Shown: positions 1 through 41,691 of the stretch, one piece after another
How positions within the stretch are numbered: position 1 is the stretch's first letter
Layout: the number at the start of each line of letters is the position of its first letter
Virus record (IMG/VR): IMGVR_UViG_3300037200_000368
Coordinates: 1 to 41,691 of that record
Length of the DNA: 41,691 nt
Source: a virus
Direction: 5' to 3' (one strand)
Translations under genes and position numbers: made by a program
Notes under the pieces: generated by a model
Database searches by the model: none
Told to the model about the DNA's origin: nothing
Seen by the model: the letters and a program-made list of their open reading frames with translations, nothing else

Positions 1-957
1 ATGCTATTTGAAACGGGAATGGATCTCGAAGAGCTTCGTTCCGTGCGGGAGGAAATCATGAGTCACTCGCAAGCGTACAACACGGTGAAGGGATACCGTT
101 CTTCCTGGCGTATGTTCGTTCAGTGGTGCGAGAGCGCGGGCCGGCAGTCTCTGCCTGCCTCCGAAGACACTGTATCGTTGTTCGCCGCGTGGGCCACCAA
201 GAAGCGCAAACCAGAGCCCTACGCTCTGACCCATGTGAAGCACATTTGCTCGGCGATCCAGGATCGCCATCGTGGGGCTGCACTGCCAAACCCCATCACG
301 GATTTGGTGCGTGAAACGCTCGCGGGTATCGCGCGTTCCACCGATCAGGACTCGGAAGCGAAAGACGCGCTGACCCCCGCGCAACTGAAAGCGGCGGTGG
401 CCGCGCTAGGCGACGGACCGGTGGGTATTCGTGATCGCGCCATCCTGCTCGTCGGCTTCACGAGCGGCTGGCGCTCTTGCGAGCTCGCCGGCCTGAACTT
501 GCAGGACGTACGCTTCGGCGAAGCGTGCATGACCTTCCATCTGCGGCGCTCGAAAACCGACCAGCTCGGCAAAGGGCGCAAAGTCAAAATTCCGCGGCTG
601 CCGCAGAATTCGCTGTGTCCCGTCGCCGCTCTAGAAGCGTGGATTCTGGTGCGCGGACGGCTAGCGGGGCCGCTCTTCCAGCCCTTTCGCGGCAGCCGGC
701 AGACGCCGGAAGATCGCGCCATTTGTTCTGAGCTGGTCTGCGATGTCGTGCAACGCACGTTGCGCAAAGCCGGCATTGATCCGGATCGCTACGGCGCGCA
801 TTCGCTACGGTCCGGTATGGTGACCGCTGCCACCGAGAACGGCGCGGACCTGATTGCCATCATCGAACGCACAGGCCAGAAACGTTTAGAGACGGTGGCT
901 CGTTACGTGCGTTCGCCGGGCGGCTTCAATCGCGATCCATTGGCGGGCGTGCTGTAA
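1..957 (+). CDS. int: Tyrosine recombinase / phage integrase
   Basis: This 318-aa protein has the layout of a tyrosine integrase: an N-terminal SAM-like core-binding domain (about residues 20-110) and a C-terminal catalytic domain (about 125-305). The visible catalytic set is R158 (GWRSCEL), K185 (RRSKTDQ), H267 and R270 (AHSLRSG) and the nucleophile Y302 (ARYVR). The usual His/Trp position before the tyrosine is Q293 (RTGQKR), a departure from the family norm. Such enzymes integrate and excise the phage genome at att sites. The ATG lies on the first base of the window, so no ribosome site is visible and a longer N-terminus cannot be excluded. An excisionase-like gene is at 6733-6939, not adjacent. 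I see no obvious att core here. Confidence 0.93.
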   Translation: MLFETGMDLEELRSVREEIMSHSQAYNTVKGYRSSWRMFVQWCESAGRQSLPASEDTVSLFAAWATKKRKPEPYALTHVKHICSAIQDRHRGAALPNPITDLVRETLAGIARSTDQDSEAKDALTPAQLKAAVAALGDGPVGIRDRAILLVGFTSGWRSCELAGLNLQDVRFGEACMTFHLRRSKTDQLGKGRKVKIPRLPQNSLCPVAALEAWILVRGRLAGPLFQPFRGSRQTPEDRAICSELVCDVVQRTLRKAGIDPDRYGAHSLRSGMVTAATENGADLIAIIERTGQKRLETVARYVRSPGGFNRDPLAGVL

Positions 958-968
958 GCTGGCTTTCT

Positions 969-1175
969 ATGAAAGGCATGTCTAGCGGAAGCGACATCGG
1001 CGAACTGGTGAAGAGAACAGCGGTCGGCACTGAGTATTGCCCCGGTTACGTCATCGTGGAATGCAGCGAACCGGAATTCGAAACTTACTTAAGTGAGTGG
1101 TACGTGCTTTGGACCGCGTGCAAGGTTGACCGCGTAGTACCAAGCGACGTTGCCGGTTCGCCGAAAAGCGGTTAG
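969..1175 (+). CDS. Small hypothetical protein (68 aa)
   Basis: A short acidic-to-neutral reading frame starts 11 bases after the integrase stop and is co-directional with it. I recognise no domain. It contains two cysteines and a Tyr/Trp-rich centre (YLSEWYVLW), with no membrane segment or signal peptide. The ribosome site is weak, and a second in-frame ATG lies three codons downstream (978) just after AAAGG. It may be a genuine small phage gene translated with the integrase, or a chance open frame. Position and direction are the main support. Confidence 0.35.
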   Translation: MKGMSSGSDIGELVKRTAVGTEYCPGYVIVECSEPEFETYLSEWYVLWTACKVDRVVPSDVAGSPKSG

Positions 1176-1222
1176 ACTGTGCAAGGGTCGGCCCTCGTTT
1201 GCAAGAAAACCCGCCCTGAGTG

Positions 1223-1254
1223 CCGGGGACTCGGATCTACCCCAAGTCCCCCGG
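1223..1254. promoter_or_regulatory. Strong GC-rich hairpin upstream of the toxin-antitoxin pair
   Basis: CCGGGGACT (1223-1231) pairs with AGTCCCCCGG (1245-1254) with one bulged base and a 13-base loop. It has no following T-run, so it is not a classical intrinsic terminator. It lies between the integrase side and the HicA gene and may separate transcripts or be part of the operator region. Confidence 0.4.
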
Positions 1255-1257
1255 TAC

Positions 1258-1277
1258 TGCAACTAAACTCAGTTGCA
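1258..1277. promoter_or_regulatory. Perfect palindrome upstream of hicA, candidate HicB operator
   Basis: TGCAACT (1258-1264) and AGTTGCA (1271-1277) form a perfect 7-bp inverted repeat around a 6-base spacer, 33 bases before the toxin start. HicB antitoxins with a C-terminal ribbon-helix-helix or HTH domain autorepress by binding such palindromes, so this is a reasonable operator. I could not assign a convincing -10/-35 pair to it. Confidence 0.45.
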
Positions 1278-1310
1278 CACATCCAACCAATTGTAGGAAA
1301 CTCTCTTTAG

Positions 1311-1559
1311 ATGAGCCAGCAAGCAAAGCTGCTCGAACGTTTGAAGAGAAAGCCCAAGGATTTCACGTGGGGCGAGTTGGAGACGGTATTGGAAGGGTTC
1401 GGCTACCAACAGGAAAGAGGCAGCGGCTCGCGCCGCAAGTTCATCCACCCGGAGACGGGCGCGATGATCAGTCTGCATGAGCCTCACCCGCGCAAGGTGC
1501 TGAAGGCCTACCAAATCAGGGATGTGGTCGATCACCTCAGAGAGGAAGGTTACCTGTGA
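1311..1559 (+). CDS. hicA: HicA-type mRNA interferase toxin
   Basis: This 82-aa basic protein matches the HicA (YcfA-like, dsRBD-fold) toxin family. It has an N-terminal helix, a GSGSRRKF strand (37-44) and the HEPHP segment (56-60), then YQIRDVVDHL leading to the C-terminal helix. It belongs to the HicA branch that carries an H-x-P-H-P motif rather than the GSH motif, so the catalytic histidine is probably H56 or H59 (inference). HicA cleaves mRNA when free of its antitoxin. The start ATG follows a modest GGA site. Its stop overlaps the next gene's GTG (GTGA), the usual toxin-first HicAB order. Roles could be prophage stabilisation or exclusion of other phages. Confidence 0.82.
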   Translation: MSQQAKLLERLKRKPKDFTWGELETVLEGFGYQQERGSGSRRKFIHPETGAMISLHEPHPRKVLKAYQIRDVVDHLREEGYL

Positions 1560-1900
1560 GCGATTTGATGGAGTACAACGGCTATGTCGGATCGGTGAGC
1601 TATAGCGATCCGGACGAGGTCTTTCACGGAAAGCTCGAAGGCATCCGCGACCTGGTGACCTACGAGGGCACCGATGTCGGCGGGGTGAAGGCCGCATTTC
1701 AGGAGGCGGTCGACGATTACCTCGCCACTTGCCGGCGGAAGAAGAAGGAGCCCAACGCTCCATTCAAGGGCACTTTCAACGTGCGGGTTGGTCCCGAACT
1801 GCATCGGCGGGCGGCCTCTTTCGCCGCCGAGCATAAAAAAAAACTGAACTCGGTGGTCAGCGAAGCCCTGGAGAAGTATCTCGACAAATCGCGCCAGTAG
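1556..1900 (+). CDS. hicB: HicB-type antitoxin
   Basis: This 114-aa protein has an N-terminal partial RNase-H-like HicB fold: YNGYVGSVSYSDPDEVFHGKLEGI is typical, with DLVTYEGTDVGGVKAAFQEAVDDY after it. It ends in a ribbon-helix-helix-like DNA-binding tail (GTFNVRVGPELHRRAASFA ... LNSVVSEALEKYL). It neutralises HicA and represses its own operon. The GTG start overlaps the HicA stop, and a strong AGAGGAAGG ribosome site sits within the end of hicA, so the antitoxin should be translated at least as well as the toxin. The palindrome at 1258-1277 is the likely binding site. Confidence 0.88.
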   Translation: MSDLMEYNGYVGSVSYSDPDEVFHGKLEGIRDLVTYEGTDVGGVKAAFQEAVDDYLATCRRKKKEPNAPFKGTFNVRVGPELHRRAASFAAEHKKKLNSVVSEALEKYLDKSRQ

Positions 1901-1917
1901 CCGCGCCAGGGCGTACA

Positions 1918-2241
1918 GTGGTGCATATGGCAACCACCACCAAAATCCCCGCCACCAGGGTCAACGCCGGCCCTCTCAACAAAACCGCCCTGCCGTCGAG
2001 CACGGGTCAGATGACGACGGAAGACCGTAAGCTTTTGCAGTACGTGCGCACCTGTGCGCCGCGCATTGTCGCCGCGCTCGTGACGCAATCTTCGGATGCC
2101 GGCGGCTCGCGCGACTGGACGGAGATGAACGAGTATCTGACGATCGCGAACACCTTCGCGAATCTCGTCGGTCTCGCGCAGATCGAGGCCACGCCGGGGC
2201 CCGGCACGCATCCGGCCGGCGCGGCGGCGGCACGCGCCTAG
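1918..2241 (+). CDS. Hypothetical protein (107 aa)
   Basis: I do not recognise this family. The first third is Thr/Ala-rich and probably disordered. The middle (about 45-90: RKLLQYVRTCAPRIVAAL, then MNEYLTIANTFANLVGLAQIE) looks alpha-helical, and the tail is Gly/Pro/Ala-rich. No membrane segment or catalytic motif is visible. The chosen GTG (1918) has an AGGG ribosome site six bases upstream. GTG 1921 and ATG 1927 are in-frame alternatives. It sits just after hicB and its transcript would end at the bidirectional terminator 26 bases downstream. Confidence 0.55.
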   Translation: MVHMATTTKIPATRVNAGPLNKTALPSSTGQMTTEDRKLLQYVRTCAPRIVAALVTQSSDAGGSRDWTEMNEYLTIANTFANLVGLAQIEATPGPGTHPAGAAAARA

Positions 2242-2267
2242 CGAAAGTCTCCGGCCCAAAGGTAACC

Positions 2268-2311
2268 AAAAACCGCCCGTCGAAGATCGCATCTTCGGCG
2301 GGCGGTTTTTT
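2268..2311. terminator. Strong bidirectional intrinsic terminator
   Basis: A-rich sequence, then CCGCCCG-t-CGAAGAT (2273-2287), a three-base loop, and ATCTTCG-g-CGGGCGG (2291-2305) followed by six T residues. The stem is nearly perfect, about 15 bp plus flanking A/T pairing. With A-runs on one side and T-runs on the other it can stop transcripts from both converging operons: the rightward genes ending at 2241 and the leftward genes ending at 2342. Confidence 0.93.
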
Positions 2312-2341
2312 GCTTTGGGTCCTCGTCCTGTCTCTCTCATT

Positions 2342-2884
2342 CTACTTGCGGATCAAGCTCGTCCTGCTCGTCAGCCTGCAGCCCCACGCCGCCGGATCGA
2401 TCTCGTCGTCCTCCGCCAGAGCCTTCTTGATGGCGACTTTATCCGGCTCCGGAGGCGGCGTCTTCGGCTGCCGCAAATACTCAGCCGGGATCTTCGTTTC
2501 ATCGGTCACTTCGAGCGCGGCGGCGGCCTGCTGCGCGCGGAAATTGCAGCGAATCCCGGCAACTTGCGTGAGTCCGGCCTCGTGCATGAGTGTGAGCGCC
2601 TTGTCTTCGATGCGCTCGATCCGCGCGGCTGTGGCGTTCTTCTGTTTCGTCAGCCGCTTGATTTCGGCGGCGAGCGAAGACTGGCGCAGTTCGAGACGGT
2701 CGAGTACTCCGTTGGTCCGTTCGACTACGTTCTTGAGGCGCGCTTGGGCTTGCGCTTCAGTGGCGGCGGCCGCCTTACGTTCCGCCGCTCCTTTGGTTTC
2801 CGGCGGCCGCACGAGTGTCAGGTTCGCGTAGAGGGCCTTGTTCTTGATGCCATGGACGGGCTTGAGATGCGGCAGGGTTGCCAT
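2342..2884 (-). CDS. Siphovirus Gp157-like protein
   Basis: This 180-aa, mostly helical, Ala/Glu/Lys-rich protein has a long central coiled coil (about residues 35-110). Its C-terminal signature (KVAIKKALAEDDEIDPAAW then GCRLTSRTSLIRK) closely resembles the end of the Siphovirus Gp157 family, found in phage early/recombination operons. The molecular role of that family is not well defined; an association with phage resistance or recombination modules has been suggested. The ATG has a good GGGAGAAGG ribosome site that overlaps the end of the upstream gene. It is the last gene of the leftward operon and is followed by the terminator at 2268-2311. Confidence 0.78.
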   Translation of the reverse strand: MATLPHLKPVHGIKNKALYANLTLVRPPETKGAAERKAAAATEAQAQARLKNVVERTNGVLDRLELRQSSLAAEIKRLTKQKNATAARIERIEDKALTLMHEAGLTQVAGIRCNFRAQQAAAALEVTDETKIPAEYLRQPKTPPPEPDKVAIKKALAEDDEIDPAAWGCRLTSRTSLIRK

Positions 2885-2886
2885 GG

Positions 2887-3267
2887 TTAGTCACCTTCTC
2901 CCAGGCGGCAGGCGTCGCACATCGTCGTCTCGCCGCACGAGCAGCGATCCGCATCGAAGTGCGCCGAGTGTTCGTTGCAGGCATAGGCGTCGCAGGCATC
3001 GCACACGCGCGTAGCCGGTTCGCCGCAGTCAGGCGCGTAGCAGAAGTGCAGCTTTTTGACTGCGTTGTAGAGCACCGTCAGCGTGGTCAGCGTTTCGCTC
3101 GCATCAACGCGACGCCCCACGCGATCGCGGAATTCCTCATTGTGCAGGCCGAGGTCTTTGAGATTAGCGTGCGCCTGATCGAGCAAGTCCAAGGCTTGCC
3201 CGATCCACGTCTGCGCTTCGCTCAGCTTGACGTCGTTCTTGGTCGGTGCGGACATCGTGAACTCCAT
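2887..3267 (-). CDS. Cys-rich (zinc-ribbon/B-box-like) early protein
   Basis: The N-terminal two-thirds (about 15-72) is helical. The C-terminal 50 residues carry paired Cys/His motifs (CYAPDCGEPATRVCDACDAYACNEH, then CSCGETTMCDAC), consistent with one or two zinc sites of the B-box/zinc-ribbon type. Function is unknown; protein or nucleic-acid binding in the early operon is an inference. The first ATG overlaps the upstream stop (TAATG). Codon 5 (ATG, 3255) has GGAG six bases before it and may be the true start. It resembles the Cys-rich gene at 3946-4290 in style but not in overall sequence. Confidence 0.65.
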   Translation of the reverse strand: MEFTMSAPTKNDVKLSEAQTWIGQALDLLDQAHANLKDLGLHNEEFRDRVGRRVDASETLTTLTVLYNAVKKLHFCYAPDCGEPATRVCDACDAYACNEHSAHFDADRCSCGETTMCDACRLGEGD

Positions 3268-3863
3268 TAGTTCCCCCTGCTTTGTTTATTGCGTTCGATG
3301 AAGAGTGATGTTCCAGTGGCGCGCACGTCTTCCCAGGTGGGCGGGTCGATCTCGATCCCTCGCGCGCGCAATTGTTCGTAAGCGTTCTGATTGGCTTGGT
3401 AGCCGACGATCAGGCAGCGCGTCATGAGGTCCACCATAGGGTGGCTGGTGGGCACTGTCTGCGCCGTGGGAGGTGCGGCCAGCCGAGGCGCTTCCTGCGC
3501 GCGGGGTGCCAGCATCCGAATCGGTTGCGCGACGGGTTGCGGCGCCGCATCCTGCGGACGCTCGTGCAGCACTGGCACCGGAAGATGCGCGTCGGAAACC
3601 AGGCGCACCCGATACACCGGCACTTCCCCGTTGGTGCCGGTCTTCAACACCTGGATCTCGTCGCCGGGCTGGGCGCCGCTGGCCGCGATCGCGTTGCCAT
3701 AGGCGCGTGGCAAGTAGAGATCGCTCGGCACGCCCTCGTTGATTACCTTGAAGCGTGTCTCATCGCCGGTCAACGAAGAGTGTGCCTGTGTGCCGCGCAC
3801 ATCCTCCACCCTCAGAATCTTCGGTACGCCCGCATAAAGCCGGATCTTCTCGCGTTTAATCAT
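3267..3863 (-). CDS. Hypothetical early protein with Pro/Ala-rich linker (198 aa)
   Basis: I chose the ATG at 3863 (MIKREKIRLYAG) because AGAGGAG lies eight bases upstream; an upstream in-frame start lacks this. The N-terminal about 90 residues look like a small beta-rich domain (KILRVEDVRGTQAHSSLTG; VPVYRVRLV). A Pro/Ala/Gln-rich linker follows (about 95-140). The C-terminus is helical (SHPMVDLMTRCLIVGYQANQNAYEQLRARG). This layout, with a compact domain, flexible linker and terminal helix, recalls phage single-strand-binding or accessory proteins, but I see no specific motif and call it hypothetical. It is the second gene of the leftward operon and its stop overlaps the next ATG. Confidence 0.65.
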   Translation of the reverse strand: MIKREKIRLYAGVPKILRVEDVRGTQAHSSLTGDETRFKVINEGVPSDLYLPRAYGNAIAASGAQPGDEIQVLKTGTNGEVPVYRVRLVSDAHLPVPVLHERPQDAAPQPVAQPIRMLAPRAQEAPRLAAPPTAQTVPTSHPMVDLMTRCLIVGYQANQNAYEQLRARGIEIDPPTWEDVRATGTSLFIERNKQSRGN

Positions 3864-3945
3864 TTCGTTTCTCCTCTTTTGGTACAAGTAGAAGCGGCTG
3901 AGCCGCTTTCGTTTCGTCGTTTGGTTTCGTCTACTGAGGGGCCGC

Positions 3946-4290
3946 TCACGCGACCTCCCGCTCTTCGCTCTTCGCCGTCTCCGTCCGCACGCCGATCTTC
4001 ATACGATCCCGCAGACAGCGCGGGCACAGGTAAATCGAACCGAGTTCGTCCGCTTCGACCAGCTCGGCGTGATCGTCGAGCAAGTCGACGATGTGCGACT
4101 CGCAGAAATCTTCCTCGCAGTCGGCGCAGATCCATAGCTCGGTTTGGTCGTCTGTCCGCGTGCCGCAGGCCTTGGCGGCGCATTCGTAAATCGGCGCAAA
4201 CTCGTGGCCGAAGCGGCGGCAGGCCGGGTTCGTTTTGCCGTCGCGCGAATCGGCGACGTGCGCGCAGTCGATACAGCTCATCTTTTGCAT
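3946..4290 (-). CDS. Cys-rich zinc-binding-like protein, first gene of the leftward operon
   Basis: This 114-aa protein starts MQKMSCIDC. I prefer ATG 4290 because GGGAG lies eight bases upstream; ATG 4314 is an in-frame alternative without a clear site. It has many paired cysteines: CIDC (6-9), ACRRFG, CAAKAC, CADCEEDFC and CPRC near residue 90, consistent with two zinc ribbons. The C-terminus is charged. It is the promoter-proximal gene of the leftward operon, about 170 bases downstream of the predicted start of transcription, so its leader is long enough for an antitermination or regulatory element. Function unknown. A role as an early phage regulator or host-RNA-polymerase modifier is speculation. 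Confidence 0.65.
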   Translation of the reverse strand: MQKMSCIDCAHVADSRDGKTNPACRRFGHEFAPIYECAAKACGTRTDDQTELWICADCEEDFCESHIVDLLDDHAELVEADELGSIYLCPRCLRDRMKIGVRTETAKSEEREVA

Positions 4291-4465
4291 TCCGTTTTCT
4301 CCCACTCGTTTCATCGGCGCTTTTTTCGCTCGTTCGCCGTTCGGGCTTCACCGGGGGAGATCTCTACTCCCTGGCCTGGTCCGCTTTCCTTGCGTACTTT
4401 TCGGAGGCTCCAGGATCCGCAGGTTTTGAGATCTTCTCGGTTTGCGCTTCGTTCTTACAGTTACT

Positions 4466-4494
4466 ATTATGCGTCCTACCGCTAGATATGTCAA
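4466..4494 (-). promoter_or_regulatory. Leftward early promoter (PL-like), sigma70 type
   Basis: Read on the minus strand, a consensus -35 TTGACA (4494-4489) is followed by a 17-bp spacer and -10 CATAAT (4471-4466). This is the best sigma70 match I found in the window. It faces the operon ending at the terminator 2268-2311. Operator copy 4476-4485 lies entirely within its spacer, so a bound repressor would block polymerase. Confidence 0.8.
4476..4485. promoter_or_regulatory. Operator copy 1 (CTACCGCTAG)
   Basis: Ten-base near-palindrome (CTA-N4-TAG) within the spacer of the leftward promoter. Extended leftward it reads GCGTCCTACCGCTAG (4471-4485), an inverted match (13 of 15) to the copy at 4512-4526. 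The combined consensus suggests a dimeric repressor site TCCTA-N4-TAGGA. The repressor is not identified. Confidence 0.65.
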
Positions 4495-4503
4495 GCCGAT
4501 TTA

Positions 4504-4532
4504 TACAAAAACTACCGCTAGGACGCTATAAT
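4504..4532 (+). promoter_or_regulatory. Rightward promoter (PR-like) with perfect -10
   Basis: A perfect -10 TATAAT (4527-4532) has a weak -35 (TACAAA, 4504-4509) at 17 bp. The predicted start of transcription is about 4539, the A of the first gene's ATG. Operator copy 2 fills most of the spacer. The weak -35 may mean activator dependence or low basal expression. Confidence 0.65.
4512..4521. promoter_or_regulatory. Operator copy 2 (CTACCGCTAG)
   Basis: Identical 10-base copy of the site at 4476-4485, centre-to-centre 36 bp away, inside the spacer of the rightward promoter and followed by GACGC just as the other copy is on the opposite strand. The arrangement is symmetric, giving one operator per divergent promoter. 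Confidence 0.65.
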
Positions 4533-4538
4533 ATTTTC

Positions 4539-4757
4539 ATGGATAAAGATCCGGCAGCCGTAGCGCTTGGAAAAAAACGATGGAAGGGGAAAACCAAGGC
4601 GGAGAAAACCGCGCACGCCCTCATGATGAACGAGGAACGTTCTTCTAAGATGCCCCCCGAAGAGCGCAAGGCTTCGGCGCAGAAAGCGGCCCGCGCGCGT
4701 TGGGGACCGCCGAAGAAGAAAGCGGCGAAGAAAACCGGAGGAAAGAAGAGTGGCTGA
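4539..4757 (+). CDS. Small basic Lys/Ala/Arg-rich protein (72 aa)
   Basis: The protein starts MDKDPAAVALGKKRWKGKTK and contains the pattern PPEERKASAQKAARARW (39-55), followed by a lysine-rich tail. This resembles small basic plasmid/phage proteins of the 'LSPEER...ARKAAxARW' type, sometimes loosely called histone-like; nucleic-acid binding is inferred from charge. The frame is open far upstream, but that part is antisense to the leftward genes. ATG 4539 is chosen because it lies seven bases after the perfect -10. It would then be leaderless, with no ribosome site. Its last codons overlap the GTG of the next gene. Confidence 0.72.
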   Translation: MDKDPAAVALGKKRWKGKTKAEKTAHALMMNEERSSKMPPEERKASAQKAARARWGPPKKKAAKKTGGKKSG

Positions 4758-5040
4758 AGGCAACGGCAGCGAGCGCGATGCGCGTCTGAACCGCATCGAG
4801 CAAGAGCATGACGAGTTTCGGCGGGACATGAAGAACCTGCTGATAGCCCAAGTGATCCAGAAAAGCGAGATCGACGATTTGCTCAAACTGACGCGCGAGC
4901 AAACCAGGCAGCTTGAATTGGAGTCAACCGCGCGGCGGGAGAAGGACGAGGCGCTGGACGCCCGTGTCGACAAGCTGGTGTCGTCAATCGGCGAACTGAT
5001 CTCGCGCATTCCGCCGGAGAACTTGCGAGGCCAGCCATAG
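4750..5040 (+). CDS. Coiled-coil protein (96 aa)
   Basis: A highly charged, almost wholly alpha-helical protein (residues 8-85) with heptad-like spacing: LNRIEQEHDEFRRDMKNLL, then ELESTARREKDEALDARVDKLVSSIGELI. There is no membrane segment or enzyme motif. The GTG start overlaps the preceding stop by eight bases and follows GAAAGAAG, so the two genes are translationally linked. Dimerisation or scaffolding is the only role I can suggest. It belongs to the rightward operon controlled by the 4504-4532 promoter. Confidence 0.65.
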   Translation: MAEGNGSERDARLNRIEQEHDEFRRDMKNLLIAQVIQKSEIDDLLKLTREQTRQLELESTARREKDEALDARVDKLVSSIGELISRIPPENLRGQP

Positions 5041-5047
5041 CCGTTCC

Positions 5048-5425
5048 ATGCCGGGAATAGAGCTAATCCGAACACTCCTCGAACAAGCGAGCGTGCGTGC
5101 TTCCCGCTCAAACGCACTACACTCATTAGGTTGGCTGATTGCGTTGGTGTTGGCCGGTGCGGTTGGATCTTTCGCCGAACACGCTCCAGCCTGGTTCACG
5201 ATAATCCTCGCCGTCGTCCTTCTATCCGCGGTCGCCGCTTATCTGGGCGCCTATTTATACTTACTGAAGGTTGATCGGGACGCCCTGCGAAGTGAGCGCT
5301 TTACCCTGTCGAAGATGGCCATTGAAAAGAGTGTGACCGGTGATGATGTGGCGGGGTTCCTCACCGAAGAGAGCAAAGCGCTACTGCCGCCATCATCCAA
5401 GACGGACTCCGAGAGGAAGCCCTGA
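5048..5425 (+). CDS. Two-TM membrane protein, partner of the Cas2/SinR-like gene
   Basis: This 125-aa protein has an amphipathic N-terminal segment with two basic residues, TM1 (about 27-43, LGWLIALVLAGAVGSFA), a short loop, and TM2 (about 49-72, WFTIILAVVLLSAVAAYLGAYL). A conserved-looking cytosolic stretch follows (VDRDALRSERFTLSKMAIEKSVTGDD, about 75-100). By memory this 'DALRSExxTLxKMAIE' stretch recurs in small bacterial two-TM proteins beside Cas2/SinR-like genes. No biochemical function is known to me. Its TGA overlaps the next ATG by one base, so the two products are probably made together. A membrane effector or sensor role is an inference. Confidence 0.72.
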   Translation: MPGIELIRTLLEQASVRASRSNALHSLGWLIALVLAGAVGSFAEHAPAWFTIILAVVLLSAVAAYLGAYLYLLKVDRDALRSERFTLSKMAIEKSVTGDDVAGFLTEESKALLPPSSKTDSERKP

Positions 5426-5748
5426 TGCCCCAACGATTTGTCATCTGCACTGACTCAGGCGGGGGTGAAGGCTACGCCGCAACGACGCGCGAGCGTAATA
5501 AAATCACACGTCTGCTTCAGTCTAAGGGGTGGCGCATTTGGCACTGGTTTGAGGACGTGTGGTTAGTGGTCAATCCGAGCGAAGAGCGCTATTCTACCGA
5601 CCAACTACAGCTGGAGTTGCGGACTCAATTCATTGATGATCGTTACGTTCTGATCCTGGAAGTGACGGCGGGCGAGTATTCCGGATTCGGACCGAAGAAG
5701 GCTTGGCCTTGGATGCGGAAAAATTGGGACGACGATATGCCGGCGTGA
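5425..5748 (+). CDS. Cas2/SinR-like small ferredoxin-fold protein (107 aa)
   Basis: A first strand (RFVICTDSGGG) is followed by a helix (ERNKITRLLQSKG), then WRIWHWFEDVWLVVNP, a second helix (STDQLQLELRTQF), a strand (RYVLILEVT) and a C-terminal AWPWMRKNW. This strand-helix-strand-strand-helix-strand order, with the 'W..W....WLV' strand and terminal WxxxxW, matches the SinR/Cas2-like family of about 90-110 aa found outside CRISPR loci. The first-strand acidic residue of Cas2 nucleases may correspond to D10; other nuclease residues are unclear. No CRISPR array or other Cas gene is nearby. It starts on the last base of the two-TM gene's stop. Confidence 0.55.
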   Translation: MPQRFVICTDSGGGEGYAATTRERNKITRLLQSKGWRIWHWFEDVWLVVNPSEERYSTDQLQLELRTQFIDDRYVLILEVTAGEYSGFGPKKAWPWMRKNWDDDMPA

Positions 5749-5870
5749 AAAAACTTCTCGCGCGAGCCGAATCGCGAAAACGCCCCCAATGTCTGCAGCG
5801 CGTCCACCGAATGCCTGCGAAGCTCGAAGGAGACGTCGTCACGTTTCACACCTTACGAAGTACGGAATAG
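5745..5870 (+). CDS. Small basic ORF (41 aa), translationally coupled
   Basis: The GTG start overlaps the TGA of the Cas2/SinR-like gene (GTGA). The product (MKKLLARAESRKRPQC ... GDVVTFHTLRSTE) is Lys/Arg-rich with one Cys. I recognise no family. An in-frame ATG lies at codon 23. The coupled start and the same strand support a third small member of this gene set, but 41 codons is short enough for a chance frame. Confidence 0.4.
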   Translation: MKKLLARAESRKRPQCLQRVHRMPAKLEGDVVTFHTLRSTE

Positions 5871-5999
5871 TACATCAGGCCGGCCCTCAGAACGTCCAGA
5901 GCGCGGCCGAGTAACAGAACTGCTATCCCTTTGTCCTTTGCTGCTTGACGCTGCACAATTGAGTTGCGCAAGCAGAACGGAAAAGAAGAGGGAAACCAT
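5871..5999 (+). other. Noncoding stretch before the Pro/Ala-rich gene
   Basis: No convincing gene is seen. It ends in GAAGAGGGA, the ribosome site for the gene at 6000. A TTGACG occurs at about 5945 but has no good -10 at the right spacing, so I do not call a promoter. Confidence 0.3.
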
Positions 6000-6743
6000 A
6001 TGGGATTCATTACGCCGCCGGAAGGCTGGGAGTCGCAGAGGCCTCCCTTTAGAGGTTCGGCGGCGCCTGAGCAGCAAATAGTGCCGCAGCCGGCAGCAGC
6101 TCCTTATCGCCAGGAGCAACCATCGCCGCTCTACTCTCACGATCCGGCGACCGCCTACCGATATAGCCAGTCGTTCATCAACGATCTGCGAAACATGGGC
6201 GGCCGCGCAGCGGGCGGTCTGACCTTCGGCACGGTGTTCGGAGCTACCAGCGGCTTTTTGATGGCGCGATACCTGATGACTCTGCTCAAGGTCGGCGTGG
6301 GGATCGCCGTCCTTGTGGGGTTTGGTTTGCTGGCCAGCTTGGGGCAATCCAGTTCGTCTAACGCGGCCCCAACATCTGATCCCGCCTCGATTCAAGAACC
6401 CGTTGCCATTCGCGCGGATGATCCACCGCCAGCGGCCGCTACGCCGATAGCGCTCGCACCTGCACCGGAGGAGACATCACCCTCCGCGGCTCCGGAAGCA
6501 TCCGCAGCGCCTGCCCAATTGACCGCTCTCCCATATGAGAGACAGACTGGCACGGCAGCCGGTCCGGAAAATTCAGCCGCACCCGTTGTGCAAGCATCTC
6601 ATGGTTGGCCTGAGACAAGAGAAGCTGTAGTAGCACCCAATCCTTCAGTTCCCGTCGCCCTTCCCGTGGCTGATGTGAATAACAGTCCATCAACCCATAA
6701 GAAAGGGAAGCTGTACCGGGCGCTTCATCTGTTCACGCGCTAA
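6000..6743 (+). CDS. Single-TM Pro/Ala-rich protein (247 aa)
   Basis: I chose ATG 6000 (MGFITPPEGW) because AGAGGGA lies eight bases upstream; an earlier TTG in frame has no such site. The N-terminal about 60 residues are Pro/Gln-rich. A Gly-rich stretch (NMGGRAAGGLTFGTVFGATSG, about 65-85) precedes one TM helix (about 95-115, LLKVGVGIAVLVGFGLLASLG). The remaining 130 residues are Pro/Ala/Thr-rich and disordered, ending in a basic tail. There is no enzyme motif. The layout fits a membrane-anchored stalk crossing the periplasm, perhaps for superinfection exclusion or envelope modification (inference). Its 3' end overlaps the convergent excisionase-like gene by 11 bases. Confidence 0.65.
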   Translation: MGFITPPEGWESQRPPFRGSAAPEQQIVPQPAAAPYRQEQPSPLYSHDPATAYRYSQSFINDLRNMGGRAAGGLTFGTVFGATSGFLMARYLMTLLKVGVGIAVLVGFGLLASLGQSSSSNAAPTSDPASIQEPVAIRADDPPPAAATPIALAPAPEETSPSAAPEASAAPAQLTALPYERQTGTAAGPENSAAPVVQASHGWPETREAVVAPNPSVPVALPVADVNNSPSTHKKGKLYRALHLFTR

Positions 6744-6939
6744 CCCCGCCCCGCTCGCAAAACGCATCCAGCCATGCGCGCGTCGTGCGCCACAACTTGC
6801 CGGCGCGGTAGCCGGGTAAGGAGCCCACGCGCAACAGCCGTTTGACCGTGTTTTCGCTGATCGCCATCTCCCGGGCGATGTCCTTTACGCTCAAATCGGC
6901 GGTACGCCGCTCTTTCTTCTTCCCCACACTCTTAGCCAT
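6733..6939 (-). CDS. Excisionase/MerR-type HTH DNA-binding protein (68 aa)
   Basis: The core (ADLSVKDIAREMAISENTVKRLLRVGSLPGYRAGKLWRTTRAWLDAF) is the compact winged helix of the HTH_17/excisionase family: helix-turn-helix, the wing 'GSLPGYRAGKLWR' and a final helix. Such proteins bind DNA in excision or act as small regulators. I take the start as MAKSVGKKKE (6939); upstream starts up to 6999 are open but no start has a strong ribosome site. It is the only minus-strand gene between two rightward blocks. Two tandem copies of CCCACATCGA (6976-6995) lie directly upstream and may be its own binding sites. It could serve either recombinase in the window. Confidence 0.75.
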   Translation of the reverse strand: MAKSVGKKKERRTADLSVKDIAREMAISENTVKRLLRVGSLPGYRAGKLWRTTRAWLDAFCERGGVSA

Positions 6940-6975
6940 ACTGGTTTTATCGGCCCATCCGGGCCCGCGCATCAA

Positions 6976-6995
6976 CCCACATCGACCCACATCGA
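6976..6995. repeat. Tandem 10-bp direct repeat CCCACATCGA x2
   Basis: Two perfect, directly abutting copies (6976-6985 and 6986-6995), 37-57 bases upstream of the chosen excisionase-like start. Helical-phase spacing of 10 bp suits cooperative binding by a small winged-helix protein. If the longer start at 6999 is used, the repeat is coding. Confidence 0.5.
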
Positions 6996-6999
6996 ACAA

Positions 7000-7125
7000 T
7001 GGCGGCCAAATGCTGTATAAGTGGCGTCCGAGCGTCGATAGGAACTAAGAAGCCCACCGGAGGCTCGCTAAAACTATCCGACCGCAGGCCCAACAGCGGG
7101 GCCTAGCGCCGCGAGGCAACCCCTT
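7000..7125. other. Divergent intergenic region with a small hairpin
   Basis: It separates the minus-strand HTH gene from the rightward lysis block. TATAAG at 7016-7021 could be a rightward -10, but no good -35 is seen. AGGCCC (7086-7091) and GGGCCT (7099-7104) form a perfect 6-bp hairpin with a 7-base loop in the leader of the next gene. Confidence 0.35.
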
Positions 7126-7557
7126 TTGAGTCCCGCACCCAAAAAGCAAACAAGCCGCGCCAAGAAGCCACAGAAGCGAATCCCGACTTATGCGACCGAC
7201 GGCACCCGTTTGCATGGCTACCGCATGCGGGATTACGCGCTCTCCGCGATTGAGCGGCTGCTCAAGCTTTCGAAAGTCGTAGTCCGGCGCAATCGCCAAG
7301 GCCGTATCGTTTCGGCGCAGTTCCGGCCCGAGTGCGGCGCCAACCCGCTGTGTGCGACGGCGCTCGCTGGCACACGGTACTCGTACCTGGAACAGATTTA
7401 CGAACACCGGGTCTGGTCGCATCGCCGCCTCTTACCGAGGCAAGATCTCGAGAAGCTGGCGGGCGAGCCGCTCGAAAGCGAAGCGGAGCGCGAGCAGTTC
7501 GTGCAAGCGATTTTTCGCGCCGTGCCGTTGAGCTGCATGAACCCTCACGCGATTTAG
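7126..7557 (+). CDS. Hypothetical basic protein (143 aa)
   Basis: It begins at a TTG with GAGG about ten bases upstream. The N-terminus is very basic (SPAPKKQTSRAKKPQKR), followed by a mixed alpha/beta region with YRMRDYALSAIERLLKLSKVVVRRNRQGRIVSAQFRP (about 32-68). It ends in a charged helix with PLESEAEREQFVQAIFRA. I recognise no family. It lies eight bases before the holin gene on the same strand, so it is probably the first gene of the lysis/late operon. A transcription or antitermination role would suit the position but is not supported by a motif. Confidence 0.6.
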   Translation: MSPAPKKQTSRAKKPQKRIPTYATDGTRLHGYRMRDYALSAIERLLKLSKVVVRRNRQGRIVSAQFRPECGANPLCATALAGTRYSYLEQIYEHRVWSHRRLLPRQDLEKLAGEPLESEAEREQFVQAIFRAVPLSCMNPHAI

Positions 7558-7564
7558 GAAACCT

Positions 7565-8032
7565 ATGGCACTCTTCGACTCTCTCGTCAAACCCGCGCTT
7601 GATTCGGTCAACGATCTGATAGCGCAGTTCCACCTCTCGCCTGAAGACAAGGCCAAAGCCCAACAAGCGGTAGCCGACGCCGCCGACAAAGCGCGCGCGC
7701 AAGCCGAAGACTACGACGTAAAGCTCAACGACATCGCGGGCCAAAATATTCGGGCGGACGCCTCCAGCGGAGATAAGTTTACAGAACGCGCCCGCCCGAG
7801 TTTCCTCTACGTCATCATTGCGGTTCTCGCCTTCAATTACATCGGCATCCCCTGTGCGCAGCTCTTCGGCTCGCACGTTGCGCCGATCACACTGCCGACT
7901 GATTTACTCTCGCTCTTCGGAGTGGCGATTTGCGGCTATTCGATGAGTCGGACTGCTGAGAAAGTATCCGCGCTTCCCGGCGACTCACAGATCAACATTT
8001 TGGGAATGCTCAAGGTCGGTAACAAGTCGTGA
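7565..8032 (+). CDS. Holin, GTA_holin_3TM family
   Basis: This 155-aa protein has a helical N-terminus (DSLVKPALDSVNDLIAQFHLSPEDKAKAQ), a soluble amphipathic stretch, then ERARPSFLYVIIAVLAFNYIGIP (TM1, about 80-98), a hydrophobic segment around ITLPTDLLSLFGVAICGYSMSRTAEK (TM2, about 115-138) and a short C-terminus. The 'F..RARPSFLY' and 'LP.DLLSLFGVAI.GY..SRTAEK' motifs are typical of the holin family first noted in gene-transfer-agent release. It makes holes in the inner membrane to release the endolysin encoded just downstream. The ATG follows AGGAAACCT. Its stop overlaps the lysozyme start (GTGA). Confidence 0.85.
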   Translation: MALFDSLVKPALDSVNDLIAQFHLSPEDKAKAQQAVADAADKARAQAEDYDVKLNDIAGQNIRADASSGDKFTERARPSFLYVIIAVLAFNYIGIPCAQLFGSHVAPITLPTDLLSLFGVAICGYSMSRTAEKVSALPGDSQINILGMLKVGNKS

Positions 8033-8493
8033 TCGACTTCGTAGAACTGGCAGCCGAGCTCGCGAACGACGAAGGGGAGAAGCTATACGTCTATGACGAT
8101 GCCACGGGCTTACCCATTCGCCCGGGGACGCTCGTCAAAGGACATCCGTCGATTGGAAGGGGTCGCTGTCTCGACACCCACGGCATCAGCAAAGCCGAAT
8201 CGCTGTACCTGAACAACGACGACATGCAAGACGTCGCGAGCCAGCTCACCGCTTCCCTGCCCTGGTTTGAGGCGCTCGACTCAGTACGCCAAACGGCGCT
8301 CGCGAACCTAACCTTCAATCTCGGCATCGGGGGTTTACTGCGTTTCCACAATACGCTCGCTTACCTGGCTGCCGGCCGCTACGACGCGGCGGCCGACGAA
8401 CTACTCGCGACGAAGCCCTGGATCGACGAAGTAGGCGCGCGCGGAAAACGGATCGCCGAAATGATTCGCACCGGCGAGTGGGTGGCACGCTAA
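8029..8493 (+). CDS. Endolysin, T4-lysozyme-like (glycoside hydrolase 24)
   Basis: This 154-aa protein contains the T4-lysozyme-type active site: E15 (NDEGEKLYVY), D24 (YDDATG) and, at the position of T26 of T4, S41 (GHPSIGRG). The second lobe shows QTALANLTFNLGIGGLLRFHNTLAYLAAGRYDAAADEL, a good match to phage muramidases, with a final RGKRIAEMIRTGEW. It cleaves the MurNAc-GlcNAc bond of peptidoglycan. There is no signal peptide, so export depends on the holin just upstream. The GTG start overlaps the holin stop. The Thr-to-Ser change at the third active-site residue is conservative. Confidence 0.9.
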   Translation: MIDFVELAAELANDEGEKLYVYDDATGLPIRPGTLVKGHPSIGRGRCLDTHGISKAESLYLNNDDMQDVASQLTASLPWFEALDSVRQTALANLTFNLGIGGLLRFHNTLAYLAAGRYDAAADELLATKPWIDEVGARGKRIAEMIRTGEWVAR

Positions 8494-8509
8494 CCGGGCG
8501 GCGACGCCC

Positions 8510-8650
8510 ATGCGTAAAATCTCGCGCCGTACGCGCCGAAGCCGGCGCCGCAAGCTGGTTGCCCGGAAGCGTTTCTGGGAGATCGAATTTGAAGACGACG
8601 ACGAGCGGCTCTCGCTTCCCGCGCTGAGCTGGCTATCGGGTTTGGACTGA
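8510..8650 (+). CDS. Small Arg-rich ORF (46 aa)
   Basis: The product begins MRKISRRTRRSRRRKLVARK, then FWEIEFEDDDERLSLPALSWLSGLD: a strongly basic half followed by an acidic half. It fills the gap between endolysin and the next gene, ending two bases before that ATG. No membrane segment is present, so it is not a typical spanin. The ribosome site is poor (GGCGGCGACGCCC). Position and strand support a real gene; function unknown. Confidence 0.45.
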   Translation: MRKISRRTRRSRRRKLVARKRFWEIEFEDDDERLSLPALSWLSGLD

Positions 8651-8652
8651 CA

Positions 8653-9093
8653 ATGAACAAAGCTGAAAAAGAGTTGGTGAGCGCCGAGCTGCGGCGCGCC
8701 ATCGTCGACGAGTATGGCGCGCTCGCCGTCGAGCTCGCTCCCTGGAAGAAGAAGGACGCGCGCTTCGACGAGCTCGCAAAGATCATTCGCGGCTGGTACG
8801 TCGACTCGGACGGCGAGAAGTCCTTCGTCGAAGTCGGCGAGCAGTATCAGGCGACGCTCGGCGTCAAACAGCTTGCGACGCGGATCGACGTGAAGGGCGC
8901 CTGGCGCGCCATGGGTCGAGCGAAATTCCTGCAGGCCTGTAGCGTGACGATCAAAGCGTTAGAGCAATTCCTCGAAGCCGATCAGGTTCAAGGGCTGCTG
9001 ACGAAAGAGCGAAGCGGCTCGCGTCCGCTGCTGACGAGTCCCCTCATTTCCTCACAGACGCAAACCCTCATGAACGGTGAGGCCATTGTCTGA
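8653..9093 (+). CDS. Hypothetical protein (146 aa)
   Basis: A mainly helical protein starting MNKAEKELVSAELRRAIVDEYGALA. Its middle contains KIIRGWYVDSDGEKSFVEVGEQYQATLGVKQLATRIDVKGAW, then helices and a Ser/Thr-rich tail. The position before terminase and the pattern 'F.L.G..Y......R.I' recall small phage proteins encoded between lysis and packaging genes, but I cannot name a family. The ATG follows the upstream stop by two bases and the end overlaps the following GTG gene by 17 bases, so it belongs to the same transcript. Confidence 0.6.
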   Translation: MNKAEKELVSAELRRAIVDEYGALAVELAPWKKKDARFDELAKIIRGWYVDSDGEKSFVEVGEQYQATLGVKQLATRIDVKGAWRAMGRAKFLQACSVTIKALEQFLEADQVQGLLTKERSGSRPLLTSPLISSQTQTLMNGEAIV

Positions 9094-9292
9094 TCATCCG
9101 ACGAGCTTCGAAGTTTTCGTTGACGACTCCGAGCCGCTGCCGGCCGGCGTCGGTATCGTGCTGCATGGCGCGTCGATAGTCGAATCCGACGAAGGCGAGC
9201 TGGCGCCGGGCTGCAAGCTGACACCCGAGCAGGCCCTCAGCCTCAGCGCAGCGCTCGTGGCGTGTGCCCAGGTGATTGATACCGGAGCGTAG
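9077..9292 (+). CDS. Small acidic hypothetical protein (71 aa)
   Basis: The product (MRPLSDHPTSFEVFVDDSEPLP ... LTPEQALSLSAALVACAQVIDTG) has a beta-like first half and a helical C-terminus. I recognise no domain. The GTG start overlaps the end of the preceding gene; its ribosome site is weak and TTG 9086 is an alternative. It ends just before the inverted repeat in front of the serine recombinase. Confidence 0.5.
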   Translation: MRPLSDHPTSFEVFVDDSEPLPAGVGIVLHGASIVESDEGELAPGCKLTPEQALSLSAALVACAQVIDTGA

Positions 9293-9298
9293 CGGCAT

Positions 9299-9322
9299 AC
9301 TGAACGAAAGGTTCCGTTCAGT
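9299..9322. repeat. Perfect 8-bp inverted repeat at the serine recombinase start
   Basis: ACTGAACG (9299-9306) and CGTTCAGT (9315-9322) surround an 8-base centre containing AAAGG. The right arm includes the candidate GTG start at 9321 and the centre contains its ribosome site. It could be a recombinase/regulator binding site, or an RNA hairpin hiding the ribosome site. Confidence 0.5.
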
Positions 9323-10061
9323 GCCTCTACAAAACGCCAAAACCCTTTCAGACGAATACATCAAGATGAAGAGCAGCAGTAAAAACGGCTTTATCGCCTA
9401 TTACCGGGTGTCGAGCGTCCGCCAAGGGGAAAGCGGGCTCGGACTCGAGGCGCAACGGGAGGCGGTCCTCCGCTTCGCCGGCAAGATGCCTATCCGCGCT
9501 GAGTTTACTGAAGTCGAATCCGGCAAACGGCACATCAACCGGCCACAGTTACTCGCGGCACTCGGCGAGGCGAAGCTGCGCAAAGCGACTCTTCTGATTG
9601 CCAAGCTCGACCGGCTAGCCCGCAACGTCCACTTCATTTCCGGGTTAATGGAATCAGGCGTGGACTTCATCGCCCTCGATATCCCGCACGCGAACAAGCT
9701 CACTTTGCATATCATGGCCGCCATGGCCGAGCACGAACGGGAGATGATCTCCCAGCGCACCAAGGCCGGGCTCGACGCCGCAAAACGGGAGATCAAGGCC
9801 AACGGGTTCCGCATCAGTCGCAGAAGCGGACGCAAGTATTCGAAGCATGGCAATCCCCATTGGCCGGAATCACTCGCGAGGGCGAGGGCAGCTCGAACTG
9901 TCAAGCCGACTCCGACGGCGGTTCTCGAAATGATCCGCAGCCTGCGCTCGCAAGGTAAAACTTTTCGGGATATCACGGAGCAACTGAACGGGTTAGAACT
10001 GAAGACGGGAAGCGGCGCCAAGTGGTACGCGAGCACGGTCCGCGCCGCGCTGCTCGCTTGA
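9321..10061 (+). CDS. Serine recombinase (resolvase/invertase family)
   Basis: This is a small serine recombinase of about 246 aa from GTG 9321, or 231 aa from ATG 9366. The catalytic N-terminus shows IAYYRVSSVRQGESGLGLEAQR, where the serine of YYRVS is the nucleophile. LIAKLDRLARN follows (the conserved 'KLDRLaRn' arginine motif), then MAAMAEHEREMISQRTKAGLDAAK, the long E helix. The C-terminus has an HTH-like region (AVLEMIRSLRSQGKTFRDITEQLN). I favour GTG 9321 because AAAGG lies nine bases upstream. It sits between lysis and terminase genes, an unusual place in a phage already carrying a tyrosine integrase. Possible roles are dimer resolution, inversion or an inserted element. Confidence 0.9.
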   Translation: MPLQNAKTLSDEYIKMKSSSKNGFIAYYRVSSVRQGESGLGLEAQREAVLRFAGKMPIRAEFTEVESGKRHINRPQLLAALGEAKLRKATLLIAKLDRLARNVHFISGLMESGVDFIALDIPHANKLTLHIMAAMAEHEREMISQRTKAGLDAAKREIKANGFRISRRSGRKYSKHGNPHWPESLARARAARTVKPTPTAVLEMIRSLRSQGKTFRDITEQLNGLELKTGSGAKWYASTVRAALLA

Positions 10062-10170
10062 TCTTAATCAAGTTTCGGCTAAACGCGCCGGCGCTGGCAA
10101 GTCTCTGCGAACAAAGACGTTGAGTGCTGCGAAGTCACTCAGAAGAATCAACTTTTAATCAAAGGCAAAA
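10062..10170. other. Intergenic gap before terminase with a small hairpin
   Basis: TGAGTG (10121-10126) and CACTCA (10136-10141) form a 6-bp stem with a 9-base loop, followed by an AT-rich leader and AAAGG for the next GTG. It could carry a late promoter or packaging (cos/pac) signal, but no specific motif is visible. Confidence 0.3.
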
Positions 10171-10470
10171 GTGCACGGCGGTAAGCGCAAAGGGGCCGGC
10201 CGCAAGGCCGGCTCGGTCACAAAGAAAACACGCAAGATCGCCGAGCGGGCGATAGAGGAGGGCATCACGCCGCTCGAAGTGATGATCAAAGCCATGCACG
10301 ATTATTTCGCCACAGGCGATTGGATCCGTGCGGCGGCGATCGCCAAAGACTGCGCTCCCTACGTGCATCCCAAGCTTTCCTCGATCGAGCACGCTGGCAA
10401 GGATGGCGGGCCGCTCGTCATCGAGCGGATCGAGCGCGTGATTGTCGACCCTAAGAATTCAGACCCCTAG
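10171..10470 (+). CDS. terS: Terminase small subunit-like protein
   Basis: The N-terminus GGKRKGAGRKAGSVTKKTRKIAERAIEEGITPLEVMIKAM is the typical 'GGKRxGAGRKxGs' start of small DNA-binding phage proteins directly preceding large terminases, and is often annotated as small terminase. The basic head probably binds pac/cos DNA. LEVMIKAMHDYFATGDWIRAAAIAKDCAPYVHPKL is the helical centre. The 99-aa length is short for a complete TerS, so the assignment rests on position and the basic motif. The GTG start has AAAGG a few bases upstream. The end overlaps the large terminase by 29 bases. Confidence 0.7.
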   Translation: MHGGKRKGAGRKAGSVTKKTRKIAERAIEEGITPLEVMIKAMHDYFATGDWIRAAAIAKDCAPYVHPKLSSIEHAGKDGGPLVIERIERVIVDPKNSDP

Positions 10471-11653
10471 AGTTTTCGTACCGCTGCTCCAACCCTCCCG
10501 CTACAAGGGAGCGCACGGCGGCCGCGGTTCGGGGAAGTCGCACTTTTTCGCCGACGAACTGGTCGAAAAATGCCTGCGGCAGAGCGGGGTTCGCGCGGTT
10601 TGCATCCGCGAAATCCAGAAATCGCTTGAGCAATCCGTCAAGCGCGTCATCGAAGACAAGATCCAGGCGCACGGCGTCGGGCACTACTTCAACGTCCTCG
10701 ATAAAGAGATCCGGACGCCGGGAGATGGGCTGATCATCTTCCAGGGCATGCAGAACCACACCGCCGAGTCGATCAAATCGCTCGAAGGGTATGACGTGGC
10801 GTTTGTCGAAGAAGCGCAGGCGCTCTCGAAACGCAGCCTGCAACTGCTCAGGCCGACGATTCGCAAGCCAGGCTCGGAGTTATGGTTTGCGTGGAACCCG
10901 GTGAGCGCCGACGATCCCGTTGACCAGCTCCTGCGCGGACCCAACAAGCTCACGAACTCGATCGTCGTCGAAGCCAACTGGCGCGACAATCCGTTTTTCC
11001 CGGACGTGTTGCGCGAAGAGATGGCCGAGGACCGAGCCCGCCAAGCAGACGATTTCGATCACGTCTGGGAAGGTGGCTATCTCACCATCTCGGACGCCAT
11101 CATCTTCCGCAAGCGCGTGTCGATCGAGAATTTCGCGACGCCGGAGGGCGCGCGTTTCTTTTTCGGTGCGGACTGGGGCTTCGCCAACGATCCGACCGTG
11201 CTCGTGCGCAGCTTCATCAAAGACGAGAAGCTGTACATCGATCAAGAACAGTTCGGTTATCACGTCGAGATCGACAACACGCCGGCACTGTTCGACGAGA
11301 TTCCCAGCGCGCGGCAGTGGCCGATTAAGGCCGACTCGGCGCGGCCGGAAACGATCAGCTACCTGCGCCGTCAGGGATTCAACATCTCGGCGGCGGATAA
11401 GTGGGACGGCTCAGTCGAAGATGGCATAGCGCACTTGCAGGGCTTTAAGCAGATCGTGATTCACGAGAAGAACTGCCCGAACCTGCAGCGGGAAGCACGC
11501 CGCTACAGCTACAAGGTCGACAAGCAAACGGGCGACATTCTGCCGATCGTCGTCGACAAAGAGAACCACGGCTGGGACGCGATCCGTTACTCGCTCGACG
11601 GCTATATCCAACGGCGCGGCTCCCATAACGTTTGGGCAAAGCTCGCGCAATGA
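10442..11653 (+). CDS. terL: Terminase large subunit (ATPase-nuclease)
   Basis: This 403-aa protein has Walker A GGRGSGKS (26-33), Walker B DVAFVEEAQ (118-126) with the catalytic Glu pair, and the coupling WNPVSADDP motif near 151-159. The nuclease domain begins with FFGADWGFANDPTVL (240-254), where D244 is the first metal ligand. It resembles the Terminase_3/PBSX group. It pumps DNA into the prohead through the portal and cuts the concatemer. The TTG start lies inside the preceding gene; there is no in-frame ATG before the Walker A motif. The stop overlaps the next ATG (ATGA). Confidence 0.93.
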   Translation: MSTLRIQTPRVFVPLLQPSRYKGAHGGRGSGKSHFFADELVEKCLRQSGVRAVCIREIQKSLEQSVKRVIEDKIQAHGVGHYFNVLDKEIRTPGDGLIIFQGMQNHTAESIKSLEGYDVAFVEEAQALSKRSLQLLRPTIRKPGSELWFAWNPVSADDPVDQLLRGPNKLTNSIVVEANWRDNPFFPDVLREEMAEDRARQADDFDHVWEGGYLTISDAIIFRKRVSIENFATPEGARFFFGADWGFANDPTVLVRSFIKDEKLYIDQEQFGYHVEIDNTPALFDEIPSARQWPIKADSARPETISYLRRQGFNISAADKWDGSVEDGIAHLQGFKQIVIHEKNCPNLQREARRYSYKVDKQTGDILPIVVDKENHGWDAIRYSLDGYIQRRGSHNVWAKLAQ

Positions 11654-11850
11654 ACGAACCCACGGAAAAGAACGACGGCTACCGGATGCGAGATCGCCGC
11701 ATCGCCGAGTTAGAAGCGGAGCTCGCGGACATGCGCCACACCGCAGCCTGGGCGTCGGCCAAGATTTACGCGCTGATCGTCGAGCGAAACGCAGCGAAAG
11801 AACAGCTCGCTAAGAACAATGAAGAAACCCTCAGCCACGCGCGCCGTTAA
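11650..11850 (+). CDS. Small coiled-coil protein between terminase and portal (66 aa)
   Basis: The ATG overlaps the terminase TGA (ATGA). The product is a single charged helix (RMRDRRIAELEAELADMRHTAAWASAKIYALIVERNAAKEQL) with clear heptad spacing. It overlaps the start of the portal gene by 32 bases. No family recognised. A role as packaging accessory factor is plausible only from position. Confidence 0.6.
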   Translation: MNEPTEKNDGYRMRDRRIAELEAELADMRHTAAWASAKIYALIVERNAAKEQLAKNNEETLSHARR

Positions 11851-13693
11851 GACGGCAACGACCAGCGATTCGTTCGTCAACTTTCAGGCGAAGCTTGGCT
11901 ACGGCACGGGCAACCTAGCCAGTCACGCGACGTATCAGCCGGATTACATTTCGCGCAACCGCTTCGGGATCGAGGCCATGTACCGCTCGTCGTGGATCTG
12001 CGGCAAGGCCGTCGACAGCGTCGCCGAGGATATGACCAAGCTCGGCATCGAGCTGAATTCCCTCATTCCCCCCGACGAAATTGAGGCGTTGATGGGTTGC
12101 TGGAAAGACCTCGCCATCTGGGATCGCCTGTGCGACACGATCAAATGGGCGCGGCTGTACGGCGGCGCGCTCGGCGTGATCCTCATCGATGGGCAAGATT
12201 TCTCGACGCCCCTGCGGATCGAGACGATTCGCAAGGACCAGTTCAAGGGGTTGATGGCGCTCGACCGCTGGCTCGTGCAGCCCAGCTTGCAGGACGTCGT
12301 CAAAGACTTCGGACCCGATTTGGGCCTGCCGAAGTACTACGAGGTAGTCGCCGACTCGATGGCGATCCCGCGCGCCCGCATTCACCATTCGCGCGTGATT
12401 CGCATCGACGGGCAGGACCTTCCCTACTGGCAGAAAGTCGCGGAGAACCTCTGGAGTCAGAGCGTCCTTGAGCGGCTATACGACCGCTTGCTCGCGTTCG
12501 ACTCGACGACGCAGGGCGCGGCCCAGCTCGTCTATAAAGCGCATCTCCGCATCTACAAAGTTGAGGGTTTGCGTGACATCATCGCGGCCGGGGGCCCGAT
12601 CCTGGACGGGCTCGTCAAACAGATCGAATTCATTCGCTCGACCCAGACTAATGAGGGCCTCACCCTCATGGACACCAAGGACGAATTCGAGGCGAACGCT
12701 TACACGTTTGCCGGGCTCGATGCCGTGCTGTTGCAATTCGCCCAGCAATTGAGCGGCGCGCTGGATATTCCTTTGACGCGGCTCTTCGGGCAGAGCCCGG
12801 CCGGTCTGAACTCGACAGGCGAGAGCGACATCCGCAACTACTACGACGGCATCAAGCAGCAGCAGGAACGCCGCCTGCGCGCGGGCGTGAAGAAGCTGCT
12901 CGCCATCTCGTATCTGTCGCAAGTCGGCAAGCCGCTGCCCAAGGGTAGCGATTTCACGTTCCGTCCGTTGTGGCAACTGAGCGACGTCGAGAAGTCGACT
13001 ATCGCATCGACGTTGACGACTTCAATCACCTCGGCCTGTACGTCCTCGATCATCGGCCGTCAGACGGCGCTCAAAGAACTGCGGCAGCAATCTCACCTCA
13101 CTGGCGTGTGGACCAACATCACCGATGAGGACATCGCAACCGCCGACAACGACGTGGAGTCGGGCGAGTTCGGTTCGGCGGGCGATCCGTTCGGCGATGA
13201 CAAAGAAAAGACCCGTGACGGCAAGACTTGGCGAGAAGGCGATCATCCGAGAGACGACGACGGCGAATTTAGCGAAACCGGTACCGGTGGCGCTTCGCGA
13301 GCCGTCGGCGAGCATGGACCGATCTTCCATGAGTACGAAGGCAAACCGAGCGAAGCGATCGAAAAACTTCAAAAGGCACAGACGGGCGAAGTTCCCGGCG
13401 CTTTCAAACATCCGTATCTCGGCGACATTGATCTCGCTTGGGGTAAATCTGGCGATCCGAAAAACGACTTTAGCGGCGGGTACGGACTAAGCCACATTAT
13501 CGAGAAGCACGTAAAGACTGCCGGCGATCTCAAGCTCGAAGACTTGCCAGACGCCGTTCTTTCGTCCATTCCAATCGAAATGAAAGGTAATCGGATGATC
13601 GTTGAGTCGCCGGCGCATCGCGCGATTATCGGCTTGGATTGGAAGGGTAAATCGAAGAAGTGGCTTTTGAGCGGATTTGAGCGTAAGCCATGA
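11819..13693 (+). CDS. Portal protein (DUF1073-like) fused to a PBECR-type nuclease domain
   Basis: This 624-aa protein has two parts. Residues about 25-445 match the DUF1073 portal family: FGIEAMYRSSWICGKAVDSVAEDMTK, IKWARLYGGALGVILIDGQD, QQLSGALDIPLTRLFGQSPAGLNSTGESDIRNYYD. This is the ring through which DNA enters the capsid. After a linker with WREGDHPRDDDGEF (471-484) comes a second domain (about 515-624) with YGLSHIIEKH (555-564) and a final KKWLLSGFERKP. The latter resembles the phage barnase-EndoU-colicin E5/D-RelE-like (PBECR) nuclease fold, in which the 'GLxHIIxKH' histidines are catalytic. The nuclease could be delivered with DNA. A 44-codon ORF starts on its stop codon. Confidence 0.85.
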   Translation: MKKPSATRAVKTATTSDSFVNFQAKLGYGTGNLASHATYQPDYISRNRFGIEAMYRSSWICGKAVDSVAEDMTKLGIELNSLIPPDEIEALMGCWKDLAIWDRLCDTIKWARLYGGALGVILIDGQDFSTPLRIETIRKDQFKGLMALDRWLVQPSLQDVVKDFGPDLGLPKYYEVVADSMAIPRARIHHSRVIRIDGQDLPYWQKVAENLWSQSVLERLYDRLLAFDSTTQGAAQLVYKAHLRIYKVEGLRDIIAAGGPILDGLVKQIEFIRSTQTNEGLTLMDTKDEFEANAYTFAGLDAVLLQFAQQLSGALDIPLTRLFGQSPAGLNSTGESDIRNYYDGIKQQQERRLRAGVKKLLAISYLSQVGKPLPKGSDFTFRPLWQLSDVEKSTIASTLTTSITSACTSSIIGRQTALKELRQQSHLTGVWTNITDEDIATADNDVESGEFGSAGDPFGDDKEKTRDGKTWREGDHPRDDDGEFSETGTGGASRAVGEHGPIFHEYEGKPSEAIEKLQKAQTGEVPGAFKHPYLGDIDLAWGKSGDPKNDFSGGYGLSHIIEKHVKTAGDLKLEDLPDAVLSSIPIEMKGNRMIVESPAHRAIIGLDWKGKSKKWLLSGFERKP

Positions 13694-13824
13694 AGAGCCG
13701 TCCCCGTCCGTACGGACTATTGGGCGTTCCGAACGATTTAGGAAACCTTACGACTCCGCAGCTTCCGGAACGGCTCTCTAGTTCTAGCGTCGCGCAGCCG
13801 TGGCGCCTTCGTCAACCGCAGTAA
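13690..13824 (+). CDS. Small ORF coupled to the portal-nuclease gene (44 aa)
   Basis: It starts within the portal stop (ATGA) and ends ten bases before the MuF start, filling the gap exactly. The product (MKSRPRPYGLLGVPNDLGN ... PWRLRQPQ) is Pro/Arg/Leu/Ser-rich with no recognised fold. Being encoded immediately after a toxin-like C-terminal domain, it is in the usual place for a small inhibitor, but the protein is too short and low-complexity for this to be more than a guess. Confidence 0.4.
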   Translation: MKSRPRPYGLLGVPNDLGNLTTPQLPERLSSSSVAQPWRLRQPQ

Positions 13825-13834
13825 GTACCAACCC

Positions 13835-14674
13835 ATGAAATACGACGACTGGCGCCCGATCCTGCGCAACACCCGCTTGTACTTGGCCGATCTGGAAGCA
13901 TTCGTCGAGAAGTTCATTCCGTGGAGCATCATCACCGGCCACGAGCCAACCGTCCTGCTGCCGGCGGAGGACGAAGAAGCCATTCGCCAGGCAGCCGAAG
14001 AAATCGCGCGCCGCATGCTCTCCCGCGTGGCCAAAACGAATGCCACCTCCTGGCGCGCGGCGGCGCGTGAGTCGCTGCATTCGCGACGGATCTACCAAGC
14101 ACTGCGGACGGAAATGGACGGGCCTGTGGGCGCGCGTGTCAACGAACTGGTGGCGGAGAACGCACGCCTGATCGTAGGTCTGCCGGGCGAGCTGGCCCAA
14201 CGCGCGGCCGCCTTCGTGACCCGTCAGCAGCAGCGTGGTTTGCGCTCGGCCGAGATCGCGAAGGAGTTGGAGCAAAAGCTCCCGCAGGCGGCGCAAAGCA
14301 GAGCAAAGCTCATCGCCCGCACACAAGTCGGACAAGCGGAAAGCGCACTCACCGAGGCGCGCTCAGAACGCCTCGGCCTGGCCTGGTACGAGTGGGTCAC
14401 CAGCGAGGACCAGCGTGTGCGGCCTTCGCACCGCACGATGGACAAAGTTTTAGTGGCTTGGAGCGACCCAGCCTCGCCCGAGCAACTCGCCGGCGAGCCG
14501 CCGAAGGCTGGGCATTATCACCCAGGCTGCGTCTGGAATTGCCGGTGCCTTTCTCTGCCGCTCGTCTCGCTCGACGAAGTGCGCTGGCCGCACAAGGTGT
14601 ACGGCCACGGCCACATCGAGATGGTCAGCCGCAAGCAGTTCGAACGCTTCGTGGAATTGCCGCAAGCGGCTTAA
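13835..14674 (+). CDS. Phage Mu F-like head morphogenesis protein
   Basis: This 279-aa protein has a helical N-terminus (about 40-165) and the MuF core: ARTQVGQAESALTEARSERLGLAWYEWVTSEDQRVRPSHRTMDKV (about 165-210), then the Cys/His-rich end HYHPGCVWNCRCLSLPLV (about 230-247). These are the hallmark residues of SPP1 gp7/Mu gpF family minor head proteins, which bind the portal and take part in head assembly and DNA ejection. No extra toxin domain is attached here; that function seems to be carried by the portal C-terminus instead. It is followed by a convergent minus-strand gene after three bases. Confidence 0.9.
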   Translation: MKYDDWRPILRNTRLYLADLEAFVEKFIPWSIITGHEPTVLLPAEDEEAIRQAAEEIARRMLSRVAKTNATSWRAAARESLHSRRIYQALRTEMDGPVGARVNELVAENARLIVGLPGELAQRAAAFVTRQQQRGLRSAEIAKELEQKLPQAAQSRAKLIARTQVGQAESALTEARSERLGLAWYEWVTSEDQRVRPSHRTMDKVLVAWSDPASPEQLAGEPPKAGHYHPGCVWNCRCLSLPLVSLDEVRWPHKVYGHGHIEMVSRKQFERFVELPQAA

Positions 14675-14677
14675 TCC

Positions 14678-14956
14678 TCATTTCGTCATCGCGTCATCGC
14701 CTCGAATTTGCAGCCGTCCGCTGTCCTGTAGAACGATGCCCCGCGCGGCGAGGAAGGCGTCGATCTCATCTAGAGTTTCTGCAAACGAGCTGTTGTGATC
14801 GTGCTTCAGCACCCAACATAAGACCGACGCGGAAATGCGCAGACTCGTCAGCCAGTGCGGATTTTCATACGGCTTTGGCACGTCGCCGACGATGATCGCG
14901 ACGAGCCGATCATGGGCGGCCTGAATTTCTTGTTTCGAGCGAAGTTCGATCTCCAT
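14678..14956 (-). CDS. Antisense small hypothetical protein in the head operon (92 aa)
   Basis: This protein is encoded against the flow of the late operon. It starts MEIELRSKQEIQAAHDRLVAIIVGDVP, continues SLRISASVLCWVLKHDHNSSFAETLDEIDAFLAARG and ends LQIRGDDAMTK. The 'LRSKxEIQxAHDxL' and 'VLCWVLxHDHNxxFAxxL' patterns look like a genuine conserved phage/prophage family, as I recall similar sequences, but I know no function. It exactly fills the 300-base gap between MuF and the DUF2213 gene. No clear ribosome site. Possibly a moron with its own promoter. Confidence 0.6.
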   Translation of the reverse strand: MEIELRSKQEIQAAHDRLVAIIVGDVPKPYENPHWLTSLRISASVLCWVLKHDHNSSFAETLDEIDAFLAARGIVLQDSGRLQIRGDDAMTK

Positions 14957-14974
14957 TTAGAACGACTGTAATCC

Positions 14975-16183
14975 ATGCGCTACTACACAACCGAATCGCT
15001 CGGCCCGCGTCAACGTCTCACGCCTGAAGGCTATCTGCTCTGCGAAGGTGTCGCCATCGCGCGCACGGGCGCCATGATTTATGGCGAAGGCGAGATCCCG
15101 GTCACCGCCAAGGACGGACTGATTCGCGTCGAGCGCGACGCCGCCGCTGTCTTTCATCCCGATACGATTGCGAGCTTCGAAGGCAAACCGCTCACCATCG
15201 ATCACCCGAGCGAAGACGTAACGCCCGCCAACTGGAGGACGCTCGCCGTTGGCATCGTGCAGAACGTACGCCGCGGCGCCGCGACAGACAACGATCTGCT
15301 CATCGCCGATCTGCTCGTCACCGACGCGGACGCGATTAAAGAAGTCCGCGCAGGCCTGCGCGAAGTGAGCTGCGGCTATGACGCGGACTACGAAGAGATT
15401 CAGCCGGGGCAAGGAAGACAGACGAATATTTTCGGCAATCATCTCGCCCTGGTGGAACAAGGACGCTGCGGTACCCGCTGCGCAATAGGAGACAAGGACC
15501 CAATGAAAAAAACAACCTGGATGGACCGACTGCGTACAGCTTTCAAAGCCGGCGACGCAGCCGAGTTCGAGAAGACCCTCAAAGAAGACAAGGACACCAA
15601 GGACGCCGAAGCCGAGGAAGAGAAGAAGAAAGACGACGAGGAAGAGAAAAAGAAAACCTCCGACACACTTTCGAAGATCCTCGACAAGATCACTGCGCTC
15701 GACGCTCGCGTGTCTGCTCTCGATAAAAAGAGCAAAGACGAAGACGAGGAAGACAAGGACGAAAAAGAAGAAGCGAAGACCGGCGACAGCGCGGCCCTCG
15801 TTAGCGAAGCGCAAGACGTATTCGCGCGCGCTGAAATCCTCTCGCCCGGTCTGCACATGCCTACCGTCGACGCGAAGACAAAGGGCGGTCTGAAAAAGAC
15901 CAGTGATGCGCTCTGCGGCTTGAGACGTAAAGCTTTACAGACTGCGTTCGAGGGCAAGCACCGCGATGCGGTCACGCCGTTTCTGGGAGCGACTCCCGAA
16001 TTCAAAACTCTGACGTGCGACGCGATCCGCAGCGCCTTCGTCGGAGCGAGCGAAATTGTGCGCCTCCAAAACAACGGAGCGCAGAAAACAGGGACCTTCG
16101 ACGCGAGTAAGAACGCGGCGAGCATCTCCAAGTCCGTTAGTGCCATCAACGCGGCCAACCGCGAGTTCTGGAAGCGCAGCTAA
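14975..16183 (+). CDS. DUF2213 prohead protease/scaffold fusion
   Basis: This 402-aa protein opens with a DUF2213 domain (about 1-170): LTPEGYLLCEGVAIARTG, FEGKPLTIDHPSEDVTPANW and IKEVRAGLREVSCGYDADYE are characteristic, and H72 and S137 are likely active-site residues of a capsid-maturation protease. A highly charged Lys/Glu/Asp coiled-coil region follows (about 180-265), then a C-terminal domain (about 290-402). This is a protease-scaffold arrangement. A well-placed internal ATG at 15503 (codon 177) could yield the scaffold part alone. The gene precedes cement and capsid genes, as expected. Confidence 0.85.
   Translation: MRYYTTESLGPRQRLTPEGYLLCEGVAIARTGAMIYGEGEIPVTAKDGLIRVERDAAAVFHPDTIASFEGKPLTIDHPSEDVTPANWRTLAVGIVQNVRRGAATDNDLLIADLLVTDADAIKEVRAGLREVSCGYDADYEEIQPGQGRQTNIFGNHLALVEQGRCGTRCAIGDKDPMKKTTWMDRLRTAFKAGDAAEFEKTLKEDKDTKDAEAEEEKKKDDEEEKKKTSDTLSKILDKITALDARVSALDKKSKDEDEEDKDEKEEAKTGDSAALVSEAQDVFARAEILSPGLHMPTVDAKTKGGLKKTSDALCGLRRKALQTAFEGKHRDAVTPFLGATPEFKTLTCDAIRSAFVGASEIVRLQNNGAQKTGTFDASKNAASISKSVSAINAANREFWKRS
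15503..16183 (+). CDS. Candidate internal-start scaffold product of the DUF2213 gene
   Basis: In frame with the larger protein, ATG 15503 (MKKTTWMDRL) lies exactly between the protease domain and the charged scaffold region. It is preceded by AGGAG (15487-15491) and AAGGA (15494-15498). The predicted 226-aa product would contain the coiled coil and C-terminal capsid-binding part. This resembles the nested protease/scaffold genes C/Nu3 of phage lambda. Expression is inferred from the ribosome site and position only. Confidence 0.5.
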   Translation: MKKTTWMDRLRTAFKAGDAAEFEKTLKEDKDTKDAEAEEEKKKDDEEEKKKTSDTLSKILDKITALDARVSALDKKSKDEDEEDKDEKEEAKTGDSAALVSEAQDVFARAEILSPGLHMPTVDAKTKGGLKKTSDALCGLRRKALQTAFEGKHRDAVTPFLGATPEFKTLTCDAIRSAFVGASEIVRLQNNGAQKTGTFDASKNAASISKSVSAINAANREFWKRS

Positions 16184-16217
16184 GGCGCGCCATCAAAGCA
16201 AAAGGAAAACACTCACT

Positions 16218-16748
16218 ATGAACAAAACCATTCGGCGCGCCCGCACTACGGACGTTGCTTTCACCTACAGAATGCCTTCTGGCATCCCTGGCAGCATCAA
16301 CCGCGCGACTGAGGCGACTGTCGAAGCCGCTCAGCTCGATGCGACCAACTATCCGACCGCGTACGGCGTCCCTGGCGTAATCGACGCGACCTCGAAGAAC
16401 TTCCGCAAAGTCATGGCGGCCGACACCACAGTTTACGGCCTCTATGTTCGTCCCTACCCGACGACTGGTGGCTCTGGCACCGATCCGCTTGGTACTTCGA
16501 CGCCGCCCACCAGCGGTATCGGCAACGTTCTGAAGCGCGGCTATTTGAACGTAAAGGTGTACTACGGCTACGCGAGCGTCGCCAAGAATTCCGCCGTCTA
16601 CGTTCGCACCGTGTCGAGCTCGAACAACACCAACGTTGGGACATTCGATGCAACCGCCGACTCTTCGAACAACTTCGTGCTCACCAACGCGTACTTCACT
16701 GGCGCATGTGACTCGAACGGAAACTGCGAGATCGCGTACAACCTGTAA
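16218..16748 (+). CDS. Structural cement / head decoration protein (Gp24-like)
   Basis: This 176-aa protein starts at ATG 16218, preceded by AAAGGAAAA. An open frame further upstream overlaps the protease gene and is not used. The N-terminus AFTYRMPSGIPGSINRATEATVEAAQLDA resembles the 'YRMxxGxPGxItR...TVE' start of phage structural cement proteins, followed by VPGVIDATSKNFRKVMAADTTVYGLYVRPYPT and a beta-rich, Asn/Ser-rich end. Such proteins bind outside or between capsomers and stabilise the shell. The position between scaffold and capsid genes agrees. Confidence 0.75.
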   Translation: MNKTIRRARTTDVAFTYRMPSGIPGSINRATEATVEAAQLDATNYPTAYGVPGVIDATSKNFRKVMAADTTVYGLYVRPYPTTGGSGTDPLGTSTPPTSGIGNVLKRGYLNVKVYYGYASVAKNSAVYVRTVSSSNNTNVGTFDATADSSNNFVLTNAYFTGACDSNGNCEIAYNL

Positions 16749-16800
16749 CTCACTTGAGCTTGGCTCTTAAATTCAACCAAAGGAACTTTCGAAAAAGAAC

Positions 16801-17856
16801 ATGAAAAATGCAAATCGCAGAGCCCGCACTCGTGACGGGTTCACCACTTTTGATTCGCGGACCGTCGACTCGACGGGCGCGTTCCTCATCGGCGAACTGG
16901 AACGTCTCGATCCCGAGATGCACGCTCCACTCGTCGACGTAACTTGGGGTCGGGATATCGATCTGCGCGAAGACGTCACCATCGCTGATGAAACGTCGAG
17001 CTTCACTAACTCGACGTTCGCCGCAGCCGGCGGCGTCGCTGGCGTGAATACCAACACCCCCTACGGCAACTACGGCGGCAAGGCGTTCATCGGCAAAGAC
17101 TCGAACGTCATCACGTCCATGCAGCTCGATATCGGCAAGACAGCGAACCCTCTGACCCTCTGGGGCATGGAGCTCTCTTATACGATCCCCGAGCTCGAAA
17201 GCGCTCAGCGTCTCGGCCGACCGATTGACGTTCAGAAGTTCGAAGGCATTCGTCTGAAGCACCAAATGGACATCGACGAGATGGTCTACATCGGCGACGT
17301 GAACCTCGGCTATACCGGGCTCGTCAACAACGCTGGTGTGACCGTCATCAACGCCACCGCCGACTCGGCCACCCACACCACTTGGGCGCTGAAGATCGCT
17401 GACGACACCGGAGGCGGCAACACCGCAGCCAATGAGATCACCACCGACGTGAACAATCTCTTGACAACCGCGTGGCAGAACGCAGGCTGGGCGGTTTGCC
17501 CGTCCGAGCTGCGGATCCCGCCTTATCAGTTCGGGCTGCTCGTCTCTACAAAAGTATCGAGCGCGGGTAATATTTCCCTGCTCGAATTTCTGAAGCAGAA
17601 CACCATCTCGAATTCGATCAATGGCAAGCCGCTGAACATTCAGCCGCTCAAGTGGTTGAAGGGCGCTGGCTCATCGAGCCAGGACCGTATGATCGCTTAC
17701 ACCAAGGATCGCCGGCGCGTGCGCTTCCCGCTCGTTCCTCTGCAAAGAACACCGCTCGAATATCGCAGCTTGTTTCAAATCACCACCTATTTCGGAAGAC
17801 TCGGCGTCGTCGAGTTTCCGTACACCGAAACTGCCGCCTACGAAGACGGCATCTAG
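16801..17856 (+). CDS. Major capsid protein (DUF2184, HK97 fold)
   Basis: This 351-aa protein matches the DUF2184 capsid family. The N-terminal arm GAFLIGELERLDPEMHAPLVDVTWGRDIDLREDV is followed by NYGGKAFIGKDSNVITSMQLDIGKTANPLTLWGMELSYTIPELESAQ. Next comes the helix RLKHQMDIDEMVYIGDVNLGYTGLVNN, then SELRIPPYQFGLL and MIAYTKDRRRVRFPLVPLQRTPLE near the end. It has the HK97 order of arm, E-loop, spine helix and A-domain. It should be the most abundant late product. The ATG lies 18 bases after AAAGGAAC, a long spacing. Confidence 0.93.
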   Translation: MKNANRRARTRDGFTTFDSRTVDSTGAFLIGELERLDPEMHAPLVDVTWGRDIDLREDVTIADETSSFTNSTFAAAGGVAGVNTNTPYGNYGGKAFIGKDSNVITSMQLDIGKTANPLTLWGMELSYTIPELESAQRLGRPIDVQKFEGIRLKHQMDIDEMVYIGDVNLGYTGLVNNAGVTVINATADSATHTTWALKIADDTGGGNTAANEITTDVNNLLTTAWQNAGWAVCPSELRIPPYQFGLLVSTKVSSAGNISLLEFLKQNTISNSINGKPLNIQPLKWLKGAGSSSQDRMIAYTKDRRRVRFPLVPLQRTPLEYRSLFQITTYFGRLGVVEFPYTETAAYEDGI

Positions 17857-17984
17857 TTCGTCGACCGACGAAACGTCCAACACGCGCGCGTCTCATCCTA
17901 CCGGGCCAAACCTTTTTCTTTTTCCCCGGTTGTAAGGAAGGCGCGCGCTAGGGCGTGACTCGACTGGAAAGAACCCACCACAAC
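17857..17984 (+). other. Intergenic region after the capsid gene with a loose hairpin
   Basis: ACCGGG (17900-17905) and CCCGGT (17925-17930) can pair around a 19-base, T-rich loop. It is not a classical terminator because no T-run follows. It could attenuate transcription after the abundant capsid message. Confidence 0.25.
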
Positions 17985-18305
17985 ATGAAACAAATCAACG
18001 TATTCAAACGATTCGCGCTTACCTTAAACTCGACGCCGCAATGGTTCGAAGTCGGCGTTCAGAAAGTAGAAGCCGCCGTCGCTTCCCACTGGCATACGCT
18101 CGCGCATGCGACCGTCGTCGACGCAGACGCCGTCGTCGCTCCCGTCGTCAGTGCCGCCGACGCTGAACTCGCGAAAGCCGAAGCCGACGCCCTGAAAGCG
18201 AAAGCGGACGCAGCAGCCGAGCTGAAAGCGGCGGAAGCAAGGGTCGCCGAAGAGATTAAAGCCGCCGACGAGAAGCTCGCGGCCGTCACTAAGAAAGTCA
18301 AATAA
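17985..18305 (+). CDS. Ala/Lys/Glu-rich helical protein (106 aa)
   Basis: The first third (MKQINVFKRFALTLNSTPQWFEVGVQKVEAAVASHW) looks folded. The remainder is a nearly pure Ala/Asp/Glu/Lys helix (AELAKAEADALKAKADAAAELKAAEARVAEEIKAADEKL), likely a coiled coil. I chose ATG 17985; GTG 17955 in frame is possible. I recognise no family. The location between capsid and DUF4054 adaptor suggests a minor head or head-tail component, or an N-terminal domain with a stalk. Confidence 0.6.
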   Translation: MKQINVFKRFALTLNSTPQWFEVGVQKVEAAVASHWHTLAHATVVDADAVVAPVVSAADAELAKAEADALKAKADAAAELKAAEARVAEEIKAADEKLAAVTKKVK

Positions 18306-18698
18306 ATGCTTACCGTCGCCCAGCTTCGCGCGGACTTTCCGGAGTTCGCCGATCCGTCGCTTTATCCCGATACGCTGATCACATTCTGGCTTACCGTCGC
18401 GACGACGCGGGTTCAGAACGCGGACCGCTGGGCGACTCTTCTCACGAACGCGCAAGAGCTCTTGACCGCGCATTATCTCGTGATCGCCGGGCGCGATCGC
18501 GCAGCGTCTCTTGCGGGCGCGACCCCCGGCCAACTCGTCGGGCTGCAGACGGCGAAAGCCGCCGCCGATCTTAGCGCGAGCTACGACTACAGCGAGCTGC
18601 TGATCGAGGGCGCGGGCTTCTGGAACCAGACCACGTACGGCCAACGTTATTTTGAGCTCGCCCACCTAATCGGCGCGGGCGGCATACAAATTCTTTAA
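18306..18698 (+). CDS. DUF4054 head-tail connector protein
   Basis: This 130-aa protein starts MLTVAQLRADFPEFADPSLYPDTLI, the standard opening of DUF4054 (gp6-like adaptor) proteins. AQELLTAHYLVIAGRDRAA, LQTAKAAADLSASYD and TTYGQRYFELAHLIGAGGIQIL follow. It forms the adaptor ring under the portal in myovirus-type heads. It directly follows the preceding stop (the next base), consistent with an operon. Confidence 0.88.
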   Translation: MLTVAQLRADFPEFADPSLYPDTLITFWLTVATTRVQNADRWATLLTNAQELLTAHYLVIAGRDRAASLAGATPGQLVGLQTAKAAADLSASYDYSELLIEGAGFWNQTTYGQRYFELAHLIGAGGIQIL

Positions 18699-18710
18699 CT
18701 GCTAGGAGCA

Positions 18711-19277
18711 ATGTTCAAAATGTTTTCTGATCGACTTTTGTGCCGCGAGGCCAACACCTTTTTTCAACTCACGGACGCCCAAGGGAAGTCTAAGATGCTC
18801 TGGGAAGAAAACCTTCTCGGTCGATGCCTGCGGCGCGCTGGCTGCGAAGCGCGCGTGCCGTTCCTCACTGGGCTGTACGTCTACGTGCTGGCGAACTGCA
18901 ATCTGATCACCAACGTCGGACACGCCGCCGGCAACGCCCGCATGAGCGGACAGGGCAGCTACTCGACGTTTGTCAATCTCGCGATTGGGACGGGAACGAC
19001 CGCCGCCGCGGCGGCCGATACCGCGCTGCAAACCGAGATCACGACCGGCGGCGGCGCGCGTGGCGCCGCGACTGCGAGCCAGGTCACAACGACCGTAACG
19101 AACGATACGACTCAGCTCGTCAAAACGTGGACCTTCACAGCCTCGTTTGCCGTGACGGAAGAAGGCATTCTCGACAACGCCACGACGGGCGGCAACCTTC
19201 TCGCGCATCAAGTCTTCAGCGCGATTAACGTGGCGTCTGGGGACTCTCTGACCGTGACTCACAAGTACCAGAGCTAA
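18711..19277 (+). CDS. Probable virion structural protein (188 aa)
   Basis: The N-terminus is mixed (LLCREANTFFQLTDAQGKSKMLWEENLLGRCLR). From about residue 65 the sequence becomes beta-rich and Thr/Ala/Gly-rich: NLITNVGHAAGNARMSGQGSYSTFVNLAIGTGTTAAAAAD, QVTTTVTNDTTQLVKTWTFTASFAVTEEGILDN. The pattern of 'aIGTGTtaaaa..T.L' and 'FT....v.E.Gi.n' occurs in phage tail/decoration proteins with an Ig-like or jelly-roll fold. No precise family. The ATG has GCTAGGAGC upstream. Confidence 0.6.
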   Translation: MFKMFSDRLLCREANTFFQLTDAQGKSKMLWEENLLGRCLRRAGCEARVPFLTGLYVYVLANCNLITNVGHAAGNARMSGQGSYSTFVNLAIGTGTTAAAAADTALQTEITTGGGARGAATASQVTTTVTNDTTQLVKTWTFTASFAVTEEGILDNATTGGNLLAHQVFSAINVASGDSLTVTHKYQS

Positions 19278-19462
19278 GCGCTTCGACGAGCGCGCGGAAG
19301 TCGAGCGCGTTCGACCAGCTTCATCACAAACCAGACGCCCGCGCAGAACCCGCCGATCAACCCTAGTAGGCAGGAAGAAAGCGCGTGCCCGGCGCGGGCT
19401 TGCAGAAGACTCGCCGCGACGATCAGCGACGTGCCAGCGAATTGCATGACGGAGAAGCTCAT
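19274..19462 (-). CDS. Antisense small membrane protein (62 aa)
   Basis: Two hydrophobic segments (about 5-20, VMQFAGTSLIVAASLL, and 28-50, ALSSCLLGLIGGFCAGVWFVMKL) precede a strongly basic C-terminus (VERARLPRARR), so the tail should face the cytoplasm. It fills most of a 208-base gap and its end overlaps the preceding plus-strand gene by four bases. No ribosome site is evident. It could be an antisense moron such as a superinfection-exclusion or second holin-like protein; function unknown. Confidence 0.45.
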   Translation of the reverse strand: MSFSVMQFAGTSLIVAASLLQARAGHALSSCLLGLIGGFCAGVWFVMKLVERARLPRARRSA

Positions 19463-19485
19463 TCGCTTCAGTTTAAGAAACCAAG

Positions 19486-20715
19486 ATGTCTAACAACTAC
19501 GTACAAGTCGCGCCGAACTCGACCGGGCTGAAGGTCGACACGACAGAACTCACGGTCGGCGCGAATACGGTCGAGCGTCAAAACATCTGCGTCGCTGATC
19601 CTACGACGGCCGCTAACGTCGCGAACGTGACGAGCGGCGGCGCGCTGAAGGTCGACGCATCGGCGACAACGCAGCCCGTCTCTGGTAGCGTAACGCTTCA
19701 GAAGCGCACGCAAATCTTAACGACGACGCTGCTCACTGCGAGCGCGTCGTATACAAGCTCATGGCAAGACACCGAACTGACGGGAACGAACTTCGTCGCG
19801 CTCGCGCTCTACTCGACAAACGTTTCGATCACTTACGGAAATTGGTATCTGCAGGAGACAGACGACGCGTCGACGTCAGCTATGTTCCGCACCGTCAACA
19901 CCGGGCCTGTGACGACGGCCGCGACCGTGGCGACCCTCTCCGGACAAATCAAAGCTCGTTATTGGCGCGTCGTCGTGACGAACGGCGCTACCGCGATGAC
20001 GACTCTCTTCGAGCTCACCGCGACCGAATCGAACGCGCAGACCAGTGTCTCTATCGCTGATCCGAACTCGAATGCGATTCCGACCATTGCCGCCCTTTCG
20101 ACCGATGGCAACTCCCAGTACAATGACGGAATTTATACAGGCTCTTGCGAAATGGCTTGGAACGGGACCGGCTGGGATCGAACGCTCTCGCAGCCCATCG
20201 GTACCAACGCCGCGAGCGCGACGAAGGGCTCACTCGTCGTACAAGGCTCTTCGAGCGGGACGCCGATCCCGACGACCATCGCGGCGGGGACTGCTGCGAT
20301 TGGCACTGTTCAGCCCGGCAACACCGCGAACACAACGCCTTGGCTGACGAGCCAGATTCCTACGACGGCGGGCGGTTTGACGACTACGAAGCTGATCTCG
20401 GCGGCGTCGACAAATGCGACCTCAGTTAAGACGAGCGCTGGGCAAGTCTACAATATTCAGGCGTTCAACACAAACGCGAGCGCGCGGTTTCTGAAGCTTT
20501 ATAACAAAGCGTCTTCACCCACCGTCGGAACGGATACGCCCGTCAATACGTTTCTGGTGCCCGGCAACGCGACAGGCTCGGGCATCGTCGTCGAAGTGTC
20601 AAACGGCATCGCGTTCGCGACGGGCATAGCCTTTGCCATCACTGGCGCGATAGCCGATTCGGATACGACCGCCATCGGCGCAAGCGACTGCGTTGTGAAC
20701 ATCCAGTACAAATAA
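19486..20715 (+). CDS. Thr/Ser/Ala-rich virion protein (409 aa)
   Basis: A beta-rich, low-charge protein. The opening (VQVAPNSTGLKVDTTELTVGANTVERQNICVADPTTAANVANV) is typical of phage proteins of the 'VGANTVERQ.v.iADp..a..la.V' type found near head-tail genes. A jelly-roll-like middle follows (SYTSSWQDTELTGTNFVALALYSTNVSITYGNWYLQETDD). The C-terminal domain (KLISAASTNATSVKTSAGQVYNIQAFNTNASARFLKLYNKASSPTVGTDTPVNTFLVPG) is a common virion-surface domain. It is likely an exposed decoration or fibre-like protein. I cannot assign an exact role. Confidence 0.65.
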   Translation: MSNNYVQVAPNSTGLKVDTTELTVGANTVERQNICVADPTTAANVANVTSGGALKVDASATTQPVSGSVTLQKRTQILTTTLLTASASYTSSWQDTELTGTNFVALALYSTNVSITYGNWYLQETDDASTSAMFRTVNTGPVTTAATVATLSGQIKARYWRVVVTNGATAMTTLFELTATESNAQTSVSIADPNSNAIPTIAALSTDGNSQYNDGIYTGSCEMAWNGTGWDRTLSQPIGTNAASATKGSLVVQGSSSGTPIPTTIAAGTAAIGTVQPGNTANTTPWLTSQIPTTAGGLTTTKLISAASTNATSVKTSAGQVYNIQAFNTNASARFLKLYNKASSPTVGTDTPVNTFLVPGNATGSGIVVEVSNGIAFATGIAFAITGAIADSDTTAIGASDCVVNIQYK

Positions 20716-20716
20716 A

Positions 20717-21406
20717 ATGAGCGTCTCGGTTGGAACGGTCACCACTTTCAATCGCACCGTCGCGGCGTATCCGTGGAGCGACTCGTTCAATGCTGTGATC
20801 GATGCGTCGGCGACAGCGGTGCTTCTCTTTATCGCGAACGCTTCCGGACTGACCATCAATCCGACAGTCACCGTAGGGGGGACCGCCGCCACATTTCTCG
20901 CGACGGCTACGAATTCCGGCAGCGACGGTACGATCTGGATCTTTGGCTTGCTCGCGCCGCCGACGGGCTCTTCCGTCGCCATCTCGATTTCGAATAGCTC
21001 GAACTACGCGAACATCGGCGCGTGTGGCGTTGTGCCTTTGATCGGCACTGCCACCAGCGGAGCCTTTGAGGTCTACGGAGTGCTCGCAAACAACACCGAT
21101 TCGCAAACGCTCAGCATTACCACTCTCACCGCGAACGACTTGATTATCACGGCGGGGTTCGTCTACTACAACTCGGCCGCGCCGACGACCTCGGGAACGG
21201 CGACGCTGACGCAGATCTATCTCGCGACGCAGACGAACTTTCAGCTATACGGTTACTCGATGCCGGCAGCGACAGCGGGCGCGTTCTCGCAGACCTTCAC
21301 CGCGACATACAACCCGACCGGGCTCGCCATGGTGGGCGTTGTCGTAGGCGGAGGCGGGGGCATGACCTTTTTGCAACGCATGACGTTGATCGGCTGCGGA
21401 TCGTAA
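20717..21406 (+). CDS. Beta-rich virion-associated protein (229 aa)
   Basis: Ser/Thr/Ala-rich with alternating beta strands: ATAVLLFIANASGLTINPTVTVGGTAATFLATAT, GTIWIFGLLAPPTGSSVAISISN, LSITTLTANDLIITAGFVYYN. The sequence resembles repeated Ig-like or fibre-type domains found in phage surface proteins. It ends with a Gly-rich stretch and MTFLQRMTLIGCGS. It begins two bases after the previous stop and its own stop abuts the next ATG, so the three genes 19486-22909 are one transcription unit. Confidence 0.55.
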   Translation: MSVSVGTVTTFNRTVAAYPWSDSFNAVIDASATAVLLFIANASGLTINPTVTVGGTAATFLATATNSGSDGTIWIFGLLAPPTGSSVAISISNSSNYANIGACGVVPLIGTATSGAFEVYGVLANNTDSQTLSITTLTANDLIITAGFVYYNSAAPTTSGTATLTQIYLATQTNFQLYGYSMPAATAGAFSQTFTATYNPTGLAMVGVVVGGGGGMTFLQRMTLIGCGS

Positions 21407-22909
21407 ATGAGTCTGATTCTACTCTTCAACCCGCCGCCTGGCGGGACGCCATGGACGACCTCGCTCAACGACTCGTTCTCGCTCGCCGACTCGATCACCC
21501 GGCAGCCGGGGAAGTCGCTCGCCGACGCGTTGACGCTCGCCGAATCATTCGTTAAGAATCCCGGCAAAGCCGCAAGCGATTCCCTCATACTTGTCGATGC
21601 GGGTTTGACGAGATTGTCCGCGCTCGTCTTCGGAGAAGTCTACGGACTCACTGAGACCATGGTTAAGGGCCTCGGCCGCGCGCTCAGCGAGACGTTCTCG
21701 CTTGGCGACGCTTTGAGCCGGCAGCCCAGCAAGTTCGCGAGCGAGACGTTCTCAATCTCGGAGGCTTTCGCGCGGCAAACGGGAAAGCAGCTTTCCCTTG
21801 AGACGTTCTCGCTTGTCGAATCCTTCATCGCCAACAAGGTGAAGCTACTCGCACTGAGCGAGACTGCCTTCGCGCTCGTCGATTCGCTCGGCCGCGCGAC
21901 GGGTAAGAGCGTCGTCGAGACGTTTTCACTAGTCGAGAACTTCGTCAAAGCGACGGCGCGGACCCTCGCCGACACGTTCTCGCTCTCTGACGCCATTGTG
22001 ACCGCGCATGGTCACTATCTTCTTCTGGCGGAGAGCGCGCTCGCGCTCGTCGATTCACTGAGTCGCGCAACGGGCAAGCACGTCGCCGACACGTTCTCAC
22101 TTATCGAGAACCTAGCGAAAGCGACGGCGCGCGCCCTCTCCGAGACGTTCTCGCTCGCCGAGTCCATTCATCGCGGGTCGGGGAAGCTCTGCACCGATGC
22201 GTTTTCGCTCGTCGAGGCCTTCGCCCGAACGACGGCGCGCGCGCTCCTAGACAATCTGGCGCTCGGCGACGCGCTAACCCATAGCCACGGCTTCGTGCGC
22301 GCCTTAAGCGACGCGCTCGCGCTGAGCGATAGCGTTCTACGCGCTGCTGGCAAGAACGTCTCGGAAACGTTGGCGCTGATCGAAAACCTCGTGAAAGCGC
22401 CCTCGCTCGCGCTCGCCGAACTCTTCGCGCTCAGCGATAGCATTCACGCGCTGAAGGCGAAACTGCTCGCGCTGTTCGATAGTGTGACGCTCGCCGACGC
22501 GCTGACGCCGTTCAAGAATCTGGGCAAGTTCGGCCAGCACGTACTCGCGCAGTTCTGGGAGCGATTCTGGGCAGCCGAGCTATGGGCGCGAACGTGGGCG
22601 GGCGCGCTCGTCGCGCGCATGTCGACCGCCGTAGAAGGAACCATGATTACTTGCGACCCTAAAGACCCCGAATCGATTGAAGACTTCCAGATCAATTGGA
22701 GCTCCGTTCTCGGCAGCGACACCATCACGTCGAGCGCCTGGGAGATCCCGAGCGATTTTACTGTCGTCGTCGAAAGCAACACGACGACAACCGCGACGGT
22801 GCGATTAGCGGGCGGACTTGCTGGCCAGAAATACCTGATGAAAAACGTTGTGACTCTCGCGAGCGGACGCGTTCTGCCGCAAGCTCTTATGCTCCCGGTG
22901 ACCGTATGA
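21407..22909 (+). CDS. 19-repeat protein with C-terminal fibre-tail-adaptor-like domain
   Basis: This 500-aa protein is dominated (about residues 20-385) by some 19 degenerate repeats of roughly 18-22 residues, of the form 'SETFSLxESIxRxxGK'. The unit core (D/E-x-F/L-S/A-L-x-E/D-S/A) is clear by eye, for example ETFSLVESF, DTFSLSDAI, DALALSDSV. The regularity suggests an elongated rod or solenoid. A linker rich in Trp/Phe (about 395-420) leads to a C-terminal domain of about 85 residues (CDPKDPESIEDFQINWSSVL ... TITSSAWEI) that resembles the phage fibre-tail adaptor family, normally a small stand-alone protein. The protein may be a fibre attached at the neck or collar. Confidence 0.65.
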   Translation: MSLILLFNPPPGGTPWTTSLNDSFSLADSITRQPGKSLADALTLAESFVKNPGKAASDSLILVDAGLTRLSALVFGEVYGLTETMVKGLGRALSETFSLGDALSRQPSKFASETFSISEAFARQTGKQLSLETFSLVESFIANKVKLLALSETAFALVDSLGRATGKSVVETFSLVENFVKATARTLADTFSLSDAIVTAHGHYLLLAESALALVDSLSRATGKHVADTFSLIENLAKATARALSETFSLAESIHRGSGKLCTDAFSLVEAFARTTARALLDNLALGDALTHSHGFVRALSDALALSDSVLRAAGKNVSETLALIENLVKAPSLALAELFALSDSIHALKAKLLALFDSVTLADALTPFKNLGKFGQHVLAQFWERFWAAELWARTWAGALVARMSTAVEGTMITCDPKDPESIEDFQINWSSVLGSDTITSSAWEIPSDFTVVVESNTTTTATVRLAGGLAGQKYLMKNVVTLASGRVLPQALMLPVTV

Positions 22910-22998
22910 ACCTGGACAGCCGCTACCTTTACTGGCTCGCTTTCGCCGCTATCCTCGCGCTCGTGATTGTGTCCGTCGTCAATGTCGCCAATGGTTAA
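22906..22998 (+). CDS. Very small single-TM protein (30 aa)
   Basis: The ATG overlaps the preceding stop (ATGA). The product MNLDSRYLYW, followed by LAFAAILALVIVSVVNVANG, is a single hydrophobic helix with a short polar N-terminus. Translational coupling and the clean TM helix make it plausible. Small membrane proteins of this kind are often found among phage late genes; function unknown. Confidence 0.45.
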   Translation: MNLDSRYLYWLAFAAILALVIVSVVNVANG

Positions 22999-23161
22999 GA
23001 CGACCGGCGAAGCGGCGATCATCCCCACGCCGCCATTCACGCTTGAATCCTGCGAGTGCCCGACCAGGTCGAGCACCACGCCGGATTTGCTAAACGACCT
23101 TACAAACCTAGTGAGGCCTGGTTTGAGATTCTCTCCCGTGATTTATGCAGCCAACCATTAA
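22982..23161 (+). CDS. Small hypothetical ORF bridging the gap (59 aa)
   Basis: It begins at ATG 22982 (or 22991) inside the end of the TM microprotein and ends 17 bases inside the next gene, filling the otherwise empty 146 bases. The product is Thr/Pro/Ser-rich with a CEC motif (IPTPPFTLESCECPTRSSTTPDLL). No ribosome site and no recognised family, so this is tentative. Confidence 0.3.
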   Translation: MSPMVKTTGEAAIIPTPPFTLESCECPTRSSTTPDLLNDLTNLVRPGLRFSPVIYAANH

Positions 23162-23633
23162 GACGTCGTCGAGCGGCGGCGGCTTCGATGCGCTGAAAGC
23201 CAAGCTCGCGCAAATCGCAAAATCCGAAGTCTACGTGGGCGTGCCGGAAGACGAGACCGAGCGCAAAAAGACGACGGAAGTCACGAACGCCGGTTTGCTG
23301 TATATCCACACGCACGGCTCGCCGCTGCAGGGGATTCCCGCGAGACCCGTGATCGAACCGGCCCTCGAAGCCGACGACAACAAAGCGCTCATTACGAAAA
23401 AGCTAGGCGAAACGGCGCGCGCGGTGCTCGCCAGCAAGCCAAGCGAGGCGAAGACACTGCTGAAACAGGCGGGCATGGAAGGCAGCAACGCCGCGAAAAG
23501 ATGGTTTACCGATAGCCGCAACGCCTGGGCTGCGGATTCAGCGGAAACGATCGAGCGTAAAGGTAGCGACCGCCCTCTCATCGACACAGCGCAACTGAGA
23601 AGGTCTATCACTTATTTGGTCGACGAAACATGA
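23145..23633 (+). CDS. Neck / tail-completion protein (HK97 gp10-like)
   Basis: This 162-aa protein shows the pattern of neck proteins of the gp10/virion-morphogenesis type: KSEVYVGVPED near the start, TNAGLLYIHTHGSPLQGIPARPVIEPALE (about 50-78), a helical middle, and WAADSAETIERKGSDRPLIDTAQLRRSITYLV at the end. The 'IPaRPvi.pal' and 'PLIDTaqLrrSITY' motifs are characteristic. It joins head and tail. Its TGA overlaps the following ATG. Confidence 0.8.
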   Translation: MQPTIKTSSSGGGFDALKAKLAQIAKSEVYVGVPEDETERKKTTEVTNAGLLYIHTHGSPLQGIPARPVIEPALEADDNKALITKKLGETARAVLASKPSEAKTLLKQAGMEGSNAAKRWFTDSRNAWAADSAETIERKGSDRPLIDTAQLRRSITYLVDET

Positions 23634-23989
23634 TAAACCTGAGCGCACTCATCACCGACCCCGACTTCACGCAGCAGCTCGTCGTACAACGCTCGACGGG
23701 CGCGTTCGTGCTGGGGGGCTGGCAGTCTTCGGCGACGCCGCTCACCATAGCGGCCGTCGTCACAGTCGCTAAGGAACGCGATCTGCAGCAGCTTCCCGAA
23801 GGGGACCGCATTAGCGGGGCGATGCTCTTCTACACGATGACGGAGCTCCTTCAATCGACGGGCGGCGCGACACCACAGACCTCCGACACACTGACTTGGC
23901 GCGGCGATGTCTACCGCATCTCGAAAGTGTGGCCCTACGCCGATTACGGCTACTGGAAGGCTGCGGGCGTACGCGTCAGCGGAGACTAA
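23630..23989 (+). CDS. Head-tail joining (stopper-like) protein (119 aa)
   Basis: It starts in the stop of the preceding gene (ATGA). It is beta-rich: DFTQQLVVQRSTGAFVLGGW, LTIAAVVTVAKERDLQQLPEGDRISGAMLFYTM, DTLTWRGDVYRISKVWPYADYGYWKAAGVRV. The 'q.lpeGdr..g....yT......' and 'd.i.w.g..y.V..v...g.yg' patterns match small head-tail stopper or connector proteins encoded next to the neck genes. It ends directly before the next ATG. Confidence 0.72.
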   Translation: MINLSALITDPDFTQQLVVQRSTGAFVLGGWQSSATPLTIAAVVTVAKERDLQQLPEGDRISGAMLFYTMTELLQSTGGATPQTSDTLTWRGDVYRISKVWPYADYGYWKAAGVRVSGD

Positions 23990-24595
23990 ATGCCCAATAC
24001 GACAACCTTCGCGAACGGTCTGGTCTTCACGTCGAGCGCGCTTGCGACGACTGACCTCGATCAGATCATCCAAACGCTTACCCTGAACATCTTCGGCATC
24101 AACCCGTCGACCGATCCGCTCGCCTACTCGAAGGTGCGCGTCGCTTGGCAAGCGCAACCGGGCTTCACGTTCACCGACGATATCTGCTCGATCCAAACGA
24201 CCGAAGACGACGACGCGTATAGCATCCGGGATCGCGCGCTCGTCGTTGCATCGAGCGCGACTGTCTCTCAGATCGACACCTTCGTGCGCACCTGGGGCGT
24301 GCGCTGGGTTCTCTACGGGCCGAGCGGCTTCGACCGCGCGCGCCTTATCAAAAGCGCGCTCACGCTCGACTGGACGCATGACGAGCTGCTCGCGTCGAAC
24401 CTCAGCGTCGTTACGAGATGGAAGCGCACGATCCGCGCGCCCGAACAGCGGGACGGCAATTGGTGGCCGCGCGCCGATCTGAGCTTACAAATGTACGAGC
24501 TCGTCACTGAGTCGATAGTTCTTCCGACCATCGCTTCGGTGGAAACAAAACTCTTCATAGAACGCGGCCAGGTGGCCGACATCACGGCGACGTAA
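23990..24595 (+). CDS. Phage neck terminator protein (gp12-like)
   Basis: This 201-aa protein matches the neck terminator family of Pam3-like and other simple myoviruses: DLDQIIQTLTLNIFGINPS, YSKVRVAWQAQPGFTFTDDICSIQTTEDDD, VSQIDTFVRTWGVRWVLYGPSGFDRARLIKSAL, VVTRWKRTIRAPEQRDGNWWPRADLSLQMYE. It caps the tail tube at the head side. It abuts the upstream stop and is followed by a 45-base gap with a strong AAAGGAAAAAAA ribosome site for the sheath gene. Confidence 0.82.
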   Translation: MPNTTTFANGLVFTSSALATTDLDQIIQTLTLNIFGINPSTDPLAYSKVRVAWQAQPGFTFTDDICSIQTTEDDDAYSIRDRALVVASSATVSQIDTFVRTWGVRWVLYGPSGFDRARLIKSALTLDWTHDELLASNLSVVTRWKRTIRAPEQRDGNWWPRADLSLQMYELVTESIVLPTIASVETKLFIERGQVADITAT

Positions 24596-24640
24596 AACCT
24601 CGCCGCCTTCAAACTCTCTCTTTCAAAAGGAAAAAAATCA

Positions 24641-25777
24641 ATGTCTAGCACTTTGTCGCTTTCGCCCGTCTGTACCGTATCGATTAACGTTTCGCCCGTG
24701 GGCGCCAACGTCCCGACTTTCAACTCCGCGCTGATCGTCGGCCAGTCGACTGTTATCTCGGGTGCGACGCGCATTCAAGAATACACCTCAGTCGCGGCCA
24801 TGCTGACCGCTGGCTTCAGCTTGACCAGTCCCGAGGTGTACGCCGCGCAGCTTTACTTCGGCGTCACTCCTCAGCCCAGCGTTCTCTATGTCGGACGCCA
24901 GGATCTGACCGTTCCCGAGTCGGCCCTGACCGCCGTGCAGGCCTGCCGCGCGGCGAATCCGAATTGGTGGGGTGTGGGCGTCATCGGCGCGGCTGCAGCC
25001 GACCATGAAGCTATCGCTGCTTGGGCGCAAGCCGCGACCCCCGTCTGCATGTACTTCTACACGACTGCCGACGCCGCCGTACTCGCCAACACCACTGGTA
25101 ACGTCGCGGCGACGCTGCAAGCCGCGAACGACAATCGCGCGTTCGGCGTCTACGCGACGACGCAATCCGGCTCGGCTCCGCTGAACGCCTACGAGTTCGC
25201 CGCACGTATGGGCGTCGCGATGGGTCTTAATACCGGACTCGCGAATTCCAACTTTACAATGATGTTCAAGGTCGAAACCGGCATCACGCCCGAGCCGTTG
25301 ACGCAGGCGCAAGTCTCGCTTCTTCAGTCGCTCAATATCAACGTGTACGTATCGACCGCGAACAGCTACGTGTGGCTGCAGCCCGGCGTTCTACCCAACG
25401 GCCAATTCTTTGACGAGGTTCTCAACCTCGACATGCTGAGCGCCGATCTTCAGCTATCGATGGTGAACCAGCTTATCGCGCTGCCCTCGATCCCGCAGAA
25501 TAACGCGGGCGAAGCGTTGCTCTTGAATGTCGCTCATCAAGTCTGCGAGCGCGCCGTCACACGCGGCTATATCGGACCCGGCACTTGGAACGGGCAGCAA
25601 GTTCTTGCGCTGACGGCGGGGACGCCGTTGCCGAAAGGCTACATGATTCAAGCGCAAGACTTCGCTCTGCAAGGATCGGGCGCGAAGGCCGCGCGGCAAG
25701 CGATGCCCATCTATATCGCGTTCAACGAAGCCGGAGCCATTCAGTCGATCAGCATCGGGGTTAACGTTCAGCGCTAG
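24641..25777 (+). CDS. Contractile tail sheath protein (DUF3383)
   Basis: This 378-aa protein matches the DUF3383 sheath family: ALIVGQSTVISGATRIQEYTSVAAMLTAGFSLTSPEVYAAQLYFGVTPQPSVLYVGRQD (about 27-90), WAQAATPVCMYFYTT, LNAYEFAARMGVAM, LNINVYVSTANSYVWLQPGVLPNGQFFDEVLNLDMLSADLQLSMVNQLIALPSIPQNNAG and an end with YIAFNEAGAIQSISIGVNVQR. Its presence shows that the phage is a myovirus with a contracting tail. A strong ribosome site (AAAGGAAAA) precedes the ATG, in keeping with high expression. Confidence 0.93.
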   Translation: MSSTLSLSPVCTVSINVSPVGANVPTFNSALIVGQSTVISGATRIQEYTSVAAMLTAGFSLTSPEVYAAQLYFGVTPQPSVLYVGRQDLTVPESALTAVQACRAANPNWWGVGVIGAAAADHEAIAAWAQAATPVCMYFYTTADAAVLANTTGNVAATLQAANDNRAFGVYATTQSGSAPLNAYEFAARMGVAMGLNTGLANSNFTMMFKVETGITPEPLTQAQVSLLQSLNINVYVSTANSYVWLQPGVLPNGQFFDEVLNLDMLSADLQLSMVNQLIALPSIPQNNAGEALLLNVAHQVCERAVTRGYIGPGTWNGQQVLALTAGTPLPKGYMIQAQDFALQGSGAKAARQAMPIYIAFNEAGAIQSISIGVNVQR

Positions 25778-25817
25778 GCGCGGGGCAGGGAACTCAAATT
25801 TCTAGGAGAACACTTTC

Positions 25818-26261
25818 ATGACACTTTACTCATTCAAAGACTTGACGGGCGCGTTCGTACACCCGCTCGGCACTTATATTTTCGGCGGCGGCGACCAGCA
25901 AGGCTTCGGCGAGCTGCAAATCGAAATGGCGACAGAGCGGACCGATGTCGCGAAGTCTGCAGACGGCTCGATCATGATGAGCTACATCGCCGGCGACAAC
26001 GGCTCGATTACGGTGAAAGCGCAACAGACGAGCGACGTTCACGCCTTCTTTCTGAACACCTTCAACGCGTGCAAGACCGCCGCGGATTCGGGCAGTGTCG
26101 GATTGTGGGCTGCCGGTATGTTCACCGCGCGCAATCTGATCGACGGCTCGATGCACACCTGTACCGGCGTCACGTTCTCGAAAGTGCCTCCGAAAGTCTA
26201 CGGCGAAAAAGGCCAGGACATCTCCTGGATGTTCCTTTGCGCCAAGATCATCAGCGAGTAA
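25818..26261 (+). CDS. Tail tube protein (DUF3277-type)
   Basis: This 147-aa protein has the tail-tube beta-barrel pattern: YSFKDLTGAFVHPLGTYIFGGGDQQGFGELQIEMATERTDVAKSADGSIMMSYIAGDNGSITVKAQQTSDVHAFFLNTFNACKTA, then WAAGMFTARNLIDGSMHTCTGVTFSKVPPKVYGEKGQDISWMFLCAKI. The 'G.i......qTs..n..L' pattern is typical. Hexamers stack to form the inner tube inside the sheath. CTAGGAGAA lies upstream of the ATG as ribosome site. Confidence 0.92.
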   Translation: MTLYSFKDLTGAFVHPLGTYIFGGGDQQGFGELQIEMATERTDVAKSADGSIMMSYIAGDNGSITVKAQQTSDVHAFFLNTFNACKTAADSGSVGLWAAGMFTARNLIDGSMHTCTGVTFSKVPPKVYGEKGQDISWMFLCAKIISE

Positions 26262-26264
26262 CCA

Positions 26265-26705
26265 ATGAAACCTCTCACCAAAGATGTCGAGATCGCAGGT
26301 CAGCGCTACCAGATCGGTAAGTTCAAAGCCCGCGACGGCTCTTGGATTCTCGCTCAGGTTCTCACAAAGATGCTGCCCGCCGTGATCGAAGGCGCGCTGT
26401 CGAAACAAGCGGGCGCGTCGCTCGCTTCGAATCGGAGCGCGCTCAGCGAGGATGAATTTGCTTCGCTGCAAGGTCACGCGCTCGCCGTCTGTCGGCGCTA
26501 CGAGAACGGCGTACCGATGCCCGTCTTCGTGCGCCCCGAGACCTTCGCCGTGAAAGAGCTTGAATACGATCTGGTCGGCGTCATGAGTCTGACCATTCAG
26601 GCGCTTCTCTTCAACCTCACGGATTTTTTCGAAGGCGACGGGTTGAGTCAAATTCTGGCGATGCTTCCAGCGCTGGGCCTCGGCTCGTCGACTGCCCCAC
26701 TTTAG
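26265..26705 (+). CDS. Tail assembly chaperone, short (G-like) form
   Basis: This 146-aa zero-frame product starts MKPLTKDVEIAGQRYQIGKFKARDGSWILAQVLTKMLPAV and continues in helices (SEDEFASLQGHALAVCRRYENGVPMPVFVRPETFAVKELEYDLVGVMSLTIQALLFNLTDFF). The 'iagk.Y.i.k..a..gs.il..l' start is usual for chaperones lying between tail tube and tape measure. It binds the tape measure during tube assembly. The slippery T TTT TTC at 26624-26630 within its last third directs a fraction of ribosomes into a longer form. Confidence 0.85.
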   Translation: MKPLTKDVEIAGQRYQIGKFKARDGSWILAQVLTKMLPAVIEGALSKQAGASLASNRSALSEDEFASLQGHALAVCRRYENGVPMPVFVRPETFAVKELEYDLVGVMSLTIQALLFNLTDFFEGDGLSQILAMLPALGLGSSTAPL

Positions 26706-26878
26706 ACTCGTTCGCGTTCAGACCCGTCTTCGCGGGACTCTGGACGCATCGCGATCTCGTCTCCGATCAGTTCACCCTTGACGACTTACTCGACGTACAC
26801 GAACTGCTCGACGTGAAAAGCGAGAACGAACGCCGCTTGCACGCTTACCACCAATCAAAAAACGAATATGGATCTTGA
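26265..26878 (+). CDS. Tail assembly chaperone, -1 frameshifted (GT-like) form
   Basis: After slipping back one base at T TTT TTC (26624-26630) the new frame stays open to TGA 26876-26878. It adds about 82 residues to the first 122, for 204 in total. The added part includes DSFAFRPVFAGLWTHRDLVSDQFTLDDLLDVHELLDVKSENERRLHAYHQ, a typical T-domain helix set following the G domain. The -1 frame has no stop across the region. Its end overlaps the tape measure start by 11 bases. The geometry matches lambda G/GT and P2 E/E+E', with the slippery codons TTT TTC in the zero frame. Confidence 0.85.
26624..26630 (+). other. Slippery heptamer T TTT TTC for -1 frameshift
   Basis: The heptamer fits X XXY YYZ with TTT (26625-26627) and TTC (26628-26630) as zero-frame codons. 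The upstream codon is GAT. A perfect palindrome CCAGCGCTGG lies at 26667-26676, probably too far away to be the stimulator; no nearer strong stem is obvious. Confidence 0.82.
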
Positions 26879-28520
26879 AGTTCTCAAAAGCTATCTAGTC
26901 TCGCTCGGCTTCCAAGTCAACAATCCAGAGCTGCGGAAGTTCGAGATGGGCTTGAAGGACGCGAGCGCGGCCGTTGAACGAAACACGGGCGGCGTCATAC
27001 GCGATCTGTTGAAGTGGCAGCTCGCCGCAACGGGCGCGCTAGTGGGCGTCTCGACTGCCGTGATTGGGATGGCTGAACAAGTCGCCGACGCCGATCAGAA
27101 GTATCGGCTGCTCGGGCTTCATATGTTCATGAACACCGCCCAGGCGCGTAAGCTCTCGATGAGTCTTGACGCGCTCGGCGTGTCAATGGAAGACGCGATC
27201 TGGGACCCCGAGATACGAGCCCGCATGATCGAGATGGGCGTACTTCAGGACAAATTGACCGCGCAACTGGGCGTCAATTTCGAAGCGAACATGCGCCGCG
27301 TGCGCGACCTCAAGACGGAGTTCGCCAAACTGCGGATGGAGTTCGAGTATGTCTCGATGGCCTTCGTCTCGAATCTCGTCGAGAATCTCGGTCCGCAAAT
27401 CGATTGGATCATCGCGAAGTTTCACGAGTGGGGCGACTACATCATTCAGCACATCCCCGAGTGGTCTGACTCGTTTTCCGAGAACATCGTTCCGGTGCTC
27501 AAGACGACTTGGGAAGTCGTGAAAGACCTGGGCATGGAACTCGGCGGCCTGCTCGTAGACTTCACCAATTTGATCGGCATACTAACCGGCGATCAATCCA
27601 TCGAAGGTACCGAGCTCAGCTTTCACAAATTGGCGGGGGCGATTCAGCATGTCGTTCACGTCCTCGGCGGTATGTTGATCACGCTTTCGCACGCCGCGCG
27701 TATCGTCTTAGATCTGGCGGGCGCGGTCCTCGCTTTACTCACGCTGCATCCCGGCGACGCTTTGATGTTCGCCAAGAGCGCTTTTTCCTTGCTCGGTCCA
27801 GACGCGGGTGGGCTCCTCGGCGCGGCCTTAGGAACGATGATCGCGCCCGGTATCGGTACTGGGATCGGGGCGGCGATTGGCGCGGGCCTGGGCGGGGGAG
27901 CCAAGCTCTATAACGACTCGCAAAAGCCCGGCGACGACGCAACGGCCGGGCCTTCCGCGCCTTCGTCGGACGTAGCGAAGCGCGCGCGCGAGCTGGCTAT
28001 CAAGGCCGGCGCTCAGCTCGGAGTAGATCCAAAACTCATCTACGAGCAATGGCAGCACGAAACGAACGGCTTCAATAGCTCCGTGATGAGCAAGTACAAC
28101 AACATGGGCGGGGTCAAGAATGCCGGCGGCAATGGCTATCGCTCGTTCGCTTCGCTCGACGACTTCTCCGCCTACTACACGTCGATGATGCAACGCAACT
28201 TCTCAGGCGTGCGCGGGGCGAAGACGGAAGAGGAATGGGTCAAGGGTCTACAAAATGGAAGACTCGGCGGCTACTTCGAAGACGATCCGCAGAAATATCT
28301 ACAAGGTATGAAGCGCTGGGGAGCCCAGGACGGCGGGCTCTTCGATTCAAACGGGGGCGGTTCGAACGTCACTATCGGCAGTGTGAGCGTCAGCATCATG
28401 CAGCCGAACGCCACGCCTGAACAGATTCAGCAGCACGTCACGAAGGGCATAGCCGACTACGCGAAAGCTCAACGTCAGACGACGCAACGCAATATCGCGC
28501 AGTTGGGGTACGTAGGATGA
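26868..28520 (+). CDS. Tail tape measure protein with C-terminal glucosaminidase-like domain
   Basis: This 550-aa protein is short for a tape measure. It starts with a helical region (LEVLKSYLVSLGFQVNNPELRKFEMGLKDASAAVERN), hydrophobic segments (LLKWQLAATGALVGVSTAVIGMAEQV), long helices, further hydrophobic helices (about 250-300) and a Gly-rich region (GLLGAALGTMIAPGIGTGIGAAIGAGLGGG). Residues about 372-485 form a muralytic domain: KLIYEQWQHETNGFNSSVMSKYNNMGGVKN, with E398 as probable catalytic acid, then YRSFASLDDFSAYYTSMMQRNF. That resembles phage/bacterial glucosaminidases (LYZ2-type). It sets tail length and opens peptidoglycan at infection. The stop overlaps the next ATG. Confidence 0.87.
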   Translation: MDLEVLKSYLVSLGFQVNNPELRKFEMGLKDASAAVERNTGGVIRDLLKWQLAATGALVGVSTAVIGMAEQVADADQKYRLLGLHMFMNTAQARKLSMSLDALGVSMEDAIWDPEIRARMIEMGVLQDKLTAQLGVNFEANMRRVRDLKTEFAKLRMEFEYVSMAFVSNLVENLGPQIDWIIAKFHEWGDYIIQHIPEWSDSFSENIVPVLKTTWEVVKDLGMELGGLLVDFTNLIGILTGDQSIEGTELSFHKLAGAIQHVVHVLGGMLITLSHAARIVLDLAGAVLALLTLHPGDALMFAKSAFSLLGPDAGGLLGAALGTMIAPGIGTGIGAAIGAGLGGGAKLYNDSQKPGDDATAGPSAPSSDVAKRARELAIKAGAQLGVDPKLIYEQWQHETNGFNSSVMSKYNNMGGVKNAGGNGYRSFASLDDFSAYYTSMMQRNFSGVRGAKTEEEWVKGLQNGRLGGYFEDDPQKYLQGMKRWGAQDGGLFDSNGGGSNVTIGSVSVSIMQPNATPEQIQQHVTKGIADYAKAQRQTTQRNIAQLGYVG

Positions 28521-29422
28521 ACGGCGTTTACTTCGCCCTCAGCGACTTACAGATTCTCGTCGCGCCGATGATCGCGGCGGCCGAGCTAGGCCCGCTTTCG
28601 ACGCCCGGTCCGTGGTCCCCTCCCGAATGGAGACAGATTCCCTCGCCCGCGACGATTGTCGTTCCCGCGAGCGTCTCGCAAGTCCAAAGTAAAGTGACGG
28701 ACGGCACCGGGAATACCCTATCGGGCAATTCGCTACAGAGCCAAGCGCAAGGCTCAGCGACAAATTCGACGACGGGCTCAGTCACTATCTACGCGTTCGA
28801 TTGCGTTCAGCGGATCGAACACGTACGCGAGCTGGTGACGACGCGCCATCCCATTCAAACCAGCGCGTCTTCGCCCGTCTCCTCGATCAGTGACCACGCG
28901 TATCAACAGATCCCGCGCATCACTCTCGAAATTGGGGTAAGCGACGCAATGGCGAGCTACTACGCGAACACTTGGACGGGCGCGCGCTCGAAGAGCATCT
29001 CAGCCTATGAGACGCTGATCGATCTTCTCGAACAGCGCACGCTTGTAACGCTGACAACGCGTCTTGCGACTTATTCGAACGTCATCGTCAAATCTGTGAA
29101 TGCGCCCGACGACGTGAAGACGCTTCATGGCTTGCGCGCGACTATCGTCTTCGAGCAGATGTTCCTCGCGAGCGCGACGGCGGTCGGCTCGACCTTCATT
29201 GCTTCGAGCGATGACAGCAACAGCGCTACAGCGGTATCGGCTCGGCCGAACGCGACGGACTCGACGCCGAGCGGGGCTGTGCAATCCGTTACGCCCTCGG
29301 CGGCACTGACTCAGCAGAATAACATCACGTCGACGAACTACGCGACGCTACCGAGTTTCCCGTCCGTACCTGGGGCGGGAAACTGGTCGAGCTCGAACGT
29401 CGGCCAGCTCGGACAGCTCTAA
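28517..29422 (+). CDS. Dit-like baseplate/tail protein
   Basis: This 301-aa protein has a long flexible N-terminus. A core of about residues 85-230 follows, with IYAFDCVQRIEHVRELVTTRHPIQTSASSPVSSISDHAYQQIPRITLEIGVSDAMASYYANTWTGARSKSISAYETLIDLLEQRTLVTLTTRLATYSNVIVKSVNAPDDVKTLHGLRATIVFEQMFLA in order. That matches the N-terminal domain of Dit-like distal tail proteins of simple myoviruses. The C-terminus is Ser/Thr/Asn-rich and probably disordered. It forms a ring at the tube tip. It starts in the tape measure stop (ATGA). Confidence 0.82.
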   Translation: MNGVYFALSDLQILVAPMIAAAELGPLSTPGPWSPPEWRQIPSPATIVVPASVSQVQSKVTDGTGNTLSGNSLQSQAQGSATNSTTGSVTIYAFDCVQRIEHVRELVTTRHPIQTSASSPVSSISDHAYQQIPRITLEIGVSDAMASYYANTWTGARSKSISAYETLIDLLEQRTLVTLTTRLATYSNVIVKSVNAPDDVKTLHGLRATIVFEQMFLASATAVGSTFIASSDDSNSATAVSARPNATDSTPSGAVQSVTPSAALTQQNNITSTNYATLPSFPSVPGAGNWSSSNVGQLGQL

Positions 29423-29423
29423 A

Positions 29424-29789
29424 ATGCCAGCGCAAATCGTTCCTCTTACGAACCAGCCGAACCAAGGTCTTGTCGTCGCGCTCGCTATCGACGCGGGAAC
29501 GACGACGCTGCAGCTCGACATAAGCTACTCCGAGATCGCTCAGTACTGGCTGATGGCGATCAGTGACAGGAACGGGAACTTGCTCGTCGACTCCATTCCC
29601 ATGTTGACGGGTTACTATCCGGCGGCGAATCTGCTCTGCCAGTTCGTGTACTTGGGGATCGGCTCGGCCTACATTCTGAATGCGTCGGGCGTCGCGATGG
29701 ACTACCCGAACTCGACAAATCTTGGGACTGACTTTCTCCTGCTATGGGATGACACCCCCGGCTACGTCTCCCTGGCGGCTGCGGCGTGA
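29424..29789 (+). CDS. Baseplate plug protein (cyanophage Pam3 gp18-like)
   Basis: This 121-aa protein matches the Pam3 plug-type domain: QIVPLTNQPNQGLVVALAIDAGTTTLQLDISYSEIAQYWLMAISDRNGNLLVDSIPMLTGYYPAANLLCQFVYLGIGSAYILN, then TDFLLLWDDTPG. The 'iPLtn.PnQ...v.L.ig...l.L.i.Y......W.m.i.D..gn.l...ip...G' pattern is characteristic. It seals the baseplate hub before contraction. The end overlaps the GTG of the hub gene (GTGA). Confidence 0.82.
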   Translation: MPAQIVPLTNQPNQGLVVALAIDAGTTTLQLDISYSEIAQYWLMAISDRNGNLLVDSIPMLTGYYPAANLLCQFVYLGIGSAYILNASGVAMDYPNSTNLGTDFLLLWDDTPGYVSLAAAA

Positions 29790-30742
29790 GCGCGACGGTC
29801 CCTTACTTCGGCAAGGCTTGGAAGCTCACAGTCACCCCGCAAGCGACGGGCGAAGAGTGGACCGTCTCAGCGTCGCAATGGGAGCCCGAAGCCTTACGCT
29901 GTACGTTTCGCATCGAGCAGCTTCCCCTCGCGCGCTGGTGGACCGCCGATATCGTCATCACAAACTTTCTGCCAGCGCTGGCGCCGACGATCAAAGCGGG
30001 CGACGCCGTAAGCGTCACTGCGGGTTATCAGAACCCCGGCTCGGGCGTGATCTTTCAAGGCGTAGTCTTTCAGCCGCTCTGGGAGCGCGCCAATGAGACT
30101 GACTACACGCTGACGCTTCATTGTCTCGTCGGACTCTGGGATCAGAACGGACCGACTGTCTCGACCGTCATTCCCGCGAATCTGAGCCCGGCGAACGCCG
30201 TCGCGCTCGTCGCCCAGGCGGGCGGCGTTCCGATTGACTATATCGATCCTAGCTTAGCGAGCGCGCCAGCCAATCCGCGCGGGACTTCATTCGCTGGACC
30301 CGCGTCGCTCTACTTCGCGCAGACCGCCGCCACGAACGCTATGAATTTCTGGATGAGTTGGAAGGGCGTCGTCATTCGTTCGCTCGCCCCGCAGGGCTCG
30401 ACGCCCGATGTCATCTACGCACCGCCGTATGCGCCCGCGACGGCGGCTTCAGGCGCGACGAAGTACACCTTGATCGGCACACCCGAACAAGTCGAAGACG
30501 GGCTCATGTTTCGCGTCCTACTCGACTATGGAGCTTCGCTCGGCCAGCTCGTGCAAATCTCGTCGGCCGTTTTTAAGAAACTCGCGCTCTATCCAGGTCA
30601 AAAGGTGTTCATCGATCCAGACGGCATCTATGTCGTCGTCGGGATCACGCATCGCGGCGATACGCGCGGCAATGAATGGTACACGGAGATTCACGGCGCG
30701 ACGCGCGCGCTCGCCAAGATGAACGCGGTTATGGCTTTCTAA
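29786..30742 (+). CDS. Baseplate hub protein (gp27/gp44-like)
   Basis: This 318-aa protein begins with a GTG overlapping the preceding stop. Early strands (WKLTVTPQATGEEWTVSASQWEPEALRCTFRIEQLPLARWWTADIVITNF) are followed by AGDAVSVTAGYQNPGSGVIFQGVVFQPLWERANETDYTLTLHC, the typical 'G..v.v.aGY......iF.G.i......r.n...' of hub proteins. The end VFKKLALYPGQKVFIDPDGIYVVVGITHRGDTRGNEWYTEIHG is also typical. The trimer links tube and spike. Confidence 0.83.
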   Translation: MSATVPYFGKAWKLTVTPQATGEEWTVSASQWEPEALRCTFRIEQLPLARWWTADIVITNFLPALAPTIKAGDAVSVTAGYQNPGSGVIFQGVVFQPLWERANETDYTLTLHCLVGLWDQNGPTVSTVIPANLSPANAVALVAQAGGVPIDYIDPSLASAPANPRGTSFAGPASLYFAQTAATNAMNFWMSWKGVVIRSLAPQGSTPDVIYAPPYAPATAASGATKYTLIGTPEQVEDGLMFRVLLDYGASLGQLVQISSAVFKKLALYPGQKVFIDPDGIYVVVGITHRGDTRGNEWYTEIHGATRALAKMNAVMAF

Positions 30743-30743
30743 C

Positions 30744-31403
30744 ATGGACACCCCGTCTTATACCCCGTCGCTGCAAACCCGTCTGGGCGATTCGTTCTCG
30801 CAGTGGACCGCCGCCTTTCGCGCTTTCGCGCGCGGCCTCCGCGTTGCTATGCCAGGCGTGATTCAGAGCTTCAACGCGACGCAGCAAACCGCTATCGTGC
30901 AACTCGCGCTGACCGATCAGGTTCTTCAAGCGGGCGCGCTCGTGACCATCACGCTTCCCGAGCTCGTCGACGTGCCAGTAGTGCTACCGCGCGGCGGCGG
31001 CTTCACTTTGACGATGCCTCTTTCACTGGGGGATGAGTGTCTCGTCGTCTTCGGCGATATGGACATCGGCGCGTGGTGGCAATCGGGCGGGGTCGGAAAT
31101 AACCAGATTCATTTACGGCGGCACTCGCTCGCCGATGGGTTTTGCATTCCGGGACCGTGGAGTCAGCCGCGCGTACTTTCAAATTACTCGACGAGCTCGG
31201 CGCAGCTTCGCAGTGAAGACGGGACCGTCGTCGTCGACGTCGCCGGCAGCCAGATTACGCTCACCGCGCCGACTGTCACTGTCGCCGGCAGCTCGGCGGT
31301 GAACATCACGGGCGGTCACTGTTCTATTGACGGCAGAACTTTCCTCACGCATACGCACTCAGGCGTGTCGAGCGGCAGCGGCGATAGCGGTCCCGTCGTT
31401 TAG
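30744..31403 (+). CDS. Baseplate spike protein (Gp138 N-terminal domain)
   Basis: This 219-aa protein has an OB-fold Gp138_N domain: ALRVAMPGVIQSFNATQQTAIVQLAL, then LVDVPVVLPRGGGFTLTMPLSLGDECLVVFGDMDIGAWWQSGG and HSLADGFCIPGPW (about 30-145). A short beta-helical needle (TVVVDVAGSQITLTAPTVTVAGSSAVNITGG) follows. The tip is FLTHTHSGVSSGSGDSGPVV, with the HTH of 'HTHSG' as the likely iron-binding site of spike tips. It pierces the outer membrane when the sheath contracts. Confidence 0.9.
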   Translation: MDTPSYTPSLQTRLGDSFSQWTAAFRAFARGLRVAMPGVIQSFNATQQTAIVQLALTDQVLQAGALVTITLPELVDVPVVLPRGGGFTLTMPLSLGDECLVVFGDMDIGAWWQSGGVGNNQIHLRRHSLADGFCIPGPWSQPRVLSNYSTSSAQLRSEDGTVVVDVAGSQITLTAPTVTVAGSSAVNITGGHCSIDGRTFLTHTHSGVSSGSGDSGPVV

Positions 31404-31409
31404 GAACTT

Positions 31410-31805
31410 ATGGCAACCATCACAGTACGCGCGCTGAGTGCGACGGGCGATCCGCTCTACGGCAATAGCCAGGGAAACTTTCTCACTGACATCGACGCCG
31501 TAGCGCAGATCATCGGCACCCGGTTGAAGCTGCTGCAAGGCGAGTGGTGGGAAAACGTCAACGCCGGCACGCCGCTCTTTCAATCGATCTTGGGCGTCAG
31601 TGGCGCGGGCGGTCAGCCCGACACCGTGGCGCTCTTGCTGAAGCAAAGAATTCTCGGCGCTCCCTATGTGCTGAGCGTCTCGAATCTGACGACGAGCTAC
31701 AACTCGACGACGCGCGCCTTCTCCTTTTCCTGCCAGGTGCAGACGCAGTTTGGAACTCTCACAGTGACGAACCAACCGACGCCGCCGAGCGCGGCTTTGT
31801 CTTAA
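31410..31805 (+). CDS. Baseplate wedge protein, gp25-like
   Basis: This 131-aa protein shows the gp25-like wedge pattern: FLTDIDAVAQIIGTRLKLLQGEWWENVNAGTPLFQSILGV, where the 'd...V.Q.i..rL....gEww.d...G.P' residues include the EPR-like core position. DTVALLLKQRILGAPYVLSVSNLTTSYNSTTRAFSFSCQVQTQFGTLTV follows. It links the sheath to the baseplate wedges. Six bases separate it from the spike gene. Confidence 0.82.
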   Translation: MATITVRALSATGDPLYGNSQGNFLTDIDAVAQIIGTRLKLLQGEWWENVNAGTPLFQSILGVSGAGGQPDTVALLLKQRILGAPYVLSVSNLTTSYNSTTRAFSFSCQVQTQFGTLTVTNQPTPPSAALS

Positions 31806-31820
31806 CGCGAAAGAACACTC

Positions 31821-33197
31821 ATGAGCTACTCACCCCCGTCTCTTGGCCCGGCTGGTCTGACCGTTCCGCAATACAACGACATCCTCGCCGATCTGATCGC
31901 GCAGTATCAAACCGCCTACGGTCAGAACGCGTATCTGGGCGTCGACACCGCCGACTATCAGTGGATCTCGGCCGTCTCCGCCAAATGCGCGGACACGATG
32001 TCTTGCTGCCAGCTCGCCTATAACGGGCGCTCGCCGGGGACGGCGATTGGCGCGGCGCTCGACAATATCGCCAAGGTGAACGGTATCGCGCGTAAGGCTC
32101 CCATCGCTTCGACGGCTGTCGTTACGCTGGTTGGCACTCCGAACGCCGTCATCAATAACGGCGTGATTCAGGACGCGAATAGCTATCTCTGGAACCTTCC
32201 CGCGCAAGTCACCATCGCCTCGGGTGGAACGATCAGCGTTACGGCGACGTGTCAAACGCTGGGTGCGATTCCTGCGAACGCGAACACGATCACGGTGATC
32301 GCGACGCCGACGAGCGGCTGGACAAGCGTCACGAATCCCGCCCCCGCGGTCAACGGCGAGCCGGTCGAGCTTGACTCACAATTTCGCGCGCGCCAGGCGC
32401 TTTCCGTCGCACTGCCCAGCCTTACGATGCGCGCCACAGTCACCGCCGCTATCGCCGCGACTGCGGGCGTTACGCGCTACAACATCCTCGAAAACTATTT
32501 TGGCTTCACCGCCTCCTTTGGAACCTGCAACACGTCGGGAACGGCGCTCACCATCGTTAGCGGTTATCCGCTCGACGCGACCGATGTCGGCCAGGCCATC
32601 GAAATCGGAGCGACGAGCTACACCATCGCGACCGTTACGAGTGGTACGGCTGGGACGCTCACGACCTCTGCGGGAACGCAGACGGGCGCTTCTTTCTACA
32701 TAGGGGATGGGATCAATCTAGGACCGCAGCATTCTCTTACGTGCGTCGTAGAGGGTGGGACAAATGCGGCCGTCGCGCAAACGATCTATGGCGCGCGCGG
32801 CATCGGCTGTTACACCAACGGAACGACGAGCGTCACTGTCACCGACCCTTATACAGCGGTCACAATGCCGATCCGCTTCAGCTTGCCTTCGTACGTTCAG
32901 CCCTACGTCAGTCTCTCGATTCACTCGCTCGCGAACTATACGACCTCGACGACGACGGCGATTCAGACGGCCATCGTGAACTATCTCAACTCGCTGCAAA
33001 TCGGCGAGACTATCGTTCTGAGCGAGCTCTACGGCGCCGCTCTCACCGTTCGGCCGAATCCCGACGCGCCGATGTTCTCGATCCGCGCGCTCACGCTCGG
33101 CACCACGGCCTCTCCCACGGGAACGAGCGATCTGGCGATGACCTACAACCAGGTCTCGCAAGGCGTCTCGGCGAACGTCGTCATCACGCTGGTTTAA
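31821..33197 (+). CDS. Baseplate J-like protein with an inserted beta domain
   Basis: This 458-aa protein has the baseplate_J order: LTVPQYNDILADLIAQYQTAYG, LDNIAKVNGIARKAPIASTAVVTLVG, VNGEPVELDSQFRARQALSVALPSLTMRATVTAAIAATAGVTRYNILENYF, then GPQHSLTCVVEGGTNAAVAQTIYGARGIGCYTNG and FSLPSYVQPYVSLSIHSL. Between ENYFGFTASFG and GINLGPQHSL there is an extra Thr/Gly/Ser-rich stretch of about 60 residues (about 233-293), not present in the short J proteins I know. It forms the wedges of the baseplate. Confidence 0.9.
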   Translation: MSYSPPSLGPAGLTVPQYNDILADLIAQYQTAYGQNAYLGVDTADYQWISAVSAKCADTMSCCQLAYNGRSPGTAIGAALDNIAKVNGIARKAPIASTAVVTLVGTPNAVINNGVIQDANSYLWNLPAQVTIASGGTISVTATCQTLGAIPANANTITVIATPTSGWTSVTNPAPAVNGEPVELDSQFRARQALSVALPSLTMRATVTAAIAATAGVTRYNILENYFGFTASFGTCNTSGTALTIVSGYPLDATDVGQAIEIGATSYTIATVTSGTAGTLTTSAGTQTGASFYIGDGINLGPQHSLTCVVEGGTNAAVAQTIYGARGIGCYTNGTTSVTVTDPYTAVTMPIRFSLPSYVQPYVSLSIHSLANYTTSTTTAIQTAIVNYLNSLQIGETIVLSELYGAALTVRPNPDAPMFSIRALTLGTTASPTGTSDLAMTYNQVSQGVSANVVITLV

Positions 33198-33201
33198 CCA
33201 A

Positions 33202-33843
33202 ATGAGCTCTACACCTCAGAGTTTCGGCTTCGGCACAGATGGCTTCGGCTATGGCGGCTTTGGTATGGAGTGGGGCCAAGGCCCGATTCCGTTTTACTAC
33301 CTGTCGCTGCTGACGTCTCAGTACCAAAGCTCGTCGCCGAACTTTCTTTCCTGGCTGACTGCCCCGCTTCTCATCATGGACGGGGTAACGCAGTGCCTCG
33401 CCAATTTCGACGCGGCTTTCGATCTCGACATCGCGGTCGGTCCGCAGCTCGACGTTCTTGGCCAGCTCATCGGCCAATCGCGGACCGTGGGATTTCAACC
33501 GAGCGATAGCGTCTCGCCGACTCTCACCGATCCGACTTACCTTCTCCTTCTCAGAGCACGCGTCGCGCAGAATTCCTGGGACGGCACCATTGACTCACTG
33601 CAAGGGATCTGGCAGACGCTCTTTCCCGGCGGCACGATTGCGATTGAAGACTCGCAGAACATGACGGCGACGATCCTTCTGACGGGCGCGTTTAGCAGCA
33701 TTCTTCAGGACCTCATCACCAACGGCTATATCGTTCCGAGACCAGCGGGCGTTCAGTACACCTACAACTTCAGCACTCTTCCCGCGTTCGGCTTCGACGT
33801 CTCGAACGCCTACATCGCAGGCTTCGACGTCGGTCATTTCTAA
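33202..33843 (+). CDS. DUF2612 baseplate/tail-fibre connector protein
   Basis: This 213-aa protein carries the DUF2612 pattern: YYLSLLTSQYQSSSPNFLSWLTAPLLIMDGVTQCLANFDAAFDLDIAVGPQLDVLGQLIGQSRTVGF (about 30-98), then LLLLRARVAQNSWDGTIDSLQGIWQTLFPGGTIAIEDSQNMT. A Gly/Phe-rich start (FGFGTDGFGYGGFGMEWG) and a similar C-terminal 'FGFDVSNAYIAGFDVGHF' end the protein. It connects the baseplate to the tail fibres, like P2 gpI/YmfQ. Its stop overlaps the antisense endonuclease by four bases. Confidence 0.88.
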   Translation: MSSTPQSFGFGTDGFGYGGFGMEWGQGPIPFYYLSLLTSQYQSSSPNFLSWLTAPLLIMDGVTQCLANFDAAFDLDIAVGPQLDVLGQLIGQSRTVGFQPSDSVSPTLTDPTYLLLLRARVAQNSWDGTIDSLQGIWQTLFPGGTIAIEDSQNMTATILLTGAFSSILQDLITNGYIVPRPAGVQYTYNFSTLPAFGFDVSNAYIAGFDVGHF

Positions 33844-34499
33844 GCGCGTGCCGCCCAGTATTCTATGAGAGCTTCGGATTGTTTGCGCTTGGTGGCTTCG
33901 CTCCGAGGGATTCCTGTCCTTCGCCGATTCGCCTCAGCGACCTCCGGAATCTTTCGGCCTTTACTTTTCTCGCCTATTCGACGACGAGTCTCCAGTGAGC
34001 AGGGGCGATTGCGCATCTTTTCTTTGAACGCCTCAGATCGGGACTTGCCGCGTGAACCCGCGCTTATGTTGGCCTTCCACTCGTCAGAGTGTTTTTTGCC
34101 GATCTGAGACACCCGGCGTTTTTCGACCCTTTCACGAGACTGCTTTCGGCCTGTATGAATGCGCGACAAGAGGTCCTTGGTTTCCTGTGAGTGCTTTCCA
34201 TAAGACCCGCCGGGCATTATGTTGTAATTCCGCCGAGACATCGCATCGCAGCTCTGGATGAGCTGAACCTCTAACTGGTCCAGCTCATCTCTTGATCCGG
34301 CTTGCGTCAACTCTTCAATAGAGAAGACGCCGATACCGTACTTTCTGATCGCCGCGTAGAGCTTCCGGCACTTTCCGTCCAGCTTGCTGTGGCAGGCGTG
34401 CTCGGCGAGACGAAAGCCAAGCGTGCGGGTTGTTTGGCCGATGTATATACCGCCCGTCAAGGCGTTGCGCATTCGGTAAACGATCCCGTAAAGCTCCAT
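33840..34499 (-). CDS. GIY-YIG homing endonuclease with NUMOD3-like tail
   Basis: This 219-aa protein shows GIVY (5-8) and YIG (19-21), the GIY-YIG signature, R30, and E77 (LEVQLIQ) as the metal-binding acid, ending the catalytic domain at NIMPGG (about 91-96). The C-terminus has repeated basic units (SQETKDLLSRIHTGRKQS, SQIGKKHSDEWKANIS, GKSRSEAFKEKMRN) of the NUMOD3 DNA-binding type. It is encoded antisense to the late operon between connector and fibre genes, typical of a free-standing homing endonuclease. It would cut related phages lacking the insert and spread itself. Confidence 0.92.
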   Translation of the reverse strand: MELYGIVYRMRNALTGGIYIGQTTRTLGFRLAEHACHSKLDGKCRKLYAAIRKYGIGVFSIEELTQAGSRDELDQLEVQLIQSCDAMSRRNYNIMPGGSYGKHSQETKDLLSRIHTGRKQSRERVEKRRVSQIGKKHSDEWKANISAGSRGKSRSEAFKEKMRNRPCSLETRRRIGEKSKGRKIPEVAEANRRRTGIPRSEATKRKQSEALIEYWAARA

Positions 34500-34606
34500 C
34501 TCTGAACATAGGATGACTCTCGGACATCAATGTTTGCAAGGGTTAGAAGTACCTTGAGAGTCACGGTACTAAGAAGTAAAAGTAAGGCAATAGGAGAACT
34601 CAAAAC
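34500..34606. other. Intergenic region between endonuclease and fibre with inverted repeat
   Basis: TGACTCTC (34514-34521) and GAGAGTCA (34556-34563) form an 8-bp inverted repeat 34 bases apart. The strong AATAGGAG ribosome site serves the fibre gene at 34607. It may mark the insertion junction of the endonuclease or a promoter region for the minus strand. Confidence 0.4.
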
Positions 34607-35758
34607 ATGCCCTCAGGCAGCACCAACATTCAACAGTGGAACCCCACGGCTGCGAATCAAGAAAGCGATACGGCGTACACCGCCGACACGCTTCGCTCGG
34701 GCGGCGCCGTAGACCCGTCGGTGTTTCCTAGCATCACCGCGAACAAGCTCTTCTATCAGCTTTCAACGTTCATCGTCGCCCTAGCGAACGCGCTCGCCGC
34801 GAAGGGCTACGTCGTCAGCGATGCGAACGTGACGACGCTCGCGGGAGTACTCGCGAACATCATCACCCAGACCGATCTCAGCGCGGCGCTCGCGCTCTAT
34901 GCGACGTTAGCAAGTCCCGCCTTAACGGGAGCTCCGACGACGACGACGCTGGCGACGACGGCGCTGGATGCGAACGGCGCTAGCATTCGGATCGAGAACG
35001 GCGGCAACCCCGCCGCGCTGCTACGCAATGACGGCACGTCATTCTCTGTATTGACAACGCCAGCGGGCTCGCCGGGGTACAACACTTTACGCCCGTTCTT
35101 TTTTAATCTGCTGTCGGGCTTGGTCAGCATCGACAATACGGGCGCGGGTATCTCGCTCGGCGGGGCCGCGCCCATCGCCAACGCGGTCACCGTTCCGACT
35201 CCTTCCTCGACTGACAACAGCCTTCGCGCCGCGAACACGAACTGGATTCAAACGCTATTCGCGCCTCTCGCTAACGCGAATCTGACAGGCAGCGTAGTCA
35301 TAGAGGGTGCAAGCCCCACGACGCAAGCCTTCGGAGTAGGAAACGGCTACGCTGATTTTGCGGCCGGCGCGATTGGGAACTTTCGAACCGGAGGCGGCTC
35401 GTCGAGCGATAACAGCACGAACCTACCGAACACAGCCTGGGTGCAAACGAACTTTCCAAACCTGGCGACCGCTTTCTTGAATTCGCTCACCGGGCTTCCC
35501 GGCTATCAAAAGTTTCCGGGTGGCTTGGTTTTGCAATGGGGCGAGACAGCCTGCGCGGGCAGCAGTAGCGGCGACACCGTTACGTACGGAATTAGCTTTC
35601 CGACGACGTGCATGTGCGTGGTGGGCTGCGACGGCGGCGTAAACGCCAACGTCGTCGCGTGCTCGGTCTCGGGCGGGACCAGCTTCAAAGCGTATTGCAA
35701 AGCGAACGGCGGGACGTGGGCGGCAACAGGCGTGCACTGGATCGCCATCGGCTACTAA
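34607..35758 (+). CDS. Tail fibre protein with gp53-like C-terminal domain
   Basis: This 383-aa protein starts IQQWNPTAANQESDTAYTADTLRSGGAVDPSVFPS, the common 'WNP..aNq.sDa.Y..d..R..Ga' baseplate-attachment start. A short helical region and repeated fibre segments (SPALTGAPTTTTLATTALDANGASI) follow. The C-terminus (GYQKFPGGLVLQWGETACAGSSSGDTVTYGISFPTTCMCVVGC ... WIAIGY) resembles the gp53-like receptor-binding domain. It probably recognises the host surface. Three or more cysteines in the tip are unusual. AATAGGAG serves as a good ribosome site. Confidence 0.87.
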   Translation: MPSGSTNIQQWNPTAANQESDTAYTADTLRSGGAVDPSVFPSITANKLFYQLSTFIVALANALAAKGYVVSDANVTTLAGVLANIITQTDLSAALALYATLASPALTGAPTTTTLATTALDANGASIRIENGGNPAALLRNDGTSFSVLTTPAGSPGYNTLRPFFFNLLSGLVSIDNTGAGISLGGAAPIANAVTVPTPSSTDNSLRAANTNWIQTLFAPLANANLTGSVVIEGASPTTQAFGVGNGYADFAAGAIGNFRTGGGSSSDNSTNLPNTAWVQTNFPNLATAFLNSLTGLPGYQKFPGGLVLQWGETACAGSSSGDTVTYGISFPTTCMCVVGCDGGVNANVVACSVSGGTSFKAYCKANGGTWAATGVHWIAIGY

Positions 35759-35759
35759 A

Positions 35760-36347
35760 ATGTCAAACACCATCACACCCAATCTTGGACTTGAAATTCC
35801 GGCCTACGGCGATCCGAACTGGAACAACCCTTTTACCGTCGACATGAATCTGATCGACGCTGCGGTCGGCACTCTGCAGACCACCGTCGCGGGCATGGGC
35901 GGCGGCGGGACGCCCGCCGGGAACTGGACGAGGTATCAACTCACTTCGAGCGGTTCGAATTGGCTCGTTAACGGGGTAGTCGTAGCCGCTCGCTCCTCGA
36001 GCGTGAACCCGCAACAGATCGCGCTCTTCACCGCGCCCGCGTTGACGATCTTTCACGCCGTCATGCTCATCCATACCGCGTCGTTCGTCGGCGCGTCTGA
36101 TTGTACTGTCTCGCTCGGCACCGCCGCCATTCCCGACTCGCTTATGATCGTCTCCGGAGACACGTTCGATATCGCTCAGGCTCCCGCCGCGACTCACTTT
36201 TATTTGGCGGGCGGCGCGCGCATGCTCTCCACGTCGGCCACCGCGATCATTGCCCAGGTCGGCATCCCCAGCGGGTCCTATCCTATCGTCGTCACTGCCG
36301 GGACTCTCGATATCTTCGTTCTCTGCTCGACCCTTCCCCCACTCTAA
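35760..36347 (+). CDS. Short tail-fibre-like protein (195 aa)
   Basis: It begins MSNTITPNLGLEIPAYGDPNWNNPFTVDMNLIDAAVG, a common start for phage fibre/appendage subunits ('nl.l..p..G....W....n.n...iDa.'). A Gly-rich hinge (GMGGGGTPAGNW) follows, then a beta-sandwich-like C-terminal domain (LTIFHAVMLIHTASFVGASDCTVSLGT ... PSGSYPIVVTAGTLDIFVLCSTLPPL). The last part could be a carbohydrate-binding tip. It is one base after the fibre stop and four bases before the next gene, so these three genes form a fibre cluster. Confidence 0.65.
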   Translation: MSNTITPNLGLEIPAYGDPNWNNPFTVDMNLIDAAVGTLQTTVAGMGGGGTPAGNWTRYQLTSSGSNWLVNGVVVAARSSSVNPQQIALFTAPALTIFHAVMLIHTASFVGASDCTVSLGTAAIPDSLMIVSGDTFDIAQAPAATHFYLAGGARMLSTSATAIIAQVGIPSGSYPIVVTAGTLDIFVLCSTLPPL

Positions 36348-36351
36348 TCTC

Positions 36352-39108
36352 ATGAATTCCTTTAACGGTTGGACGGACGCCTGGGTCCCCGTCGCAACTT
36401 ACTATCTCGATCCCGTCAACGGCAATGACTCGCACGCGGGAACTTCGCCGACGCTCGCCTGGGCGACGTACGCCAAAGCCGAGCAACAGGCGTTGACGCC
36501 GGGTCAGTCGATAGCGAAGAAGATCAGCGGGAACTGGATTCTCTTCAAAAGTTACTCGAAGATTGCGCGCTCGCAAATGGTCATGGGCTACTATCAGCAG
36601 TTCACGCCCATTCCCACGTCGGCGCTCGACTTCAGCGCGTTGACCCATATCTCACATGATCATGTTGAACCGCTCGCCAGTGGCGCGCTGAACTTCGCCG
36701 CCAACGGTCTAGCGATGACGGCTGCGAACTCGACCGCTCTGATTAACGCCGCGCACGCTGCCGGCGTCAAAGTGATTCTGAGCTTCGCCGACGTCTTCGA
36801 TACGACCGGGACGGCTTTCATCAACGCTGTTACAAACAACCTGAATACGCTCGTCGCCAACATCGTCGAGACAGTCGTCTCGCGCGGCTACGATGGCGTC
36901 GACATCGATTGGGAACAAGGGATGACGACGGCCGGCGTCATCGCTTTGATGACCGCGCTGTACCCAGCGATCAAAGCTGCTAATCCGAACCTTCACGTCG
37001 ATATGTGCGTGAGCATTCAAAACCCGGCTGGCGCGAACATCATTCAGAGCTGGGCGGCCGTCGCGAACTACACCGACACGATGAACGTCATGTGTTACGA
37101 CGAGATGTCCGGGGGCAACCTCACCGTATGGCATGACGCCGCGCTCTTCGACGGAAACTTCAACGGCTACTATGGAAACGCGATGCTGTCGGGCTTGCGA
37201 ATCGTTCGCAGCTTCGTCTTCGCGGGCATGCCCGCAGGGATGCTCTTGTTCGGCATTCCGTTCTATGGCAGGCTCTTCTCTGGCAACGTCGGGACGCCCA
37301 CCAGCGGACCGCTGACGCCGCGTCAATTCATGACGAGCGCGACGAACCTCGTCAACACCTACTGCGCGTACGGAACGCCCTCTATCTCGTCGTCGTCGTC
37401 TTCCGTCGTCATCCCGGCGACAACGCAACAAGTCTCGGCCTTCTATAACGCCGCCGACGATTTGTGGGATGCGGTTGCCCAAGTTCCTTATCTATCGCTG
37501 CTGAACGGGACGCCCGCCGACAACATGTATTTGACCTATGACGATTCGGCGTCAGTCACTGCGAAGGTTCAATGGATGCTGTCCAAGGGACTCGCCGGAA
37601 TTGCCGCCTGGGAGCTGACGCTCGATTACTACCCGAGTCGCTCTATCGTGAGTCCGCTGCTCGACGCCGTGAAATGCGCGTGTCCTAAGATCGCGCTGGC
37701 AGCCGGAGCGACGCCGAGCGCGCCTTCGACTCTCACCGCGCAAGGCGTTTCGACGACGGCCGTTCCTCTCGAATGGTCCCCGGTGGCCACCGCGACCGGC
37801 TACAACGTTCTGCGCTCTTCGACGAGCGGATCCGGCTATACAATTCTCGCCACGGTCACAGGTCCCAGCTACACCGACGCCAGCGTGACAAGTGGATCCA
37901 CTTATTACTACGTCGTCGCCGCGATCAACAATGGAACGATCGGCGCGAACTCTTCGCAGCTCACCGTCGTAGCGAGCGCGGGATCTCCCCCTGCAGCTCC
38001 CACCGCGCTCGCCGCTTCGAGCGTCACTCCGACGACGACGGTCAACGTCGAGCAAGTCACTCTGACGTGGAGCGGCTCGGCCGCGAGCTATCTCGTCAAG
38101 CGGTCGACGATGATCAGTGGAAGCTGCTATGTCGTCATCGCCACAACGACGAGCGCGAGTTACACCGATAACTCGCTTGCGCCAGGGATCACTTACTACT
38201 ATGTCGTGACCGCCGTCGTCGCTGGAATTGAAAGCGCGAACTCGTCGCAAGTCACCGTCACCGCGCCCGCGTACGTCCCGGCGAATCTTCTCACCTCACC
38301 GACCGATATCACCAACGGCGCTTGGAGCGTCTCGGCGGGCGCGACGGCCGCGAGCGCGACGACCATCACCATTTCGTCAGGCCAGACTCTCGTCAGCGCG
38401 CTTCAGCAAGTCGGTATCGTCGTCTCTCCGAACGTCGAGTACATTGCGACTCTCACCATGATCCCGACGATTGGCGGCTGGTGTACTCTCAGCGTCTACG
38501 CGCCCGGCTGGACGCCGATCCCCGCCTCGCTGGGTCAGTGGTGCGCTGCCGGCGTCCCTAGCTCGTTTAGTGTGCCGTTTAACACGACGACAAATCCGAC
38601 CGTGATTTTTGAATTCGATTGTCCCGCCGTCATGGCGGGCGCGACGGTTACCGTGAGCGGGCTGGGGATCAGTATCCAACTGCCCGGCGCTCAGAATCTG
38701 CTCGGCTCGCCGAGCGCGATCAACGCCGCCCCTTGGAGCGTCGCCGGCACGGGCGCGTCCGCGAGCGGACCATCGACTCTCGTCTGCGCGACGACGGGCG
38801 TCACGTCGATCTCGCAAAACGTCGCTATCGCCCCGAACACGTACTACACCGCGACGATTACGCTCACGAGCTCGGCGGCGGCGGGCTACGCGACGCTGAA
38901 CTTGTACGCCCCGGGGTATGCGTCAACTATCGCTCATGGCGCGCTCTCGCTCTCGACGAGCGCGCAAACGATTACCGTCTATTTCAACTCGGGGAGCTTC
39001 GGCTCGCTGATCTTCGAGCTCGATCTGGATGCGGCGAGCGCGCTCGATACGCTCACGGTGGCCAATCTCAATCTTTCCCTGACACCCGCCTGGGTCCAGG
39101 CTTGGTAG
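36352..39108 (+). CDS. GH18 glycosidase (chitinase-like) tail fibre protein with FN3 and C-terminal repeats
   Basis: I start this 918-aa protein at ATG 36352, just after the preceding stop. The N-terminus YYLDPVNGNDSHAGTSP resembles the start of pectate-lyase-like proteins. A GH18 domain follows (about 75-445) with the catalytic D-x-x-D-x-D-x-E motif at D181, D184, D186 and E188 (YDGVDIDWEQG), plus NVMCYDEM and a late WELT. Two fibronectin III domains (about 460-545 and 548-640) and two related C-terminal carbohydrate-binding-like domains (about 645-780 and 782-918, each starting NLL-S-P) complete it. GH18 enzymes cleave GlcNAc-beta-1,4 bonds. The likely substrate is a host surface glycan. 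Confidence 0.82.
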   Translation: MNSFNGWTDAWVPVATYYLDPVNGNDSHAGTSPTLAWATYAKAEQQALTPGQSIAKKISGNWILFKSYSKIARSQMVMGYYQQFTPIPTSALDFSALTHISHDHVEPLASGALNFAANGLAMTAANSTALINAAHAAGVKVILSFADVFDTTGTAFINAVTNNLNTLVANIVETVVSRGYDGVDIDWEQGMTTAGVIALMTALYPAIKAANPNLHVDMCVSIQNPAGANIIQSWAAVANYTDTMNVMCYDEMSGGNLTVWHDAALFDGNFNGYYGNAMLSGLRIVRSFVFAGMPAGMLLFGIPFYGRLFSGNVGTPTSGPLTPRQFMTSATNLVNTYCAYGTPSISSSSSSVVIPATTQQVSAFYNAADDLWDAVAQVPYLSLLNGTPADNMYLTYDDSASVTAKVQWMLSKGLAGIAAWELTLDYYPSRSIVSPLLDAVKCACPKIALAAGATPSAPSTLTAQGVSTTAVPLEWSPVATATGYNVLRSSTSGSGYTILATVTGPSYTDASVTSGSTYYYVVAAINNGTIGANSSQLTVVASAGSPPAAPTALAASSVTPTTTVNVEQVTLTWSGSAASYLVKRSTMISGSCYVVIATTTSASYTDNSLAPGITYYYVVTAVVAGIESANSSQVTVTAPAYVPANLLTSPTDITNGAWSVSAGATAASATTITISSGQTLVSALQQVGIVVSPNVEYIATLTMIPTIGGWCTLSVYAPGWTPIPASLGQWCAAGVPSSFSVPFNTTTNPTVIFEFDCPAVMAGATVTVSGLGISIQLPGAQNLLGSPSAINAAPWSVAGTGASASGPSTLVCATTGVTSISQNVAIAPNTYYTATITLTSSAAAGYATLNLYAPGYASTIAHGALSLSTSAQTITVYFNSGSFGSLIFELDLDAASALDTLTVANLNLSLTPAWVQAW

Positions 39109-39113
39109 ACCGA

Positions 39114-39746
39114 ATGATGACGACACTTTCGCCGTTCGATTGGTCGCAAATCCCGCTACGCATGACGGAGGGGATCGGTGCCTACTTCGCCATCGTCAAG
39201 TTGTACGGCTGGGTGGCGCACAAGGGCGCCCGCTTCTGGGCGATGCCCGACCAGATCGAGAAGCTCGCGAAACAAGCCTCCGATATCGTACGCGCCGACA
39301 TCGCGGCGGTGAGTGACCGCGTGTACCTACTCGACGGGGGAAACAAGCTCATACAGCAGGCGCTCGAAGTTCCCTTCATTGAACTTAACCGGGAAGGACT
39401 CGCCGACTTCGTTTCGGTGCATGCTGCGCACCTTCTCGGCCGCGAGCGAGACGACTGCCTCGGTAACAACTGGTGGTCTTCCGTTTATCCGACGCGCGCC
39501 GCGAGTCATCATCACCGCGAGGAAATTCGCGAGCGTTGGAAGCAGGCGCTCGCCGAGGGTGGAACGTTCGAAGAAGACGTCCGGCTCTTGAGCAACGGTC
39601 CCGGCGCCGGGGCGATTACGATGCGGATCATTCCGATTCGTCCGCCGAAGGGCGGGGGAGTTCTTGGCTGGAAAGTTCTTTTTCCTCGCCAGTTGAGCGT
39701 CTTAGAACCCGATGCGCCGCCGCAGCCGATTCGTCGTATTTCCTGA
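39114..39746 (+). CDS. PAS-fold protein at the end of the fibre operon (210 aa)
   Basis: The first ATG (39114) is followed directly by a second ATG. The N-terminus (PLRMTEGIGAYFAIVKLYGWVA) is amphipathic. A helix precedes a PAS-like domain (about 80-190): ALEVPFIELNREGLADFVSVHAAHLLGRERDDCLGNNWWSSVYP, then RWKQALAEGGTFEEDVRLLSNG. This matches the 'p.pfie.d.eG....vn.a...LlGr...e.lGnnW...v.p' pattern of PAS sensory domains with W..al..g..fe. No kinase, cyclase or HTH is attached. PAS domains are unusual in phages; this one may sense ligands or bind a host partner. It could also be a degenerate virion protein. Confidence 0.65.
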   Translation: MMTTLSPFDWSQIPLRMTEGIGAYFAIVKLYGWVAHKGARFWAMPDQIEKLAKQASDIVRADIAAVSDRVYLLDGGNKLIQQALEVPFIELNREGLADFVSVHAAHLLGRERDDCLGNNWWSSVYPTRAASHHHREEIRERWKQALAEGGTFEEDVRLLSNGPGAGAITMRIIPIRPPKGGGVLGWKVLFPRQLSVLEPDAPPQPIRRIS

Positions 39747-39763
39747 CCCCCGTCGCCGCAGCT

Positions 39764-39773
39764 TGATATATCA
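39764..39773. repeat. Short AT palindrome between convergent genes
   Basis: TGATATATCA is a perfect 10-bp palindrome in the 27-base gap between the rightward PAS gene and the leftward gene ending at 39774. Too short and lacking GC for a terminator; it could be a protein-binding site. Confidence 0.25.
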
Positions 39774-40112
39774 TCATCCGTCGTTACGGGGTCCGGTGTA
39801 CGCTTCGATGCGCTTCAAACGCTGATACTCGCGAAACATCGTTTCGCCTTGCAACTGTTGCGCGATCTTCAGTAAAGCGTCTTCGGCGCCGGGGCGTTCG
39901 ACCGCCAGGCGCGCCAGCGCCAGCAGCACTAATTGACGCTCGCGTTCGTCCTGAAAGTCGAGCCACATTCTATTCAGTGTGGCGCGTTCGAAGAGTTGTC
40001 GACGGAAAGAAACGGTACACTGAGGGCACAGCAAGTTTAGCGGTGTGTCGCGCGGTCGTGGCCTCCTTGGCCCTGGAGCTGGTAATGCAGGTCCTCCAGC
40101 CGCGCGGTACAC
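39774..40112 (-). CDS. Hypothetical protein with CxxC motif (112 aa)
   Basis: The GTG start at 40112 has AAGGGG eight bases upstream; ATG 39971 (MWLDFQDERERQ) is an alternative giving 64 aa. The N-terminus is Pro/Arg-rich (ALPAPGPRRPRPRD), followed by LLCPQC, then a helical C-terminal half (ERQLVLLALARLAVERPGAEDALLKIAQQL). I know no family. It belongs to the minus-strand right-end gene group and has a cluster of CGATCCCC elements directly upstream. Confidence 0.5.
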   Translation of the reverse strand: MYRAAGGPALPAPGPRRPRPRDTPLNLLCPQCTVSFRRQLFERATLNRMWLDFQDERERQLVLLALARLAVERPGAEDALLKIAQQLQGETMFREYQRLKRIEAYTGPRNDG

Positions 40113-40147
40113 TTAGTCGACCCCTTGTGGATTGATGTTTCAAGCCT

Positions 40148-40196
40148 GCGGGGATCGCGCGTTTGACTCCTCCGTTGACCGATCCCCGCGATCCCC
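40148..40196. repeat. Inverted and direct CGATCCCC elements, candidate operator cluster
   Basis: GCGGGGATCG (40148-40157) and CGATCCCCGC (40180-40189) form a perfect 10-bp inverted repeat with a 22-base spacer. A third copy, CGATCCCC (40189-40196), follows the second directly. The cluster lies 36-84 bases upstream of the GTG at 40112 and just downstream of the double-HTH gene, so it could be that regulator's binding site. It could also form a large hairpin between the two minus-strand genes. Confidence 0.55.
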
Positions 40197-40222
40197 TTCG
40201 TCGCCTCACCCTCTCACCCAGC

Positions 40223-40867
40223 TCATTGCTTCGCGCTCGCTTTCCCCGTCTCGTTCCAATTCTTGCGCCGCTCAGTCAAATCCGGCGATCCTTGGTACTT
40301 TTGTAGGGAGTCCTTCAGTACTCGCCAGCTTCGGCCGAATTTTTCCGCGTAAATTTTTCCAGCCTCCGACAGTCGACGGACGTGCGGAACCGGTATGCCT
40401 GAAAGGGCGCTCGCTTCCTCCCAGGTGAGCCAGAGCTTCTCCTGCAGCGGAACGCGCTCGCTGCTGATCGACACCACGCCGCGAATCAGCTCCAGAAGGC
40501 TTTCGTAGGACCAGCCGCCCGTCTTCAGCGAGACGAGCGCGGCTCCCTTTCCCTGCCCCCAGAGATCGAGGTTGGTTGAGCTCGCCTTCCCTGCCCCGTT
40601 CCCTTCCTCATTCCCCGTCTCCGTCTTCTTCATCGCGCTGGGTGGCCGCAGCGCCGCACGCATTTCCTTTTCCCGCTTCAGGCGGTCGACGTCTGCCGTA
40701 ACAAAGACCCGTGTGCCTTTTTTGCCGGGCCGGGAGGCAAGGGCCGATCCCACCCGCCCGTCCCGAGCCATGCGTTCGAGCGTGGCATCGGCGACTCCTA
40801 AGCGTGCGAGCGCCTCTTCTCTTTGCAGCCAGCCTTCCGGCAACGCGCCGTCTTTCAAGACAATCAT
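40223..40867 (-). CDS. Double-HTH DNA-binding regulator (214 aa)
   Basis: Two HTH domains are visible. The N-terminal one (about 12-65) has LQREEALARLGVADATLERMARDG and GTRVFVTADVDRLKRE, resembling the helix-turn-helix plus wing of excisionase/MerR-like regulators. The C-terminal one (about 145-190) has LWLTWEEASALSGIPVPHVRRLSEAGKIYAEKFGRSWRVLKDSLQKY, an HTH_17-like domain. A Lys/Glu/Gly-rich linker (about 70-100) and a conserved-looking middle (YESLLELIRGVVSI) connect them. A GGGGG-containing site precedes the ATG. It is the best candidate in this window for a phage transcription regulator, but no evidence links it to the 4476-4521 operators. Confidence 0.72.
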   Translation of the reverse strand: MIVLKDGALPEGWLQREEALARLGVADATLERMARDGRVGSALASRPGKKGTRVFVTADVDRLKREKEMRAALRPPSAMKKTETGNEEGNGAGKASSTNLDLWGQGKGAALVSLKTGGWSYESLLELIRGVVSISSERVPLQEKLWLTWEEASALSGIPVPHVRRLSEAGKIYAEKFGRSWRVLKDSLQKYQGSPDLTERRKNWNETGKASAKQ

Positions 40868-41036
40868 TCAAAAACCCCCATTTTCAAAAAAATTTCCAAT
40901 AACTTACAGACCGATCTTTCGGTAGATTGATGGGATTCCTCTTTTTTTGAGGGTATGCAATTCGGTTGCTTCGAGCAATGGCCGGGAGTACCGGTCCGAC
41001 AGATTTGTCCAATCACCCTGATCGGTTCGCCGCGCT
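40868..41036. other. AT-rich intergenic region upstream of the regulator gene
   Basis: No gene is seen. On the minus strand it contains the regulator's leader. A short hairpin ACCGA-N4-TCGGT is centred near 40918, and CCTC-T8-GAGG lies at about 40938-40953. These may be operator or attenuator elements; no convincing -10/-35 pair was found. Confidence 0.3.
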
Positions 41037-41429
41037 TTATTCCAACAACCGCAGTTGCTCGGGAACGGGCTCCGCGGCGAGCAACAGCAGTTGCTCCGGT
41101 TGCGCGCGGTGCAGTTCCCGCCAGAGCATGTAGAGCAGCGGCGCCTCGATCGCGATCGCAAAACTCGGCCGGTGCAGGAAGTGGGCCCGCGCATGGCAAC
41201 GCCGGCAGAGCGTGACCATCCAGCGGCGCGTCTGCGCGCCCGGTTTGCGGTGATGCACCAGAATTAAGAACTCGGCCAGCTCGCCGCAGGCCTGGCACTG
41301 ATACTCATCCCGCCGAAGGACGGCTTCCCGTTCGCCGCCGAATTGCTCGCGGTTCAATCGGTCACGCCGCGCGCAGCGCGGGCAATCAACGGCGCCGCCA
41401 CAACCGCAAAGCAGAGAGATCTGGGTCAT
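41037..41429 (-). CDS. HNH endonuclease-like protein (130 aa)
   Basis: I start at ATG 41429 (MTQISLLCGCGG) with AGTGAG six bases upstream; a longer open frame upstream overlaps the neighbouring gene. Four N-terminal cysteines (C8, C10, C16, C19) form a small zinc site. C45/C48 (YQCQACGE), H59/H60 (LVHHRKPG) and C75/C78 with H79 and H83 (LCRRCHARAH) are the HNH core with its structural zinc. HNH proteins nick or cut DNA. Next to packaging genes they aid terminase, but here the gene is at the other end of the window. It may instead be a homing-type or early nuclease. Confidence 0.85.
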   Translation of the reverse strand: MTQISLLCGCGGAVDCPRCARRDRLNREQFGGEREAVLRRDEYQCQACGELAEFLILVHHRKPGAQTRRWMVTLCRRCHARAHFLHRPSFAIAIEAPLLYMLWRELHRAQPEQLLLLAAEPVPEQLRLLE

Positions 41430-41436
41430 GCGAAGC

Positions 41437-41691
41437 TCACTGATCTTCGTCAGATGCCGTCCCCGCAACTTTTTCGAGAGAGTCGATGGCGTATTGGGTT
41501 CTTTGCGTGGAATCGTCCGCGCACACATAGCAGAGCTGGCCTTCTCTGCCGAATCCAGTGACCGTGCCTGCCGCAGGTGTGCGGTTGGTGTCGGTTTTCG
41601 TAAGGCGCACTCCCCGCGCTCTGGCCTCACTGGTGAGTCGCACCTTGTCACCGACTTTGATTTTGCTCTCGGCGTCTGTATCGGGTTTCAT
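41437..41691 (-). CDS. Small SH3/KOW-like hypothetical protein (84 aa)
   Basis: The product begins on the last base of the window (ATG at 41691). IKVGDKVRLTSEARARGVRLTKTDTNRTPAAGTVTGFGREGQLCYVCADDSTQRTQYAIDSLEKV has a 'vGdkVrl......gtV.gfg' pattern typical of small SH3-like beta barrels. I recognise no specific function. It precedes the HNH gene by seven bases in the same operon. A longer N-terminus outside the window cannot be excluded. Confidence 0.6.
   Translation of the reverse strand: MKPDTDAESKIKVGDKVRLTSEARARGVRLTKTDTNRTPAAGTVTGFGREGQLCYVCADDSTQRTQYAIDSLEKVAGTASDEDQ

Follow-up and report, generated by a model that had tools for sequence, protein, structure and literature searches.

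A predicted two-operator switch between divergent prophage promoters, with a small ARW protein as candidate regulator

We analyzed a 41,691-nt stretch of viral DNA (IMG/VR record IMGVR_UViG_3300037200_000368; hereafter, the window) and found two divergent promoters that carry matched, operator-like sites, one in each promoter spacer. Comparison with related loci lends good support to the control of both promoters by one regulator. We consider it somewhat probable that the locus works as a divergent switch with two operators and that its cognate regulator is the adjacent 72-aa protein, a member of a family of small proteins (here, ARW proteins) whose DNA binding we infer from sequence relationships. 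Phage switches outside well-studied phyla are often missed for lack of a recognised CI/Cro homolog; in this case a short pattern in the DNA leads to a family of candidate regulators with no assigned function.

Divergent promoters and their matched sites

The window is part of a prophage-like element (genome G000, contig C348) that is bordered on both sides by host-looking genes and is myophage-like, encoding integrase, terminase, portal, major head, tail sheath, and baseplate proteins. Searches of named phages returned neither DNA nor protein matches to the window, and no relatives turned up among viral contigs when the Cys-rich, Gp157-like, and 72-aa proteins were used as queries. The element also encodes a HicA/HicB toxin-antitoxin pair adjoining the integrase (1311-1900; PF07927, E=3.4e-11; PF05534, E=2.1e-16) and, besides the tyrosine integrase (1-957), a resolvase-type serine recombinase directly upstream of the terminase genes (9276-10061).

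Table 1 Features of the divergent promoter region and flanking genes in the window
Feature	Position	Strand	Remarks
Gp157-like gene	2342..2884	-	PF05565 / PHROG 253 (E=1.7e-19 and 8.9e-20)
Cys-rich gene, 126 aa	2887..3267	-	No family match
~200-aa gene	3267..3860	-	No known family; query in searches (206-aa protein)
First leftward gene	3946..4314	-	Cys-rich, zinc-ribbon-like; only sub-threshold zinc-finger matches
Leftward promoter	4466..4494	-	-35 TTGACA 4489-4494; 17-nt spacer; -10 CATAAT 4466-4471
Operator 1, GCGTCCTACCGCTAG	4472..4486	+	In leftward promoter spacer; contains the 10-mer CTACCGCTAG at 4476-4485
Rightward promoter	4504..4532	+	Weak -35 TACAAA 4504-4509; 17-nt spacer; -10 TATAAT 4527-4532
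Operator 2, CTACCGCTAGGACGC	4512..4526	+	In rightward promoter spacer; 13/15 inverted copy of operator 1
72-aa ARW protein gene	4539..4757	+	Predicted leaderless start 6 nt after -10; basic; proposed cognate regulator
Second rightward gene	4750..5040	+	96 aa; coiled-coil-like by eye; no family match

Back-to-back promoters had been described here in an earlier note on this DNA (leftward TTGACA-17-CATAAT, rightward TATAAT), and both are present at the positions it gave (Table 1). The leftward promoter is the sole match in the window to TTGACA-N16..18 followed by at least 5/6 of TATAAT (shuffles average 0.075 matches), and its transcripts are expected to start near 4459. By eye, the leftward mRNA begins with ~150 nt of leader in which GGGAG, a Shine-Dalgarno-like sequence, stands ahead of the ATG, and the first leftward gene may in fact start at an internal ATG near 4290. 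On the rightward side the ATG at 4539 stands 6 nt past the -10 element, and from this spacing we expect the mRNA to be leaderless.

The 10-mer CTACCGCTAG occurs once in each spacer (4476-4485 and 4512-4521), with no further exact copy in the window. This identity, and the 13/15 inverted match of the 15-base versions, had both been claimed in the earlier note and were borne out by 2000 dinucleotide shuffles of the 98-nt region 4441-4538, in which the exact repeat had P=0.0042, an inverted match of at least 13/15 had P=0.004, and the two occurred jointly in 0/2000; over the full 224-nt gap the repeat had P=0.039. The inverted match runs on into the -10 elements (TAGGACGC-ATAATA vs TAGGACGCTATAATA, with one 1-nt gap), so that the two promoters carry the same operator-plus--10 module. 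Only two sites in the window lie within three mismatches of the palindrome consensus. Elsewhere in the 9.4-Mb genome there are seven exact copies of CTACCGCTAG; six fall inside long open frames, and no promoter is recognised around the seventh. Since this genome-wide search placed CTACCGCTAG at no other recognisable promoter of the host, the sites look local to the prophage element, and on the same grounds we consider HicAB, LexA, or another host regulon an unlikely source of the sites. A scan of IMG/VR for two copies of CTACCGCTAG returned 57 stretches, and nearly all of these are coding repeats that recur every 9 bp; L099, which clearly departs from this pattern, is an unrelated stretch directly upstream of a terminase gene.

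Recurrence of the layout in relatives

In several relatives, the ~200-aa leftward gene faces an ARW gene. With the 206-aa protein as query, a search across the family found G032, where the divergent partner, too, is an ARW protein, and G084, a single case in which we saw no ARW gene and no clear site pair. We also compiled a blind set from an order-wide search with the 206-aa alignment, picking loci without regard to operators; one viral contig matched by this alignment (L199) has no clear ARW gene alongside. Blind-set loci in which the 206-aa gene stands directly opposite an ARW gene show the layout again, with different site sequences. L177, from the same genus, has ATGCACAGCGCTGTGCAT in its leftward promoter (TTGACT/CATAAT) and CACAGCGCTTTGCAT in its leaderless rightward one. 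The site pairs are GCGTAAGCGGCT and GCGTAATCGGCT in L178 and TGCTTAGCGCGTTAAGCA and GCTAGGCGTGCTAAGC in L185, and the leftward spacer of L193/L021 carries TACTCAGCGCCGAGTA. L019 has two copies of CATCGATAG, both on the leftward side and none in the rightward spacer. L205 (Bryobacterales) has a leftward promoter of the same type with TGCTAAGCACTCAGCA in its spacer, as does L203 (Acidobacteria) with TGCTTACTGAGCAAGCA, and the leaderless rightward promoter is found in many relatives as well as in the window.

Among 21 divergent loci in which a leftward promoter was found and scored automatically, left and right spacers of the same locus matched better than spacers from mismatched loci (8.57 vs 7.02 of 12, P=5e-5), although several of these loci are related and the independent cases are therefore fewer. 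The window, L177, and L178 each ranked first of 21 in own-spacer matching. Palindromicity of a single spacer was not enriched among rightward promoters (2/20; 3/10 among leftward ones) and was discarded as a marker; what carries the signal is that sites come in pairs. The exact consensus TCCTA-N4-TAGGA put forward in the earlier note is not conserved in relatives, so a search by motif alone would have looked negative; of the paired operator that it proposed to seek in related phages, the paired layout is conserved and the site sequence is not. Both sites change together while the layout is kept, which is the trace expected of one sequence-specific regulator.

ARW proteins and their operators

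The ARW family shares a C-terminal core, GGxARAxxLTPEQRxExARKAxxARW, to which EERSSKMPPEERKASAQKAARARW corresponds in the window protein, a divergent member with 34-45% identity to several others. PHROG 2384, for which no function is recorded, is matched by 32/34 aligned relatives; the window protein itself falls below the match threshold of this profile, and one relative (L014) matches the KGG motif (KGG repeat, PF10685). An ARW profile matches 90/237 genomes of the family, and in a named collection it has seven matches: five in Acidobacteriota (Solibacteraceae, Bryobacterales, Terriglobia, Acidobacteriales, and an unclassified Acidobacteria MAG), one in Dehalococcoidia, and one in a Nitrospirales MAG. 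Across the loci studied, within phages and outside them, the ARW gene is the single shared gene; it occurs in prophages, beside apparently IS1-like transposase genes (L020, L045), and alone. AlphaFold models of ARW proteins consist of helices only (pLDDT 81 and 86, pTM 0.39 and 0.48); a fold search of the PDB with these models gave no match and recognised no DNA-binding fold. In profile searches the ARW core aligned with LTPEQRAAALEKAAAAR from the N-terminal region of actinobacterial IHF (sIHF SCO1480, mIHF), a weak match over 31 residues that is not significant over the domain (E=0.028). The remainder of the IHF fold is absent from ARW proteins, and we treat the resemblance as a lead only. 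A literature search found no paper on ARW proteins as regulators.

Promoters of ARW genes carry paired elements more often than those of control genes do. We read the upstream regions of 66 ARW genes, 63 of which were testable for pairs. Paired elements (p<=0.05) were present in 23/63, where 3.2 were expected, compared to 9/94 control genes (Fisher P=5e-5), about four of the nine positive controls sharing an ARW promoter region; some two thirds of the ARW promoters tested had no significant pair. A TATAAT-like -10 element lies 5-7 nt ahead of a possible start codon in 23/66 ARW genes vs 1.16 in shuffles that allowed the same choice of start codons.

Operators also covary with the proteins. Similarity between operators correlates with similarity between ARW cores (Mantel r=0.55, P=0.0005), whereas that of flanking DNA further upstream does not (r=0.12, P=0.09), with the reservation that many ARW loci are related and thus not independent. 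L031 and L177, unlinked loci from different genera, encode proteins that share a GG-NSR-N segment and have operators that share CACArCGCTkTGCAT. In ten genomes chosen for carrying ARW genes, copies of TGACCGCTCACGTATAAT with at most two mismatches are all at ARW genes (9/9), while 11/15 sites with three mismatches lie away from them. Different ARW genes of one genome differ in their operators (e.g., L031 and L117 in G203). Covariation by itself could reflect a third regulator conserved with the homologous genes, because homologous genes can keep homologous control; taken together with the confinement of the TGACCGCTCACGTATAAT operator to ARW genes, it favours cognate autoregulation.

These patterns bear on other readings of the site pair. 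The promoters might resemble one another through inverted duplication of a single promoter module, or by chance, with no regulator bound, and a similarity that, apart from a 1-nt gap, spans the operator and reaches the -10 element is what a duplication could leave behind. We regard this as improbable, given that in relatives both sides change in step under a constant layout, that operators track the ARW protein better than the flanking DNA does, and that shuffles make chance an unlikely source of the two matches. Very improbable, in our judgment, is binding by a host transcription factor with the promoters as part of a host regulon: ARW genes with similar operators do occur outside prophages in several genomes, but no further copy of the window operator stands at a promoter elsewhere in the host genome, operators differ among the ARW genes of one genome, and one operator type is confined to ARW promoters.

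A less remote alternative, though still an unlikely one, is that the operator pair is real and is bound by another phage protein, the ARW gene being merely regulated. The earlier note had pointed to HTH proteins at 6733-6939 and 40223-40867, and these exist; both (here 6733-6999 and 40223-40867) have HTH_17/excisionase-like domains, a known DNA-binding fold. In addition, a LuxR-type HTH protein is encoded among the leftward genes of the G032 prophage, and G214 carries a second exact copy of the L177 operator (L208; G214:C207) at a leftward promoter-like site without a recognised ARW gene. This second site lies near an HNH-like gene resembling window 41037-41651 and would fit a phage regulon. 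Against such a regulator, the two HTH genes are not adjacent to the operators, lying 2.2 kb and 36 kb away; non-phage ARW genes have paired operators with no common HTH partner; and the operators of L031 and L117 differ within G203. Searches of Pfam and PHROGs gave no HTH match in the proteins neighbouring the operators, and the earlier note had seen no recognised repressor beside them. We revise that view, as the family of the adjacent gene (4539-4757) carries dedicated, covarying operators, which makes the ARW protein a better candidate than the HTH proteins. Both HTH_17 proteins also have weak PADLOC mad1 matches (E=1.2e-7 for 40223-40867 and 5.7e-4 for 6733-6999), probably because of the shared HTH_17 fold.

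The proposed switch and known systems

With the ARW protein as the candidate regulator, the switch would work as follows. The protein would bind a palindrome-like operator (half-site GTCCTA/TAGGAC, centre CCGC) in both spacers, and when bound would block RNA polymerase at the leftward promoter, which serves the genes from 4314 to 2342, including the Gp157-like gene, as well as at the leaderless rightward promoter. The 72-aa protein would thus act as an autorepressor and as a repressor of the leftward operon, and each related prophage or mobile element would pair a distinct ARW protein with a distinct operator sequence, in the manner of heteroimmune specificities. The single repressor of both operons envisaged in the earlier note stands in part: the matched sites behave as a unit in relatives. 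We infer that the ARW protein binds DNA and that it represses and does not activate, as well as any part it has in lysogeny.

The closest known parallels are partial. Like the lambda immunity region (CI/Cro, OL and OR), the window has matched operators at phage early promoters and divergent transcription, and operator specificity differs between relatives in both cases. In contrast to lambda, no recognised CI/Cro-type protein lies beside the operators, each promoter has one site rather than three, both promoters fall within 70 bp, and the candidate regulator is a 72-aa protein without a recognised HTH. With no CI/Cro-type gene and no operator cluster, the locus does not belong to the lambda type; the earlier comparison to a minimal lambda OL/OR holds as a functional analogy, and not for a CI/Cro neighbour or clusters of about three sites. 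In the immB region of phage PY54, divergent strong promoters with leaderless regulator mRNAs surround one operator (PMC4488713). This telomere phage resembles the window in its divergent promoters, its leaderless mRNA (here expected from spacing), and its simple operator arrangement, and differs in having recognisable CI and Cro, with a Cro that binds a single site controlling cI only (PMC4488713).

The recurrence of this layout before many related small genes suggests that the ARW family switches its own and neighbouring genes. More tentatively, we propose that ARW proteins (PHROG 2384 and relatives) may form a new autorepressor family of very small proteins that bind DNA sequence-specifically, each with a matched operator pair of its own. 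Such proteins would be widespread in prophages, insertion elements, and Acidobacteriota genomes, and in prophages might serve as an early-gene/immunity switch in place of CI/Cro-type HTH proteins. If so, PHROG 2384 would gain a function, the quiescence of these prophages and of some insertion elements would be explained, and the family would supply a naturally occurring series of protein-operator pairs in which the diversification of specificity could be studied.

Several further features of ARW loci were noted. In L020 and L045 the ARW genes diverge from IS1-type-looking transposase genes, and the promoter region between them contains ARW-type repeats, so transposition may also be under the control of the module. 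In L020, L044, L125, and L203, longer proteins of P63C-like appearance carry a fused ARW motif at their N-terminus, and the promoters of L020, L044, and L203 contain GCTTGC/GCAAGC repeats. Another ARW subgroup (L110, L115, L132, L133, L135, L036, L022, and L206) has a different conserved element, GGTAGTGKSTCAGTTTGAAATT-like, ~60-90 nt upstream; this element, which also occurs in a Nitrospirales MAG and forms a long inverted repeat in L132, may be the end of a mobile element.
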